A stretch of 64,000 nucleotides of DNA from assembly GCA_036872755.1 (NCBI GenBank), contig JAVHNS010000005.1, forward strand, positions 2,604,001 to 2,668,000, written 5' to 3'. The translations under genes and the position numbers were made by a program. This document shows positions 1 to 64,000 of the stretch, one piece after another; within the stretch, counting starts at the first letter, position 1, and the number at the start of each line of letters is the position of its first letter. The DNA is from Orbilia blumenaviensis (lineage: Eukaryota; Ascomycota; Orbiliomycetes; Orbiliales; Orbiliaceae). Under the pieces are notes generated by a model. It ran no database searches, was not told the origin of the DNA, and saw nothing but the letters and a program-made list of their open reading frames with translations.

Positions 1-136
1 AAACATCAACTATGATATTATGAGCGAGAAATTGATTGTTTAGATTTTGGCCATTGAACTATAGGTATCTATGTACTACTAAGCCTGTTTGTTCTTAGAG
101 CCCAGCCGTTTGCATACCCCGACCAGACGGATCGGC

Positions 137-280
137 GTGTCCTATGGTGTCCTATGGTGTGTTCTATGGTGTGTCCTATGGTGTGTCCTATGGTGTGTCC
201 TATTATGCATGGTGTCTTATGGTGTTTGTTTTATAGCGTTTGTCTTATGGTTATAATGTTTTATATAGTGTTCTATGGTT
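137..280 (+). repeat. Minisatellite, about 12-14 bp unit
   Basis: About ten head-to-tail variants of a GTGTCCTATG-type unit, decaying towards the right (TCTTATGG, TTTTATAG, TTCTATGG). A transition-mutated sister array lies at 3972-4076, and both are followed by the same flank. Confidence 0.8.
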
Positions 281-1794
281 TCGAAGCCAACCGAACAGTA
301 TTTGAACAGTAATCGCCATCGCTAGTTATAGTTACAGTTTCTGAAAGTTCACAATTTTGAAATTATTGTATTAAGACTGGATAGTTTGAATAGTATACAT
401 GAATGGATAGGGATATTAAGTTTGGGCAGTGGAGAGGTTGGAAATGGTGTGAATATAATTGAAAATGTATTATAAATCCACCCAAATCCAAATATAATAT
501 TAAATATAATTTGTGGTACATTTTATATTTTAAGGTGTAATTATTTTTATTTTAAAACTATTTTGAAGCCATTTTGAAGCTATCCCGAAGCTATTTTGAA
601 AGATGATAGCTAATAACCCTACCATCAAGGCTACTTTGGAAGTAATTTTGAAGTATATAATATTCTAACATACATTTTGGTAAAATTGTAATATTAAGTT
701 GAATTTTTTTGATAAAATTCTTAGTTAAACAATGGTGATGTTGTTTGATATTTATTCAATAATAATGTCAAAAATATTATCAATATTATCATACCTCCAC
801 CACAACCCATCCATATTCAATGAAGTTGAAATTATTCCATAAAACCATTTAGCATTGAAATTGATATTTAATAAGATGATGTAGTAAAAAAAAAAAGATT
901 TATTGAAGTCATAAATATTATTGGTGATATTTACATTTTATTATTGAAGTAAGTGTTTGTTTGGGATGTAATTATTGATACATTACCCCCAACAATATTA
1001 TTATCATTATTATTAATATTATTATTATTATTATTAATACTAATACTATTATTAATACTAATACTCCTGCCATGGTTAAGTTTTTGTTCAAATATTAGTG
1101 ATAGCAGTAGTATTTACCAGGTTGGTGATAGTAAAAGTAATTATTTTGTAAAAGCATGTGCATATGCTTTGAATATACCGTTGCAGTTGTGTAACACTTG
1201 ATGTAAATAGAGGGAGTACTTAAACTTAACAAAACATTGCAGGGATAGACGTAAACGAATTGAAGCATACATATTACATACCATATTAAGACTTCAAATT
1301 ACACATCAAAAAAAACAAAAACCCAACCAGACAAAATCCCTTACTTATTACTAAGTTGATGATTTTTAAACTATCAAAAACTCTTAAACCAAATTTAATT
1401 AATTATTAATAATTTATAAATACAATTTCAATTCAAAAACTAAATATTACAACATTACATGGTAAAATTCAATTAATTATAAATTTAAACTAATTAAAAA
1501 CCGATAGCAACATACTACTTAATTAACTATTACTAAAATATGTAAGTATATGTACAGTACATATTTACAATTCTTATTATAATTAATATCTCAAACCTCT
1601 AGATGTTTTCGGGATTGTGTGTGCATAAACAATTTTCTAACCTATTATACTTACTACTTTAATACTTAGGATTGGGTTTACAGGTTATACTTAATTTTCT
1701 AATATTAATAATTTTATAAAATAAAATCTACTTTAAAAAATTTATGTTTAGTTTATACCTTAATCACACCCCATATTCATAGTAATTTTTACAT

Positions 1795-2010
1795 ATTTTT
1801 ATTATACCAACCCCATAAATCCTCCAAATTATTTTTTAATATAAATTAGTTTAATTAAAACCACCATCCTTAATACAGTCAATCACTCTTTAATTATTAT
1901 ATTAATATATTCAAGCCACATCATAACCAACTAATATATAGTATATTAGTTAAATAAACCTAAAAAACTTGGTATACAATTTAATACCATATACAACCTT
2001 TCAATTCACA
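1795..2010 (+). repeat. Mutated copy of the dispersed LTR-like element
   Basis: The core (ATAACCAACTAATATATAG, then TTAAATAAACCT and a CAATTCACA-like end) aligns by transitions with the better-preserved copies at 30649-30926 and 51450-51703. The left edge is approximate. Confidence 0.55.
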
Positions 2011-2879
2011 TCTACCACCATACATCCACCCAACTACTAATTCATTAGCCAAAATCTAAATCACATTACACTCAACCCGGACCGGAAATTGACTACTCTC
2101 CAAATAAATTAACTACCCACCTATACACTAACTACTAACCTATGAACCAACTTAACCATTCAAAACAAATAATCTTATTTTTATAGTTCATCTATCTATA
2201 TACATATACTACTAAACCCTATAACTAATCCCTCAACTGTTTGTTATCAAAACTATTCCAAAAACAATCCTAACAAATACATAACATCCTAATAAAATTA
2301 TAACACCAAACCACATTTTTTTAATAAAAATAATAATATTACTTAGTATTTGTCCAGTAGTGATAATATTGTTTGGTGTTTCAGCAGTAATGTTGGAAAT
2401 ATTGTCAACCCTCCCACCAAATCCAATAAAACCCATAAAACCAATGAAATAATATAACACAAAAAGATTTATTGAAACCACAAATATCACTAATAATATA
2501 TACCTATATATACACACTTTACTGTTGAAGTAAACATTTATTTGAGATGTAATTATTACCCCACCACCAATATTATCATTACCACCACCAATACTAATAT
2601 TATTACTAATACTAGTACCACCTATTTTAACCTCTTACAAAATTTTAAAAAAATTTAAAAAACGTTTATTAAAACAATTAAACATAAAAATCGAAAAAAG
2701 TAGATTAAACATATCACTATTAACAACTCCAAACAAATCCAATACTATAATTATCACTAAATATATTAAAAATAAAAAATATTCTTAATTATTATTTTTA
2801 TTATACTTATATTAAATAAATTTTACACACCATTTTCACCCCAAACCCCACCCAAAAACCTTCAATAACCAATACATAA

Positions 2880-3080
2880 ATATTACCACCCATTATTACC
2901 CCTAAATTATTACCTCAAATACTTTCATTTTCATATAAATTAATTTTTAATCTAAATTATTTTTTTTAATATACAACAAATCATTCATTAATTACAGACA
3001 ATCCCCATATCATAACCGACCCTATTCAATATAGCAGTCAAATAAACCTTAAAAATAGTTAGAAAAATTTGATGCTATAA
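2880..3080 (+). repeat. Mutated copy of the dispersed LTR-like element
   Basis: Contains CATAACCGACCCTATTCAAT followed by an AGCAGTCAAATAAACCTT stretch, matching the TAGCCGACCCTATTCGGT core of the copy at 29242-29494 apart from transitions. Edges are approximate. Confidence 0.6.
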
Positions 3081-3971
3081 CCAACTTTTGATTTATAAAC
3101 TTCATTACAATAAAACTTGGAGCCAAGAATGGCTCATATCAAATATCACCCACTGTGGTAATTACAAATAAACAAACCAATACTAATACAACCACCACAA
3201 CTAAATTTTAGTTTAAATACTAATAATAATTATAACATTTATACAATTAATAATAACAATAACAATTATTTAACAAAAACATATTCTACAAATATACTGC
3301 TATAATATAATAAACATACTAATACTTAAACTTGGTAAAATATTACAAAAATAAAAATAAATGAACCAAAGCATTACATGCACCATACAAAAACTTCAAT
3401 AACAACAGGTTATACATCAAAAAAAATAAAGGTTTGATTGGGCTAAATCCTTTATTTATTATTAGATTGATAATTCTTAAATTACTTAAAAGTTTTTGAA
3501 TTGGATTTAACAAATATCAATAACTTATAAATGCAATCTTAATTCAGAAGCTAAAACTAGGTGTTGCGAAGTTGACAATAATAAGCTACTCACTACCAAA
3601 GTACATATAAGTACACATAATCCTCACAATAACTAAAGTTTTTAAATTTCTCTAAAACTATATATATATAAAAACTATATACATATAAATAATTTACTAA
3701 TCTATATAATACTTACTACTTTAATACCTACACATAAAATTAAATCTAATTGTTATACAAAACATACTAACTTGTACCAACACTAACCAACCGTAAAATA
3801 TTCATCTTACTAAGCTTTTGCACATTATTTTATTATAATATTTTAAACTAAAATACTTAAATTAATTACCTCACATAATCATTTTTCTTTCATCCTCAAT
3901 ACCTAATTTTACAACACTAATAATTATTACAAATGATTTTATGATGTTTATTTATTAACCGACAAAAAGAT

Positions 3972-4076
3972 TATATATCCTATAATATATCCTATTATAT
4001 ATAATATATCCTATTATATATAATATATCCTATAATATTTATCCTATAATATTTTATAATATATCATATAATCAAC
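3972..4076 (+). repeat. Mutated minisatellite (sister of 137-280)
   Basis: Repeats of TATATCCTATAAT type. The flank from 4087 on matches the flank of the array at 137-280 by transitions, so the two arrays are the ends of a duplication with an offset of about 3.8 kb. Confidence 0.7.
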
Positions 4077-4499
4077 ATCCTATTATTATTTCAAAACCAA
4101 CTAAACAATATTTAAACAATAATCACCATTTTTTGTTATAATCACAACTTTCAAAAATTTATAATTTTAAAACTACCATCTTAAAACCAAACAGCCTGAA
4201 TAGTACAAACAGATAACCTAAACAACATAAACAAACAAAAATACCAAAACTAAATAATATAAATGTATAAATAAAAAACAAACCATAAAACTAACAAACC
4301 ATTATTTCAATATCAATTACACCAACATTTTTATATTTACAAAATAAAACGTTTAACTTCAAAATTTCAAACCTAGCAATGCATCCTCAATCATTCTGAA
4401 ACCATTTTAAAACCTTTTGGTGAAGTTGTGTTCATATTTCCAATCTCTGATAAAATTTAGCGGTGAGTGAGGCTAAAAATACTGTGAATTTACCGATTC

Positions 4500-5420
4500 C
4501 TAACCACAGTCTATAAACCATTCCCGCTTTATTATTTTACTATTATTACCCCTCCACCACGCATCACTACAGCTTTGTTAGTTATAATATATGTTGTAAT
4601 TATTATTAACTATCCAAGTAGATAAATACTATACTCATGTTTTTAATTTTTGATAAAATTTAACAATAAAACTGGAGATGCTACAAATATTATTAATCCC
4701 CAATTACCAATTAGATTTGAAATTCTTAATAAAATTAAAAATATATCATAAATATCAGAAATATTACTTCATTAAAACTAACTTAACTTATAATTCTTAC
4801 AAAACAAATATAAACAAAAAAAAAAAAAAAAAAAAAAAAAAACCGATTTATTATAATAAACGTATACCCTAAAATATAACAATAACCACACTATTTCACC
4901 ATCCCTATATAACCACCACCACAACTATAACAACTATAATATACATTATAACTATTACTACCTAGTTAATAACTACCTAAATAAATGTTATATTCATACC
5001 TCCAATCTCTAATAAAATTTAACAAATATAACACTATAACTAACCTTTGATTATAACCCACCAATTATCTCCAAAACTCTCAATACAACTAAAAATATAA
5101 AACAAAATATTCCACTCCATTCAAGCTAATTTACAAAACCATTTAAACTCAAATATAATTTAAACATATTTCAATAATTAAAACTAAATTATAAAACCAA
5201 ACATAACCAAAAAAACAATCTACCAAAATCACAAATATAATTTACAGTACATTTAACAGCCAAAATACACATACATTTATCCTAAAATAAAACCATTCCC
5301 ACCTCCTTATTATTTTATTATTACCAATTACTCCATAGATCCACCACCACTATTATAACTACAATAACCACTAATTATGTATTATAAATATTATTAAATA
5401 AATAAATACTACTACTGTAA
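4500..5420 (+). repeat. Degenerate tandem repeat, period about 385 bp
   Basis: Three diverged units start near 4515, 4900 and 5290. Each has a CCACCAC-rich start, a run like ATATATTATAACTATTA, and a TAAATAAATACTATA-like segment; the first two units then also carry an AATCTCTAATAAAATTTAACA-like or TTTTTGATAAAATTTAACA-like segment. Period and edges were estimated by eye. Confidence 0.5.
4816..4842 (+). repeat. Poly(A) run of 27
   Basis: Uninterrupted run of A inside the AT-rich block. It may mark the tail of an old retroposed insert, but no coding remnant was recognised next to it. Confidence 0.9.
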
Positions 5421-5489
5421 TACTTGGATATCAGTTTTCCGCCTACCTGCTTGTTGCTATTACTCACTAAATAAATACATATTCAAACC

Positions 5490-5690
5490 ACCAGCACCCC
5501 ATAAACACTCCAAATATACTCATTCATTATTGATTAATTTAATTTTAAACATTAATACATTACTCCTTATACAACTAATAAAAACCATTCCTTTAATTTT
5601 TTCATTCATATACCATTATAACTAACTATTATTTAATATAATAACTAAATAACCTTAAAATCATTAATATACAAAACAATAAAATCCCTA
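5490..5690 (+). repeat. Mutated copy of the dispersed LTR-like element
   Basis: ATACCATTATAACTAACTAT followed by an AATATAATAACTAAATAACCTT stretch follows the order of the core motifs in the intact copies. Strongly mutated; edges approximate. Confidence 0.45.
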
Positions 5691-6351
5691 TCAAAAACCT
5701 TATCCAAATTCAATAATATTTACATTAAAAATAATTTGTATATTATAGGAAATTATTATTTGGAAACTGGAATTGTACCAAAAAAAATAATACCAACTAG
5801 TTAAAAAACATTTTGAAAACATACATCAATATACAATTCAAAATTTTTTGTATGAGAGTTGATGTTGTATATTTGCTGGATTGCTTAAAAGAATCTTATA
5901 TAATCTTCCCCATACAAATCCCTCACCTGCAAAATCATTCTATTTTTTTTGTTTTGGAACAGAACAGTTAGGCATATACACACATACACCCAATACCCCC
6001 AATATAAAAAATTGCAGGTATTTTTGATTTATTTACAAAACATTAATCAATTTTTTTATTTGTAGCAGCAGATATGGATTTTATTGTATTCAAACCAACT
6101 ATATGCACATACGTACATACATCTACATATACATATCAAACTAACATCCAAAGTGCAAAAAAAGATGGTCTGATTAAACCAAATCCTTTACTTTACATAT
6201 ATAATCAAGTTGATACTACCAAAATTTTAAGATAATATATTAACTGAATTAAATCCTACAAAACAGCCGAATAAAAATATTAAATATTAGATCATATTAC
6301 TTCAGCCATTCAAAATAATATTTATTTTTAATATAAAAACTATATAAACAA

Positions 6352-6610
6352 AAATTTCGTATTCCGGATCTAAACTGTGTACAAACTCTCAAGGTCACCT
6401 AGCCCATATACCAAATATAAGCGGGCTACGACTAGTTTGAACAATAAGTTAAAGAGTGACTATATGGTATTAAGGATAGCATCTAAAACCAACTAACTAA
6501 TTAAGAATCGAGAGTCTTTGGGGTGGGTATGGGTGGCTAATGATTTTGGCAGAATACAAATATGCAAGATTTTACCGGGAACGATGGGGAGTATTTGGAA
6601 CTAAAACTTT
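6352..6610 (-). repeat. Dispersed LTR-like element, inverted copy
   Basis: CTCTCAAGGTCACCTAGCCC and GCGGGCTACGACTAG match, in reverse complement, the core of the copy at 51450-51703. The far end (GATGGGGAGTATTTGGA) matches the far end of the copy at 27036-27318. It ends about 110 bp from the stop codon of the recombinase-helicase gene, at the edge between the AT-rich block and the gene cluster. Confidence 0.7.
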
Positions 6611-6721
6611 TCAATTAAACCCAGAAAAGAACAGGCAGTGGCAACGCTCAAGCTTGCAAAAGAACAATAAAATAAACAAAAGCACCAGACCAGAACGATC
6701 TCAGGATCCTGTTGGACCCAG

Positions 6722-9700
6722 CTAAACCTGCAAGTAATTAAGCTCCTCCAACGTTTGCCAGATCTTCCAGGCGTTGGAGTATGCCTTTCCTTCTGAAAAC
6801 TCAATCTCAGCCAACCACCTAGTATATAGGGGCCATTCGTGTAGACGGAGACCTCGGAGGCCCAATTCACCGAACACACGAAAACGGATATCTGGGTCGG
6901 TGTGAACTGCAGAGTAGATAGCTTCGCAGACCTCATAGCACTGGCAGCCGGTGTCTTGGGATGATATTACAATACAGACACGCTTGGGGAGGCCACATTT
7001 GGTACAAACAGCATCAACCCAGGTTGTTGGCTCTTTTGGTGGGGTGTACATGGGGCAGTCGGCCAGAGAGTGGCCACGGGAAGACTCCAGTGTAAATCGA
7101 CAGTAAGCACAGTCAGCCATTGCAATCTGTATGAATTCGATGATAGCAGCGGCCTGGGTGTGACGGGCAGCGTTTCGACTGGTTCTGGGGAGGGTATCGG
7201 GGAGGATAGAGCGAGGCCGACTGACTACAGCGACTGCAGCCGCAACTGATTTGGGGTCCCTAAGGGTGCCGCAATTGTCACACAGGGCACCATTTCCGAG
7301 AACGCAATCAATAGCATTCTGGTTACCATCCATAAAACTGCTAAGCACCCAGCGACGGCAAGTGGTGGTGGTAAGATATAGATTGAGGGCTTTCTGGGAC
7401 TCCCGCCTCCATAGCTGTTTGTTATTATAGTTATCTTCCGCGTGAGGGGATGGCTTACGGCAAATAACTACATTAACGGCTGGAGAACCGTCCCGACCGG
7501 CTCTGGAGCTTTGCTGGACCAAATCTACGATGGTGTATGGGCAGCCCACGTGAATGACAGCAACCACGTGCTTTGCATCCACCCCCGGACCGAAGCATGT
7601 GGTGGCACACATGATACCACCCTTCCTATCCCAAGCAGCCATAGTCTCCGACCGCTCCTCGATCTCCATCGTGCCAATGTACAAGAATGCTGTGATTTTG
7701 GTTGGAATAGAAGGACCAGCAGCAGCAGCAGTAGCAGTAGTAGTAGCAGCAGTAGCGCCAGCACCAGCAGTAGCAGTAGCACCAGCAGCACGAAACCCAG
7801 AAAAAGCACCAGACCGAACACCAGACTTAGCACCAGATTTAGCACCAGCCCTAGCACCAGCCCTAGCACCAGCCTTAGCACCAGCCTTAGCAGAAGCAGT
7901 AGCAGGAGTAGCAGCAGCGCCAGCACCAATACTAGCACCGTGTAAGCTATCGCATAGGGTTTCGGCCTGGGATATGCTTCGGCAGAAGACCAGAATTTTA
8001 TTCTTCTGTGGCACCGATGTCATAGCCATTAAATGGCTGTACAGCTCCTTAATATAAGCTATAGATTCGATAACGACGTCCTCGGTGACTGGTTTCACTT
8101 CATACTGCATATTCAGAATGCTGGTGGTGCTGCGGATTTCGTGAAACGACCCCAAGTGAAAAAAATTACAGATTGGTGCTAGCATCAAGGGGGGGGTGGT
8201 GGCTGACATGCAAACCAGCTGCAGACCCATGTTGGTAAGCAGGGATAGCCTTGCGACATCTCGAAAGCCTTCGTCCAGGATCGGTTGGTGAATCTCATCA
8301 ATGATAATGCGATCAAGACGACGGTCCCGGTGTAGATCAAAGGCAGCATCTAGGAAGGCTGGAGAAGTGGCGGCTTCCGGGGTGGCTATCATAATGCCAG
8401 GTACTTTCTTTGAAATATGCCTGGGCTTGATCATCCTGTAGGTGGGCTCCCCCTCTTCATCCCGACCGCGATATTCCGAGGCCCAATAAGTAACGTAGAT
8501 ACCCATCGCTTTGGCGCGAGCAACCACGTCTTCACAGGTAGATATATACGGCTCCACGATAATCGAAATGCCGGTCCCAGCCTTGATAGCTAGTAGGGCA
8601 GCCGTAGTCTTCCCAGCAGCACAGGCTAGAGTAACCAAGAGAGGAGAGAGGCTCTTCTTGTAAATGGCTTCCGCCGCCTGGCCCTGTTCTGGTAGCTTCC
8701 AATTCGCACGGCCCAGCTTGCCGTCCGGACCCTTGGTGGCGTACTGCTCGAATAGAACAGCATGGAGCTCGCGCGGGAAAGGCTCTTTGATCGCAAAGTA
8801 GTTGCTGACAACAACCGAACTCCCAGTACCCTGGGCGGACGTTCCAGCGAAAGATGAAGCGGGGCTACCACCAAAACCAGACGGACCGGGGAGACCGGGA
8901 AGACCGGGAAGACCAAGGGGGAAAGCATCGCCTTGAACAGGGGCGCGAAAACGGGGGTCTACGGGGAGCAAGGCTCCGGGCTGAACAGCAGGCGGCAGTT
9001 GGTGAGTCTCTGGGTAGGCAGGCTCTCTAAATCTTGGCTGAACTACATATCGAAATCAAATGGTTAGCTGCGCCTGATATACTATCTAACTAATATTGTT
9101 TTTTATAAAATTTATAAATAAATAGCCGCTGCTACAAATTACGGCTGCAAACTGCATTGCTTGCAGGATTTACAAGCGCGAAAATCAGGTGCTACATATA
9201 TCAGCGGTACTGCAGTTGGGATTACACTTACCACCAATCTCAAAATATATTTTCGACGGCTCGACAACCCAGTCGGGCAGATTTGGGATGGCTCCGATAA
9301 AAAATTGGAACTGGCAGGTTGCCCTGCGGTAGATGTCCATGGTTATTTCGTCGATATCAGCGAATCGCTGACCTTCACCGATGCCGTAGACGCTGATATT
9401 GGTACGCCGCCCATGGCCAAACTGCTCCGCCAGCACGTTCTCTTCTTGCTCTACTTTTCTTTCAATCAGCTTACTCATCGGATCGACGTAAGCCCTGGTG
9501 ATACCGGCCATGATTTGACGATAATTCGAATGCTTGAGAGGGAAACCGATTGCTGCCTGCGCGTACGTAGCTAGAAAGTCACTGAGGACATTGGATTCCC
9601 ACGGTATGCCTTTGTGGTTGGCGAAGAGGTAGGAGGACAGCGCATAGGTGCCGTCTTTACTACGTAAGTAGTCGCAGAATGGATCTACCAGCAACATATA

Positions 9701-11883
9701 GACCAAGAAGAGCTGGGCTACATCGGGGGGTAGATATCGAGCGATTCCCTTGGAGAAACCAGTCATAGACTGGGTTTTGATGTAGACCGACAGAATGAGA
9801 ACATCACCGTCGACTACAAAAAAATTCCTCAAATTCGAGGCCGTGTTGAACTTGCGCAGGACCGAAAGCTCTGTACCCCTGGGGGGTTCACCACTCATCA
9901 ACCAAACAGCCACGGCTAGCCATCTACGCATGGTGGTATCGAGATCCATATAGTTCTTCGTGGCCAGCTGAGAGAGAACCGGAACGCCTCTGGGAAAAAA
10001 CATATTCCTAAGCCTGGGCTCTGAGGTGACCTTGTTCAAGAGATAGGTAGGCTGCCCCTGGGACTGCAAGGTCTTAGGATCACTGGCAAAGTAGTAGCCC
10101 CTGGAGGTGTCGGATGGGTCGTCGAACAGCTTGGAGATATCAATTGTTGGTATCTCCTCGTCGTCCTTCAGAAACAATAGTTCCCGCAGCTGCTTCTTCA
10201 TGAAGTCCGGCACCGTTTTTATGAAAGAGCGGTACTTGATAATGCAGAACAACTCTCCGTTGTACCAAATACCAGTACCGTCGTTCTTCCAGTGGAGCTT
10301 GGCGGGACCGGCGGAGTGCTGGGTAATAGCGGCGCTGTATGCATGCTGGGACAACCATTCGCTCATGGGATAACCCTTTCTTTCCTTGATAATGTCCAGG
10401 ATTGCATTCAGCTCGGAGCGCAAAGCATCGTTCGGGTCGGTGTCCGTGTTCAAGGCTTTCACCCAGCAGTACCTCAAGACGCAAAGCCTGGTAGAATAAG
10501 TCATGGCCGCAAAGAATCTTGTCGACAGCTCAGCTTTGCGCCAAGCCCCCCTCTTTTCATCCCAGCCCAGGGTAGCAAGGTAGTTGATGACCGGGTGCTC
10601 AAAACGGGACTCTGTGGTAACGGGAACCGGAGCGCGCATCAGCCCAATTATTACATCCAAGATCAACAGGCCCAAGTATTCGAGCTCCCCAGGACTAAAT
10701 CCGTCGGCGCCACTGACAGTACCACTACCCGCAAAAGATATTATATATTCAAGATTGTTCTCGATTTCGTCCGGAAACACCACGCCGGAGGCTGCATTCA
10801 ACTCTTCGTTCTCTGGGTCGAGCAAATTACACAGATAAACGACCATTCTCGTCATAATGGTGAAATAGTCGTCTAGGGTAGTAGCTACTAGCTTGGCACT
10901 GAAGGGTCGAGAGTCGTCGGCTTCGTTGGGGGAGCTGATTTTACAAAGAAATCCAACGCCAGTCTTTGGGATGTATTCCAGGCTGGAAGATAGCAGAGCT
11001 TTAGTGGCGGTATGAATGGTGGTGGTTAGACTGTCACGGCCCAGCTTGTTCAAGCGGCAGACTTTAGCGACGGTTTCATTAGAACCGCCGCAGAAATCTA
11101 GCCAACCGGTGCGCTCGAACCAAGGAACTGGTGTCTGGAGCTCGGAGGGGGTGTCGGTCAGGTTTGATCTAGTCTTGATCATGTCCAGCAGGAACTCGGC
11201 TTCTTGTCTCCCTTCAGCATCAGCCCCAGCATCAGCCCCAGGAGCACTGCCAGCAACAGCACCAGCAACAGCACCAACGGTACCAACTTCATGGACTCGA
11301 AAATACGTTTTGCGGCGGCCACCAAACAACAGCTGACAATCAACGGTATTATCGTCGACTAGCTTGCGGTGGGATCTTTGGCCGACAGGACGGGTGTCAT
11401 GGCTGCAGCGGCTCCTATGAGTGATAACAGAATCCTTTGTAGAGTAGACCAGCTGGCAGTAGTCGCATTGGTAACCAGTGCTGACCTTGAGGTCGGGGAT
11501 TCTGGCGATGTACCTCTTCTGGATCTTCCCCTGGAAAGCTACGATATCCATCTCCGGTGAAAGGTGGTCTTTCAAATCCGCGACAACAGAGCCGACGACG
11601 CGCTTAACATCGCCACGATCCTTGCCGTGGTTCGAAACCAGGTGGTTTACAAGGCTTTCCCATAGGACTAAGTACTGGCACTCTGTACAAATTGCGACTT
11701 TGATGGAGGACCTGACCCCCCCCGAGACCGTTTTCATGGTACGAATAGCGTACCGGAACCTATCGATGGGCTCGAACTGGGCCGTAACATCCTCAATCAC
11801 CTATTTATATCACATTAGTCCGTGCAAGTAGCTCTCCAGATTAAGGAAATAAAACCTACAACTGCGCTTAGTGGTTGCTCCAT
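6722..11883 (-). CDS. Tyrosine recombinase-RecQ-like helicase fusion (OrsD/telomere-linked helicase family)
   Basis: Model: exons 11883-11860, 11800-9232 and 9042-6722; about 1637 aa. The first exon (8 aa, GCCATGG start context) is inferred because the large ORF opens right after an in-frame TAG at an acceptor; its 59-bp intron has an ACTAAT branch site. The 189-bp second intron (G|GTAAGT ... TAG) joins both large ORFs in phase. Visible order: C2H2 fingers C46/C49/H61/H66 and C120/C123/H136/H142 followed by a YFRV stretch, as in OrsD/DUF3505 proteins; a recombinase-like core with R649 (PPRGTEL), K683, H765/R769 and H804-x8-Y813 (FGHGRRTNISVYGI), matching the XerD/Cre order; a helicase with P-loop AAGKT (K1009), DEIH 1113-1116, SAT 1144-1146, motif V 1342-1353 and SRAGRDG 1377-1383; RecQ zinc cysteines 1426/1444/1452/1455; a CCHC knuckle at 1509-1527; and a final Cys cluster from 1544. 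All key residues are present. Likely role: DNA cutting, joining and unwinding for an integrating element; not proven. Confidence 0.85.
7712..7939 (-). repeat. Low-complexity Ala/Gly/Lys/Thr insert in the helicase gene
   Basis: Trinucleotide-rich DNA (AGC/AGT, CCAGCA-type units) encodes about residues 1233-1308, including AKAGAKAGARAGARAGAKSG. It sits between helicase motif IV (ILVFCRS) and motif V, inside the second RecA lobe. The frame is kept, so it is probably translated as a flexible loop. Confidence 0.85.
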
Positions 11884-12354
11884 GGCGAAAATGGAATGCT
11901 AAGGGGCTGCGGCAGCAAAATCGAAGGTTCGAAGGGAATAAAATTCTCAACCAAGTGGCTGGCTAGCTAGCTGACTGGCTAACTGGATGGCTGGATGACT
12001 GGATAGATGGATTGGCTGGATGGCTGGTAGCTGCGTGTATCGTTTGCGATTGGCGGGGGGTGTCGATAGAGTGCAGATGGGCGCCGTTGGGATGGCTCTG
12101 GAAGGTATCAGTTGATGGACTTAGCGGTAGGGGGTGAATGGGTTACCTATGGGAATCTCTGATGATGAAGGATCAATCGAGTGTAATTGAGACGTGAATA
12201 GAGAGTTGATGGGTAGCCTCGTGATGATACAGTGGTTGGGGAGAAAACGGGGTGAATATGGAGTGCTGTCAGTGTAGTCTATTATATCTGATCAGCGATA
12301 TCTTCAACTTGTACACGGGTTAAGATGATTTCAAACCAGCTAAAATGGTACTTC

Positions 12355-12412
12355 GATGTTTGATAGGATGATGTTTGATAGGATGATGTTTGATAGGGTG
12401 ATGTTTGAATAG
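12355..12412 (+). repeat. 15-bp tandem repeat, about 3.7 copies
   Basis: GATGTTTGATAGGAT repeated with little divergence in the divergent promoter region. It may be an array of binding sites or simple slippage. Confidence 0.85.
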
Positions 12413-12505
12413 AGGGATTGATGGATGAATAGATGTTGAGGACTTTATTTGTGTCCGTAGACGGTTTAGGGCTAGGGCGCCTCTGCGGTTTGTGTTGTTG
12501 AATAG

Positions 12506-12526
12506 AAATGCAACAACGTTGCATTT
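12506..12526. promoter_or_regulatory. Perfect 9-bp inverted repeat
   Basis: AAATGCAAC, spacer AAC, then GTTGCATTT. The dyad is AT-flanked and upstream of the paralogue. It could bind a dimeric regulator or one of the zinc-finger/recombinase proteins encoded beside it; nothing in the sequence decides. Confidence 0.5.
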
Positions 12527-12710
12527 TCACAGAGCAACACACTCTTGTTCATTGAAAGTCGCGTCCAAACTCACAAGTCCAAACTCATCCCATCATCTCC
12601 CTCACCCCACCCCACCCCATCGATCACCTACGGTATCACCCTACCCATCCGAATAAACAATCAAACCGACAAGGAACGGAAGAGTATTGTAATAACTATT
12701 CATTTACGTT

Positions 12711-12720
12711 CTTGTACAAG
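12711..12720. promoter_or_regulatory. Palindrome CTTGTACAAG
   Basis: A perfect 10-bp palindrome 63 bp upstream of the start codon of the paralogue, just before GTATACTAACAG. A palindrome of this length can arise by chance. Confidence 0.3.
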
Positions 12721-12782
12721 TAGTATACTAACAGGAAAATCTGTTCAAATAGACGGTTGAGCTGTAGCCTGTAGAAGCCACG

Positions 12783-15700
12783 ATGCCACCCAAAGCCCCC
12801 CGAACATGGATCTGTTCCACCTGCAACATCAATTTCATCACGGATTCTGCTAAGAAGGCGCACGACCGCACTATTCATCAATCAGATGTAATGGTAACCT
12901 TCAAAGACGGCGTAGTCAAGACCATTTCCCGCAACAATGGTGTTTTCACGTGTATATGCGGATACCAGAACCCCAATCCTAATACCATTCGATCGCATTG
13001 CCTCCGCAAGCATGACAGTCTAGCTGCATCATCTATTGCGCCGTCTGTTCTGCCAATTGGTTTGTCGACTGTTGAAGCCACAGCTGCTGGAACGACAGTT
13101 GGAACGATGCCTGATCCCTCAGCTGCTGCCAGCTCATCTGGGTTCCAGCCTGCCTTTGATGATTTCCAAGACTTCGAAGAGGATCTATACGCAGACCCCT
13201 CAGCCCCAACTGCAACCGCAGCCCCAACCGCAACCGCTTTGCCACCCCCTCCAGAATTCGTTGAGCCCCAGGTTGCTCCAGTAAGCCCAGTCGGCCCTAC
13301 GCCCAGGTATTCCCTCCATCAGGATAAAGTGCAATCTAAGCGCAGAAGAGTTGAAGACGAGCCTGTTGCTGCCGCTTCAGCCTTTAGGGAGGAAGCTATC
13401 GCCCCTAGCGGTGGAGATGAATCCGGACCTGCTGCACCATTAAGCATCCTGGAGAAGCCTGTTGCTCTCGAATTGACAGCCGTAGCTGATCCTCCGACTC
13501 TCGACAGCCCACCCCCATCATCAATCCCACTTGCGCCACAGAACTCGTACCACCACAATCCTTTGTTTCTTCCGCCTATTTGGTCTGAATGGAAGAACTA
13601 CGGTGATGCGGATTTGTTAAGCCGCATGAAGATGCTTACAGAACCCCTTACCAGTGCCCTCAGGGATCCCCCCATATTCAGCAAGATCCATGGCCATGCT
13701 ACCACTATGATACGCGAAGCCCTGGAATATCTTGAAATTGCCCCAGATATGTTCCGTAAAAAGCTTTTGACGTCTGTGGGAGCAGTTGCGCCGGTCGGAT
13801 TGAAAGTAGACAACCCAGATCGTATCGTAGAGCTCTTCGGTCGATACATACTGTTTCTACTCCGTACCTCTGACGGTGCCTTCCCCGCCGACGATGCTAG
13901 TCGCTGCCGGTTACAGTGCCCAGAACAAATGCTTCAGCTCCGTATCTCTCTCTTAAACCCCAAGCGGTCGACAGGTAACGCTGGCTACCTCGGAGATTTG
14001 GCTATTTTCGCCAGTTGTGGCTTCTACATCACTGCGCCTTCCCCAAAGGCTTACCAGACCAGCGGTCTCCTGAATTTCGTTAATCTGCTGGCTTGGGATG
14101 GTACCAAATTTATTGAAGGAAAGGATATGCTGGCGCTGCTGTCGGACGCAGATGGTATGGCAAGAGTGGTGGCTGCTGAAATGACGTTGCTTCAGTATCG
14201 CGATGAGCTAGCTGATGGTACCGCACCTATTCTCACTGGGAAGCCTGATAACAGACCATATCAGGATTACGAGCTGCTGTCTGCTGAAGGGCCGTTTTGT
14301 CTTTCAGCGTTGAGCCGGTCGATATACCTCATGCGGCTAGTTGAACCATACTACGAGCGCGAGCCGTCTCCGGATTTTATAATTGACGCAACCGAGTTAA
14401 CGAAACTGTTAATGGTATCGCTGGCGGAGCTTGAGGAAAAAATAACGAAAATGGCGTTCAACGTACAACTTTTTATATTTCTAGAAGACTACTATGACGA
14501 CCTAGAGAGCACTGCCCCCGGCTACAGCTTCATGACAGACCCAAGGAATGCCTCAGATATGAATTTCGACAAGCTGAAGCAAGTGGTGAAGAAGGACAAA
14601 GCTTTGTTCGGAAAGGTTTGTCCTGGTGGCGTTATCAACAAAGAGTTCTTCGAGGCCTATAGTCACTACTATACCAGAGCCATTGAATTGACTGTTACCA
14701 TCCTTGCCATCTGTTGCGGAGAGAGGTTTGAGCCCGAGGATGCAGCTAGGCTTCTAATCCGGAATAGCGAGGGCTACCAGAGAAGCTTTTTTGTTTCCGA
14801 CAGCAGTCTGTACGTAGCTTGGAGGATACTGGGTTCGGAAGAGGTAAGCTTTCGCAGTTAGCTATAATCTCGTTGATTTGATAGTTCTATTGCATAACGT
14901 ATCGGTAAATGTATTTGTGAGCCAGGCTAATTTATAATGGATGAAGATCGGGATACAGGTGCTGCCAACAGAGGTCGGGGAGGCTATCTGTAAAATAATG
15001 ATGTTTATCCAGCCGTTCGTCGCATGGATGAGACAGAGGATAGGTGGAAAGCGGAGCCAGCTGGAGCGGTCAAAACCTCCCGAACCACACGCCTTTCTGC
15101 TGCTGGCCAATCGTCCGATATCCGGGGTGTCCATTGGTAACATCCTACGTAACCACGGAGCCTCCATGCAGATAGAAATAACCGCCCAGACTCTTCGGGA
15201 AGCGGCATTTCGCATTAAGAAACGGTTTTGTATCCACATGCCACCCACTGTGGCTCGGGAGCTGGAGAAGCTCGAGATTTCCCTGAACTTGGCCGGTTCG
15301 ATGACTGTAACCAAGGGGCTTATCGCGACCGCCAGCCAGCAAACCGCATGGATGAATTACCTCCTGATGCGACAGGTTCCAGCCATTAAGCCTTATAATT
15401 ATGACGGTAAGTACTGTAGCGGACGGCCAACCTACTTTGTACTGTAGAGTTCGAGTAGCGGTGATGAATATTTACGAAAGCCTAAGACTAACTTGTATCT
15501 AGGGAGTAGCAAGAAGCATGTTCAAGAGTTGGAGATAAAAGTGAACGGAAGCGGTTCCCATCTACTGGCCGTCTTCAAGGATCTTGCAGGAATCAGTGAA
15601 CGCTCTGGGAAATTCGGGTTCAAGTCGATTGTCTTCCTGAGAACGGCGGTGGCCATGCATGCGGTGCTGCAGATGGGAGAAAATCCACCAGGTCACTACA

Positions 15701-16539
15701 AGATTTCTGCCGTGAACAAGGAGGAGGGAATCGTTAAACAATGGGCCAGGGATACCACCAAGCACCTCCTGTTGCTTCCGTTCAGCCAGTCCAAGGATCT
15801 ATTGAACCTGCTGCCTTGGATTCAGCCTCTCCGAATAGCCTATATCGTCCACGGTGGTAACTGCATGGATATAGATATGTTACTGCAGCACTGTAACATC
15901 GCGACATCGCTGAGGGTCTACGTTACTTCCCCGTCGCTTTTCCAGGGCCGGCCAAGCTCTCTAGCAGCAGCTTCAATGCAGCAGTGGTTGCAGCCGCAGT
16001 GTCGCAAAGTAATGCTCTACGGTTTGATGGGACTCAAGGGGTGGAACTGTTTAGAAGAAGGCTGTCGCCGGTGCGATTACTGCGCGGAAACCGCGAGCTC
16101 CCCATACAGTGGCCTAAAGCGTGCCCTGGGAACCCTAGTTAGCGTAGACGCCTGCGGCTTCTGTGTCATTCATCGCGAGGTAGCGACATCGCACGCCACC
16201 CAGGCTGAAAAGGCTTGCCCTCTTGTTGCAACGAGGCCGCAGATAAGTAGTTTAATAGATGCGATGAAGTTCGGGCTAGTTTTCAGCATTAATCGCTGCT
16301 CCCACTGCGGATTACCATCGGATTGGTGCGCTGAAGGCTGCCAATACAGCAAGATAGCCTTCCTGGTAGCCGCATCAGCGATCATGGATGATGAAATTTG
16401 GAAGCATCTGGAGGAACTGCGGTTTGGCCGCTCCCAGGATCAGGCGGTAGCCTTTCTCTATGCTGAGGAAGAAAACGGGTTGCTTCAGGTGCTGGAGATG
16501 CTGTTCGAGAAAGGGTTCCTTCGAGTCCCCAGCCAGTAG
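12783..16539 (+). CDS. Degenerate recombinase-helicase fusion paralogue
   Basis: Model: exons 12783-14843, 14959-15406 and 15503-16539; about 1181 aa. Both introns (115 and 96 bp) have GTAAGC/GTAAGT donors, GCTAAT/ACTAAC branch sites and CAG/TAG acceptors, and splice in phase (0 and 1). N-terminus: C2H2 finger C11/C14/H27/H32, then a second at C57/C59/H72/H77, and a Pro/Ala-rich linker. Residues about 640-830 follow the recombinase core of the divergent neighbour (VLPTEVGEAI against YLPPDVAQLF). However, the catalytic Arg is replaced (ERFEPEDA), GH becomes GS, and no Tyr is found at the active position. The helicase part begins only at the second lobe: no P-loop and no DEAH. The motif VI position reads NIATSL instead of SRAGRDG. 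RecQ-type zinc cysteines (1003/1019/1027/1030), a CCHC knuckle (1054-1075) and a CSHCGLP cluster (1102-1116) are kept. Probably a DNA-binding or partner protein without recombinase or ATPase activity. Confidence 0.82.
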
Positions 16540-16736
16540 TGCTCCTTTTTTCTTCGTGCCGTTTAGTTCCCGTAGGGGGTTTGGGTACTTTTCTGGGACT
16601 GCTTCCGAATATTAAAATATTTTAAAAAGAAAACAAGCCATCTTCTTCTCTTTCAGATTATTATTATTTATACTGTTCTAAGTCCCCCGTTTTTTGTAAA
16701 CCGTCTTGAGAAACCAGCCAAAACCCCGTACGGTAT

Positions 16737-16970
16737 CTATTCTTTGGTAGCCAGTTCAGACCCTGATATAACAGAACGTTCCATAACGGTATTTAAGATA
16801 TAATCGCCAATGTAATAAAGTTTTGAATCCGTGATACCTTGTACACGTAGATAAAATGCAAAATTCGTCTGCGTTATGCGATTCAACTGAGTTGTTGCAG
16901 GCAAAATTATGTTCGTAGAGCTAGATATTTGCACAGTGAATACCACCACCATCATCATCGCGAACAACAT
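16737..16970 (-). CDS. Possible small secreted protein (weak)
   Basis: ORF of 77 codons between the second and third cluster genes. The N-terminus MLFAMMMVVVFTVQISSS looks like a signal peptide; no domain was recognised. It could equally be a chance ORF in a 520-bp intergenic stretch that otherwise holds nothing I can identify. Confidence 0.2.
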   Translation of the reverse strand: MLFAMMMVVVFTVQISSSTNIILPATTQLNRITQTNFAFYLRVQGITDSKLYYIGDYILNTVMERSVISGSELATKE

Positions 16971-17061
16971 ACGCTTCCTCGAGGCCTCAACAGCATCATA
17001 CCAACATCACCGTATCGTCTACACCATTCCCTCCCTCGAATCACTACTTTGATAGTTTAAA

Positions 17062-18198
17062 ATGAACCCCAACATTCCAGTTTCCCGTACGTATGTACAA
17101 GCCTGACGACTATGAAGTCGAAGCTGACAAAAAGCAGCAGGCAAGCGGTACCGAGAGGTCGACGCGAAAGCTCCCCAAGAGAGCCCTCCCCACAAGCGCC
17201 CCCCTGCCCCATCCCCTCTAGATATCGGTCCTGCCTACCAAGCCTACCAGGATATTATGAGGGACATCCCAGAGGTTTACGGAGCCGGACCTTTTGCCCA
17301 ATACCAACCAGCGATTGCAACCGGAACCATCTCCTCTAAGCCTAGCACCTCAACCCCAGCTAAACCATCGCCAAAACCAGTCCCAGCGAAAGCATCACCA
17401 TCACCACCAGCCCGGGCCATCTCACCGCCTGTTACTCACCATCGAACAACCCAGTCTTTCCATCCACTCGCGGCTCCCGTTATCCGTTCTCTTGCAGCTT
17501 TGCGTGGTGATGCCTGCAAATTCCAATCCATCGCACTTCCTCTCAAAGTTGCCGGCGATACATCTATCAAGTATACCCCCCAGGCCTGCCGTTGGTATGA
17601 AGAGGGAGAACTCTTCTTCTGCACTACTCCGGATCACCCTATCGCGGGCACCCTTCAACCCTTCGAGGAGCAGACTACCTTCGGCAGCCAGTTCACCACG
17701 CAGATGTTTTCTGCGGTCGCAGCCCCTTCCGCCCAACCTGTCGATATTTCCCACCTGGAAGAATTGTTGGATTTTGTCAGCAGCAAGGTGTCCCGGTGCA
17801 TCATCTGCGCTTTTAACCGCCAAGATCCAACCCACCACGTCGGCTCCTGCGCTTCCGCCGAACAGCTGGGAACCTTCGTCTGGAGCGGTGCTTTCTCGAG
17901 GGAAAACAGCAGCAACCTAGACCAGGCCATTATGGTTATCGCTGCGCTCTGTCGCATCATCTATCCTCGCTGTATGGCCCTCATCGAATCATCTTTGAAT
18001 GAACCTATCCCAACCGACTACCTCCAGTACAAAGCTTGGTGCTTTGAGCCAGCGACCGTTTTCGGCTTCAAGCTTTTGAAGGGGTATGCGGTTGTTGAAG
18101 CCATTAGGAACCTAGTTGAGGAAGGCCAAATCATCCTTTACTCCAACGACCTCTCCACTGTCAACGCCTTTCGCGAGTCCGCTGACGCGGATGCTTAA
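17062..18198 (+). CDS. Stand-alone C-terminal zinc-module protein of the helicase family
   Basis: Model: start 17062, exon 1 to 17086, exon 2 from 17138 (or 17141) to 18198; about 361 aa. The short intron has a GTACGT donor, CTGAC branch and CAG acceptor. It is preferred because the frame upstream of the first internal ATG (17257) is open and protein-like (a basic KRYREV... and KRPPAP stretch). Residues about 70-130 are Ser/Pro/Thr-rich. The rest resembles the C-terminal tail of both fusion proteins: a CCHC knuckle C229/C232/H241/C246 (CIICAFNRQDPTHHVGSC) preceded by an amphipathic LEELLDFV helix as in IIEFIQIA of the intact fusion, and an FGFKLLKGYAVVEAIRNLVE end like FSEGKAYSNAWKIWQTLE. No recombinase, helicase or P-loop remains. 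Same strand as the degenerate paralogue and 520 bp downstream. Possibly a partner, competitor or regulator of the fusion protein; function unknown. Confidence 0.7.
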
Positions 18199-21100
18199 CA
18201 GTCCTTTTCGGTCCGCTTTGATTAGAATAAGCAGCATATATTAGGGGACATCCCATTCTGCGCCAAATGTTGGTATTATCCATAATATCTGTAGTATCTG
18301 TAGCACTCGTAGCAAGCAGTGGCATACACACAGACCCAGCCCGTAAATCAAAATACCAACGGTGTAGCAATCCTGCCGCTTAAAGACCCGTAGTTTTAAA
18401 ACTACGAATATACAGCACTGGTAACCCGGACAACAACCAGATGTACTCAAGGACCATAATTCGTATATGCCACGAACACAAACCAATTTCCCTTCGAATA
18501 ATCATTCGTAGTGCAGAACCGCAGCAAATTTCTTCGGATGCTCTGTCTCCTTTGCCTTGTGTCGTATAATTCCTTTGCTTAGATGGTTGGCGCTTCAATC
18601 CGTATGCTCCCCACCCGACCGCCCCCGGGAAGGTTTTCAGCATTCTGCACAAACACCTGATGCCTTGTTTTCGTAGCCTCTGGATCCATTGGCCTAGCGC
18701 GCTAAAAAAGGGGGGGTTGCGAGTGAGCGCAACCCAAAATACCCAATTAGTCGAATCCTCACGTTGGCGCGGAATTCAAGCTTTGGAAAGCTCGAACTTT
18801 ATATGGTTGCCCAGGAACCGACCCAAAAGGACTTGTGACCAAAATCTTTTCCGGGATCCTAAAGTCACCCAACCACCACCACACCACACCAATTAGGCTC
18901 TAAACGAACTAGGACTTAAACGAATACCGAATGAATGTATATGCATTGCTTCGAACGAAAGAGCTTAAGAGTGTGTCGATATAAAACTAACGAGGACGGA
19001 TGGAGCAAGGTGGCCCACGAGACCAGATGGAGCGTTCATAGGGCACAGATGGGCCAAGCTCCGGGTGACGAATCTAAGTACAAAGATTTTCGGGGGTCAA
19101 GACTCATTAGCCGCAAGAATCCATCATAACGCTTACGAGAGGGTCTCCTGTCGGTGATCATGCTGGGCCCTGAGGTTACCATGTACTCTGACAGCGCTAA
19201 CTGTCAAATAAACCCCATGCATTACATAGAAGATACAATTTTCATGTCCTGGGCCATGGGAAGTATGATGTAAACATTCCTATCAAAAGCATTGGGACAA
19301 ATTGGGCCGCGTATTGTTTATAGAGGCCCTGGAAATGGTGGATAATGCAAATATATGTACAATCTTTGCAATACATAAGCGTTATGAGAAAATACGAATA
19401 ACTATGGCCTTGACAATAATACCGATGCCCGTCATTAAAATGACACTCAGCAACCGGCCGCAAAATCATACAAAATCATACAAAATCAAAACTACATCCT
19501 TGACTGTCACAGATGGTCTGTCCGAGATCTGGAAACCTTTCCTTCCAGGTTCGTGAGACCACCCATCATGTTCTTGGCATTGCTGGCTACATACCAGGTA
19601 TCAATATATTACGATATGCATCCAGCCTGCGCTGCGAGAGAGTATTTCTGCTGCCGCAAAGCTTGGATTTGGAGTTGTAGCGTGTAATTATGACTAAATA
19701 AATGTCTGGTCGGGCAATTTTTACCTTTTTGGCATTGCATTTCGCTTGATGCGTAAGAGGTTTTGATGAAAGTTCGGATTCGCAAGTCTCGAGGGTGGTC
19801 TATAATAGGATAGTCTCTTAAACCAGCCTCTGCGAAGTGGTCCCATTATTATAGGGAGTGGATGTGATATAGTTGTTTTCAAGCACTCATCTAAAGCTGC
19901 ACATCTTGTATCCCTGTTCTTCCCATCATCAAGTATATATATAGACGAGAATTTGTTGAGGGGGGCCCATTATCAACGGACGCTTTGATCGCAATATAGG
20001 AAAGTGAGCTTGTGGAAGAGTTCCAGTTAACTTCAACAAACGTTGGATAGTTGGTACGGACAGCCGCAGTATTTGTTATCTAGGTCACTACATCCCCATG
20101 CGACCAATAATCTCCTCGCGGAGCAGGTTTCCTTGGGCCAGGTAGATAGTGCCAGGGATCAGCGATACATCTCTCTGATCCGTATCCGTATTACGCCAGA
20201 GGTCTCCAGCCTCTCTTCTATGAACACTCCTCATATCTCTCAAATTCAGCCGAGCTTCCCAGGGTAATCGCTGCCGAAGGACGGATAAATGATGCGTACT
20301 CCGGGGAAGTGATGATATTGATAAGTACCCCGAAATACACGTCATTTGCTGCGATGTAGCCTTTCCCGCAGATAGTAGATGTCTCGTGTTTTGAATTGAA
20401 TCGGTGCTCTGCTCCGTTCCAAGTTTCTAGCCACCGCGGCGAGCGCCCCTAAGCCCAGCTACTCAGGACCACCTTAGCCTACAGAGTCAGAATCTGCTGG
20501 GTTGGAGCATCTTGTCATAGATACTAGTCGGGGCTCTTTGTAGAACTTGCGCCTGGATGGTCGAGAAAACGCATCCTTTCCGCTATGGTATCTCGATCTA
20601 CTCTTTTTGTACACAACCAAAAACAGAACGGAAAAGAAAAAACATACTCGGCACGGTCCTAACGGCTCGCCACTGAAGCTGAGAATCACCAGAAAATCTA
20701 ACACGCGTATTGAGAGTCTTGGGGATAAGGTTTACTGCTTCTAACCATGTTGCATTTGTTGGCGTCAGACTGAGAAGGAGTGCAATGACAAAGAGAATGT
20801 GTTGTATACTCTCGCCTGCTGTAGAGGATATGTGTTTGTTCAGGATGCGGGGTTGCAGCCTGCGAAGTACCGACTGACAGGGCTGGGTTCGGAGAGTTAC
20901 CAGATAGTGATGTTTGGGCGGAGTTCTCAGTCAGATGTTGGAGAAAGAGTGGAAAAATTGGACATAGCATGGTATCGACGTAGCATTTGGGGCGAACTCT
21001 ACATTGCGTCTCGCTCCTATATTCTCCGCAGAATATAAGGCAACGCCGGCTTTTGCCACCTTTTCAATCACAAATCTCTAAATTCTCCGTCGATTGGTTG

Positions 21101-21343
21101 TCAACGGACAGGAAAATCGCAATCAGGGTTGAAGCTGGGAAGCTGGGGAGCTATAGTTACTAGCTCGCAGCTAACCACGTGTGCACGCCGAAACCGAAGT
21201 ATAACCAAAACTGGCCTGCTGCAGATGTATAAATGTGCCTGATGTCGACTGCAGATGTATAAATGTGCCTGATGTCGACATCAGAAAACGGGAAAAACAT
21301 GTCCCTCCAAAAAAAACAGTATCAAAGAAATTCGAGAGAGGAT
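18199..21343. other. Gene-poor stretch
   Basis: Balanced composition, stops in all frames, no recognisable protein. It contains one copy of a roughly 100-bp direct repeat (20369-20468). A short stretch (about 18845-18920) resembles 46530-46600. Otherwise I see nothing identifiable. Confidence 0.6.
20369..20468 (+). repeat. Dispersed direct repeat, copy 1
   Basis: CAGATAGTAGATGTCTCGTG through to CCCCTAAGCCCAGCTAC matches 35532-35664 on the same strand, except that the other copy carries about 40 extra bases in the middle. Confidence 0.85.
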
Positions 21344-21530
21344 TTAAACAGTACCAAAGGCAGAGACCTTGATTGCCTTGCTGGTTTTGCCGCTGGCCGA
21401 CCCGAGCTTTTCAACGGTCTTGACAACGTCAGAGCCCTTAACAATCTCGCTGAAGACGATGTAGGCACCGTCGAGCCAGCTGGTGACAACGGTAGTGATG
21501 GCGAACTGGAAGCTGTTGGTCTTCTTTCAC
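21344..21530 (-). pseudogene. Cyclophilin (peptidyl-prolyl isomerase) C-terminal fragment
   Basis: On the minus strand one open frame reads NSFQFAITTVVTSWLDGAYI, then VFSEIVKGSDVV, KTVEKLGSASGKTSKAIKVS and ends with a stop. This is the order at the end of cyclophilins (F.ITT...WLDG, VFG.V..G.DVV..IE..GS.SGKTSK). Only about 60 residues remain; the N-terminal two thirds is absent upstream. F.EIV and A.SAFG deviate from the usual G and C residues, as expected for a relic. Confidence 0.8.
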
Positions 21531-21799
21531 TGGCGCCTTTGTCTAGTAGCGCAGGACTACGCCCGGATGCCCTGATTTAGCAGCCCATGATAATGGTGTG
21601 CGGAGGTATTTTGCTATTTTTTTTTAAGAAATATATTAGTTTTGGTATCTACTAAGGAATGCCCGTGGCTATCCAGCTCCTCGAGGTTAGTGATATTAGC
21701 CTTGCAAGTCTTTGTGATTGGGGTCAGTCGGTTTGTGAATCTGGTCTGTCGTCGCTTCGTTTCCTCGATATCCTTGAAAATAAAGTTATGAACAACATC

Positions 21800-21925
21800 A
21801 CTGCCGAAGCCGTCGAGAAGCTTGGTGTCCGTACTTTCTCCGGTCAAAATATGGCTTTCAATCTTTTGGGATTGATGGCAGCAAACATCGTCAACCTTTG
21901 CCAGGCTGAGCCCGTCTTCGCCAAG
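21800..21925 (+). pseudogene. Fatty acid synthase alpha subunit fragment
   Basis: [20 protein letters not shown] and [20 protein letters not shown] resemble a short internal stretch of fungal fatty acid synthase subunit alpha. The frame is open but there is no further similarity on either side that I can recognise. It lies about 270 bp from the cyclophilin relic, on the opposite strand. Confidence 0.5.
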
Positions 21926-22736
21926 AAAATAGCACTATTCCGACCATGCCGCTTCAACATAATTGATCATTGTATCAGTATATTCTTTACCATCTTTAAC
22001 CCATCTACTTCCTCGAAGGTGACAGATACTTTTAATTGTTTTGAAACAGCCTTGATTCTGATTGCGGTTGGGGGGTTTATCAAACTATAATAGTGAATCA
22101 TCGGAGATATCATTAGTCGGACCGGGCATGGCTAGATTGATCGATCATTGCACCTATTGGAGACATTGGTTTCCCATTCACCATGAATGTCTTAGAGGGC
22201 GTTGACGCACCTGGATTAAGGATCGGTGCTACGGGCCTGCTACTGGGGCCAACACTGAGCGGTGCAAAGATTGACGACGGCTAAGATGCAGGCGATCAGA
22301 CCCCGTTGGCCATGGCAGCATATAAGGGTTATTGTAGAGTTATGATAAAGTTTTTAGACTGAGGTGCTAACCTTAACGCTTTGGCTGAAGAAAGGCCAGT
22401 AATAAATGAAGCTATTGGTTCGGGGAACCTGGAATTGCGGTAGAATCTCCGTCACAAAAGTGTCATACTCTGGAACCTGAATTATGTGTGTGTGAGTGAG
22501 TGTATTTAAAGCCCCAAGGAATCGCGAGCTAAACGCTGTTCTTGCAGTATTAATGCATTCGGCGTTAAAGGTACTCAGAAAACCTGGAGAGCTTGATATG
22601 GCGCGATAAATCAGAGTCACCGACTATAAATGTGTAACTTTGTTAAATAATTGTGATTGCCACATGTATGCCTATAGCTAGAACATTAAAACTAATTCCT
22701 CGACTGGATTACAGCACAGCAATACGCAGAAAAGAG

Positions 22737-22865
22737 TTTAGATATGACGATTACCTCTCGAAATTGTTTGCACAACCACGATATAAAAACGTTGTTACAC
22801 TATACAGTCTTGCCAACGAACCTAGGATGACAGCATTGCCACTCAACGAGGTTCTCAATTGGACT
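22737..22865 (+). pseudogene. GH5 glucanase-like fragment
   Basis: The stretch FAQPRYKNVVTLYSLANEPR followed by LPLNEVLNWT has the NEP acid/base motif and spacing of GH5 exo-beta-1,3-glucanases. About 43 codons only; no catalytic nucleophile region was found nearby. Confidence 0.5.
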
Positions 22866-23831
22866 AGGCCCCGAGCAACCGCAGTAGTCAAATATTGCCC
22901 CGGAGCGTTTTGCTACTTGGTTACGATCAAAAGGGCCCCAAAATTTATCTCGCAGGCGGCGAGTGATATCACCCCCACCCGGAGTCTACGACGGCGACAC
23001 GACAGTCGAATTCGCCTGAGCGGTATCAGGCACCGACGCTGCAGAGGTATACGAAAACTGCTAACAGTCTTCTCAGCTCTCGCTCCCGCTCATCCTCTTC
23101 CAATCACAAATACATCAGCGAGCCATTCCCCGAGAAAGGCCCAGCAAAGTTGATCCGGTCGCTAGCCGATACCCAACAAGCGACATGGGGCATGGTCTCT
23201 GCTCCACTCAGAAACCTCAAAGAACTGAGAATTAGCAGTTTATAAAAGAAGGAAAAATATGAGCGGCGGAAGACGGAAAAGAGTTGATTTTGATCAACCA
23301 CTACAGCGGATCCACAATTATACTAGACCAACGTCGTCTGAGCAGTCAGGCTCGTGTGACAAACCGACATTCAAGGCCTCTGCCACGACTAGCCAAGTAT
23401 AAAAGGGGTCCTTTGACGTAAGTTGTGACCAAATCCCGAGGCTCGACACGTCGAAACTAATTACTCCGATAGCCCATACCTCGCCCTTTTCGAAGTCATG
23501 GGACAAGCAGAGATCCGAGCTTTGGTAGCGACTGTACGGAAAAATGCCGCCTACATAGGCTCATACGAACTATATATATGTTCGGCAATAATATATATGA
23601 TGACCAGACTATGGCGAGGAGCTGAGACTTGACCGACACTGATTGAACATGGTGCACATCCGACATGGTACTTGCATCCACAAATTCACGCGGACGAAAA
23701 AAAAATGGGCCCCAATCGCGTGAAAGCTCAGGTACGGAAAGACCAGCCTGGGTGCTCATATTTTTGGGTATTCCAATATCGATATTAGCATCGCTATAGC
23801 GGAATAGAACTGACGGGCGAGAAATGTTCTA

Positions 23832-23930
23832 ATCACCGACCTTATTTGCTTTGCAAATATTCTTTAGGTAGGACATAACCTCATAGCTAGCGGCCGAGTC
23901 GAGTCCACTAGTCGGTTCTGTAGTCTCCGC
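23832..23930 (-). pseudogene. ABCG/PDR-type ABC transporter fragment
   Basis: EPTSGLDSAASYEVMSYLKN is the Walker B/D-loop of ABCG-family transporters (usually DEPTSGLDS). The D of Walker B is replaced by T, and no Walker A or membrane segments were recognised in the surroundings. Confidence 0.7.
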
Positions 23931-25955
23931 AATTGAGCAGGGTAGCTGTAATAGTAGAGATGTATATACTATATTCCAACCGTGAAAGGAAAGTTCGCTC
24001 GTTCGCAAAAAAGTAGCTCCGGCATCCAATATCAAAGGTATTTAAATATTTGGGTCTCGCACGATTGCAAACCTGCAGTAAGCTTAGAGACTTTTTTGGG
24101 TAATGCCGTACCACCAACCGGATTATATCCAGAATCCCGGTGTTGAAAGAGATCTGACGTTCCAGGGCCGAAGCCATTCTCTCTGTTATCAGCTACGGGC
24201 TCGTGCTCGAGCGGTATGATGTCGATATCCGGGGTAGTCGATGCTTTTCGCTCACTTTTCAACAGGGAAAAGAGGGAATCCGGCGAAGGCACAAGAGGGC
24301 CTTAGAATCTGAACGATGCCGCCCCGGATCCTTATATAATTATGTTGGGCCGTCACTGCCGTTTGCCGAGTCCTGTCTGCCCGTCGTTCCTGCTTTTTGC
24401 ACGCTATCACTAGCTCGCAAGGATCCTTTCGTCAATTGCAGACGAGACCCGGCTTCCGTATACCAACGCCTTTCCTGTCCTGTGGTTTACAAGACATATT
24501 TTGCTCCCGTCGCGGCGTGGGGGATGCCAGTCCACCACACATGCGCGCACTAGCCTTGATACTGTTAGATTCTACTACGATTAGAGGATCTGAGGAGGCG
24601 ACGAACCTTGACTTTTCCTAGGAGTGTGGCTATCAAATTCCCGAATCTGGGTAATTAATTGTTTATTGGGGGATCGGGATATCGTGCGGTTTAGTGCGGC
24701 TGTTTGTGGTGCAGGCAGCTGCGCCAGCCGTCTGGACAATTATCGTGAAAGCTTGATGCGCACAGCTAGTAACAGGTTTTTGGTAAATTTGGGAGGCAGC
24801 TCGAGAGCTCCCAAGCAGAATTGAGAAATTATAGTCCCTTTAAGCTGGCCACAACATAAGCCCGAACATCGGAAACCTTCTACTAAGTCAGTTATTTCTC
24901 TCTACGACGATGATAGCCAAGAAATTATTGGTGCACCGGTCTGGCGAAATGACACTGCTAAGAAGCAACCTGCTGCAGTTTAGTCGGCAGGTACATCTAG
25001 TACGGATTCGGACTATGCGATTTGTGGAACTGCAGAAAGCCAGAGCACATCGGCGAAGAGAGTTTATCAAATTATCAGCTAGAATAAAAAAAAAACAATC
25101 TACAGCCTCAAGCAAAGGCTACGTCTACTTGAACCCCTCGAGACAGACGAGCTAGGGGGACTCTCTATTTCTGAGAGCAATATAGCGGCGTCAGCATCTC
25201 TTATCGGTGCTGAGAGCGCGGTTGGGATGGTCTTTACTCGAGAGCGAAAGACGAGCTCAAGGATTCAAAAAGCTTAAGGGTAACACCCTCGGTGCTGGGA
25301 TCGTATGAAAATTTCAGTGGCTGTAAAGAAGCGAGGACGGACATTGTTTCGATATCAGCGTATTTACCAATTACTGGTAAGAGTTGTGGGTCTAAACTCA
25401 ATCTCGAAATCGTAAGCTCGACAGTGGCCCTTTGACTTCTGCTCACGATCCTGTTAACATGGCGTTTTATTGTCGTCTGTCCCGTAGCCTGTTGACGGGA
25501 TCCCCACTTCTGCCCCAACCAACCACAAAATTTTTGTATTGCATGAGAAGGCAGCGATGGATATTCGGCTTTCCGGGGTATACTGGCTGCTGTATCTTCT
25601 AAGGACTCCCCGTTCTTGAACCTCTAGGCCAAGGCATGCTCACTCGTAAGGCGATCGCTGACCAAGCTGCTGAGTTGAAGAAGGCCAATCAGCAAGTCAC
25701 CAAACTCCAAGCTATCGGTGTAAAAGATTTCGTAGATCTAATAGAAAGGGAATTGTGGAAGTGGGAAGTTGTAAGAGAGGAGGATGTCGAATCTGTTATG
25801 CTACTACGAAAAGCCAGGGCGTCATTGATGCTGATCAATAATGATGGCTACTGTACCGGCAGGATCAGAAGTTACAAGAATCGGATCAAAAAGAGTAGGG
25901 TTTCTCTGCTGGATGTGATTTCGTAACGGGGCGCAAATAATCGTGATGAAAATTA

Positions 25956-26130
25956 ATGAATGTATACCTGGGACAGTTGTTGGAAAAGACGAGTGAGAAT
26001 GACTTGCCGGAGCGGGGCAACATATCGCTTCGTTTCTCCATCATCGCCGATTTGAGTGAGAATAGGAGCGATGTTTTTGCAGATACTCAGTGGATGGAAG
26101 TCAACCTCGAGGAGAGAAAAAGCGTTCGAC
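25956..26130 (-). pseudogene. eIF3 subunit A fragment
   Basis: [20 protein letters not shown] and [19 protein letters not shown] match the highly conserved region of translation initiation factor 3 subunit a upstream of its PCI domain. About 55 codons; the surrounding sequence does not continue the protein. Confidence 0.8.
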
Positions 26131-26324
26131 AGAATGGCAAAATCAAGGAAGCGTTCCTGCAGTAATGAGCCACACGGCGCACACATGTCTTTGAATGCAT
26201 TAATGCTAAACCTCGGAAGTTTGGGTAACCGGTTTCGGGCTATAGATTACCGGATCCGACATGGTAATCCGAGGAAGACTAAATTTTAGTTATATGTTAT
26301 CTTATCTCGAGACACAAACAATCA

Positions 26325-26510
26325 GAATATTATCGACTGTGTGACAACCTCGTCGCTTCCACCAAGAGGCGGTAGGCCTGTAGCTATAGCGGCTTGCACA
26401 TCTAGATATATGATATGCCACCATGTCCTCCGGCGAACTTCTCTCTCGGCTTCGTCCAGTCGCTTTGGGTCCAAATGAAGAAGCATTTTTGTCAATTCTT
26501 GATGCCAGAA
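26325..26510 (-). pseudogene. Fungal Zn2Cys6-type transcription factor domain fragment
   Basis: LDEAEREVRRRTWWHIIYLD followed by AIATGLPPLG is the signature of the fungal transcription factor middle homology domain (E.RRR.WW..Y..D...A..G.P). No Zn2Cys6 cluster was found adjacent, so this is a remnant. Confidence 0.75.
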
Positions 26511-27035
26511 CGTCATCAAACGCTATACATACAATATCTACATCAACATACACAGAATTACTCTCGAATACTGTCGTTCCCACAGGGTACATCCCGTCCA
26601 CCAACCTCCACGACCATAACCTTCAGCTCCAACGGATGGGCTTCGAACACGCTGTTGAACCTGGACGGCGGTGTAGGCGTCGGAACACCATAGTTGCGAT
26701 GGCTCGACAGTTGAACTACCCTGATGGGTATAACCCTGAATTAACAAGCTATCCGAGCGCTAGTTCAAACATAAATGAAGAAAGGAAGGTGAGTTTGATG
26801 ACCGGGTCTCACCATGGAAGGTCGATTTCTAGAAGCTCTGCTCAAGCCTACTACCATAAATTGGTAGTCTATGGTAGAATTTTTCATTATAGCTAGGCGG
26901 ATAGCAATCTCCTATCTCTATTAGCATCGTCTTCTTCTGCAACAAGAACAACAGCTTTGCCCTTGCCCTTCTCTTTAATCTTGGGATTGAGTTTCTGCTG
27001 TTTGATGAGTTCGACCAGTGGTGACGCGGTGACCT

Positions 27036-27318
27036 GTGAACCGAAAGTAATGCATGGCACCAAACCACACAAACCAAACTCTCAAGGTTCACCCGACCAC
27101 TACACCGAATAGGGTCGGCTACGACGCGGCTATTGCATGTAACTAATGAATGACTTGCTGTATATTAAAAAAGGTGACTAAAAAAGGTCTAAAACTAACT
27201 AAGGTACATGGAATGGGAGGTACATAGGTAAGAAGGTAGCTAATATTATAATGGGTGGCATAAATACGGGCTTGTTACCGAGGGTCGATGGGGAGTGTAT
27301 GGAGTAAAAATGGGGCAC
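27036..27318 (-). repeat. Dispersed LTR-like element, inverted copy
   Basis: Begins with TGTGAACCGAAAGT and ends near ATGGGGCACA; in the other orientation it starts TGTGCCCC and ends GGTTCACA (TG...CA termini). It is a close inverted match to 29242-29494, so the two may be the ends of one 2.46-kb insertion. I see no convincing target-site duplication. Confidence 0.8.
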
Positions 27319-28125
27319 ATGACCTTCGCATAGCTTTTACACAGGGTTTTATATTCTAAAGTTTGCCAAAAAAAAAGTGTTAGAAAATATATTAAATTAA
27401 TAAAAGATATTTGTAAAGTTTTTATCAAGAATTCTTAGTTCTATCAGACACCACCGAGCATTACGACCGCCGGCATTACATCGCTGAGTGTTACAAACAT
27501 TCCGTCAATTCCTGTTAATGATTCAAAGGAATTCGCTATGTATACGATCAGCGATGGTCATCTTGTTCTTCGGTTCCCTACGAAGTTCGCACGTTCTGGA
27601 AATGGCACAAGCTGGAGCAAAACGATCTGAGGACTCTTTGGACGAAGTGTGTCATTTTCATAGGCTTCTTCGAGCTTAGATCTATAGAACGTTTAACACG
27701 ACTGGGACTGAACACTAACAGCGAATCCCCCCCCATCCAAAACTCCACGGTCCCATCACCCCAACCCCTAAGCCTCTCTCCCGCCCGCGACGACGACGAC
27801 GACGATGGCTTAACCCCCCGCCTCTTCAAACGGTAGCCACTAAGCTTTTCGCTATCTAGCTGTCTAGCTGTCTAGCTGTATGACTGTATGACTGTCCCCC
27901 TAGCTGCTGGGGAAGCTGGTGTCAGGCTGGTTTTACAGAATCGTATGACCGATCGTCCAAACCGCATGGTGAGGTAGCCCCCTTCCCCTTCCTTCTCAGA
28001 CAAGGCAGAGGACCCCACCTGGCTACGGCCCGGAACTCGAGCCTTCCGAAACCCGTTCCCACCAGCACCAATTTGGTATCAGTTGACATATACTATTATT
28101 GTAAAGGGTTCACCAATTAGATGAA

Positions 28126-28172
28126 AAGAGAGCAAGAGAGACAAGAGAGAGAGAGATAGAGAGAGATAGAGA
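28126..28172 (+). repeat. GA-rich microsatellite
   Basis: AAAGAGAGCAAGAGAGACA followed by GAGAGA/GATAGA units. Confidence 0.9.
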
Positions 28173-29241
28173 ACCCCTGCTTTCGGCTGTAAACAGAGCT
28201 CTTGGCTTTCAAGGTTTGTTGGGCAGAGATGCATCGTCGGTTGCCTCTAAGTAGCCAAACTGGAATCGATCCGACTGCTATCTTTAAACCGGTGGATATC
28301 AATTCCCTGAAGTTGCTGCAGATCCAGTAATGGTACATGTATCATTAGGTAGTTGCTGATTTTTTCCCTACTACGGAAGCTAAGAGTCGAAAGCCACATT
28401 CTCGTATCTGTAACATGCTTCGTGAACTCTGTCTTCTACTGTGCCAGCCACAACAAAACCAACTGTGCAACCTCTGCCCCTCCTTTTTTTGCTAAGGGGG
28501 GCTTACTATAAGCTGCCGCTGGATCGCATCAGGAGGGCCTGGGTATGCATGCGACATAGATGGAGCGTCCCTTGGAATATATAAAAAGCACCAACCCCAC
28601 CCAAACGTATCCGCAAGCCATGAGAATCACAAAAAAAAAAAGAAATCACCCGTTTAACACTCACCTACGCCACGTCCCTTGGCTCCGCCATCTCACTCTC
28701 TTCAGGTACACAGACTCATCTCTCCGGCCCAATTTCAAAGGCTATGATGCATCACCTCCGCTCCTTCCACGCTGTATCGCGTCACGGTATGATTTCTCGC
28801 CATCTTTAACTCGTGAAGGCGGAACTGGGACAGTTCGAGAAAGATATATACCTGCGTATTGATGGAAAGATTGGTCAGACTTGGTGGTTCTGATGTTTCA
28901 ACCGAAGGCGAAACGTGAGGGACTGCTTCAAGTCGCTGAGATGGCTGAAGAGAAAGAGAAGGAAGAGGTTGCGAGAGGGAATAAGACCCCGGTGAAAGAT
29001 GAGGAAGAGCTACAGGAGGGGAAGGAACTCTTAGAAGAGCAACCAAAGCTACTAGGCAAAGCCGCGTCTACCAAGACGCCGGAAAAAATCGATTAAACCG
29101 AAGCGTCCCAAAATCTCGGGGGGGGCCTACGGCGCCATCATTCTTCGAGCTTGCTGATTACGATGATGACGATATGGGAAATGGGAATAATAACGATAGT
29201 GGGAGTAGGGGTGGTACGATGAGGCGGGGAGTATTGCAACC

Positions 29242-29494
29242 GTTTTTCTCCCCGAGTTCTCCCCATCCCATCCGCCCTCGGTAACGAGATTATATTTATG
29301 ACACCATTCATTAGTTAGCTAAATACCTTACTACGTTCATGTATACTAATTTAGTTTAGTCGCCCTCTTTACAATAGACGAAGTCATTCATTACATGCAT
29401 TAGCCACGCCGTAGCCGACCCTATTCGGTGTAGCGGTCGGGTGAACCTTGGGAGTGTGGTTTGGTGCCATGCATCACTTTCGGTTCACAAGTAT
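29242..29494 (+). repeat. Dispersed LTR-like element
   Basis: Shares CGTAGCCGACCCTATTCGGT, then CGGTCGGGTGAACCTTG and ACTTTCGGTTCACA with the inverted copy at 27036-27318. The 5' edge is degraded. Confidence 0.8.
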
Positions 29495-30648
29495 CCGCGA
29501 GCAATGTCAAGGGCTTAGGGTTAACCAAAACGCCGGCATCAAATACTCATATGCTGCACTATAGCAACATCAACATCAAATATTAGGGTATTAATCAGAA
29601 TCAATCTTAATGATAGGCCAAAATCATCGGCCATTTTGTTGATTAAAATATTTAATTTAATTGTTCAATATAGATTCTAATTATGCTGCCGACGTCTGTG
29701 GCGACGTCTTTGGCGATGTTATACAATCAGGCCCATGCTGGGAACTAACCCGAGAGATGGGTTGCCAAAAATACCCAGGAATAATACGTTTCCTTTTCAA
29801 CCTCCTCCTTATGATAAGCACTTTTTTGCTGTGGATGATGCTGGGAAAATGGAAGTGGCGACATAATCGAGAAGGTCATATATAGCTGGTGCTTCTAACC
29901 TTGAAAGAGCCGAATGGTAGCTGGGACGGAATGCTTCGTACATATGTATACCAGAGCGAGCTGCGGTGGTTAATACTAATAGTATTACAAAATGAACCAA
30001 TAAAACAAATGGATAATATGGTGAGTAAATGATTACTTTGGTTCGCAGATATCTCCCGTGGGGACTGCGGTACGCAGTCATCCTGGAGAATCATGCTGCC
30101 TCGCGGCGTTTCTAACGGCTTAATGAGTTCGATGGCTGGCTCATCCATCTCCTCGATTGGAGGGAGAATGACATATTATTCGTTTTTTTGTTTTTTGTTT
30201 CTTATTGTTAGTATGCATCATGTACTACGAATACCCGTTACCGAGGCCGAGACATCAGGTTTCCCCCATGTGTTGCTATTCCAAGACCTGAGTGGCGTCA
30301 GCGAAAATGCCGCCAGATTTCGGGAGTCTGGGAAAAAATCGGGGAAAGCTTGTACGCATGTTGACCTGGGACAGTCTACCAATACCTGGGCCATGGGTCG
30401 TCCTTAACTGGCCAAGATTGAGCTGGAGGATCGGAGAAAAAACAAGTTAGGTACTGACTAGCTCAAGACGCAGCTGAGACGATTTTGCAACAGAGTAGAG
30501 ACGGCGTTTTGGGTGAGGTATAGATATATTGAGATACGGAGTTGGTAATCTATATCTAATGTTTATTAGTTTTTTATTGTTGTTTTTGCGTATTCAATAT
30601 TTTGTGGTATTTTTGTATTTCATAATTATTTCTTTATATAGGTATCCC

Positions 30649-30926
30649 GTGTGCCCTGTTTTCCCTCCGAACCACCCCGAAAGCCCTCGGTAACTCAGAA
30701 ATAAATAACACCACTCCTTAATTAGCTAGTTAGATACCTTCTATTCTTCGTCTGTATTAGCCTTAGTTTAAGACACCCCCTTTAATAGACAGCCAGTCAC
30801 TCATTAGTTGAAATAACCCCCCCCCATTCAAGCTACGTCGTAACCGGCCAGTATACGGTGTATTGGCCGGGTGAACCTTGAGAGTTTGTATATGGTTTGG
30901 TACCATGTTCAACTTTCGGTTCACAT
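30649..30926 (+). repeat. Dispersed LTR-like element
   Basis: About 278 bp, from TGTGCCCTGTTTTCCCTCC to ACTTTCGGTTCACA, with the core CGTAACCGGCCAGTATACGG and GGTGAACCTTGAGAGTTTG. Confidence 0.8.
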
Positions 30927-31720
30927 ACCGCATGCATGGTGGGTATTTTTTTCCATGTTTACTTTTTTCCTTTTCTTTAAGCCCGCTTCATGTGCCAGGT
31001 ACTGGGCGTGGCGGTATACTGGAAGGAACAAACAGAAAAGGTCGAAATCGAGGTGGAAGAGCTACGGAACAAGATGAAAGGGAAAGAAAGCCAGTGTGAA
31101 CGCATGACGAGCTCCATTTACGATGCGCACGGCAAAAAAACGGGAAGAATCAGTCACCGGAGTGACATAATATGGACCCTGAAGAAAATGCCACATGAGG
31201 TTAGAAACAAACCAAGCCGAAAATGCAAAAAAAGTCCTCCAAAGCATATGCAGAACTTCTTGCCCGGAATCCGCGACCTCTCGTCGGACCGTGCTGCCAG
31301 GATTCTGGAAAGAACGCTTATTCCGCCGCCTGCTAGTACGGGTGCGGGTGCGAATACCTCGACGACGACGACGGCATCGAGTTATAGTATTACATCGTCG
31401 CTCGCGCAGTTCGCTGATAACCTTGAGCGGTTTGCAGGGTCGGACCACAGGCCTCAGTTGCGAAATGTGTTGTGGCGTCGTTGAGTATGTGCCCTCCTCT
31501 AAGATGCTCTTCAGACATAGTCTAATGTATATCCAGGTGATCATGAGAGATCATACGGCATTAGAAGTGGTGGCTCTTGTGCAATAATGAAAAAGGAATC
31601 GCGGAATTGGGTTCGCCAGAACGCCCCCAGCATGTACTACGATGTCGTTTTCGGCAGGCTCAAGCTCGTTGACTGTGACCTTGTTAGGATTTTCCGCTGT
31701 GACATTGTTAGGATTCCCCG

Positions 31721-31734
31721 CCCCCCCCCCCCCC
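31721..31734 (+). repeat. Poly(C) run of 14
   Basis: Uninterrupted C run after GGATTCCCCG; simple slippage sequence. Confidence 0.9.
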
Positions 31735-34689
31735 TGGCTTCGCGGGCCCGGAATGGGTGAAAGAGAGGATGATAAATACGAGATGGAAGAATGTAGAAGT
31801 TAGAGAGATTGAGGATTATACATCCGCTACGCTAGAATCAAGAGATGCACTGCTGCCAATCATGAAGGATGCATACGCCGACATTTTACAGTATTATACA
31901 CTACCTATAAAAAACATAGACGATGTTAACATTATTGTCGGCCATTGGCTTCTGTCCATATTTTTGGAAGTGGGATACAGCTAGCTGTGTCGCTTTGAGG
32001 CTGTTACGCTGATTCCTGCTGGATAAATGCTTTGTGAAGCCTCTTAGAAAGATCCGGCGTAATAGAAATCGCGTCCATACTAGATTTTTGTCATCCAGGG
32101 AGTCTTTCTAAGGCCGAAAGTTGTGGTCCAACTAAGGATCGAATGACTGTGAATACGTTCCAGGAAGCGCCAGGTATTCGGGATACAAACAAGGAAACTT
32201 CTCGTCCAAGTTGCAAGGTTGAACACGTCGAAGATGCCGAGGATGAAAAAGGAAACGACCTCAAACCAAACAGAGAGGACGAAGAATGGCGAAAGTCTCT
32301 TTTCGACCTAACTAGTAGTTTTCCAAGTCAGCAGGTACCTGGAGGCCTTCTCGTCGGCGCCGGACTCATCAACTGCCTTGTGCTCGGGGTACGTATTAGG
32401 ATCAACGCGAGGAACCTGCCATCGATGTAAAGTATCTCCGGGAACATCTGGGTCAGAGTCCCCATCATCCATCTGCCTGCGCCGTCCACTGAATTGGGGG
32501 ACGAAATGACCAGCGGCACCATAGCAGTCTTGGCAACCTCTTACAGATGCCATAAACGTTGTGAACCGGTTATTATATTTTTGACCCCGGAGGGTAGCAA
32601 GTGTGAGATTCAGGCTTCACGCACCTAGAGGGCTGGGGAAGCTGATTTCTGATCTCGCTGGACCGGGCTCATAGTGGTTTATTCCGATCAGTATAGCCGA
32701 CTTTTCCACGGAGGCTACCATCTCTATACCTCCTAGGTAGCTAGTGATAAAATTAAGAACTGGCTATATCATTGTATCCGCGTAGCCCATGACAAATCAA
32801 CTATATAGTTAATGGTTTAAACAGAAGGACCTAGGCAACAATTATGACACCAACCCAATCAACGGGTTTCCAGCCACATCTTCGAATACGGTTCCAGGCG
32901 GTAGCATGGGTCCGATGAACCCTGCTGGTCGTTCGTCTTCAAGGGCGACAGATCCCTTACGTGCAGATGTCTCGTGGTTGTGACTATTCAACGTGAGTTC
33001 TGAAATTTCTATTAGTGTCCCTAGTCCGGCATGTCACAACCCCATGCCCCGTACCCTTCCAATCGGCAAATCACCATTCGTAACCAATACCTGGAGCTTC
33101 CCCGAAGCCTCGGAGCTCATGGCCTAGCAGAACGCAGCCCCGTTGAAGATCAAGAGGGATCACGAGGGTGTATTGCTTATGCCTTTTGATCTTAGGCGAT
33201 AGTGAGATTGCATCTGTGGTAGCCATGGTCTATTCTAGTCGGGTTAAACCCAATCGCTCTCTTCTTTAATTAATCGGTTCCAATGGCACCCTCTACAATT
33301 TCTAGCGAAGCCGTCAAAGAAGTTCTCATTGGCAAGAAGTCGTTTTCCCAACCGATCAAATCTAAAGGGGACCTTGTGGCTTCCGAGTTCGTGTTCGCAG
33401 TGTTGTTATTACTGTTGTTGCTGTTTTCGGCGGAGGAGATAACCTTCTTCCAAGTATCCGCTTCTCTCCAAGCCCGTTCGCATTCTGCCTTGACCCGATG
33501 GGGTTTATATCCGCGCTTGAACAATCGTACTTTGTGAGGTAGCCACGAAGACATTCATCCACATTTGCGCTTCCCAAAACTAGAAAACCACCTTCGAAGC
33601 CACGGACCCAGGGGCAAAGCGCCAAATAGTAAGCTTAGTAGAGTCACGCTATGGCACCCGCCTGAGGGGTAATCAGTTATCTCTTGAAAGATATGGGAAT
33701 GGCACCGCTCCGAAAGCTACATTGCAAGTTAGAAATATCATCTAGTGTGGCATTGAACTGTTATATATAGTCTATTGGATATTGCAACGTCGATTGCAAT
33801 GGAACCATATCCGACGTGACGCTACTCCATAGCTTCTCACCTCTCTTGGCCTCATACAGGCCATCCGCATCGATGGACTTGCTGACCTATTACCTTAATG
33901 CAAAGAAGGCTACCAAGGGAAAAATACCATCGACCGAGGAGTTGTGGGGAAAGAAGAGGCGTGATGCTTATGGTTTCTGCCAGGTAGTAGTTGGTCCTTG
34001 CGTGTTTTGACAAACTCACTTGCGATGTTGCGCACTCTAGTACTACAACTGGACAACGATACAGAATCTAGAATGGTAACTGCTCCAGATTCACTTATAA
34101 GTTGCCTCCAAGCTAATGGAACTAGCCTTGAGGGAAATCGACTGTTATGATGCTGTTCATTAGGGTGAAGGGGCGCCCTCGGAATGGTTAGCTTAATTTA
34201 CTCCCAGAATCTACTCAATACAAAGTAGATTCACCTAGCTGATATAAAATGACGTATAGCTGCCGTTTATGACACCGCCGTCGGCGTGCGCTGCCCCCGC
34301 TGTAGCTACCAGCGTACGGAGTGCTTGTCTTTTCGGTATTCTTGTTCGTGAAACCATACTGGTTAGTTCGTCGGGTGACTCTCCCTGATCCAGTGACGTA
34401 CGGTTCTCTCGCCCTCGTATGCGATAACAACCTCTACATACGACCGTATACGGACGTGCTTACCTACATACGTTTTTACTAACTAAAGCACCTACTTACC
34501 TAAGTACTTATCTATCTACGCTGTCAAGCACCCGAACCCTTCACGAAGAGAGAGGAAATTTTTTCTTCTTCTTGTCACCTGTGGGAAACGGAATCGTACG
34601 AGCCAGTGTGCTAAGTGGAGGGTACGGATATATTTTGTTCTGGTAATCGTTCAACCATGGCCTACGAAGCTGTAATGCTATAAATTGTA

Positions 34690-34945
34690 TAACTACTGGC
34701 CCGTAACTGGTATATGTAGTCATGTATAGCGTTTTAACCGAAGTAACTAGTGTCCTATCGTCGCTACGGGATTGGCGCTGGAGTCCTTCGATTGATCTAG
34801 GGTACACATCCAAATTGACATATACTCCTCCCTCCGCGTGAACAACGACTAGCCTGGCCATGTCTGCTGCCTGGATGTTCTTGGTATATCCAAAATATGT
34901 TGGCAATAGCCAAGGGTACGCTTTGCGACCACCTCGGAACTCCAT
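34690..34945 (-). pseudogene. GT32-type glycosyltransferase fragment
   Basis: YPWLLPTYFGYTKNIQAADM and ARLVVVHAEGGVYVNLDVYP resemble the conserved start of the GT32 catalytic region (OCH1-like; W..Y....Q.AD..R...L...GG.Y.DLD). The first Asp of the DXD metal motif is Asn here. The frame closes after a low-complexity Lys stretch and no signal anchor is seen. Confidence 0.65.
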
Positions 34946-35030
34946 CCTAGGGGGAAGGCCGGCTAGCTTGCCATTCTATAGCAGGTCGAGATTAGCCCAT
35001 AATTCTCCGCTTTACTCAATATTGCGACAA

Positions 35031-35160
35031 AATGAGTACAGAACCTCACATGGAAACGAATGCTATTGTGGAAATCATTTGGATGGTGTTACAAAACCTT
35101 TGGCGGATTGTAGTATGTTGTGTGCAGCTGACCAGTATTCGTTTTGCGGGTTGTATGAAT
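35031..35160 (+). pseudogene. WSC domain fragment
   Basis: GNECYCGNHLDGVTKPLADC followed by SMLCAADQYSFCG is the Cys pattern of a WSC carbohydrate-binding domain (CYCG...DC...C.G...CGG). The final Gly-Gly is broken (CGLY), and there is no signal peptide or membrane segment. It lies about 85 bp from the GT32 relic, on the opposite strand. Confidence 0.75.
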
Positions 35161-35531
35161 CAACTCCATTGGATAGATGCTCGCCGTGGCCGTTAGGTAA
35201 TTATAAGTGTTCTGGGTGGTGTGCGAGGTCATGGCTCCGGTTTCCCTCCACAGTGGTAGCCATTCCTCCAGTGAAATTTTAACGAGGTGTTAAATTTTAC
35301 TAAGCTGTATGCACTTGTCCCAGTCAAGCTCAGGTCAATCAAATGTCGATAATAATTTCCAAAATGCTAAATTCCAGAATAGTATAGAATAGATGCAGCT
35401 TAAACTCAGTGTTCAGCGCGTCGTGTGTGTATAGATTAACACATCGAGACTTGTTCATTTCGGGGCACTCGAGTACCCGACCTTAATGTCCTGCATTTGA
35501 TTAGTAAACCAGCTTCGAGCATCATAGGCGT

Positions 35532-35664
35532 CAGATAGTAGATGTCTCGTGTCTTAAATTAAATCAGTGCTCTGCTCCCTTCCAAAGAACTAGAAAGTCG
35601 ACCAACGCGTAGGCTTGGTATTTCTAGCCACCGCGGTGAGCGCCCCTAAGCCCAGCTACGCAGG
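35532..35664 (+). repeat. Dispersed direct repeat, copy 2
   Basis: Same ends as 20369-20468, with about 40 extra bases (from AAAGAACTAGAAAGTCGACC on) in the middle. Either this copy gained or the other lost the segment. Confidence 0.85.
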
Positions 35665-38600
35665 TGACAGCATAATATGGGCAGCATTGAGTGGAAGTCA
35701 CAAATGGCACTTGTGCAAGGGTATGCCGCATTTAAGTGGTATGGGGCACGGATGTCACAAATGGTGCCGATGATAACAAGTTCAACTTGGGTTGGGGTAC
35801 TTTTGCTTCTAGACGCGCTTGGACACAAGAGGGACTAACCCTCCACCGTCAATGACCTCTGCGGCCCGGTCGATACATAGATTGAGTAAAGCCGTTGTCA
35901 GCTCTCTAAACTGTAGAGGCGGGAAACGCTAACCCAGCAGCTCTCCTCTAAGTGGCATAACCAACTCGTAGTATTCATAGCGGTCGTAGGCCCGGATCAG
36001 ACCGCAATTTGGGGCACACAATTGCAAGCGCTTTTGTACAATTAAGGCTCTGTAATCTCAGAACTACGGAAGCCGACTTCCACCGATAACTTAATGAATA
36101 AACGAATGAATGTGTAGCAATGTCATATTGAGGGGTTCATTGATGGATAAATTCTTTGACTGGGATCTATGTAAGTGCCTGTTTACTTGATTGCCTTTCG
36201 CTCTGTTTATTTGTAGGATATGGGCTAATTGGTTCTTGATACTTTCGGTTTATTTGCAAACTTTCAGATAGTATATGGACTACCATTTTGGGGTCTCTCA
36301 TAGTATCGCGCTTTTCAAGACGATTTGCCTGACTAGTTAGGAGTTACTTGCAACAGGCGCCCAGGCAGCGGTATGATTGTTTCATGGGACTTTTGAAGAC
36401 TGGTGTCTAGGGCCGCCTATTCGCCGTTAGTATTTAATAGCCGAGCTTGTCGCCGCGTCTAGATCCCTGAAATAAATGTGGAGGGGGGTTTGTAGCTTGA
36501 TCCCAAAGGCTTTTATCATCGGGCTTCGAAGCGATGGCTGCAATTGAAGTAACTTCCTCGGTATTACCGGTATCGGTACAATTAGCCAAAGTCATACGAT
36601 GCAGTACGCATATGCTGCCCTATTATCAGAACAAAGCCTCGGAGGCATATTTGTGAGATTCCAGCTAATTGCGTACGGTAAGAAATACCTATCAGTATTG
36701 ACTTTCCGAGCCAGTTGTCCGGGCACCGTTATGGTTTCCGCGCTTTCGAAAGCTCGAACTTCGTGCTAGCGATGTGTTGGAATGCGACAGACTTTTTGTT
36801 CGCTCAAAGGCCCATACATCAAGTCGTCGGACTGTTTACTGAGCACGGAGCCTTGACAAAGAGAACTTCCGGCGGCAGACACTCGGTTATAAGATTTATT
36901 TTGCGTGTGAAATCCCGGGCGACTACGGGGGGGTTAATGGAAGCCAGAGCAATCATCTTCACTTATGTAAGTACGTACTGTACATTGAACCTTCACGACC
37001 TTGCGTCGGATACTAGGTGCAGGGAGCTTGACAGCCCATACCTTATGATAATCGTCGTGAACTAAACCAGGATATCAAACCCGGTACATCTTCATGGGAG
37101 AGACCACGTAGCATGCGCCATAAAAGCAAATAGTACTTACATTGATCATGACCTACCAGTCTGCGCCAGAACGATTAGCCGGGGCCGCTACCAAAAACTA
37201 GATAGCTAGTTAACAGGCTGTCTTCTCGCATACAGCCGTATCATAACTTGATTAAAATAGCACAACGTACTTAAGTTTCATGTAAGTACACGTACCAAGG
37301 AGCTAATTTATCAAACCGCGTGCGAAAGGCGAGACTGCGAAAAACGAGGAGTGGGTGAGCTTAAATAGTTTGACTGGGGCATCGAGTTCACGCGATGCCG
37401 TCGCTGCCAGCGAGTTGGCAGACATAATCGCAGGTTTTCACAACCTCGGACTCCGTTGGGACAGACCTCGCTTGTAGACTAACAAAACCAAACGCGGGGC
37501 TCTCAAGGATTTGCTAACGGACACGGGCAACTACATCCACTACCCTTCAACCGTCGTCAAACCATTGTGGCCCTTTCGCTACCCAGCCAGCGGATCCCGA
37601 GTTGTCCCCCGCAGTTGGACAATCTTAGGTCATGGGAGTGCCCTTTTCGGGGACAAGGTGATATATACAATATATATTAACTACAAAAGCTGACTTGAAA
37701 TAAAGCCTTCTAGGAGCTTGAGGTTAACTTGGATAGCGTTTGGGAGTCTTCAAATGGACTATATTGATCGAGATTGGTGTGTAAATTTGAATCTACATAT
37801 GATGCGAGAACGAGGATTATTATTATTAGAAACAGCTTCACAATTCTATATTGGGGACTTCTGTCATAAAGAAATCATCAAACTGGGTTTCTTCTGGCTT
37901 GGGAGCATGTGCGTAGACGTTGCAAAAAAAGAAGAAAAAAACGTTTTCCAGAAAACGAAGGTTCAATTCGAGGAGATCTCGAGCGACCCTCCATTGACAA
38001 GAGGCCGAGAAACTCAGTAAGTTTTCCCACTCCGATTCTCAATCAAATTGGCTCGCCGCCTGTGCCCACCCGCATAAAAATTCTTAAGTTTACGAAGCCC
38101 AGAAGTTTGTGTCTAAACACTTACCAACGAACCTTTCCGATTGACCTTCTGTCACCAAATCCGATCGAATCAAAACATGGCCGTTCTACTCTCCTTATCT
38201 CTTCATTAGTATCTTGATAATTTCATCAATGCTATGTTCATTCTATCAACGCAATGCTGTAATGACAGTTTTTACTAAACGAGTCACGTCACCAAAAAAA
38301 CTTGGTGGGTATATCTATGCAATGCTTGAATTTGTTTGAATGTTGCAATATGGCACGATATTGCATTTCACCGGACTTTTTGGTCCACTCTATTCAAACA
38401 CTGCGTCAGCACGCGCCCTCGGGGTTCAATTATTCACTGCACATCGAGGAGGTGGCGGACGAAGCCGAATCACTCTACTGGAAGCTTGCCCAGCATCATT
38501 GGTAACCGTGAGAAATTTTAATTAGCCAAAGTTTTACTTGACGGATGCTCGTGGTACCACACGCGAGGGTTTCCACGTTGATAGCACCCTATCAACGTTA

Positions 38601-39962
38601 GCATCCTATCAACGGTAGCGATGCCGAACCAGTGGGGAATCTATACGCAGGTGTTAGCGGCGCCGTGGACAGCAGAAAAACCGGTAAGTATATTCTTGAT
38701 TATGACCCGCTCGAGGATATTGTTTGATCAAGACTTGTACACATCCCGTACAATTCCCGAATAGTTATAGGCAGTACATATTCTTTTCCACAGCACTAGG
38801 GGCATTCGGTGCCCGCTTGTTGGTAAGCTTGGATATACATCAATCTATCAGTGATAAACCACCTGTTCCGCCAGCTCCAAAAGCAGTTTTTCACTTTCTG
38901 GAGAAAAAGGGCCGTACAACGGAAGTTACTGGTCAGTGGCTGACGCTGAGATTCCGCTACGTCCACAAATATGTAACATCTCCGGTCCCAGTCCCATAAT
39001 ATCTCCTCCTCAACAGAGAGTTGACGAGATGAGATGGCCCAGTAGACGAAGCTCCGTGTCATCTCTTACCACCAGATGTGGAGGCGCAGGTGGGTGTCTG
39101 GCCTGATCTGGTGTGATTTGATCTTGAGATTTGATTTCTAAGAAGAATTGCCTCCAAACGAACAGCTTCGAGGCCACTGGATACATGAAAACGGTGATGA
39201 TGATGACAAAGAAGATGAACAGAAGAAGGGATGGGACGAGAAAACATGAATTCCAACTCTTCAGATTTCCATTCTCCCGTCTCCAAAGCCAACGTTTCAA
39301 TATTTGTCTCGGAAACCTTTCCAGGAGTATTTTTGGCCAGGCGATGTGAAACTAATAAGATTGGTTAGGGTTTACCTACAATACTTTCTCGACTCAATTC
39401 GGTATTGATTCGGGAATAAGATCGAGGTCAACTATATTGGCTTTTTGGACAGAAACTTTAACCCCGACAAGGTTGAATAAACCTCTAGTACTCCTGTCCC
39501 GTTGGTTTCCGTCTTACCTTTCTATCATTCCAGACATACGTGACCCATTTCTTTGTATGGTTTTTGCTTGCCATTGAATTTCAAGGTTGCAAGCATCTTG
39601 GCTATGGTAGTTATATCCGGTTAGTGTAGGTGTTACCCTGTGAATGGATGATTTCGTTATACTAGCAGTCTACATGTAGCATGTTGGAGTAGGGACTGGG
39701 AAAACCCTTTTCCTTGCTTAAAAGCCTCGGTCATGGAAAGTACACTTTGGCTTATCCTTGCTATTTCCTTTAGTGGCCGATCCTGCTGAACGGTAGCAGC
39801 AACGATGACGTTGATTTTGATGCGGTAAGAGAAAATAGGGAAGTGGATTAAAGCACCATGCATGGAAAGGAGAGAAAGGGTGCGTGACTGTGCCAGCGTA
39901 AGATCACGAACTGTTGTCTTTTGCGCGCGGGGCTGTTAGGGGGGCACTACGAAGCTTCCCAA

Positions 39963-40212
39963 ATGTGCTCGTTTTGTGCCCGTTTCTCCGGATTAAATAG
40001 ATTAATCAGTAACTGTATGCCACCCAAGTCCAAGGCATATAGACCCCCTATCCGGATGTAATTAGTTTAGTTAGATCACTATCCTTAATACACTACAGTC
40101 ACTCTTGTAGTTAACGTCCTCCCCCGCAACCAACTTATATTTGGTGTGTAGGCTGGGTAACCTGGAGAGTTTGTATACGGTTTGGGTTCGGTACTAAACT
40201 TTCGGTTCACAA
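39963..40212 (+). repeat. Dispersed LTR-like element (first of two in tandem)
   Basis: Starts TGTGCTCGTTTTGTGCCCG and ends AAACTTTCGGTTCACA. It is followed after about 30 bp by a second, more diverged copy in the same orientation. Confidence 0.8.
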
Positions 40213-40244
40213 GCACCGTGACAGGTTTCCCGAGTGTATTCGCT

Positions 40245-40511
40245 CGTTTTGTGCCCCATTTCTACCTATTAAAGATTTTATATTGGTCACCGTGTTCACC
40301 CCAACCTTAGCCTAAATACGCCCTATATATATAAACACTGCTAGTTTAGTTGTACCTCATTCACGATCCTTATTAGCACAGCGAATATAAGTCATTCATT
40401 TAGTCCTCTTGTTCATATATCGTAACAGGCTAGTATTTGGTGTATTAGCTGGTGGACTAGAGACTCTTGCACCAAAAGGGCTTGGGTCTCGGTACAGGAT
40501 TTTCGGTCCCA
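40245..40511 (+). repeat. Dispersed LTR-like element (second of two in tandem)
   Basis: Starts GCTCGTTTTGTGCCCCATTT; the end reads GATTTTCGGTCCCAGG instead of TTTCGGTTCACA. The core ATCGTAACAGGCTAGTATTT is conserved. Confidence 0.65.
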
Positions 40512-41195
40512 GGCATTAATATACTCAACGATAGCTATCTAGATGATAGCTAGCCCTGGGCAGTGAACACAGTGATTTTGTACTGAGCGAGCTTGGTTGA
40601 TCACTGCACAATTGACTTTGCTACCAGTACTCATATTATGTATACCAAGAACCCTTTCTTCCTAATTCCTTAGCCGACACAGGTGGCCGTCTGATCGCCT
40701 GTTGAGATACCAAGCGATCGTGGAACTGGTTGGGCCCGGTTCTATTCAGACTCCAATCTAACGCTATGAACAGGCGTGTAAGCAAACCCTCAACCAGCAC
40801 CGCCACCTTCTTAAGGCAGGTGTCCCGATGTGCCTTTGCCTTTGCCTTCCGTTCCCAGAAGAAATAGGCACTGGTTTGGTGTTTGATATTGTTGCATTGA
40901 CCCGTCGCCTCAACAGCTTTAAAGTCCGCTGATGTCATGTACACGTATGTACTTTAGTGGCGTAGAAAAGTGTGATAGAGTAGCAGGTCTATGTTGTGCA
41001 CGGTTTGGCTCGACATATAACATTGTTCCATGTGGGAAAGTTCTGTACACATTGACGTATTTTAACCGACATCATTCAATAAATATACAGTATAGATCAT
41101 CGGATCTATCAAAGTAACTTCGAAACCCCTCAAAACTAGGAACAAATATAAGTGCGTGCGCGTCCGAAGCACGAAATTTGCCTATTGCATGAATG

Positions 41196-41246
41196 ATAGA
41201 GAGAGACTGAGACTGAGACTGAGAGACTGCGATTGAGAGAGAGAGG
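41196..41246 (+). repeat. GAGACT/GAGA microsatellite
   Basis: ATAGAGAGAGACTGAGACTG and further GAGACT/GAGAGA units. Confidence 0.9.
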
Positions 41247-42503
41247 AAAACCTGCAGAAGACTATCCTAATCAGATCGAATAGCGTCTAAATACAGAGTA
41301 GACACATGACGATAGTCTCGACAAAATCACCAAAGCTTCAATTGTATTACCCGTCCGACAGAAGTCTCATCAAAATAAATCAAATAAAATCGAGTTTTTC
41401 AGTAAGGGTATAATCACAATCATGACTATATAGTATCACCGAATCTCGTCCGGGGCGTGGTTTCATCCAGTCAAGTACTCATAGGTGTAGGTAATACCGA
41501 TAATCCCTAAAGTGCGAGGTCCGATACTACTTCGAGAAAAAGATCGGGGACGACGGCAACTGTTCTCGGCTGCCAGTATTTTACATCAATCGCCCAAGAG
41601 GCTTTCAGCCGAAATCTATATGGAGAGGGCGGCCAGATATTTAATAGTATGATTGGCTGATTGGCCAAGTCAAGCTGTATTGTTTTTTATGTGTTATGTT
41701 AGTTGCAGATATAAGTATATACTGATACGTCCACCGAGCGGTCTTCAATCTAGCAAGAATGATATTCATATACCTGATCAAAGTCTCTGTGAAGAGAGTC
41801 CCGTGGAGCTCGCAGCTACTTGCAGCATGCTGCACAACCTCGTATATTAGAGCCTTAGCGCTAGTGATAGCTAGGTGGTATCTCTGCAAAAACACGATTG
41901 GTTGCTTCTATACGAGGATACATATATCTAAAATCTTAACATCACTCAGAACTAGGCATCGTAACAAAGGATCTACTTTTCACAGGCCTGACGTTTAACA
42001 GCTGACGAAAGAATACGGCGTCAAATTTGTACTTGGCGACAGCAGTCCCGTGTAATTTGATGGGTCTATTCTCTTTCTTCTTCTACATTAACATAATGGC
42101 ATGTAGGAATAAAATGATATCGGGAATGGTTTTCGTCGTCTGTTCTCGTATGGCGGAAACCCACGGGGATATGCTCCACCCCTGAGGCCTGACGTCGGTC
42201 GTTGGAAGCCCATATCCATGGAAAATATATACGGAATAACCCATACAGTCCGAGGGAAGAGTTCAACAGAGGTTACAGAAGGCCGTATCTGCGGCTTCGG
42301 CGAATAAGAGGGTTACGGCTGCTTAGTTACGGGCTCAGAAGGGTTAGCTTGATTTCTTTCACCTCGTTTCGCCGCTCTTGTTCTTGTTCTTGTTGTTATC
42401 GTCGCACCTACGAAAGATCGGAGAATGGTAGCCCAGTCGAACGTAGGACCCTCTCAGCGTCGAATACAACGAAGAGGAAGTCATTAGGCCGCCACTATCC
42501 CAC

Positions 42504-42602
42504 GAGCGGGTCATGGAGGATAGCATGGGATCAGGCAAGACTTTGACCATGCTAAATGGTATTTCCCGCTTGAAGGAGGCGGCTGGAGAGATTATCAGTT
42601 AA
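42504..42602 (+). pseudogene. Helicase/ATPase P-loop fragment
   Basis: One frame reads ERVMEDSMGSGKTLTMLNGI then SRLKEA and stops. MGSGKT is a P-loop, and the D.MG.GKTLT context resembles SNF2-type ATPases. Only about 32 codons, so the family call is weak. Confidence 0.3.
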
Positions 42603-44269
42603 TCACGGGAGACTCACACACTGTGCAGAATGGTTCGGCAGCCTGATCAGTCTTAAGTTACAATTTGGACGGTGCGACGGCGGACAGCAAGAGAATGGCT
42701 CGAAGATGAAGCGCCTTTTGGCGAAGAGATGTTGTTATCTACGATGAAATTTCCAATTCTATATGTAAATACATTAATCTATCAAGTAGTTGATCAGATC
42801 TTTCCGGCCGTTTCCGGCCCCCTATACAAATGGGGAGGTCCTCCCATTGCCGTCAAATTGAAAAAGGCGAAACGGTTCGAGTTGTGCGGGTAACTAGCTC
42901 TCACATGAGAAACTTGTGGCTGTTTTTGAGGGAGCTGGCCGCCGATATGGAATATATTTGTAGTCGGTCCTGGCAAAGCAGATCGGGATGCTAGTTAACG
43001 GCTAGTTGAAGTAGAGATGGAGGGGGAGAGGGGGGGTTTGGCAGCGGAAGTCAGCATTGAGCCTTGGCCGCGTCGGATCCGCCGTTTACCCGTCTCTACC
43101 CTCTAGGACGTCACTATTAAAGCTCCCTCCTGAGATGGTTCTGATGATCCAAGAAAATTCATTAAATTTCGGCGGCATAAGAACGTTTACCAAGGTACCT
43201 TAGGCGTCGCGAGTTCAGCGCAAAGAGCATACCCATCCCTTTCGGTCTCAACCGCAAAGAATCTAGTATTCCTAAACACCTTGATCATAAACCAATGTCC
43301 GTTACTCACAATTACAAACCGGGTTATGTCTACAAGAAACTTCTTGCTCTTAGTCTGCCCTCTGATCAAATCTAACGGGCAACTGATACTCACCGTCCCA
43401 AGTATTCTTTAGTGTCGTATCTATGTTGGAGGTTCTAGCTATGTTCCTTACTAGTCATTCGACAGTGGCTTTTCACGATATTATATTGATGCTTTTCACT
43501 TAGCTCAGCCTACTCCGAACATTCAAATAGGCTCGGCGAGGGGGGGTGCAGTTGTATTGTCACCCACGGCGCTCGACTACCACTCCTACTAACTTTTTTT
43601 TTTTTTTTCGGAAACGGGGAGATGCATGAGTTGATTCCCGGGATACTAGTGGGAAAGCAAACACAGCTGCAAATAACTGTGATAGATTGAAAGCTTGTTA
43701 AAGCCCTTCTGCTGTTTCAAACATGTATCTCATCGGGATATTCCTACAGAACCCTGCGTGGGATATCCTGTACCTGAAGTAAGCAAGGACGAAGCATATA
43801 AACTTTTGTCGTTGACGATTGAGCAGAACCAAGCGGGTTGAAACGAACGCGCAGAGCCAACTTTGAGGAGGGCCCGAATGGACCCGTAGGATTAATCGAA
43901 GACGACCATCCAACTCACCAAGACCCGGTTATCACTTGAGTAGAAGGGGCGGTAGAGGCTTTCAAACTCTAGTAAATCGTTTCAAAAAATTATTATTGCC
44001 GGACACGTGCACATTCAAATGAGACTATGAGAGTTTAGACGGACACACCCGGCGCAACCCTCCCTCTGCGTCGAGACCCATTCGTCGTCCTTGTTCTATC
44101 AATCTTGGCGAGAGGTGGACATAGAATCTTGCATTTACTAAAGAGAAAAATAGCTCGATGCTTGGATCTAGATAGAATTTCACCAGTGATGGCGTCTACC
44201 GCCGCACTGTTGGCTCAATAGCTGCCTAGCGAGCCCATCAATCATCAACAGCCAGAGTTTTAGCAGGCG

Positions 44270-44880
44270 ATTCCCGCCCACAATGCAAGTCGTATTGCGC
44301 CTAGCCCAGGTCAGGAATCGATTGTTCTGTCTGCGTCCGAATGTATTAACCTGCGAACCAGCCTGTGAACCAGCTGACCAGTTACCTGTGAACTAGCTAC
44401 CGGCCTGCGAGTTAGTCTATGGGCCAGTTGCTATACGTCTTGCTCACTTGCCAGACCGACACATAACCATTCAAAACAGGTAATAAACCACACGCAACCC
44501 CAGCCCAGCGGCCATAAAACCCTCCTTATACAAGTCTTCCCATCATAGGATTACTATATCCCAATTGCGAGTGGTCGGGCAAATGGCTAGAGATGACGAC
44601 TACCACTGCAGATTCACCTTACCAGCTCGATAGCTAGAGCTTAGGCGATCAGTTCCCTGCTCACAATGCTAGCCTGTGGTTTGTACCTGGCGCAGACCGT
44701 ATCGGGCCTATCCGAATAAATCAGTTGCCTATCTATGTAGCAGCTAGTAACGTTAGCCCGCGAACCCGCTCCCAGTCTATATAAAGTAGTTGCGAATCGG
44801 CTAGTCTACCTACGTGGTAGTTACCTCCTGTGAACCAGCTGCTAGGCTAAGAACCGGCCAACTTAACACACAACCATTTA
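44270..44880 (+). repeat. Left arm of a large inverted repeat with clustered short motifs
   Basis: Rich in variants of GCGAACCAGCCTGTGAACCAGC. Reverse-complement versions (GTTCGCAGGCTGGTGGGCTAG and similar) cluster at 49160-49720. AATGGCTAGAGATGACGAC here matches, inverted, GTCGGCCATCTCTAG at about 49691. It also contains a local duplication (about 44275-44330 against 44645-44700). Confidence 0.6.
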
Positions 44881-47800
44881 GTTAGCACATGACCGCCTAA
44901 AACGGATGACCTTAAAGTCGGTTTGCTAACCCTGTTCATGGAAAACCTTTACCTACGTTAGCTATAGTCTCTTCTGCTCTTTCCAGTTGGGCACTTCCTC
45001 AATTGGCCAAAGGTCGAGTCTTCAAGCCTCCACATTCTTTCTGAATCTTGGACTTGTTTGTTGCAGCAATATCCGCTTTGTGAAAGACTTCACGAACCCA
45101 AAGCGGCAACAAGAACATTATTCGAGGATGAGACTGTTTAGAACTTCGCTCTAGGAATAATCGCGCTGTGGAACGTGATTCGTCTCGATATGATTTAAAG
45201 ACTTCCAAGTTAATCAGAGAAACTTAAGCCCCTCTGCTATAGAGCTCGAGCGTACAGGCACGGGTGATCAGAATGTACTTCGCTTTCGAGAGGTTGCGAT
45301 TTAAGGCCGCCACCCCCATCCTCGCTAATCTCCCTCACACCCAAGTAACACTGAGGGTCGATGCCACTATATATCACGCTACTAGTATCCGCTTTCGAAG
45401 CTACCACAAGTCCAAGATTCACATACCCAGCTGGACCCCTTCTGGTAGCTGCAGCAGTAACCCTTCCAAAATCGACGTTCTTTACGTATAAAATACGGAG
45501 GCCCGATTGGATATTCGATTGGTTGAAGCGGTATTAAGCATCTCATCACATTCGGTTCTTAATTGCCGCCGGTTGTGTAATACAGAAAATGCGATCGAGA
45601 CCGAAAATACGGGCCACATTAGAAACGCTAGCCAGAATGATCTTGTGGCTGTTATGATTCGCGGTTCTACCTCAGTTATGGGGGTGTGCTCGAAATATTG
45701 CGGGTAGAGAATCCGAGCTCAGGGCTCTACGGCAGCCTCTATTGCTAATCTTCTCTGAACACTATCAAAACCACCCAAATCTAATTTACACCTCTAAAGT
45801 ATTCTTAGCGGTAACAGTTATGATTATTATTCATTGCGTGCGGTGTATGTGATAGCCAGGGTTGTGGAACTCCAGACAGGGCCAGAGATAATTTATCGCA
45901 TGTCCTTTCACTCCGATAATATTTCTGCTAAGGAAGTCCTGGATCTCGTACAAACTCTCACGACAGAAGATTAAAAGTAATGCTAGGGAATTTAACTTAA
46001 GAGCTTTTCTTGTCTTTATGCCGACTCTCCATGTTTCCCTGGAGGTACAGATTTGTGAACAAAAAAAGTGAAGGGCAAATGATTTGTCGATAAGTAACGA
46101 GCATGCGCGGGGTCCGGGCAGTGATTTGGTCTATATAGCGCGCCTGCATAGACCTGTGGAATGCTATCTTTTTGGATCATGGAGGTGCTTTGGACTTCCT
46201 TTGACAAGTCACGAGATATGCTTTAGAACGATATATAATACGGTGCTGTCAATGGTCAGTTTGTCGGAAAACAAATCACCAAGCGGTCTATTGGTTAAAA
46301 TCGATGGCACAGCTGGGACGGGGGGCAAAGAGGGTGAAATCAGGTGGTGGAGGTATCGGACCGACCCTTGAGGGAACCCGACCGAGCAATTGGAATAGAT
46401 GATGCGGATTAGCGTTATTTCTGACCCAACCCAATACATCAAGAGATAGAATTCAACGTCATATGAAGCCTCGAAAGGTATATGGCGAGAGTTCTCGGTT
46501 TCATGGATGGTGGAAAGGCCTGGTCCGAAGGCCGAGATTCTTTTCGGGATCTCAAAGCCACCCAACAATCACTTTAAATGATAGCTAGAAACGAACTGGC
46601 ATATGGCCCTTAAAAGAAAACGAACGTAGTTGTCTCAATGACAGTTGATTATGTTTAGACTAAGGAGCGAGCCTGTATGGGGCATATATGGGATGTACAC
46701 GGGTGACTGATATAGAACCATTTTGGGGTGTAAACGGGGCAAAAAGCAGCAGAGGCCCCATCTTCTAAGCGTAATCGGATCTTCCTGTCCTGGGCCGGCC
46801 CTTGTCATCCAACGTTTCTGGCGGCCGCAAAAATATGCGCCCTGTATCCACATCAACAACACCGATATGTCACCAGCAAAACGCAGGGCTCTCTAGCTCT
46901 CCATCCTCATTTGTGGATACCAGTACGTAGAGGTCTCTAAACCACTGACATTCTTCGCTAGTCTCCAGGAACGTGTAGCCTGATTGTCACGGCTCCGAGT
47001 TTTGTGAACTATGATTGTGACTCCTCTTTGTCGACAGCCCAACGTTAATTAACAGCTGGTATATCTTCAACCCTAAGGCGCTGGCAAGTAACCAACTCGA
47101 GTCGATCCGTAACCAGGCTTTGCGGCATCTGCGTGCTCCTCTTTATCCCAACCAAATTGTCTTTCCCACCTTATCCTAGAAGGTATGTTGAACCGCCGAT
47201 AGCATACATACCGAAAAAACGAGAAAAACCTATAACACGGAATTAAGATCCCGACTTTCGATTTGTCCATAAGATTTCAATAATTACGTTCTAGGAAACC
47301 GTTTTGTATCAGCAACTAGCCCAACTCTTCAAGTCTGAAAAACACCGGGCGCAGTTGTACGATTCTCAAACGTTCAGCTGGCAAGAGCTCAATGCCAAAG
47401 CGAAGAAGCGAGAATGCATGTATGTATACAAAATGGTGAACCAATATATTGTAGATCGGGCTTAGAAGTCGAAGATTTGATATATGTACGATCCGAGTCG
47501 CGAAGCCACAGAATCGATTGTCTCTCTGAGAACTTGGGCGATTCTGTTTCGTTCGATCTGGTATGTATTTACGCATTACTAAGTACAACGGATGGCGACG
47601 ACCGGTCATCCAAACAGCAAGCCCTACTTCTGATAATGAAAACTGCTCTAAGTGTATAGTTGTACATGATTATAATGTAGAAATCCTCGCAGGGGAATAA
47701 CTATCACCAAGACGGTTCCTGATCTCCCGGATTGATGCATAACGTAGCACAGTCGCAAGTAAATACTCTCGAAGGGAGGTGTGTGGTACATGTCCCCCGG

Positions 47801-49159
47801 TCGCAGAGGAAGGTTTTACTGCTGGGTGCAAACCTGTGCTGAGAATTTGAGGGAAGGCGGCGTACATTTCACTATTCCCTACCAGGCCTAAGCCTCTTTC
47901 AGGACCTAAATCGAACCTACGGTGAATCTTTTCGTATCCAGGGCCGGTGGTTGTAATTATTTAAGATAAAGTCAAGATTAAACATATTAGAGCGCAGCAG
48001 CAGCAGGGCGATTGGCTCGTGTCAAGTGAGGGGCTTAGAAGGTATAAATACATTCAAGTACCCGCACAAGCGCCCAACCACCGCCCGATCACGCGTCTTC
48101 CCGAAACCCACTGGAGTGGTGTTCACAATGGCCACGACAGCAGCAGCGGAAGGATAAAACAAAAACGATAGGAGAACCGGGGAGCTTGCTTCGATCTTCT
48201 AACGATCTGGGTTTGTAGATAACACATACATGAGATGATGTCCTGAGCTGCAACAGTGCTGCGTAAGGACTTTGTGGTTATGGTTGGCCGTCCGAGGGCC
48301 GTCGTAAGAACACTGGTAACATTTGCACACCACTAATATCATATTCAACCATACCGGTTAAAATTTTTTCTTCTTAGATAAGCTCCCGTCTTTATATACA
48401 TCTTTCTGGCGAGGATGTAATGTCAGAGATTTGCAATTTTGAGTCGACGTATTATGGTGAAAGCTCTGGTATATTTCGGTTGGCGCAATTAAGAGGTGCA
48501 GGCGAAGGTAAGAATCCGTTCGGCTAACGTTAATATGCCTGGCACAAGCGGGCTTCACTAGTTGCTGCTCGAAAATCTTTAAAAGGCTCCGCCGCGGCTG
48601 TTGAGCACGGTCGCAATCGTTCAGACGACATCTAAGCTATAAAATTAGAACAGGAGAAGCATACAGCGTTTGGATAGTTTAGTTTGTTACGTTTAAAATG
48701 GTTCTGTCCCGCAAGACACAGTGACATTGATATGGGGGATTATATATATACCTTGTGCACGTGTTTGTGTCCGTTGGTATCGACCACCCGACCGATACTA
48801 ACTAGGCGGGAGCAATGGGAATTAGCGAACAAAAACTGTAACGGTTAGCACTATCACAGCCATTTAAAGGCCATGCAAATAGCATGTTTCTCAGTTAAGA
48901 GACATTCAGAAATTGACAGTTACGTCGACCGTACTCCGACAATTCTTTTTCTTCTTCTTCTTGAGGTCTCCTAATCTATCGTTCTCGATCATTCGATATA
49001 TACCCTGCTAGAAAGGCAATATCAGTTGCTCTATTATTCTAATTCTCATGGGTGTACCCCAGAATAGTAAATTTACAAAAGGCGATAGGGGTTAATGCGC
49101 GACAGCTCTGACAAAAGAAAGACCATAGATCTATTTTTGATAATTATGTCCTTGTTAAT
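44881..49159. other. Interior between inverted repeat arms; no gene recognised
   Basis: If the arms belong to one element, this 4.3-kb interior should once have encoded its transposase. I see only short ORFs without family signatures. A short stretch at 46530-46600 resembles 18845-18920. Confidence 0.4.
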
Positions 49160-49720
49160 CACGTGGTATACAGGCGGACTGATTCGCAGACTGATAGCTG
49201 GTACACAGATAGGCCAGCAGCGTAGCTAGTTCGCAGGATGATGGCTGACTCACAAGCTGGCAGCCAGTTCGCAGGCCGGCGGCCAGTTCACAAGCGGCAG
49301 CAAGCGGGCGAGTACAGCAATTAGTCAACAAACTGGCAATAGGCAAGAAGGGGTTTGAACGACCTAGATCCAGGTAAGCGAGCTAGTCGCAGACCGGTTA
49401 CTAATTGACACGCCGGCCCGATTCACAAGCAAGTATATAGCTGGTTCGCGAACTTTAGCTGGGTTACAGGCTAGTCAGCAAACATTTGGTTCGCAGGCTG
49501 GTGGGCTAGTTCATAGCTGGTTCGCAAACTGCTAGCTAGTATACGAATAGGTAGTTGATTCATTCGCGCATCAAGTACTTGATTATTAGCTTGGCTTGGA
49601 TGTAATATGGCCTGGGTTATATGTCAATTCTGCACTGGCGCTCTCATGGGAGCAATTGACTGTTTCACCTTAGCAATTGAGCTAGCAGTCGGCCATCTCT
49701 AGTTATCGAGTAACTACTGG
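49160..49720 (-). repeat. Right arm of the large inverted repeat
   Basis: Contains clustered CAGTTCGCAGG, AGTTCACAAGC and GTTCGCAGGCTGG variants, which are the inverted form of the motifs in the left arm. Confidence 0.6.
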
Positions 49721-52700
49721 GAGACACATGTTTCCTAAAACAGAGAAGTTGCCACGTTCTAACTCTCGGGTAGCCATGTTACCAAGACCATAATAGACTG
49801 CTACTGGGTACGGGGTTTGCATTTTACGTTGTTTTGTTTTCAAAGGGTCGTTACCGCTGGCGATTCCGTTCACGTAAAGAAATCACCTCGAAGGCCGGTG
49901 GCATTTTGGGATCTGGATCAGAGTCTCGTTTGGTTGGTGGAGTCGGAGCAGCTCGTCCAAAGCCATGAAACAATATCGACGATTGGTGGATTCACGGAAC
50001 TGTCCTGTGTAAAATACTTTTTGAGTCGATCACTTGCTTCCGACTTAATTCTGAGCAATGATCTCCGAAACCAGGTCAAGTCACTAGCCGCAGAATCCGG
50101 CCCCGAAACGAGCGGATTTTCCTAGAAATTTTGAACATGTAGAGCAATGAATGAATGAACTCGACGGATAGTTGTCCATGTCAGTTGTTCCACAATTGCG
50201 CGCTTGGGTGCAGACTAATCCACACGAGTAAATAACAGCCCAGGTTGGTTTGTTCTCAGGTCGTGTTGCCGGCCAAGTCGGCGAGTGGTTCGCCTCGCCT
50301 ACATGAAAGCGGCCGTTAATGGGTCGGTATGTACATGCTCGATTATTAATTGGAGGCCGCGGGTTAACAGTAGCCGCAGGAGATGGAGCTTCGTGACTAT
50401 GATCTGCACCGACTGTTTCCAATTATCGGGCTTGAAAGGCTCGACACCTGGCTCAAACCACCAATAAATGATATATCACCGAAATCCGACCGTCGTAAGA
50501 ATGAATCCATCAACGACGAACATAATCCAAACCGAAATGTAATCGTTTATGAACGATATGGTTGAAGTAAAGCCTGGATTACATCTAAAAAATGCTCTGC
50601 GTATATGATCATCCGAAATAACGAGGCTTCCCGGACACAAAGATTGCTGAAACGCAGCCTCTATATGTGAAGTTTACTATTAGATATACAGTAAGTTGCC
50701 CATGATATTTGCCCATGATATTTGCGGTTAAAGTGAATCGATTCCGGCATGATAAGAGGTGGACCAACCAAAGGCACAGGCGATCGATCATCCACGAAGT
50801 TAGTTGCGGGGAGAAGTGGCGCGAGCCACCCACTTGAAAGCCTGTGGACTGGGATCTGTCCTTTTGAATTGCGGAAACGTAACTTGGTTTACGCTCCTTG
50901 CGATGAAAGACTTAATTGATGTCTATGTCGGCTTCCGCCCAAATCTAAGAAAAACGATAACTAAGCCTACGTAATTCTTTCGAAGACTCGCAAAATCTCA
51001 CTACGCATACATCGTACTGATCACTACAATAATCAAATATGGACAAGAAAAAAGACTAAATTAATGATCAAATATGACAAGAAGGTAGTCCAGTCTCGCT
51101 CACAGCTGCATAACGTTAGGGTATCCCTTCGTTTATGAGGCCGCTCGAAATCTGCTAAAGTCTAGCCGGTAGGCACTTCTTCAAAGGGTTTGTAATGCTA
51201 TAGTGGTTGGTATCGGAAACCAGCCTCCACGAAGTAGAACAGGAAGTGGCAATTAGTTCCAAGAGCACTACCACGTATACTCTCGCTATTTCGTAACTAA
51301 GGATTGAATATCACACTAGCTAGCTAGGTATTCAGATGAATGCTTACAAAATCCGGTAATTCTAAAAAGAATTAGTTCTCGCGCTGTCTTGCTCACGATA
51401 TATGCGCGTATCAGTTTTTGGTCGGCTAGTTACTTGTAGCTGAGTTTGCTAGGTGTGCTCGTTTGACGCCCTGTTTCCCCTCGATTAATTACGCAACCTT
51501 GTTCTCACCCAACCCCAACCCATATGTGCCCTTTGCGGGCATAATAGTTTAGTTTAGAACACTATCTTTAATACAATAGCCACGGTCACTCTTTTAGTTA
51601 TTTGTACAAGACTAGTCGTAACCAACTTATATGCGGTGTATAGGTTGGGTGACCTGGAGAGTCTGCGTGCGGTTTGGGCCCGTGTCCAAACTTTCGGTTC
51701 ACAGGGGGGTTAGGGTCGTATTGTGTCGGGAGCAGTGTTGGACTATGGGTTGACTGTTTAGCGCTGAAAGGAAGCGAATTTATAGAAAATTATTTTGTCA
51801 TCAACGATAGTTTGGTTGATCGTGTGAGCTCGAAGGTAGGCCGGTATCTAGCTGCAATATAACAGATTATGTTATTGATTTCAAATACCGACATTTCAAA
51901 TCAAATCATCAATGTCCAAAGTGTTAGTCTAAGTGTTCGTAACCAATTTAGTTGGGTAGGGCCAATTTTTCGATTGTAAGTACAGTTGGAACGAAAACTC
52001 TGCTCAGGAGGACTGTAGGGTAGATATAGTGTTTGTCAGATGCCCTTCGCGCCTCGAAGAAGTCTTAAATACCGGCTATTGAATCTGCCTTTCGTAGATG
52101 GTTTCGTGAAATAAACTCGTCAGCACCCGTAGCTAATCATCACTCAATCCTAATAATGACTGTGATCGATCTGTGTTCATTATTCACAGGGAATCCTTCT
52201 TCGATGTTAACTCATGGTTGGCTTGGAGAGAGGAGTTCGAGTTTGGCTTATAATCGCTGATTAGTTCTCAGGCATTGACTAGTTTTATCCCTAAACTAAA
52301 TTTGGACGACCCAGATCTGACGAGCAATGGGAAATTTTGAAATGGACAAGATCTTTAACTTGTTTGAATTTGGTGGTGTCGTGTCAAGTCGCATGGATCA
52401 TTTCACAAAAAACAATTCTTGTTAATGATAAAGCGGATTTCAAAATAAGCCCCATGGCAATTTACATGTGGCCATCTATCAAACTACGATATATCCTCAA
52501 CCGAACTCGATGTTAGAAGGAAAGGGGGGCCTGGGAGCATACTCATTCCGATCAACTTCAGGCTACAGTATAAGATTATTCGGTCGAAAGTAGTTATGCC
52601 ACCAACGCATTGCCAGCAAGTTTTCAAGCAACCTAGGGCGGACGCATTTAAGATTTAGATTAGAAAATCACGATGGATAGCATTCCAAAAGAAAGGGAGA

Positions 52701-53700
52701 TTCAATATCATAGTTACGAGGGGGAAATTCTGTTTCCAGACAAGCGGTGAAGCCAGAAGCCAGAAGCTAGTACGGGGTGGAGTGGGAGTTCGCAGTAACC
52801 ATTTCTACACGTGCATGAACTCCAACTACCGACCAGCCTTAACCGTATTACGAAAAGACTTCGTTTCGACGCGACCGAGAGAAAATGGCTTATAGCTGAT
52901 ATCTAAATATATTAATATTCACTGTTGACGTCTGAAGAGTATCTTAGTATATATTTCAGATAGATTACAATATTGATGATTTGAAAGAGACGATTGACGT
53001 GAGTCAACAATTTAGAAATTAGCAACAACTGGCCCAACGGTAGCGAAAAGGCGCAAGTCGATGCAGGCGGGAGGCGTTGTGGCAACCCGAACAACGAAAG
53101 TCGATTGGAACATCATATACATCATCATCATCATAAGATCAATATGAAAAATAATCCAGGACCATTACCTCGCGTGCGTCGGCACCAGCGGAAAAAATAT
53201 TGAAAGCGATGATATGAGAACGGCATTCGAAAAAAAAATATTACCTGGACCGAACAGCGAGAACCAACCCGGCAACAAATAGTACAGACCACCTAAAATG
53301 AATGCAGGCGAGGAAGAGCCAAAAACATGACAAAAACATGACGTGGCAAACCCGACGTGAATATGAATGCATTCGATGATGACTGGTTTAAATGTATATC
53401 ATTAAGCTTGAACGAAAAGGTACCAACGGCGAGAGAAACATGATAACGAAGAGGACTAGTTATTGTTTGAGAAATAAGACTTAACGGGTTTGCGTGATCA
53501 TGACAAAATCTCAGTTTTGTTGCGATACGAATATTGCATAGTAAGCGGTGCATTAAGAATATGAATGTTTTAGAAGTGGTGAACGATGGTTAAATCGGGA
53601 ACCGCTAGAGGTGTATAAGTATGTATGTATAAGCGTCGGAGATGTTAAGAAGCGTGGGGAAAATATGATCGGCGTGTGTAGTATAATAAATTGCATGAAC
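49721..53700. other. Gene-poor stretch
   Basis: Includes one LTR-like copy (51450-51703). The ORF at 49817-50125 (102 codons) has no recognised domain. From about 52.9 kb the composition drifts to A/T and then A/G towards the C-free tract. Nothing else identified. Confidence 0.5.
51450..51703 (+). repeat. Dispersed LTR-like element
   Basis: Starts GTGTGCTCGTTTGACGCCC and ends AAACTTTCGGTTCACAG; core CGTAACCAACTTATATGCGG and GGTTGGGTGACCTGGAGAG. Confidence 0.8.
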
Positions 53701-55199
53701 GTGGAAAAGATATGAAATGAAAATATTTATGTAAAGAAATTTAAATAAAATAGAATATATTTATAATATAGGAAAAGTAGATAAAATAAAATGTAAAAAA
53801 TAAAATATAGAAATGTGAAATGGAAAATGGAAAATAGTAAATGTAAAATGGAAAATAGAAAATAAGAAAAATAAGAAGAAGAAAAAAAAAGAAGGAGAAG
53901 AAATAAGGTATAAAAGAAAAATAAAATTGTAATAAAAAATGATGATTAAAATAAAAAAGTATAAAGAGATATATATGAGAAAGTGGAAAAGAAATAAAAA
54001 AAGAAATGTAAATATATTAGAGAAAAAAAAGAGGGAATAAAAATGAGGGGAAAGAAATAATAAGAGAAAATAATAAAATGATAAAATGGAAAATATGAAA
54101 AGTAAAAAAGATAAAGAAATTAAAAAAAAAAAAAAAAAATGAAAGTAAAAAAAATGAAAAAGATGAAAAAAAATAAATTTAAAAGAATTAGAAAAAAATG
54201 GAAAAAAGTGGAAAAAAGTAGAAAAAAGTGAAAAAAAATAAGAAAATAAGAAAAAAAAGAATTGTGAAATTGAAAGAAGGAGGGTAATGAAGAAAATGGA
54301 AAAAGTGAAAAAAAAATAAAGTAAAATAAGATAAAAAAAAAAGGATGAAATAAAAAGAATAAAGGTTAAAATGGAAAAAATAAAAAGAATTAAAGAAATA
54401 AAAAAGAGAATAAGGAAAAGAATTAAAAAAAATGATAAAATAAGAAAAATAATGAAGATAAAAAAAAGAGAATAAAAAAAATAAAAAAAGAATAAAAATA
54501 AATTAAAAGAAGGAAGAAAATAAATAAGAAAAATGAAATAAAATAAAAAAGGGGGGTGAAATGAAAGAAGGAAAGAATAAAATAAAATAAAAAAATGAAT
54601 AATTTAAGGAATAAAATAGAATGAATAGAATGGTTAGAAATAAAGAAAATATATAAATAAAATGGAATAAAAGAAAAAATATATAAGAAAAGAAAAATGG
54701 AATTGAATAAAAAAAAGAAAGTGGAAAAGAAAGGGAATAAAATAAAATAAGATAAAAAAAATAAAATAAAAAAAAAAAAAGATAGAATATAATATAAAAA
54801 GAAGATAATAATAATAAAAGAAAAAGTAAAATAAAATAAAAGGAAAAAATGAAATAAAAAGAGAAAGATAAAATAAAAAAAGAAGGGAGTAAAAAATAAA
54901 AAAAAAGAAGATAATAGAATAAAAAAAAGAAATATAATAAAATAAAAAAAAAATTAAATAAAAAAAAAGAAGAAAATAAAAAGAAAAAAAAATAAAATAA
55001 AAAAAAATAAAATAAAATAGAAAAAATATGGAAAGAAATAAAATAAAAAAAAATAAAAAAATAAAAGAAGGGAATAAAATAGAATAAAAAAAGGGAATTG
55101 AATTTAAAAAGAAAATAAAAAAAAAAGTAAGGAAATAGAAGATAAAGGAAAAAAAAAAAAGAAATGGAATAAAAAAAAATAAAAAAAATTTAATTTTAA
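53701..55199 (+). repeat. 1.5-kb purine-rich tract without a single C
   Basis: Reading all lines from 53701 to 55199, the + strand has no C; it is almost entirely A and G with scattered T (GAAAAT/AAATAA/AAAGAA words). The last C before it is at 53700 and the next at 55200. It directly precedes the mutated recombinase-helicase copy. It is not a simple tandem repeat of one unit. Confidence 0.95.
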
Positions 55200-55699
55200 C
55201 TACGGGTTATTCGTTGCGAGAACTAGGCACTGGTTCCAACCTTTGTTATATAAGCAAATTATAGTCTTGGCAAAAAAATCAGTATTGATTTCAACACTAA
55301 TTCTGTTATTAGATTAGGTAAAATAAGTGAAAAATTTTTAAAATCATAAACAGAAATTTAAGTGAAATGGAATTAGACACTGGTTTTGTTATTTAAATAA
55401 AAAATTTGAAAAATTTTATAAAAGGGGTAATCTCAATATTTAATTGTTTAAATATTTTTGATAGAAATTATATTTTTGATAGAAATCATATTTTTGATTA
55501 GATAAAATATACCGTACTGTAATTTATATTTATAATGGTGATTTTGACCTTTTAATTATTATCAGTAACTGATGAATTTTTTTATATTCTGTAGTGGAAA
55601 GTTTTGTTTTATAAAAAATATCAACATGTTTATACAACTGTCAATATAATCGAACACTATTACCGTAATCATAAATCAACAACAAATCGAATAAATTGA

Positions 55700-58600
55700 T
55701 AATAGTTAAAAAAAATATTACAAGATGTGGGTTTTTTTGATATATTTAGATTATTTAAATTGTTTAATCAAAAAATGGTATTTTTTTCTTAATTGTGGTT
55801 TAAAATCAGTACTGAATATGTTTGTAAAAGTGAAGGATGTTAATATAAAGGATATAGTTGTAAATGAGTTAAATTTTATTTATGTTGCTTTTATGGTGAA
55901 AAACGAATTGCGGGTCAATTTTATATTATTTAAAATTATTTTGATTTATATTAAGTTTAAATGGTTTGCGTGTAAGATGCTTTTTTGATTTAATGGTGAA
56001 TTAATTAAATTATAATTGTTAATTAAATAGTTGGTTTGAATGGTTTAATGGTTGTTGTTTTTAATTAATTTTTATAAGAATGGTTAAATGTAGTTATTGA
56101 ATTATTTATTGTTAGTTATGTTGAATGTTAATGGTTAGTAATTTGTGATTTTTTTGTATAAGATATTAGTTTTTGGGATAATAGAATTGGTTATTTTGTG
56201 TATGTGGTTGGTTTAGATTGATTAGAAATGGTTGTTGTTTTGTGAATTTTCGATTTTAAATATAATTTTGATGAGGGCGAATTGGTGTTATTTTGGTTTT
56301 GTAATTTAAGTTATATATGCATGGAAGTGATTAGACGGTCAATTGCGTATGGTGAATTTGTATAGTGGAAGTATTGAGCTTTTAATAATCATATTTTTTG
56401 TTTGTTAGTTAGCGTTGAAGTAGGTATGTTAAGTTTGAAATTACTTTGGTATATTTAAGTTAAATTTGTTAAAGAGTATTTTAATATTTGGGCTTAGTTT
56501 TTGTGTTACGTTTGCTGAATTAGAAATGGTTTTTTATTTAAAAATTGTATTGAACTATTGTTTATCTTAATTGCTGATCAAATTTTGTGGGTTGATAATT
56601 TGATTGAAAAATTGAATTATTGATTATATAAAAATAAATTTAATGATTTTGAATAGTTCTTGTGAAATTTAATTGAGGTTGTAATTTTTATGTGCGATGA
56701 TATAATAGTTAAGATGTATTTTGTTATGATTATAATTTTCATTAAAGAAGAATACAAGTTTAGTTTTTTGGAATGTGTATTGTTTTTTTTTAGTGTGTTT
56801 AAAAATTTTAAATTTTGTGGTTTGATTATGGTACCCAGTGAGGTTTTAATTTTTTTTAGTAAAATAATTTATTGTTGTTAATTGGTGGTTATTGGTTATT
56901 TTTGGTTAATTTACTTTGATGATAAAATGGTGTTGGAAGAGTTGAAAAAATTTTGAGAGAATTATATGCAAAATTATATTAGAATGTTGTTGGGTGAATT
57001 GCAAAGTTAACGAGTTTTGGTTATGCATATCAACAAAAATGAATTTTTTATGCTAATTATGTATTGGATGGATGATAGTGTGATTATGTATTGGGATATA
57101 AAATTGGATATTAATAGATTGGAAGGTTTTGTTAGATTTTTAATTGAAAAAGTGATCAAAGTTTGGAATTGATTGGTGTTTAATATAATTGTTTTTAATT
57201 TTAATTTTAAGGATTATGTAATGGTGTTTGAGAATATGATAGATAGAAGTGCGGTTTATAGTGGTTTGATTGATGTGCGCGGTTAGGTGATGGAAATTAG
57301 AAATTAATTTTTGGAAGTTTTTTTTGTGAAATTGTGTGATCCAAATTTTAGTGGAGAGGAAAATTTTGAAAATATTTTTACAATGGCTTGGTTTATTTTG
57401 TATGAGGAGATGGTTGAGGAATTTTTGGGTTTGATATTGTTTTTGGTTTATATTTGTGTTGGTTAATTAGTTTGTGGTATAGAGATTTTAAGTATTTGTT
57501 ATTTGAATATTTAAAACTTTTGTAATTTGTTTGTTTATGAAGGTATTATTTTGATTAGCATTTACTATTATAAAAGTCAAAATATAACTCAATAATAAAG
57601 GTGAGATTTTAAAAATTCTGCAATATAAACTTAGTTTGTAAAGTTAATCAACCATAAATATGTACATTGTAGTTTGCTCCCGTAGCTAAGTTAAATGGTA
57701 GTTAATTATTTAGTTTTTATTGTACCAATCCAATATCTTGCTTTTTGGTCGGTGTTAAGCGTTCAAAATCCATAAATATTATAAAAAAAAATAACAACCA
57801 AAGTTAGTTAAGTTTTATTTTTAACATACTTATGGGCAAAATAGAAAGATAAATAGCATAGTTTAGAATTAAACAATCTACTACACAAAAAAACTGTAAA
57901 ACACGATTTGTTTGAGTTATTTTTTCAGAGTTGGTGATAAATAAATATATTTATTGCCAATTATTTATTTAAAACCTACAACAAGGCTATAGATCTTGAA
58001 AATAACAAATTTAATAACAAGGATGAAACATTAAATTTTGAAACATTAAATCTTTGGGATTAGTTTGTTTTTTATTTAACCAAAGTGGTTCAAAACCGTT
58101 ATGGTATACGGTTAAATATAGGTTATACCAAAAGCAAAAAATCATTGGTAGAGTACGTTAAAACTTGTAAAACCTAGTAAAAATGGTTAAAAATTAATTA
58201 ACACCACTAACTATTGTTTATTAACAAAATCTTTATTTTGGATATTGATTCCAAACATATTCGGAGTAATTCAATTTCTTTAATAAACAACCAATTTAAA
58301 AAATCACTTAAAATTGTATCCATTTAGTTTTGTTGGATTATGGACACAATTGATAAAGTTTTATGCTGTTTGTTTAAAATTAAAATTCCTAAATATTGAT
58401 GTTTTGAGTAGAGGGAGGTATTGGAGTATATTATTATGGGAACAGCTTAGATTCTAGCAATCTTGCTAACCGGTGGAGGTAAATTATTACTCTTCCAGTT
58501 GTTAATTTGTTTGATAGGTGTAAGGTATATGGTTGTTATAATTTTATTTAAAGCGTTGTAGGATGATATTATTAAAAAGATGATAGAGTTGGGAATTCCA

Positions 58601-60175
58601 AATTGTTGTTGGGATAGTGTTAGTGAAAATCAATTAATGCTTAATTTAATTTTTGTTAGTTTGGAATATATTTAAAATTTTAGTTTTTATGTTTTTTTGT
58701 AGAGGTTGTAAGTGGAATAGTTTTTTGATTGAATAGTTTTAGATGAGTGTTATCTTGTTTTGATAGATGATGTTAGTTATTGATTTGTGTTTTTGGATTT
58801 GAATTAATTGTGTATTTATAATGTTTAAATTGTATGTTTGATTGTTATTTTATTAGTGTTTGAAGAGTTGCGGTTTTATTAGTTGATGAGTTTTGAAAAA
58901 ATTGCATTTAGAATTATTTGAGTGTTTATTATTTGGTTTGAATTTAAAATTTAATGTGTAGTTGGAGTTAGTTATGAAAATAGTTAAAAGATTGTATATA
59001 ACTTGTTATATGGGTGGAGTAAAGATAATAAGTTTAAATGTAAATGGGCGGTTTGTTTTGTTAATTCTAAAAAATTGGTTGAGTAGTTTAGTGTGAAATT
59101 TAAGGTTTTGTGTTATTATGTGGATATGAATAATAAAATTGAAGTGTTTGATAAATGGTGTTTAGTGAAAAAATTGTTTGAGGAAGTTGTTATAGTAATT
59201 GTAGTTTTGTATTAAGGTATTGATTTTAGTAATATAGATTTGGTAATTATGTTGGAATTACCTAGCTTGATTTATTATTTTATTTAAGTTATGGGTAGGG
59301 GTGGTAGGGATGGTAGTATTGCTTTTGTTGTGATTGTAGTTTTTAGTAATTGGTGATTAAAGTTTTTTTTTGAAGTAGTTATTTTTGAAGCGTTTATGGA
59401 GGAGTTTTTGGTTATTTGGAATTGCAGATAGTTGGTGTTGAGTTGTGGTATGGATAATATGATTAAATCTTGTAATTGTGATGATTTTGATTAAATTAGT
59501 TGTGATAATTGTGTTAGATTTGTTGGTTATATTAAAAAAATTTTTTTGTGGTTTATAAAAAGTTTATTATTTGTTGAAATAAATAGTTTGCTTATTGTGA
59601 TAAGGATTGAGTATAAGATTGTTGTGAATTAAGAAATTTTGATTTTAGAATTGGTTGTTTAAATTTAGTTTTATTGTGGTGAAGAACAAGTGCGTTTATA
59701 AATAATAGTTAAGTAAAATTGGTTGGATGGATTAAAAATTGGTATGTTAGTGTTTTTGTGAATATGTTTTATGTGTTATTTAGATATGTTTTTGTTAGGA
59801 TAGTTTATTGTGATATAGTAAATGTATTTTTTTTATGATTGTTTTTAAAAATGGTAGGTTAATGATTTGAGAATAAAGTTGAGGAATGGTGGTTTTTGTT
59901 ATTGTTGTTTTTTATTAGATTGGATTTGTGGGAGAGTAGAGGTTAGAATTTTTTGTAGTGAAAAATATAAATATGCGGTAGTATTGTTTTGTTGGATTAT
60001 TTTTTATTTAAGTAAATATTGTGTATTGATTTTTGCGGTGGTTTGGGTTAAGGATTTTAGGGAGTTTATGGATTGGTGTGGTGAAAGTTATATTTTTGAA
60101 GGAATGCGTAGTTGTAATGTTGTTTGGTTTATAGTAAATATAATGGATGTGTATGTATTGATAAGAATGATTTAG
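55700..60175 (+). pseudogene. Hypermutated copy of the recombinase-helicase fusion
   Basis: One frame runs from at least 57086 to the stop at 60175 with many TAG/TAA/TGA but no frameshift that I can detect. Anchors in this frame: TYR-core start at 57473, where the catalytic Arg codon reads TGT in a CGIEILSI context; the H position reads TAT at 58073 and the catalytic Tyr codon is at 58100, keeping the x8 spacing (YLTKVVQNRYGI); P-loop TGGGK at 58469-58483; motif VI GRGGRDGS at 59294-59317; CDNC at 59501-59512; and a CYCC cluster with a final SYIFEGMRSCNVVW tail ending at 60175. Substitutions are the C-to-T type on the coding strand, with some G-to-A at 57.55-58.4 kb. The 5' part (55.7-57.0 kb) is too decayed to place zinc fingers. 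Recombinase and helicase are in one ORF without the intron region of the intact gene. Confidence 0.85.
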
Positions 60176-60463
60176 TGTTTGATTAGTAGTTAGAATGTTT
60201 TAATTTTTTTTTAATTTAAGTTTTCATTTTATTTAAAATAATTTTTTTTTATTAATATTGATATTTAGTTTATTATTTATTGTGTATTAAAATGTAATAA
60301 TTTTATAGTTATTTAATTGTTTGATTTTTTTAATTTTTGTTTAGAATGTGAAAGTGTGTGTAATTATACTAGCTTAGATTTTGTGTTATTTTTTTAAAAA
60401 TTATTTTAAGTGAAATAAAAGTTGTATTGTTAGTATTGTTTTAATTATGTTTTTAAACTAATA

Positions 60464-60770
60464 TAAAAAGTTTTTTGATAATTGTTATTTGGTTATCGAT
60501 ATAGACGCCTTGTGTGTATTGTTTGGTTATTGAATTGGTATAAAAAGTTTTTTGATAACTGCTGTTTTAGTTATTGGTATGAATGTTTTATGTGTACTGT
60601 TTGATTATTGAACTGGTATAAAAAGTTTTTTGATAATTGTTGTTTTAGTTACTGGTACGAACGCTTTGTGTGTATTGTTTGATTATTAAACTGGCACAAA
60701 AAGCTTTTTGATAATCGCTGTTCTGGTTATTGGTATAGATGTTTTTTGTGTACTATTTGGTGAATTTGTT
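60464..60770 (+). repeat. 77-bp tandem repeat, 4 units
   Basis: Each unit begins TATAAAAAGTTTTTTGATAA and ends TTGATTATTGAACTGG or a variant. Unit starts fall near 60462, 60539, 60616 and 60693. It starts about 290 bp after the end of the mutated fusion gene. Confidence 0.85.
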
Positions 60771-60860
60771 TTAACTTCGCTGTTGTGCAGCTATTAGACC
60801 TATTTGTTACGTTAAGGCGTAGGTTTTTTAGGTGAGGACGCCGTAGCACCCCAATCTTAA
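60768..60860 (+). repeat. Direct repeat copy, C-depleted form
   Basis: GGTGAATTTGTTTTAACTTC onward matches 61646-61745. Differences are transitions, with T here where the other copy keeps C. Confidence 0.75.
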
Positions 60861-61645
60861 AAAAAATTAATATTTCTAAAAGAAGATTATGCTGGATATA
60901 AACTAATTAATTCTAAACTTGTTATCTTATAAACTATTAAATTCGAAAACGTTATAAATGTAATGCTGGTACAAACAGCCCGCAAATAACAAATACAATT
61001 CACATTAGCGGAACCTTAAACCGAAGTTTTCACCGACTCTATTAGTATACAAACCCAACCACTAATATACGTTCTACTAAATTAAAATATATTAAATACT
61101 TTAACAGATCTATCCTGGTAATTTTATTATTATTTGATTATAACACTTGGTTTATAGTAATTTAAAATAAATCTTTAAAAATCACAGTTCTGATTTTTAT
61201 TTAAAAAAATTAATATTGGATGCATCCTAACCTAAAAATTAAAATCCCAAATATTCATATTATTCAATTATTACTACCCCAACTACAGCAAAACAAAAAA
61301 CCATCAAAAAAAAAATTTAAATAAATAAATAAAACATTTAATAATCACCATGCTGATTATCAGTACAAACACCCGCTTTACACAAAAAATAGTCAACAAT
61401 TTTTATAATACCAATTCGTTTGAAATCTTAAATTTCGGAGATATAAAATATTAACACATTTATTTCATAAATTAAATCAAACATTACAAATAAACAAATT
61501 TATTATCAAAACTTGTATCAACTTTATAACATAATCTAAAAATACAACAACCAACATCTTCTTAGCTCCTCTCCCGCAAAAAGCTTCGCATATCAAAAAC
61601 TAACCAATACAAATATAGGAATTACAATCTATATATCAATTATTT

Positions 61646-61745
61646 GGTGAACCTATTTTAACTTCACTACTTAACAACTACTAAACCCACTCACCGCATT
61701 AAAACACAAATTCATCAAAAAAAAAACCCTACCACAACTTATAAC
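61646..61745 (+). repeat. Direct repeat copy, G-depleted form
   Basis: GGTGAACCTATTTTAACTTC onward corresponds to 60768-60860; here G positions have become A. The two copies were mutated on opposite strands. Confidence 0.75.
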
Positions 61746-62111
61746 ACCCCAATACATTACAAAATTAATAAATTTCAACCAATCTACAAACTATCAATTT
61801 ATTTACATCCACTTCAAAAAATTACATTCTCTAAACTAACCTATCTATCCACATAAAACACAATTAACTTTTTACTCAAATATTTCTCAACCAAATTCAA
61901 CATTTATTACGTTTTACAACATAATATCAGTTTAGAAAATTGAAAATTGATCAATCAAGCAGGATTACAGCGACCATTTCAACTAATTTTTTTTTTCTCT
62001 CTCTTTCCTTTTTTCCTTTCACCAATTGGTTGAGACAGCCAGCAACCAAAAAATCTAAAAAAAAAAGTTTTTTTTTAATTTTTAAAATCTTTAAAAACCC
62101 TCAATTTTTAA

Positions 62112-62450
62112 TAACACTAATTCTATTGCATACTATTACAACCCCATTTACTTATTAAAGCACACAAAACACTAATTCTATTGCATATTATTACAACCCT
62201 ACTTATTTGTTAGAGCGCGCGAAACGTTGATTTTGTTACATATTATTACAACTTCGTCTGCTTATTAAAACATACAAAACACTAATTTTGTTGCATACTA
62301 TTGCAACCCCACCTACTTATTAAAACATACAAAACACTAATTCTATTACATACTATTACAACCCCACTTACTTATTAAAACATACAAAACACTGATTCTA
62401 TTACATACTATTACAACCCTGCTTGCTTATTAAAACACACAAAATACAAA
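62112..62450 (+). repeat. 57-bp tandem repeat, 6 units
   Basis: Units of the form ACACTAATTCTATTGCATAC, then TATTACAACCCC and TTATTAAAACATACAAA, differing almost only by C/T and G/A transitions. The third unit (about 62223-62280) keeps more G and CpG (GAGCGCGCGAAACG). Confidence 0.85.
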
Positions 62451-63129
62451 ACTATTTTTAACTACAACTTCAATTTAATTATATTGATGATAGGCTAACA
62501 AGTAGTTAAGCTCAGCTACCAAAACAAAAATTTTTTAATTCACAAAAATATACCCAACAACTCAAAAACCATTGAACAAATTTTAACAATAATTCAATTA
62601 CATACTATTACAACCACACGCTCAAAACATACAAGACCCCCAAAAACTCTTTTATTTATAGGGGTAGAACGACATAATTTTAATAATCTTATCTAACAGT
62701 TCCAGCAAACTATATCCTCACCAACTCTGTTTTATTGCTTCTTTATAATTTTAACCTTGATAATGAATCTAATTGAATCAATACACTAGTTTAATTGACT
62801 ATATCCCGAATTAAACTAGCGGGGTATAATTAACATCCAGCTGTAATGGTTGGTAGTGTAAACTTTTAAACTTAAAAATTAATCTGAGTCTTTGACACAA
62901 ATAATTTTTTTGAAAAAAAAATTAAAATCAATTCTTTGAACCCATACTAAACTATAACTAACAAATGAATGTTAACCAAAAGCCTCTTACACTAAATACC
63001 CTCTTCTTCAAAATAACCGGAAGCAGTTACATTACAAGACAACAAACCAACACCAACCAATCACACACTCTTTTAAACCATAATTAATTCGAAACGAGTA
63101 GTACAGATTACTTCGTAATACGTTCAAAG

Positions 63130-64000
63130 TAAACAGTAAACCATAAGAAGTTTAATTGTTCAACTCCAACCCGCACATCAAAATTGATTTTTTGGGTAAT
63201 CTAGTGGATAGGTAGTTGGCAACAGAGTACTAGCTAGAGGCCTCTTATATGTTTTATTTTGTGGTTTGGGAGTGGTGTGGAAACAACTAAACAAATAATT
63301 GTGTTTGTTAGTAGTTAAGTTGTTTGAACCATTATTGGTTTAAAGTTGAGTTTGCAAGTATTTTGTAATACATTCAAAATAAACGGTGGGTTGTAGGAAG
63401 TTTAACTGTTTGGTTTTGGTTTGTATATCGGGGTTAATTTTTTGGGTAATCTAGTGGACAGGTAGCTGGTAATGGAGTACCAATCAGAGGCTTTTTATAT
63501 GTTTTACCTTGTGGTCCGGGAGCAGTACGGAGGTAGCTAAACGAATAACTATGTTTGCTAGTAGTTAAGCTGTTTGAACCGTTATCGGCTTGAGGTTGAG
63601 CTTGTAAACATTTTGTAATGCATTCAAGGTGAACAGTGGGCCGTAGGAAATCCAACCGTTCGGTTCCGGCCCGCACATCAGGGTTAATTCCCCGGGTAAC
63701 CCAGCGGACAAGTAGCTAGCAATGGAGTACCAGCTAAAAACCTCTTATATGTTTTACCCTGCAGTTCAAGAACAATGCGAAGGCAGCTAAATAAATAACT
63801 ACACCCACCAGTAATCAAGTTGTTTAAACCGTTACTGGCTTAAAATCAAACTTGCAAACACCTTGTAATACGTTTAAGGTGAACAATGGGCCATAAAAAA
63901 TCCAACCGTTCAGCTCTGGTCTGCACATCAGGGTTGATTTCCCAGGTAACCCAACAAACAAGTAGTTGACAACAGAATACCAGTTAGAGGCTTCTTATAT
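63130..64000 (+). repeat. 248-bp tandem repeat running off the window
   Basis: TTTGGGTAATCTAGTGG recurs at about 63190 and 63438, and as CCGGGTAACCCAGCGG at about 63686 and CCAGGTAACCCAACAA at about 63938. Adjacent units differ by transitions: some have lost C, some G, and one keeps both. The array continues beyond the window. Confidence 0.85.

Follow-up and report, generated by a model that had tools for sequence, protein, structure and literature searches.

We found that the end of a chromosome of the nematode-trapping fungus Orbilia blumenaviensis (contig JAVHNS010000005.1) carries a gene, here gene A, whose product unites three parts in one protein: OrsD-type zinc fingers, a core for which a tyrosine recombinase (YR) fold is predicted, and a RecQ helicase. 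The window, i.e., the whole stretch of DNA analysed, is 64,000 nucleotides long. A polypeptide of this composition had been proposed in a first-pass annotation of the window, and is supported by the public protein model, the Pfam matches to OrsD and helicase domains, the predicted YR fold, and a profile comparison with PDB for the helicase. In the reading that we favor, with a probability of about 0.7, the product of gene A is a recombination enzyme made of three parts, the neighboring gene B probably encodes its catalytically dead partner, and the two belong to a subtelomeric module that is maintained via exchange or copying of chromosome ends.

Structure of gene A and its helicase

Gene A is on the minus strand and appears in the window as two ORFs, one at 9185-11800 and the other terminating at 6722. 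The public protein model, TWF730_008884 (1637 aa), has the N-terminus MEQPLSAV-VIEDV and, when compared to the window, EIG-VQPRF at the second junction; it implies an ATG at 11883 and a short first exon. The in-phase joining of the two ORFs by a 189-bp intron, suggested earlier, is borne out: the donor G is at 9231, the last acceptor base is at 9043, the join preserves the frame, and TWF730_008884 has the same junction. The reading frame of homologues is continuous over the position of this splice. In the C10 paralogue, coding is uninterrupted at the equivalent point, and its 1338-aa ORF corresponds to 1287 contiguous residues of the 1503 in the annotated protein; in the C3 copy, one 1252-aa ORF covers the YR core and the start of the helicase. 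The features of gene A are as follows.

11860..11883, minus strand: exon 1 (MEQPLSAV); the start of TWF730_008884 agrees with the window
11801..11859, minus strand: predicted intron 1, 59 bp, from TWF730_008884 compared to the window
9232..11800, minus strand: exon 2, with OrsD zinc fingers, a helical middle and the predicted YR catalytic domain (ORF, Pfam, public model)
11411..11707, minus strand: OrsD (PF12013) domain (Pfam, E 5e-9, over the cut-off)
9239..10315, minus strand: predicted YR catalytic domain, approximately exon-2 residues 496-854 (AF2 model, PDB structure matches)
9043..9231, minus strand: predicted intron 2, 189 bp, GTAAGT...TAG (sequence and public model; missing from the C10 paralogue)
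6722..9042, minus strand: exon 3, with a linker, RecQ-type helicase, zinc clusters, C-terminal tail and stop (ORF, Pfam, public model, PDB profile)
8192..8692, minus strand: DEAD (RecA1) domain (Pfam)
7487..7699, minus strand: Helicase_C (RecA2) domain, matched in part (Pfam)

The helicase is a RecQ helicase, with both the RecQ-type SF2 core and the zinc-binding subdomain that define this class. Pfam returned DEAD (4e-11) and Helicase_C (6e-11), with RecQ_Zn_bind at E 0.011, under the cut-off. In comparison of the family profile to PDB chains, RecQ helicases were on top (RECQL5, 1.8e-55), and RECQL1, BLM and E. coli RecQ were also matched. It should be noted that the description of this part as a complete RecQ holds for the core and the zinc region, whereas neither RQC nor HRDC was listed in the Pfam scan at E<=10.

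The predicted recombinase core

Five residues of the putative YR active site were located in exon 2.

9878..9880, minus strand: R649 codon, box I, G-x-P-x-R-x-x-E (family alignment)
9776..9778, minus strand: K683 codon, the lysine following a beta-hairpin strand (family alignment)
9518..9520, minus strand: R769 codon, [YW]R[QH] (family alignment)
9413..9415, minus strand: H804 codon (H-x8-Y spacing)
9386..9388, minus strand: Y813 codon, the predicted nucleophile (H-x8-Y spacing)

All five residues and the H-x8-Y spacing are present in 14 of 14 undamaged members of the family, very distant proteins included; the damaged copies C12, C17 and C8 were left out of this count, and the identical copies C14 and C20 were entered once. 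The first-pass annotation had read R..K..H/R..H-x8-Y in tyrosine recombinase order. The canonical order and the H-x8-Y stand, but the histidine of the classical HxxR is not conserved: none of the 12 family-A rows has H at -3 relative to R769, and gene A of the window has its own H at -4.

Comparison of predicted structures, which had been set beforehand as a test of the YR fold, returned Cre/Xer-type YRs as the best matches, suggesting that the core has the fold of a YR catalytic domain. YRs and related enzymes formed the top 15 and the top 44 VIA-align rows of two predicted models; for the AF2 model (pTM 0.82, from an alignment of 9 rows), they took ranks 1-44 among the 50 entries listed. In Foldseek, YRs were at ranks 1-13, with E never below 0.001, TM-scores of the YR rows of 0.24-0.28 (query length), and rmsd of 5-26 A; the compact superpositions come from VIA-align only. 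The stretch that holds Y813 has pLDDT below 50 in the predicted model. The best matches, XerC, XerD, XerH and Cre, have the H-x8-Y spacing in common with gene A, and the protelomerase TelK and Ndc10 matched more weakly than these; nothing observed pointed to hairpin formation or a centromere function.

Sequence profiles gave a different picture. No YR family match was obtained for gene A in Pfam or PDB sequences, or for its YR core in PHROGs, and the profile-profile search, proposed earlier as a check, did not link the core to known YRs: hhalign with Cre, XerC, XerD, FimB, FimE and lambda Int was not significant (probability 0.8%, E 0.074). This alignment pairs box I, the lysine and the second arginine of the core with an arginine, a lysine and an arginine of Cre, presumably R173, K201 and R292. 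Since no YR family was matched by profile, the case for a YR rests on the motif and the predicted fold. The catalytic activity of gene A is something that we infer. With exon 2 alone as a protein query, none of the 7996 scored candidates reached E<=0.001, the annotated full-length proteins being probably over the length limit. Pattern searches gave 21 and 24 stretches in two runs on viral contigs and 58 in prokaryote genomes, none of them confirmed, and no match in plasmids.

Copies of the family and genes B and C

At least 13 loci of the gene A family were found in the genome, all 13 on telomere-bearing contig arms (these counts are lower bounds, as only the best candidates were scored). The distance to the contig end is 2.2-127.5 kb for 12 measured loci and 18 kb for the relic C8. 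In having multicopy RecQ-like genes near telomeres, the family fits the description of telomere-linked helicases (TLHs). No helicase was found in two of the 13 loci, C9 and C15b, where the catalytic set is nevertheless intact, and C8 has a core match only. Helicase matches at C2:986,033-986,899 (25-34% identity, contig interior, no core match) were taken as another host helicase and not counted.

Six copies have 34-51% identity to the window, the lineages are old and occur in Arthrobotrys megalospora and O. oligospora as well, and RIP-like damage is seen in C12, C17 and C8. The sole recent copy is the identical pair C14/C20, which belongs to a duplicated chromosome end of about 44.8 kb. At all points sampled, the two ends match, starting close to the telomere and continuing up to C14 position 44,769, and the break is at a tract of 1-4% GC outside the module. 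Transposition was considered for this pair and rejected, since the match runs past the module; ectopic recombination or break-induced replication of the ordinary kind would suffice to produce this copy, without recombinase activity.

Two further genes of the module lie on the opposite strand.

12783..16539, plus strand: gene B, probably several exons, with zinc fingers, a YR-like core without the catalytic set, a RecA2-like remnant and zinc clusters, no RecA1 (ORFs, profile comparison)
17257..18198, plus strand: gene C, conserved module gene, 313 aa from the given ATG (matches at several loci)

Gene B is the head-to-head neighbor of gene A, with divergent transcription. The first-pass annotation had noted neither this pseudoenzyme partner nor the position of the window at a chromosome end. 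The profile comparison of the two (E 4e-27) indicates that gene B is a paralogue of gene A that has kept much of the architecture and, judging from its residues, lost both catalytic centers. Residues were read at five loci (C5, C10, C6, C1 and C20; C14 duplicates C20, and C12 is damaged): the catalytic lysine is lost in four of them, and gene B of C1 keeps a lysine in that column. At 6 of the 13 loci, gene B was not found or gave short matches only. Gene C was considered as a copy of the tail of gene A and rejected, the match being limited to a 33-residue zinc motif (E 0.0025, probability 12%). The A-B-C set is common to several chromosome ends, with strand and place of C differing by locus. 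Shared motifs were sought in the A-B intergenic regions, with nothing convincing.

Proposed mechanism, alternatives and meaning

Under the favored reading, the N-terminal OrsD/C2H2 zinc fingers would dock the protein of gene A on DNA, the YR domain would cut and rejoin strands via Y813, with R649, K683, R769 and H804, and the C-terminal RecQ helicase would probably unwind or migrate the resulting junctions. The protein of gene B is probably a structural or regulatory partner within the synaptic complex. Xer systems likewise have two related subunits, controlled by a DNA motor; in contrast to them, the partner here lacks the catalytic set, and to our knowledge neither XerC/XerD/XerH nor Cre has a RecQ domain or zinc fingers. 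The A-B pair, often with gene C, would form a module of the subtelomeres. This module is most likely selfish or semi-selfish and would maintain itself by driving the copying or exchange of chromosome ends. The target of the reaction, the A-B complex and the benefit to the module are what we infer.

The assignment of the core itself could be disputed in two ways. The absence of sequence-profile support and the low Foldseek TM-scores would suit an unrelated helical DNA-binding domain with a coincidental motif order, to which we give very little credence in view of the YR-dominated VIA-align rows of both models and the H-x8-Y spacing kept throughout the family. A domesticated, non-catalytic DNA-binding fold (cf. 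Ndc10 and DUF3504 proteins), in a protein acting only as a TLH, is improbable: the five catalytic positions persist in all undamaged members, and also in the copies where the helicase was not found, in contrast to gene B and DUF3504, whose sites have decayed.

With a catalytic YR accepted, the module might be a discrete Crypton-like transposon that includes B and C, is excised as a circle, integrates at preferred subtelomeric sites, and uses RecQ to replicate or resolve the element. A multicopy YR with zinc fingers, the recurrent A-B-C set and the RIP-like damage are in line with this, and Cryptons share with gene A the YR fold, the chemistry residues, an additional DNA-binding part and eukaryotic hosts. 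However, GCR1_C (CryptonF) and DUF3504 have no match in gene A in the Pfam scan, and neither "helicase" nor "RecQ" occurs in the Crypton paper's main text. Starship captains (DUF3435, PF11917) are also fungal YRs, but PF11917 was not listed for gene A in the Pfam scan to E 10; one DUF3435 locus was found in the genome, in the interior of C9. The earlier attribution of gene A to a probable integrating element found no support in ends, target duplications or an empty site. Around the module, the search for termini and for direct repeats like those of Cryptons gave only short repeats, indistinguishable from chance, and the flanking repeats were not convincing. No recent independent insertion was seen among the loci found in this one strain, the lineages are old, gene C is variably placed, and the recent copy arrived with the chromosome end; we do not favor a discrete transposon, although it is possible. 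A host-serving role in telomere or subtelomere maintenance, with the YR-RecQ enzyme resolving or promoting end exchange, e.g., on telomere failure, as proposed for TLHs, is possible but not favored. The exclusively subtelomeric loci and the intact frames in old lineages agree with it, as does the rise of some telomere-linked RecQ genes in telomerase-negative survivors of U. maydis, reported in the accessible part of PMC10532341; the copy number, RIP-like decay of some copies and divergence between copies, on the other hand, look selfish.

Compared by description, gene A and the known TLHs (U. maydis UTASa/UTASb, Magnaporthe, Fusarium, S. pombe tlh) are alike in being RecQ-type, multicopy and subtelomeric. 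In the accessible part of the U. maydis description (PMC10532341), UTASb carries OrsD, a conserved "core", or both, and is located close to telomere repeats or on the 5' side of UTASa, the gene with RecQ; a YR domain is unmentioned there. In gene A, the helicase is preceded by a predicted YR fold with the full catalytic set. A literature search outside subscription papers and preprints found no paper on OrsD together with a tyrosine recombinase, and none that brought together RecQ, tyrosine recombinase, fungal, telomere and transposon.

RecQ-like genes at chromosome ends of U. maydis were reportedly described in Genetics in 1998, and the role of such genes in fungi has been guesswork since then. 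The YR active-site set in the same chain as RecQ offers a concrete chemistry, in which a covalent tyrosine-DNA intermediate is predicted, and could explain why TLH genes are located at ends and spread between them. Gene A joins a YR and a helicase motor within a single chain, and A-B is a conserved pair of a predicted active enzyme and a pseudoenzyme. We tentatively extend this to fungal TLHs as a class. They would then be site-specific recombinases, in which a YR-RecQ enzyme works together with a YR-RecQ paralogue that has lost catalysis to exchange or copy chromosome ends. If so, the recombinase escaped sequence searches because the YR can be recognized by fold and motif only, and subtelomeres would have a YR-driven mode of propagation: the long-known "telomere-linked helicases" of fungi may be recombinases.

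Structure of the fused gene

6722-11883, minus strand: gene A, OrsD zinc fingers, predicted tyrosine recombinase (YR) core and RecQ-like helicase
12783-16539, plus strand: gene B, a second zinc-finger gene, upstream of gene A and head to head with it
17257-18198, plus strand: gene C, linked to gene A by a short zinc motif only

The first-pass annotation placed the OrsD region, YR core and helicase of gene A in a single gene; the organism, Orbilia blumenaviensis (Orbiliaceae), is a nematode-trapping fungus. The gene structure held: both open reading frames and the in-phase 189-bp intron are present in the sequence, and the database protein TWF730_008884 (P0002, 1637 aa, named "DNA 3'-5' helicase") has the identical join, plus a short first exon. 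The paralogue on contig C10 has a single open frame of 1338 aa across the equivalent of the junction, including the junction-spanning peptide; this frame contains 1287 contiguous residues out of the 1503 in the annotated C10 protein. Since the junction point is also uninterrupted in proteins of Arthrobotrys megalospora and O. oligospora, the exon join is more than a gene model.

When the family profile was compared to PDB, the top matches were RecQ helicases (RECQL5, 1.8e-55, followed by RECQL1, BLM, E. coli RecQ and WRN); neither RQC nor HRDC was among the Pfam matches of gene A (E<=10). The window copy carries an alanine/glycine-rich insert between the helicase domains (7700-7930), encoded by short tandem repeats and missing from the eight aligned relatives. 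It should be noted that further frames are open across this stretch, in both orientations.

Subtelomeric copies and their age

We found at least 13 family loci, on contigs C5 (the locus in the window), C10, C14, C20, C6, C1, C3, C9, C15 (two loci), C12, C17 and C8, and all 13 are on contig arms whose nearer end bears a telomere array. The distance to the contig end is 2.2-127.5 kb for 12 loci and about 18 kb for C8. At most 14% of the genome is equally near an end; for 12 of 12 loci the nominal chance is 6e-11, a value uncorrected for copies with a joint origin. Nine of the 12 measured loci face inward. The window covers C5:2604001-2668000. Gene A lies 64 kb from the telomeric end of C5, where a TTAGGG-type array occupies 2,679,923-2,680,069, directly adjoined by an 86-bp unit repeated about 17 times (C5:2678469-2679924); matching units also occur in L032. 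The ten OrsD matches that the genome yielded all fall in the gene A family, and the C12, C17 and C8 copies are riddled with stop codons in a RIP-like manner. An interior helicase match on C2 (25-34% identity) lacks any match to the core; it was not counted in the family and probably represents a normal helicase of the host. For DUF3435 (Starship captain), the genome yielded a single locus, C9:1509132-1510175, where the weaker of two matches has two stops.

Within the window, about 34 kb (18200-52000; 43-48% GC) is without an ORF of at least 180 aa, representing either gene-poor or decayed subtelomeric DNA or short-exon genes. AT-rich blocks (2001-6000 and 54001-60000; about 18-25% GC) flank a GC-normal region, and their strong GC skews have opposite signs (-0.57 to -0.59 versus +0.61 to +0.69), resembling the result of C-to-T change acting mainly on one strand per side.

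In the tree, the window copy is sister to the pair of C10 and A. megalospora (100/100), and the C1 copy pairs with O. oligospora (84/88), indicating that the lineages of the family are old. The sole recent copy seen, C14 versus C20, lies within a chromosome end common to both. Identity, read in sampled stretches rather than continuously, is 99.98% across the 8.4 kb that surround the module and 100% in the directly following 3,369 bp, which reach C14:44,769. Closer to the telomere, two samples of less than 600 bp, lying at mirrored distances, show 99.65% and 100%; three samples further in gave no match. This copy is a chromosome-end duplication rather than a transposition. Neither the ends nor the repeats of a discrete element could be pinned down for the gene A module. 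The C14/C20 identity breaks off at about the start of a C14 tract of about 1-4% GC (C14:44770-46400), which may be a fragile break site.

Partner genes

At C10, C14, C20, C6, C1 and C12, gene B likewise lies head to head with gene A, which with the window makes 7 of 13 loci; searches at C3, C9, C17 and C8 did not find it, and the two C15 loci gave short matches only. Judged by profile comparison (E 4.2e-27 over 875 columns), gene B is a paralogue of gene A from its central part through to the C-terminus. In each of the five B proteins read, the first helicase domain lacks its motifs, and the arginine of box I, the catalytic histidine and the tyrosine are absent; zinc cysteines are retained. 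The lysine column has K in one of five (C1), and the second-arginine column has R in two (C5, C6). Gene B has open frames as long as 1241 aa and identities of 23-40%, which argue that it is kept and is not a pseudogene. Gene C accompanies the A-B pair at C5, C10, C14, C20, C6 and C1, where the match has one stop; it is present at C3, where gene B was not found, and a damaged gene C lies about 21 kb beyond gene B at C12.

Proposed mechanism and relation to known families

The catalytic set is intact in the C9 copy, in which the only trace of the helicase side is 24 residues matching the linker that precedes the helicase, in one of the two C15 copies (C15b), which has no helicase match, and in the C3 copy, which has lost helicase motif II. 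They suggest that the YR is the longest-retained part of gene A. Most likely, the zinc fingers would dock on subtelomeric DNA, the predicted YR chemistry would exchange strands, the RecQ part would migrate or unwind the resulting junctions, and the gene B protein would be a non-catalytic partner. The module may be selfish, or it may act in telomere maintenance.

The family itself is of a known kind, the telomere-linked helicases (TLHs), described as multicopy subtelomeric RecQ/helicase genes in U. maydis, Fusarium, Zymoseptoria (as Mycosphaerella graminicola) and Agaricus (PMC10532341, PMC7593156, PMC12857005, PMC4522978, PMC7473861); U. maydis UTASb is described as carrying either an OrsD domain or a conserved "core", or the two together (PMC10532341). 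No paper combining "OrsD" with "tyrosine recombinase" was found in the literature searched, subscription papers and preprints being outside its scope; thus, within that literature, the YR domain in a TLH family and the pseudoenzyme partner appear to be new. A YR domain in a TLH-type family would give an old question a testable consequence.
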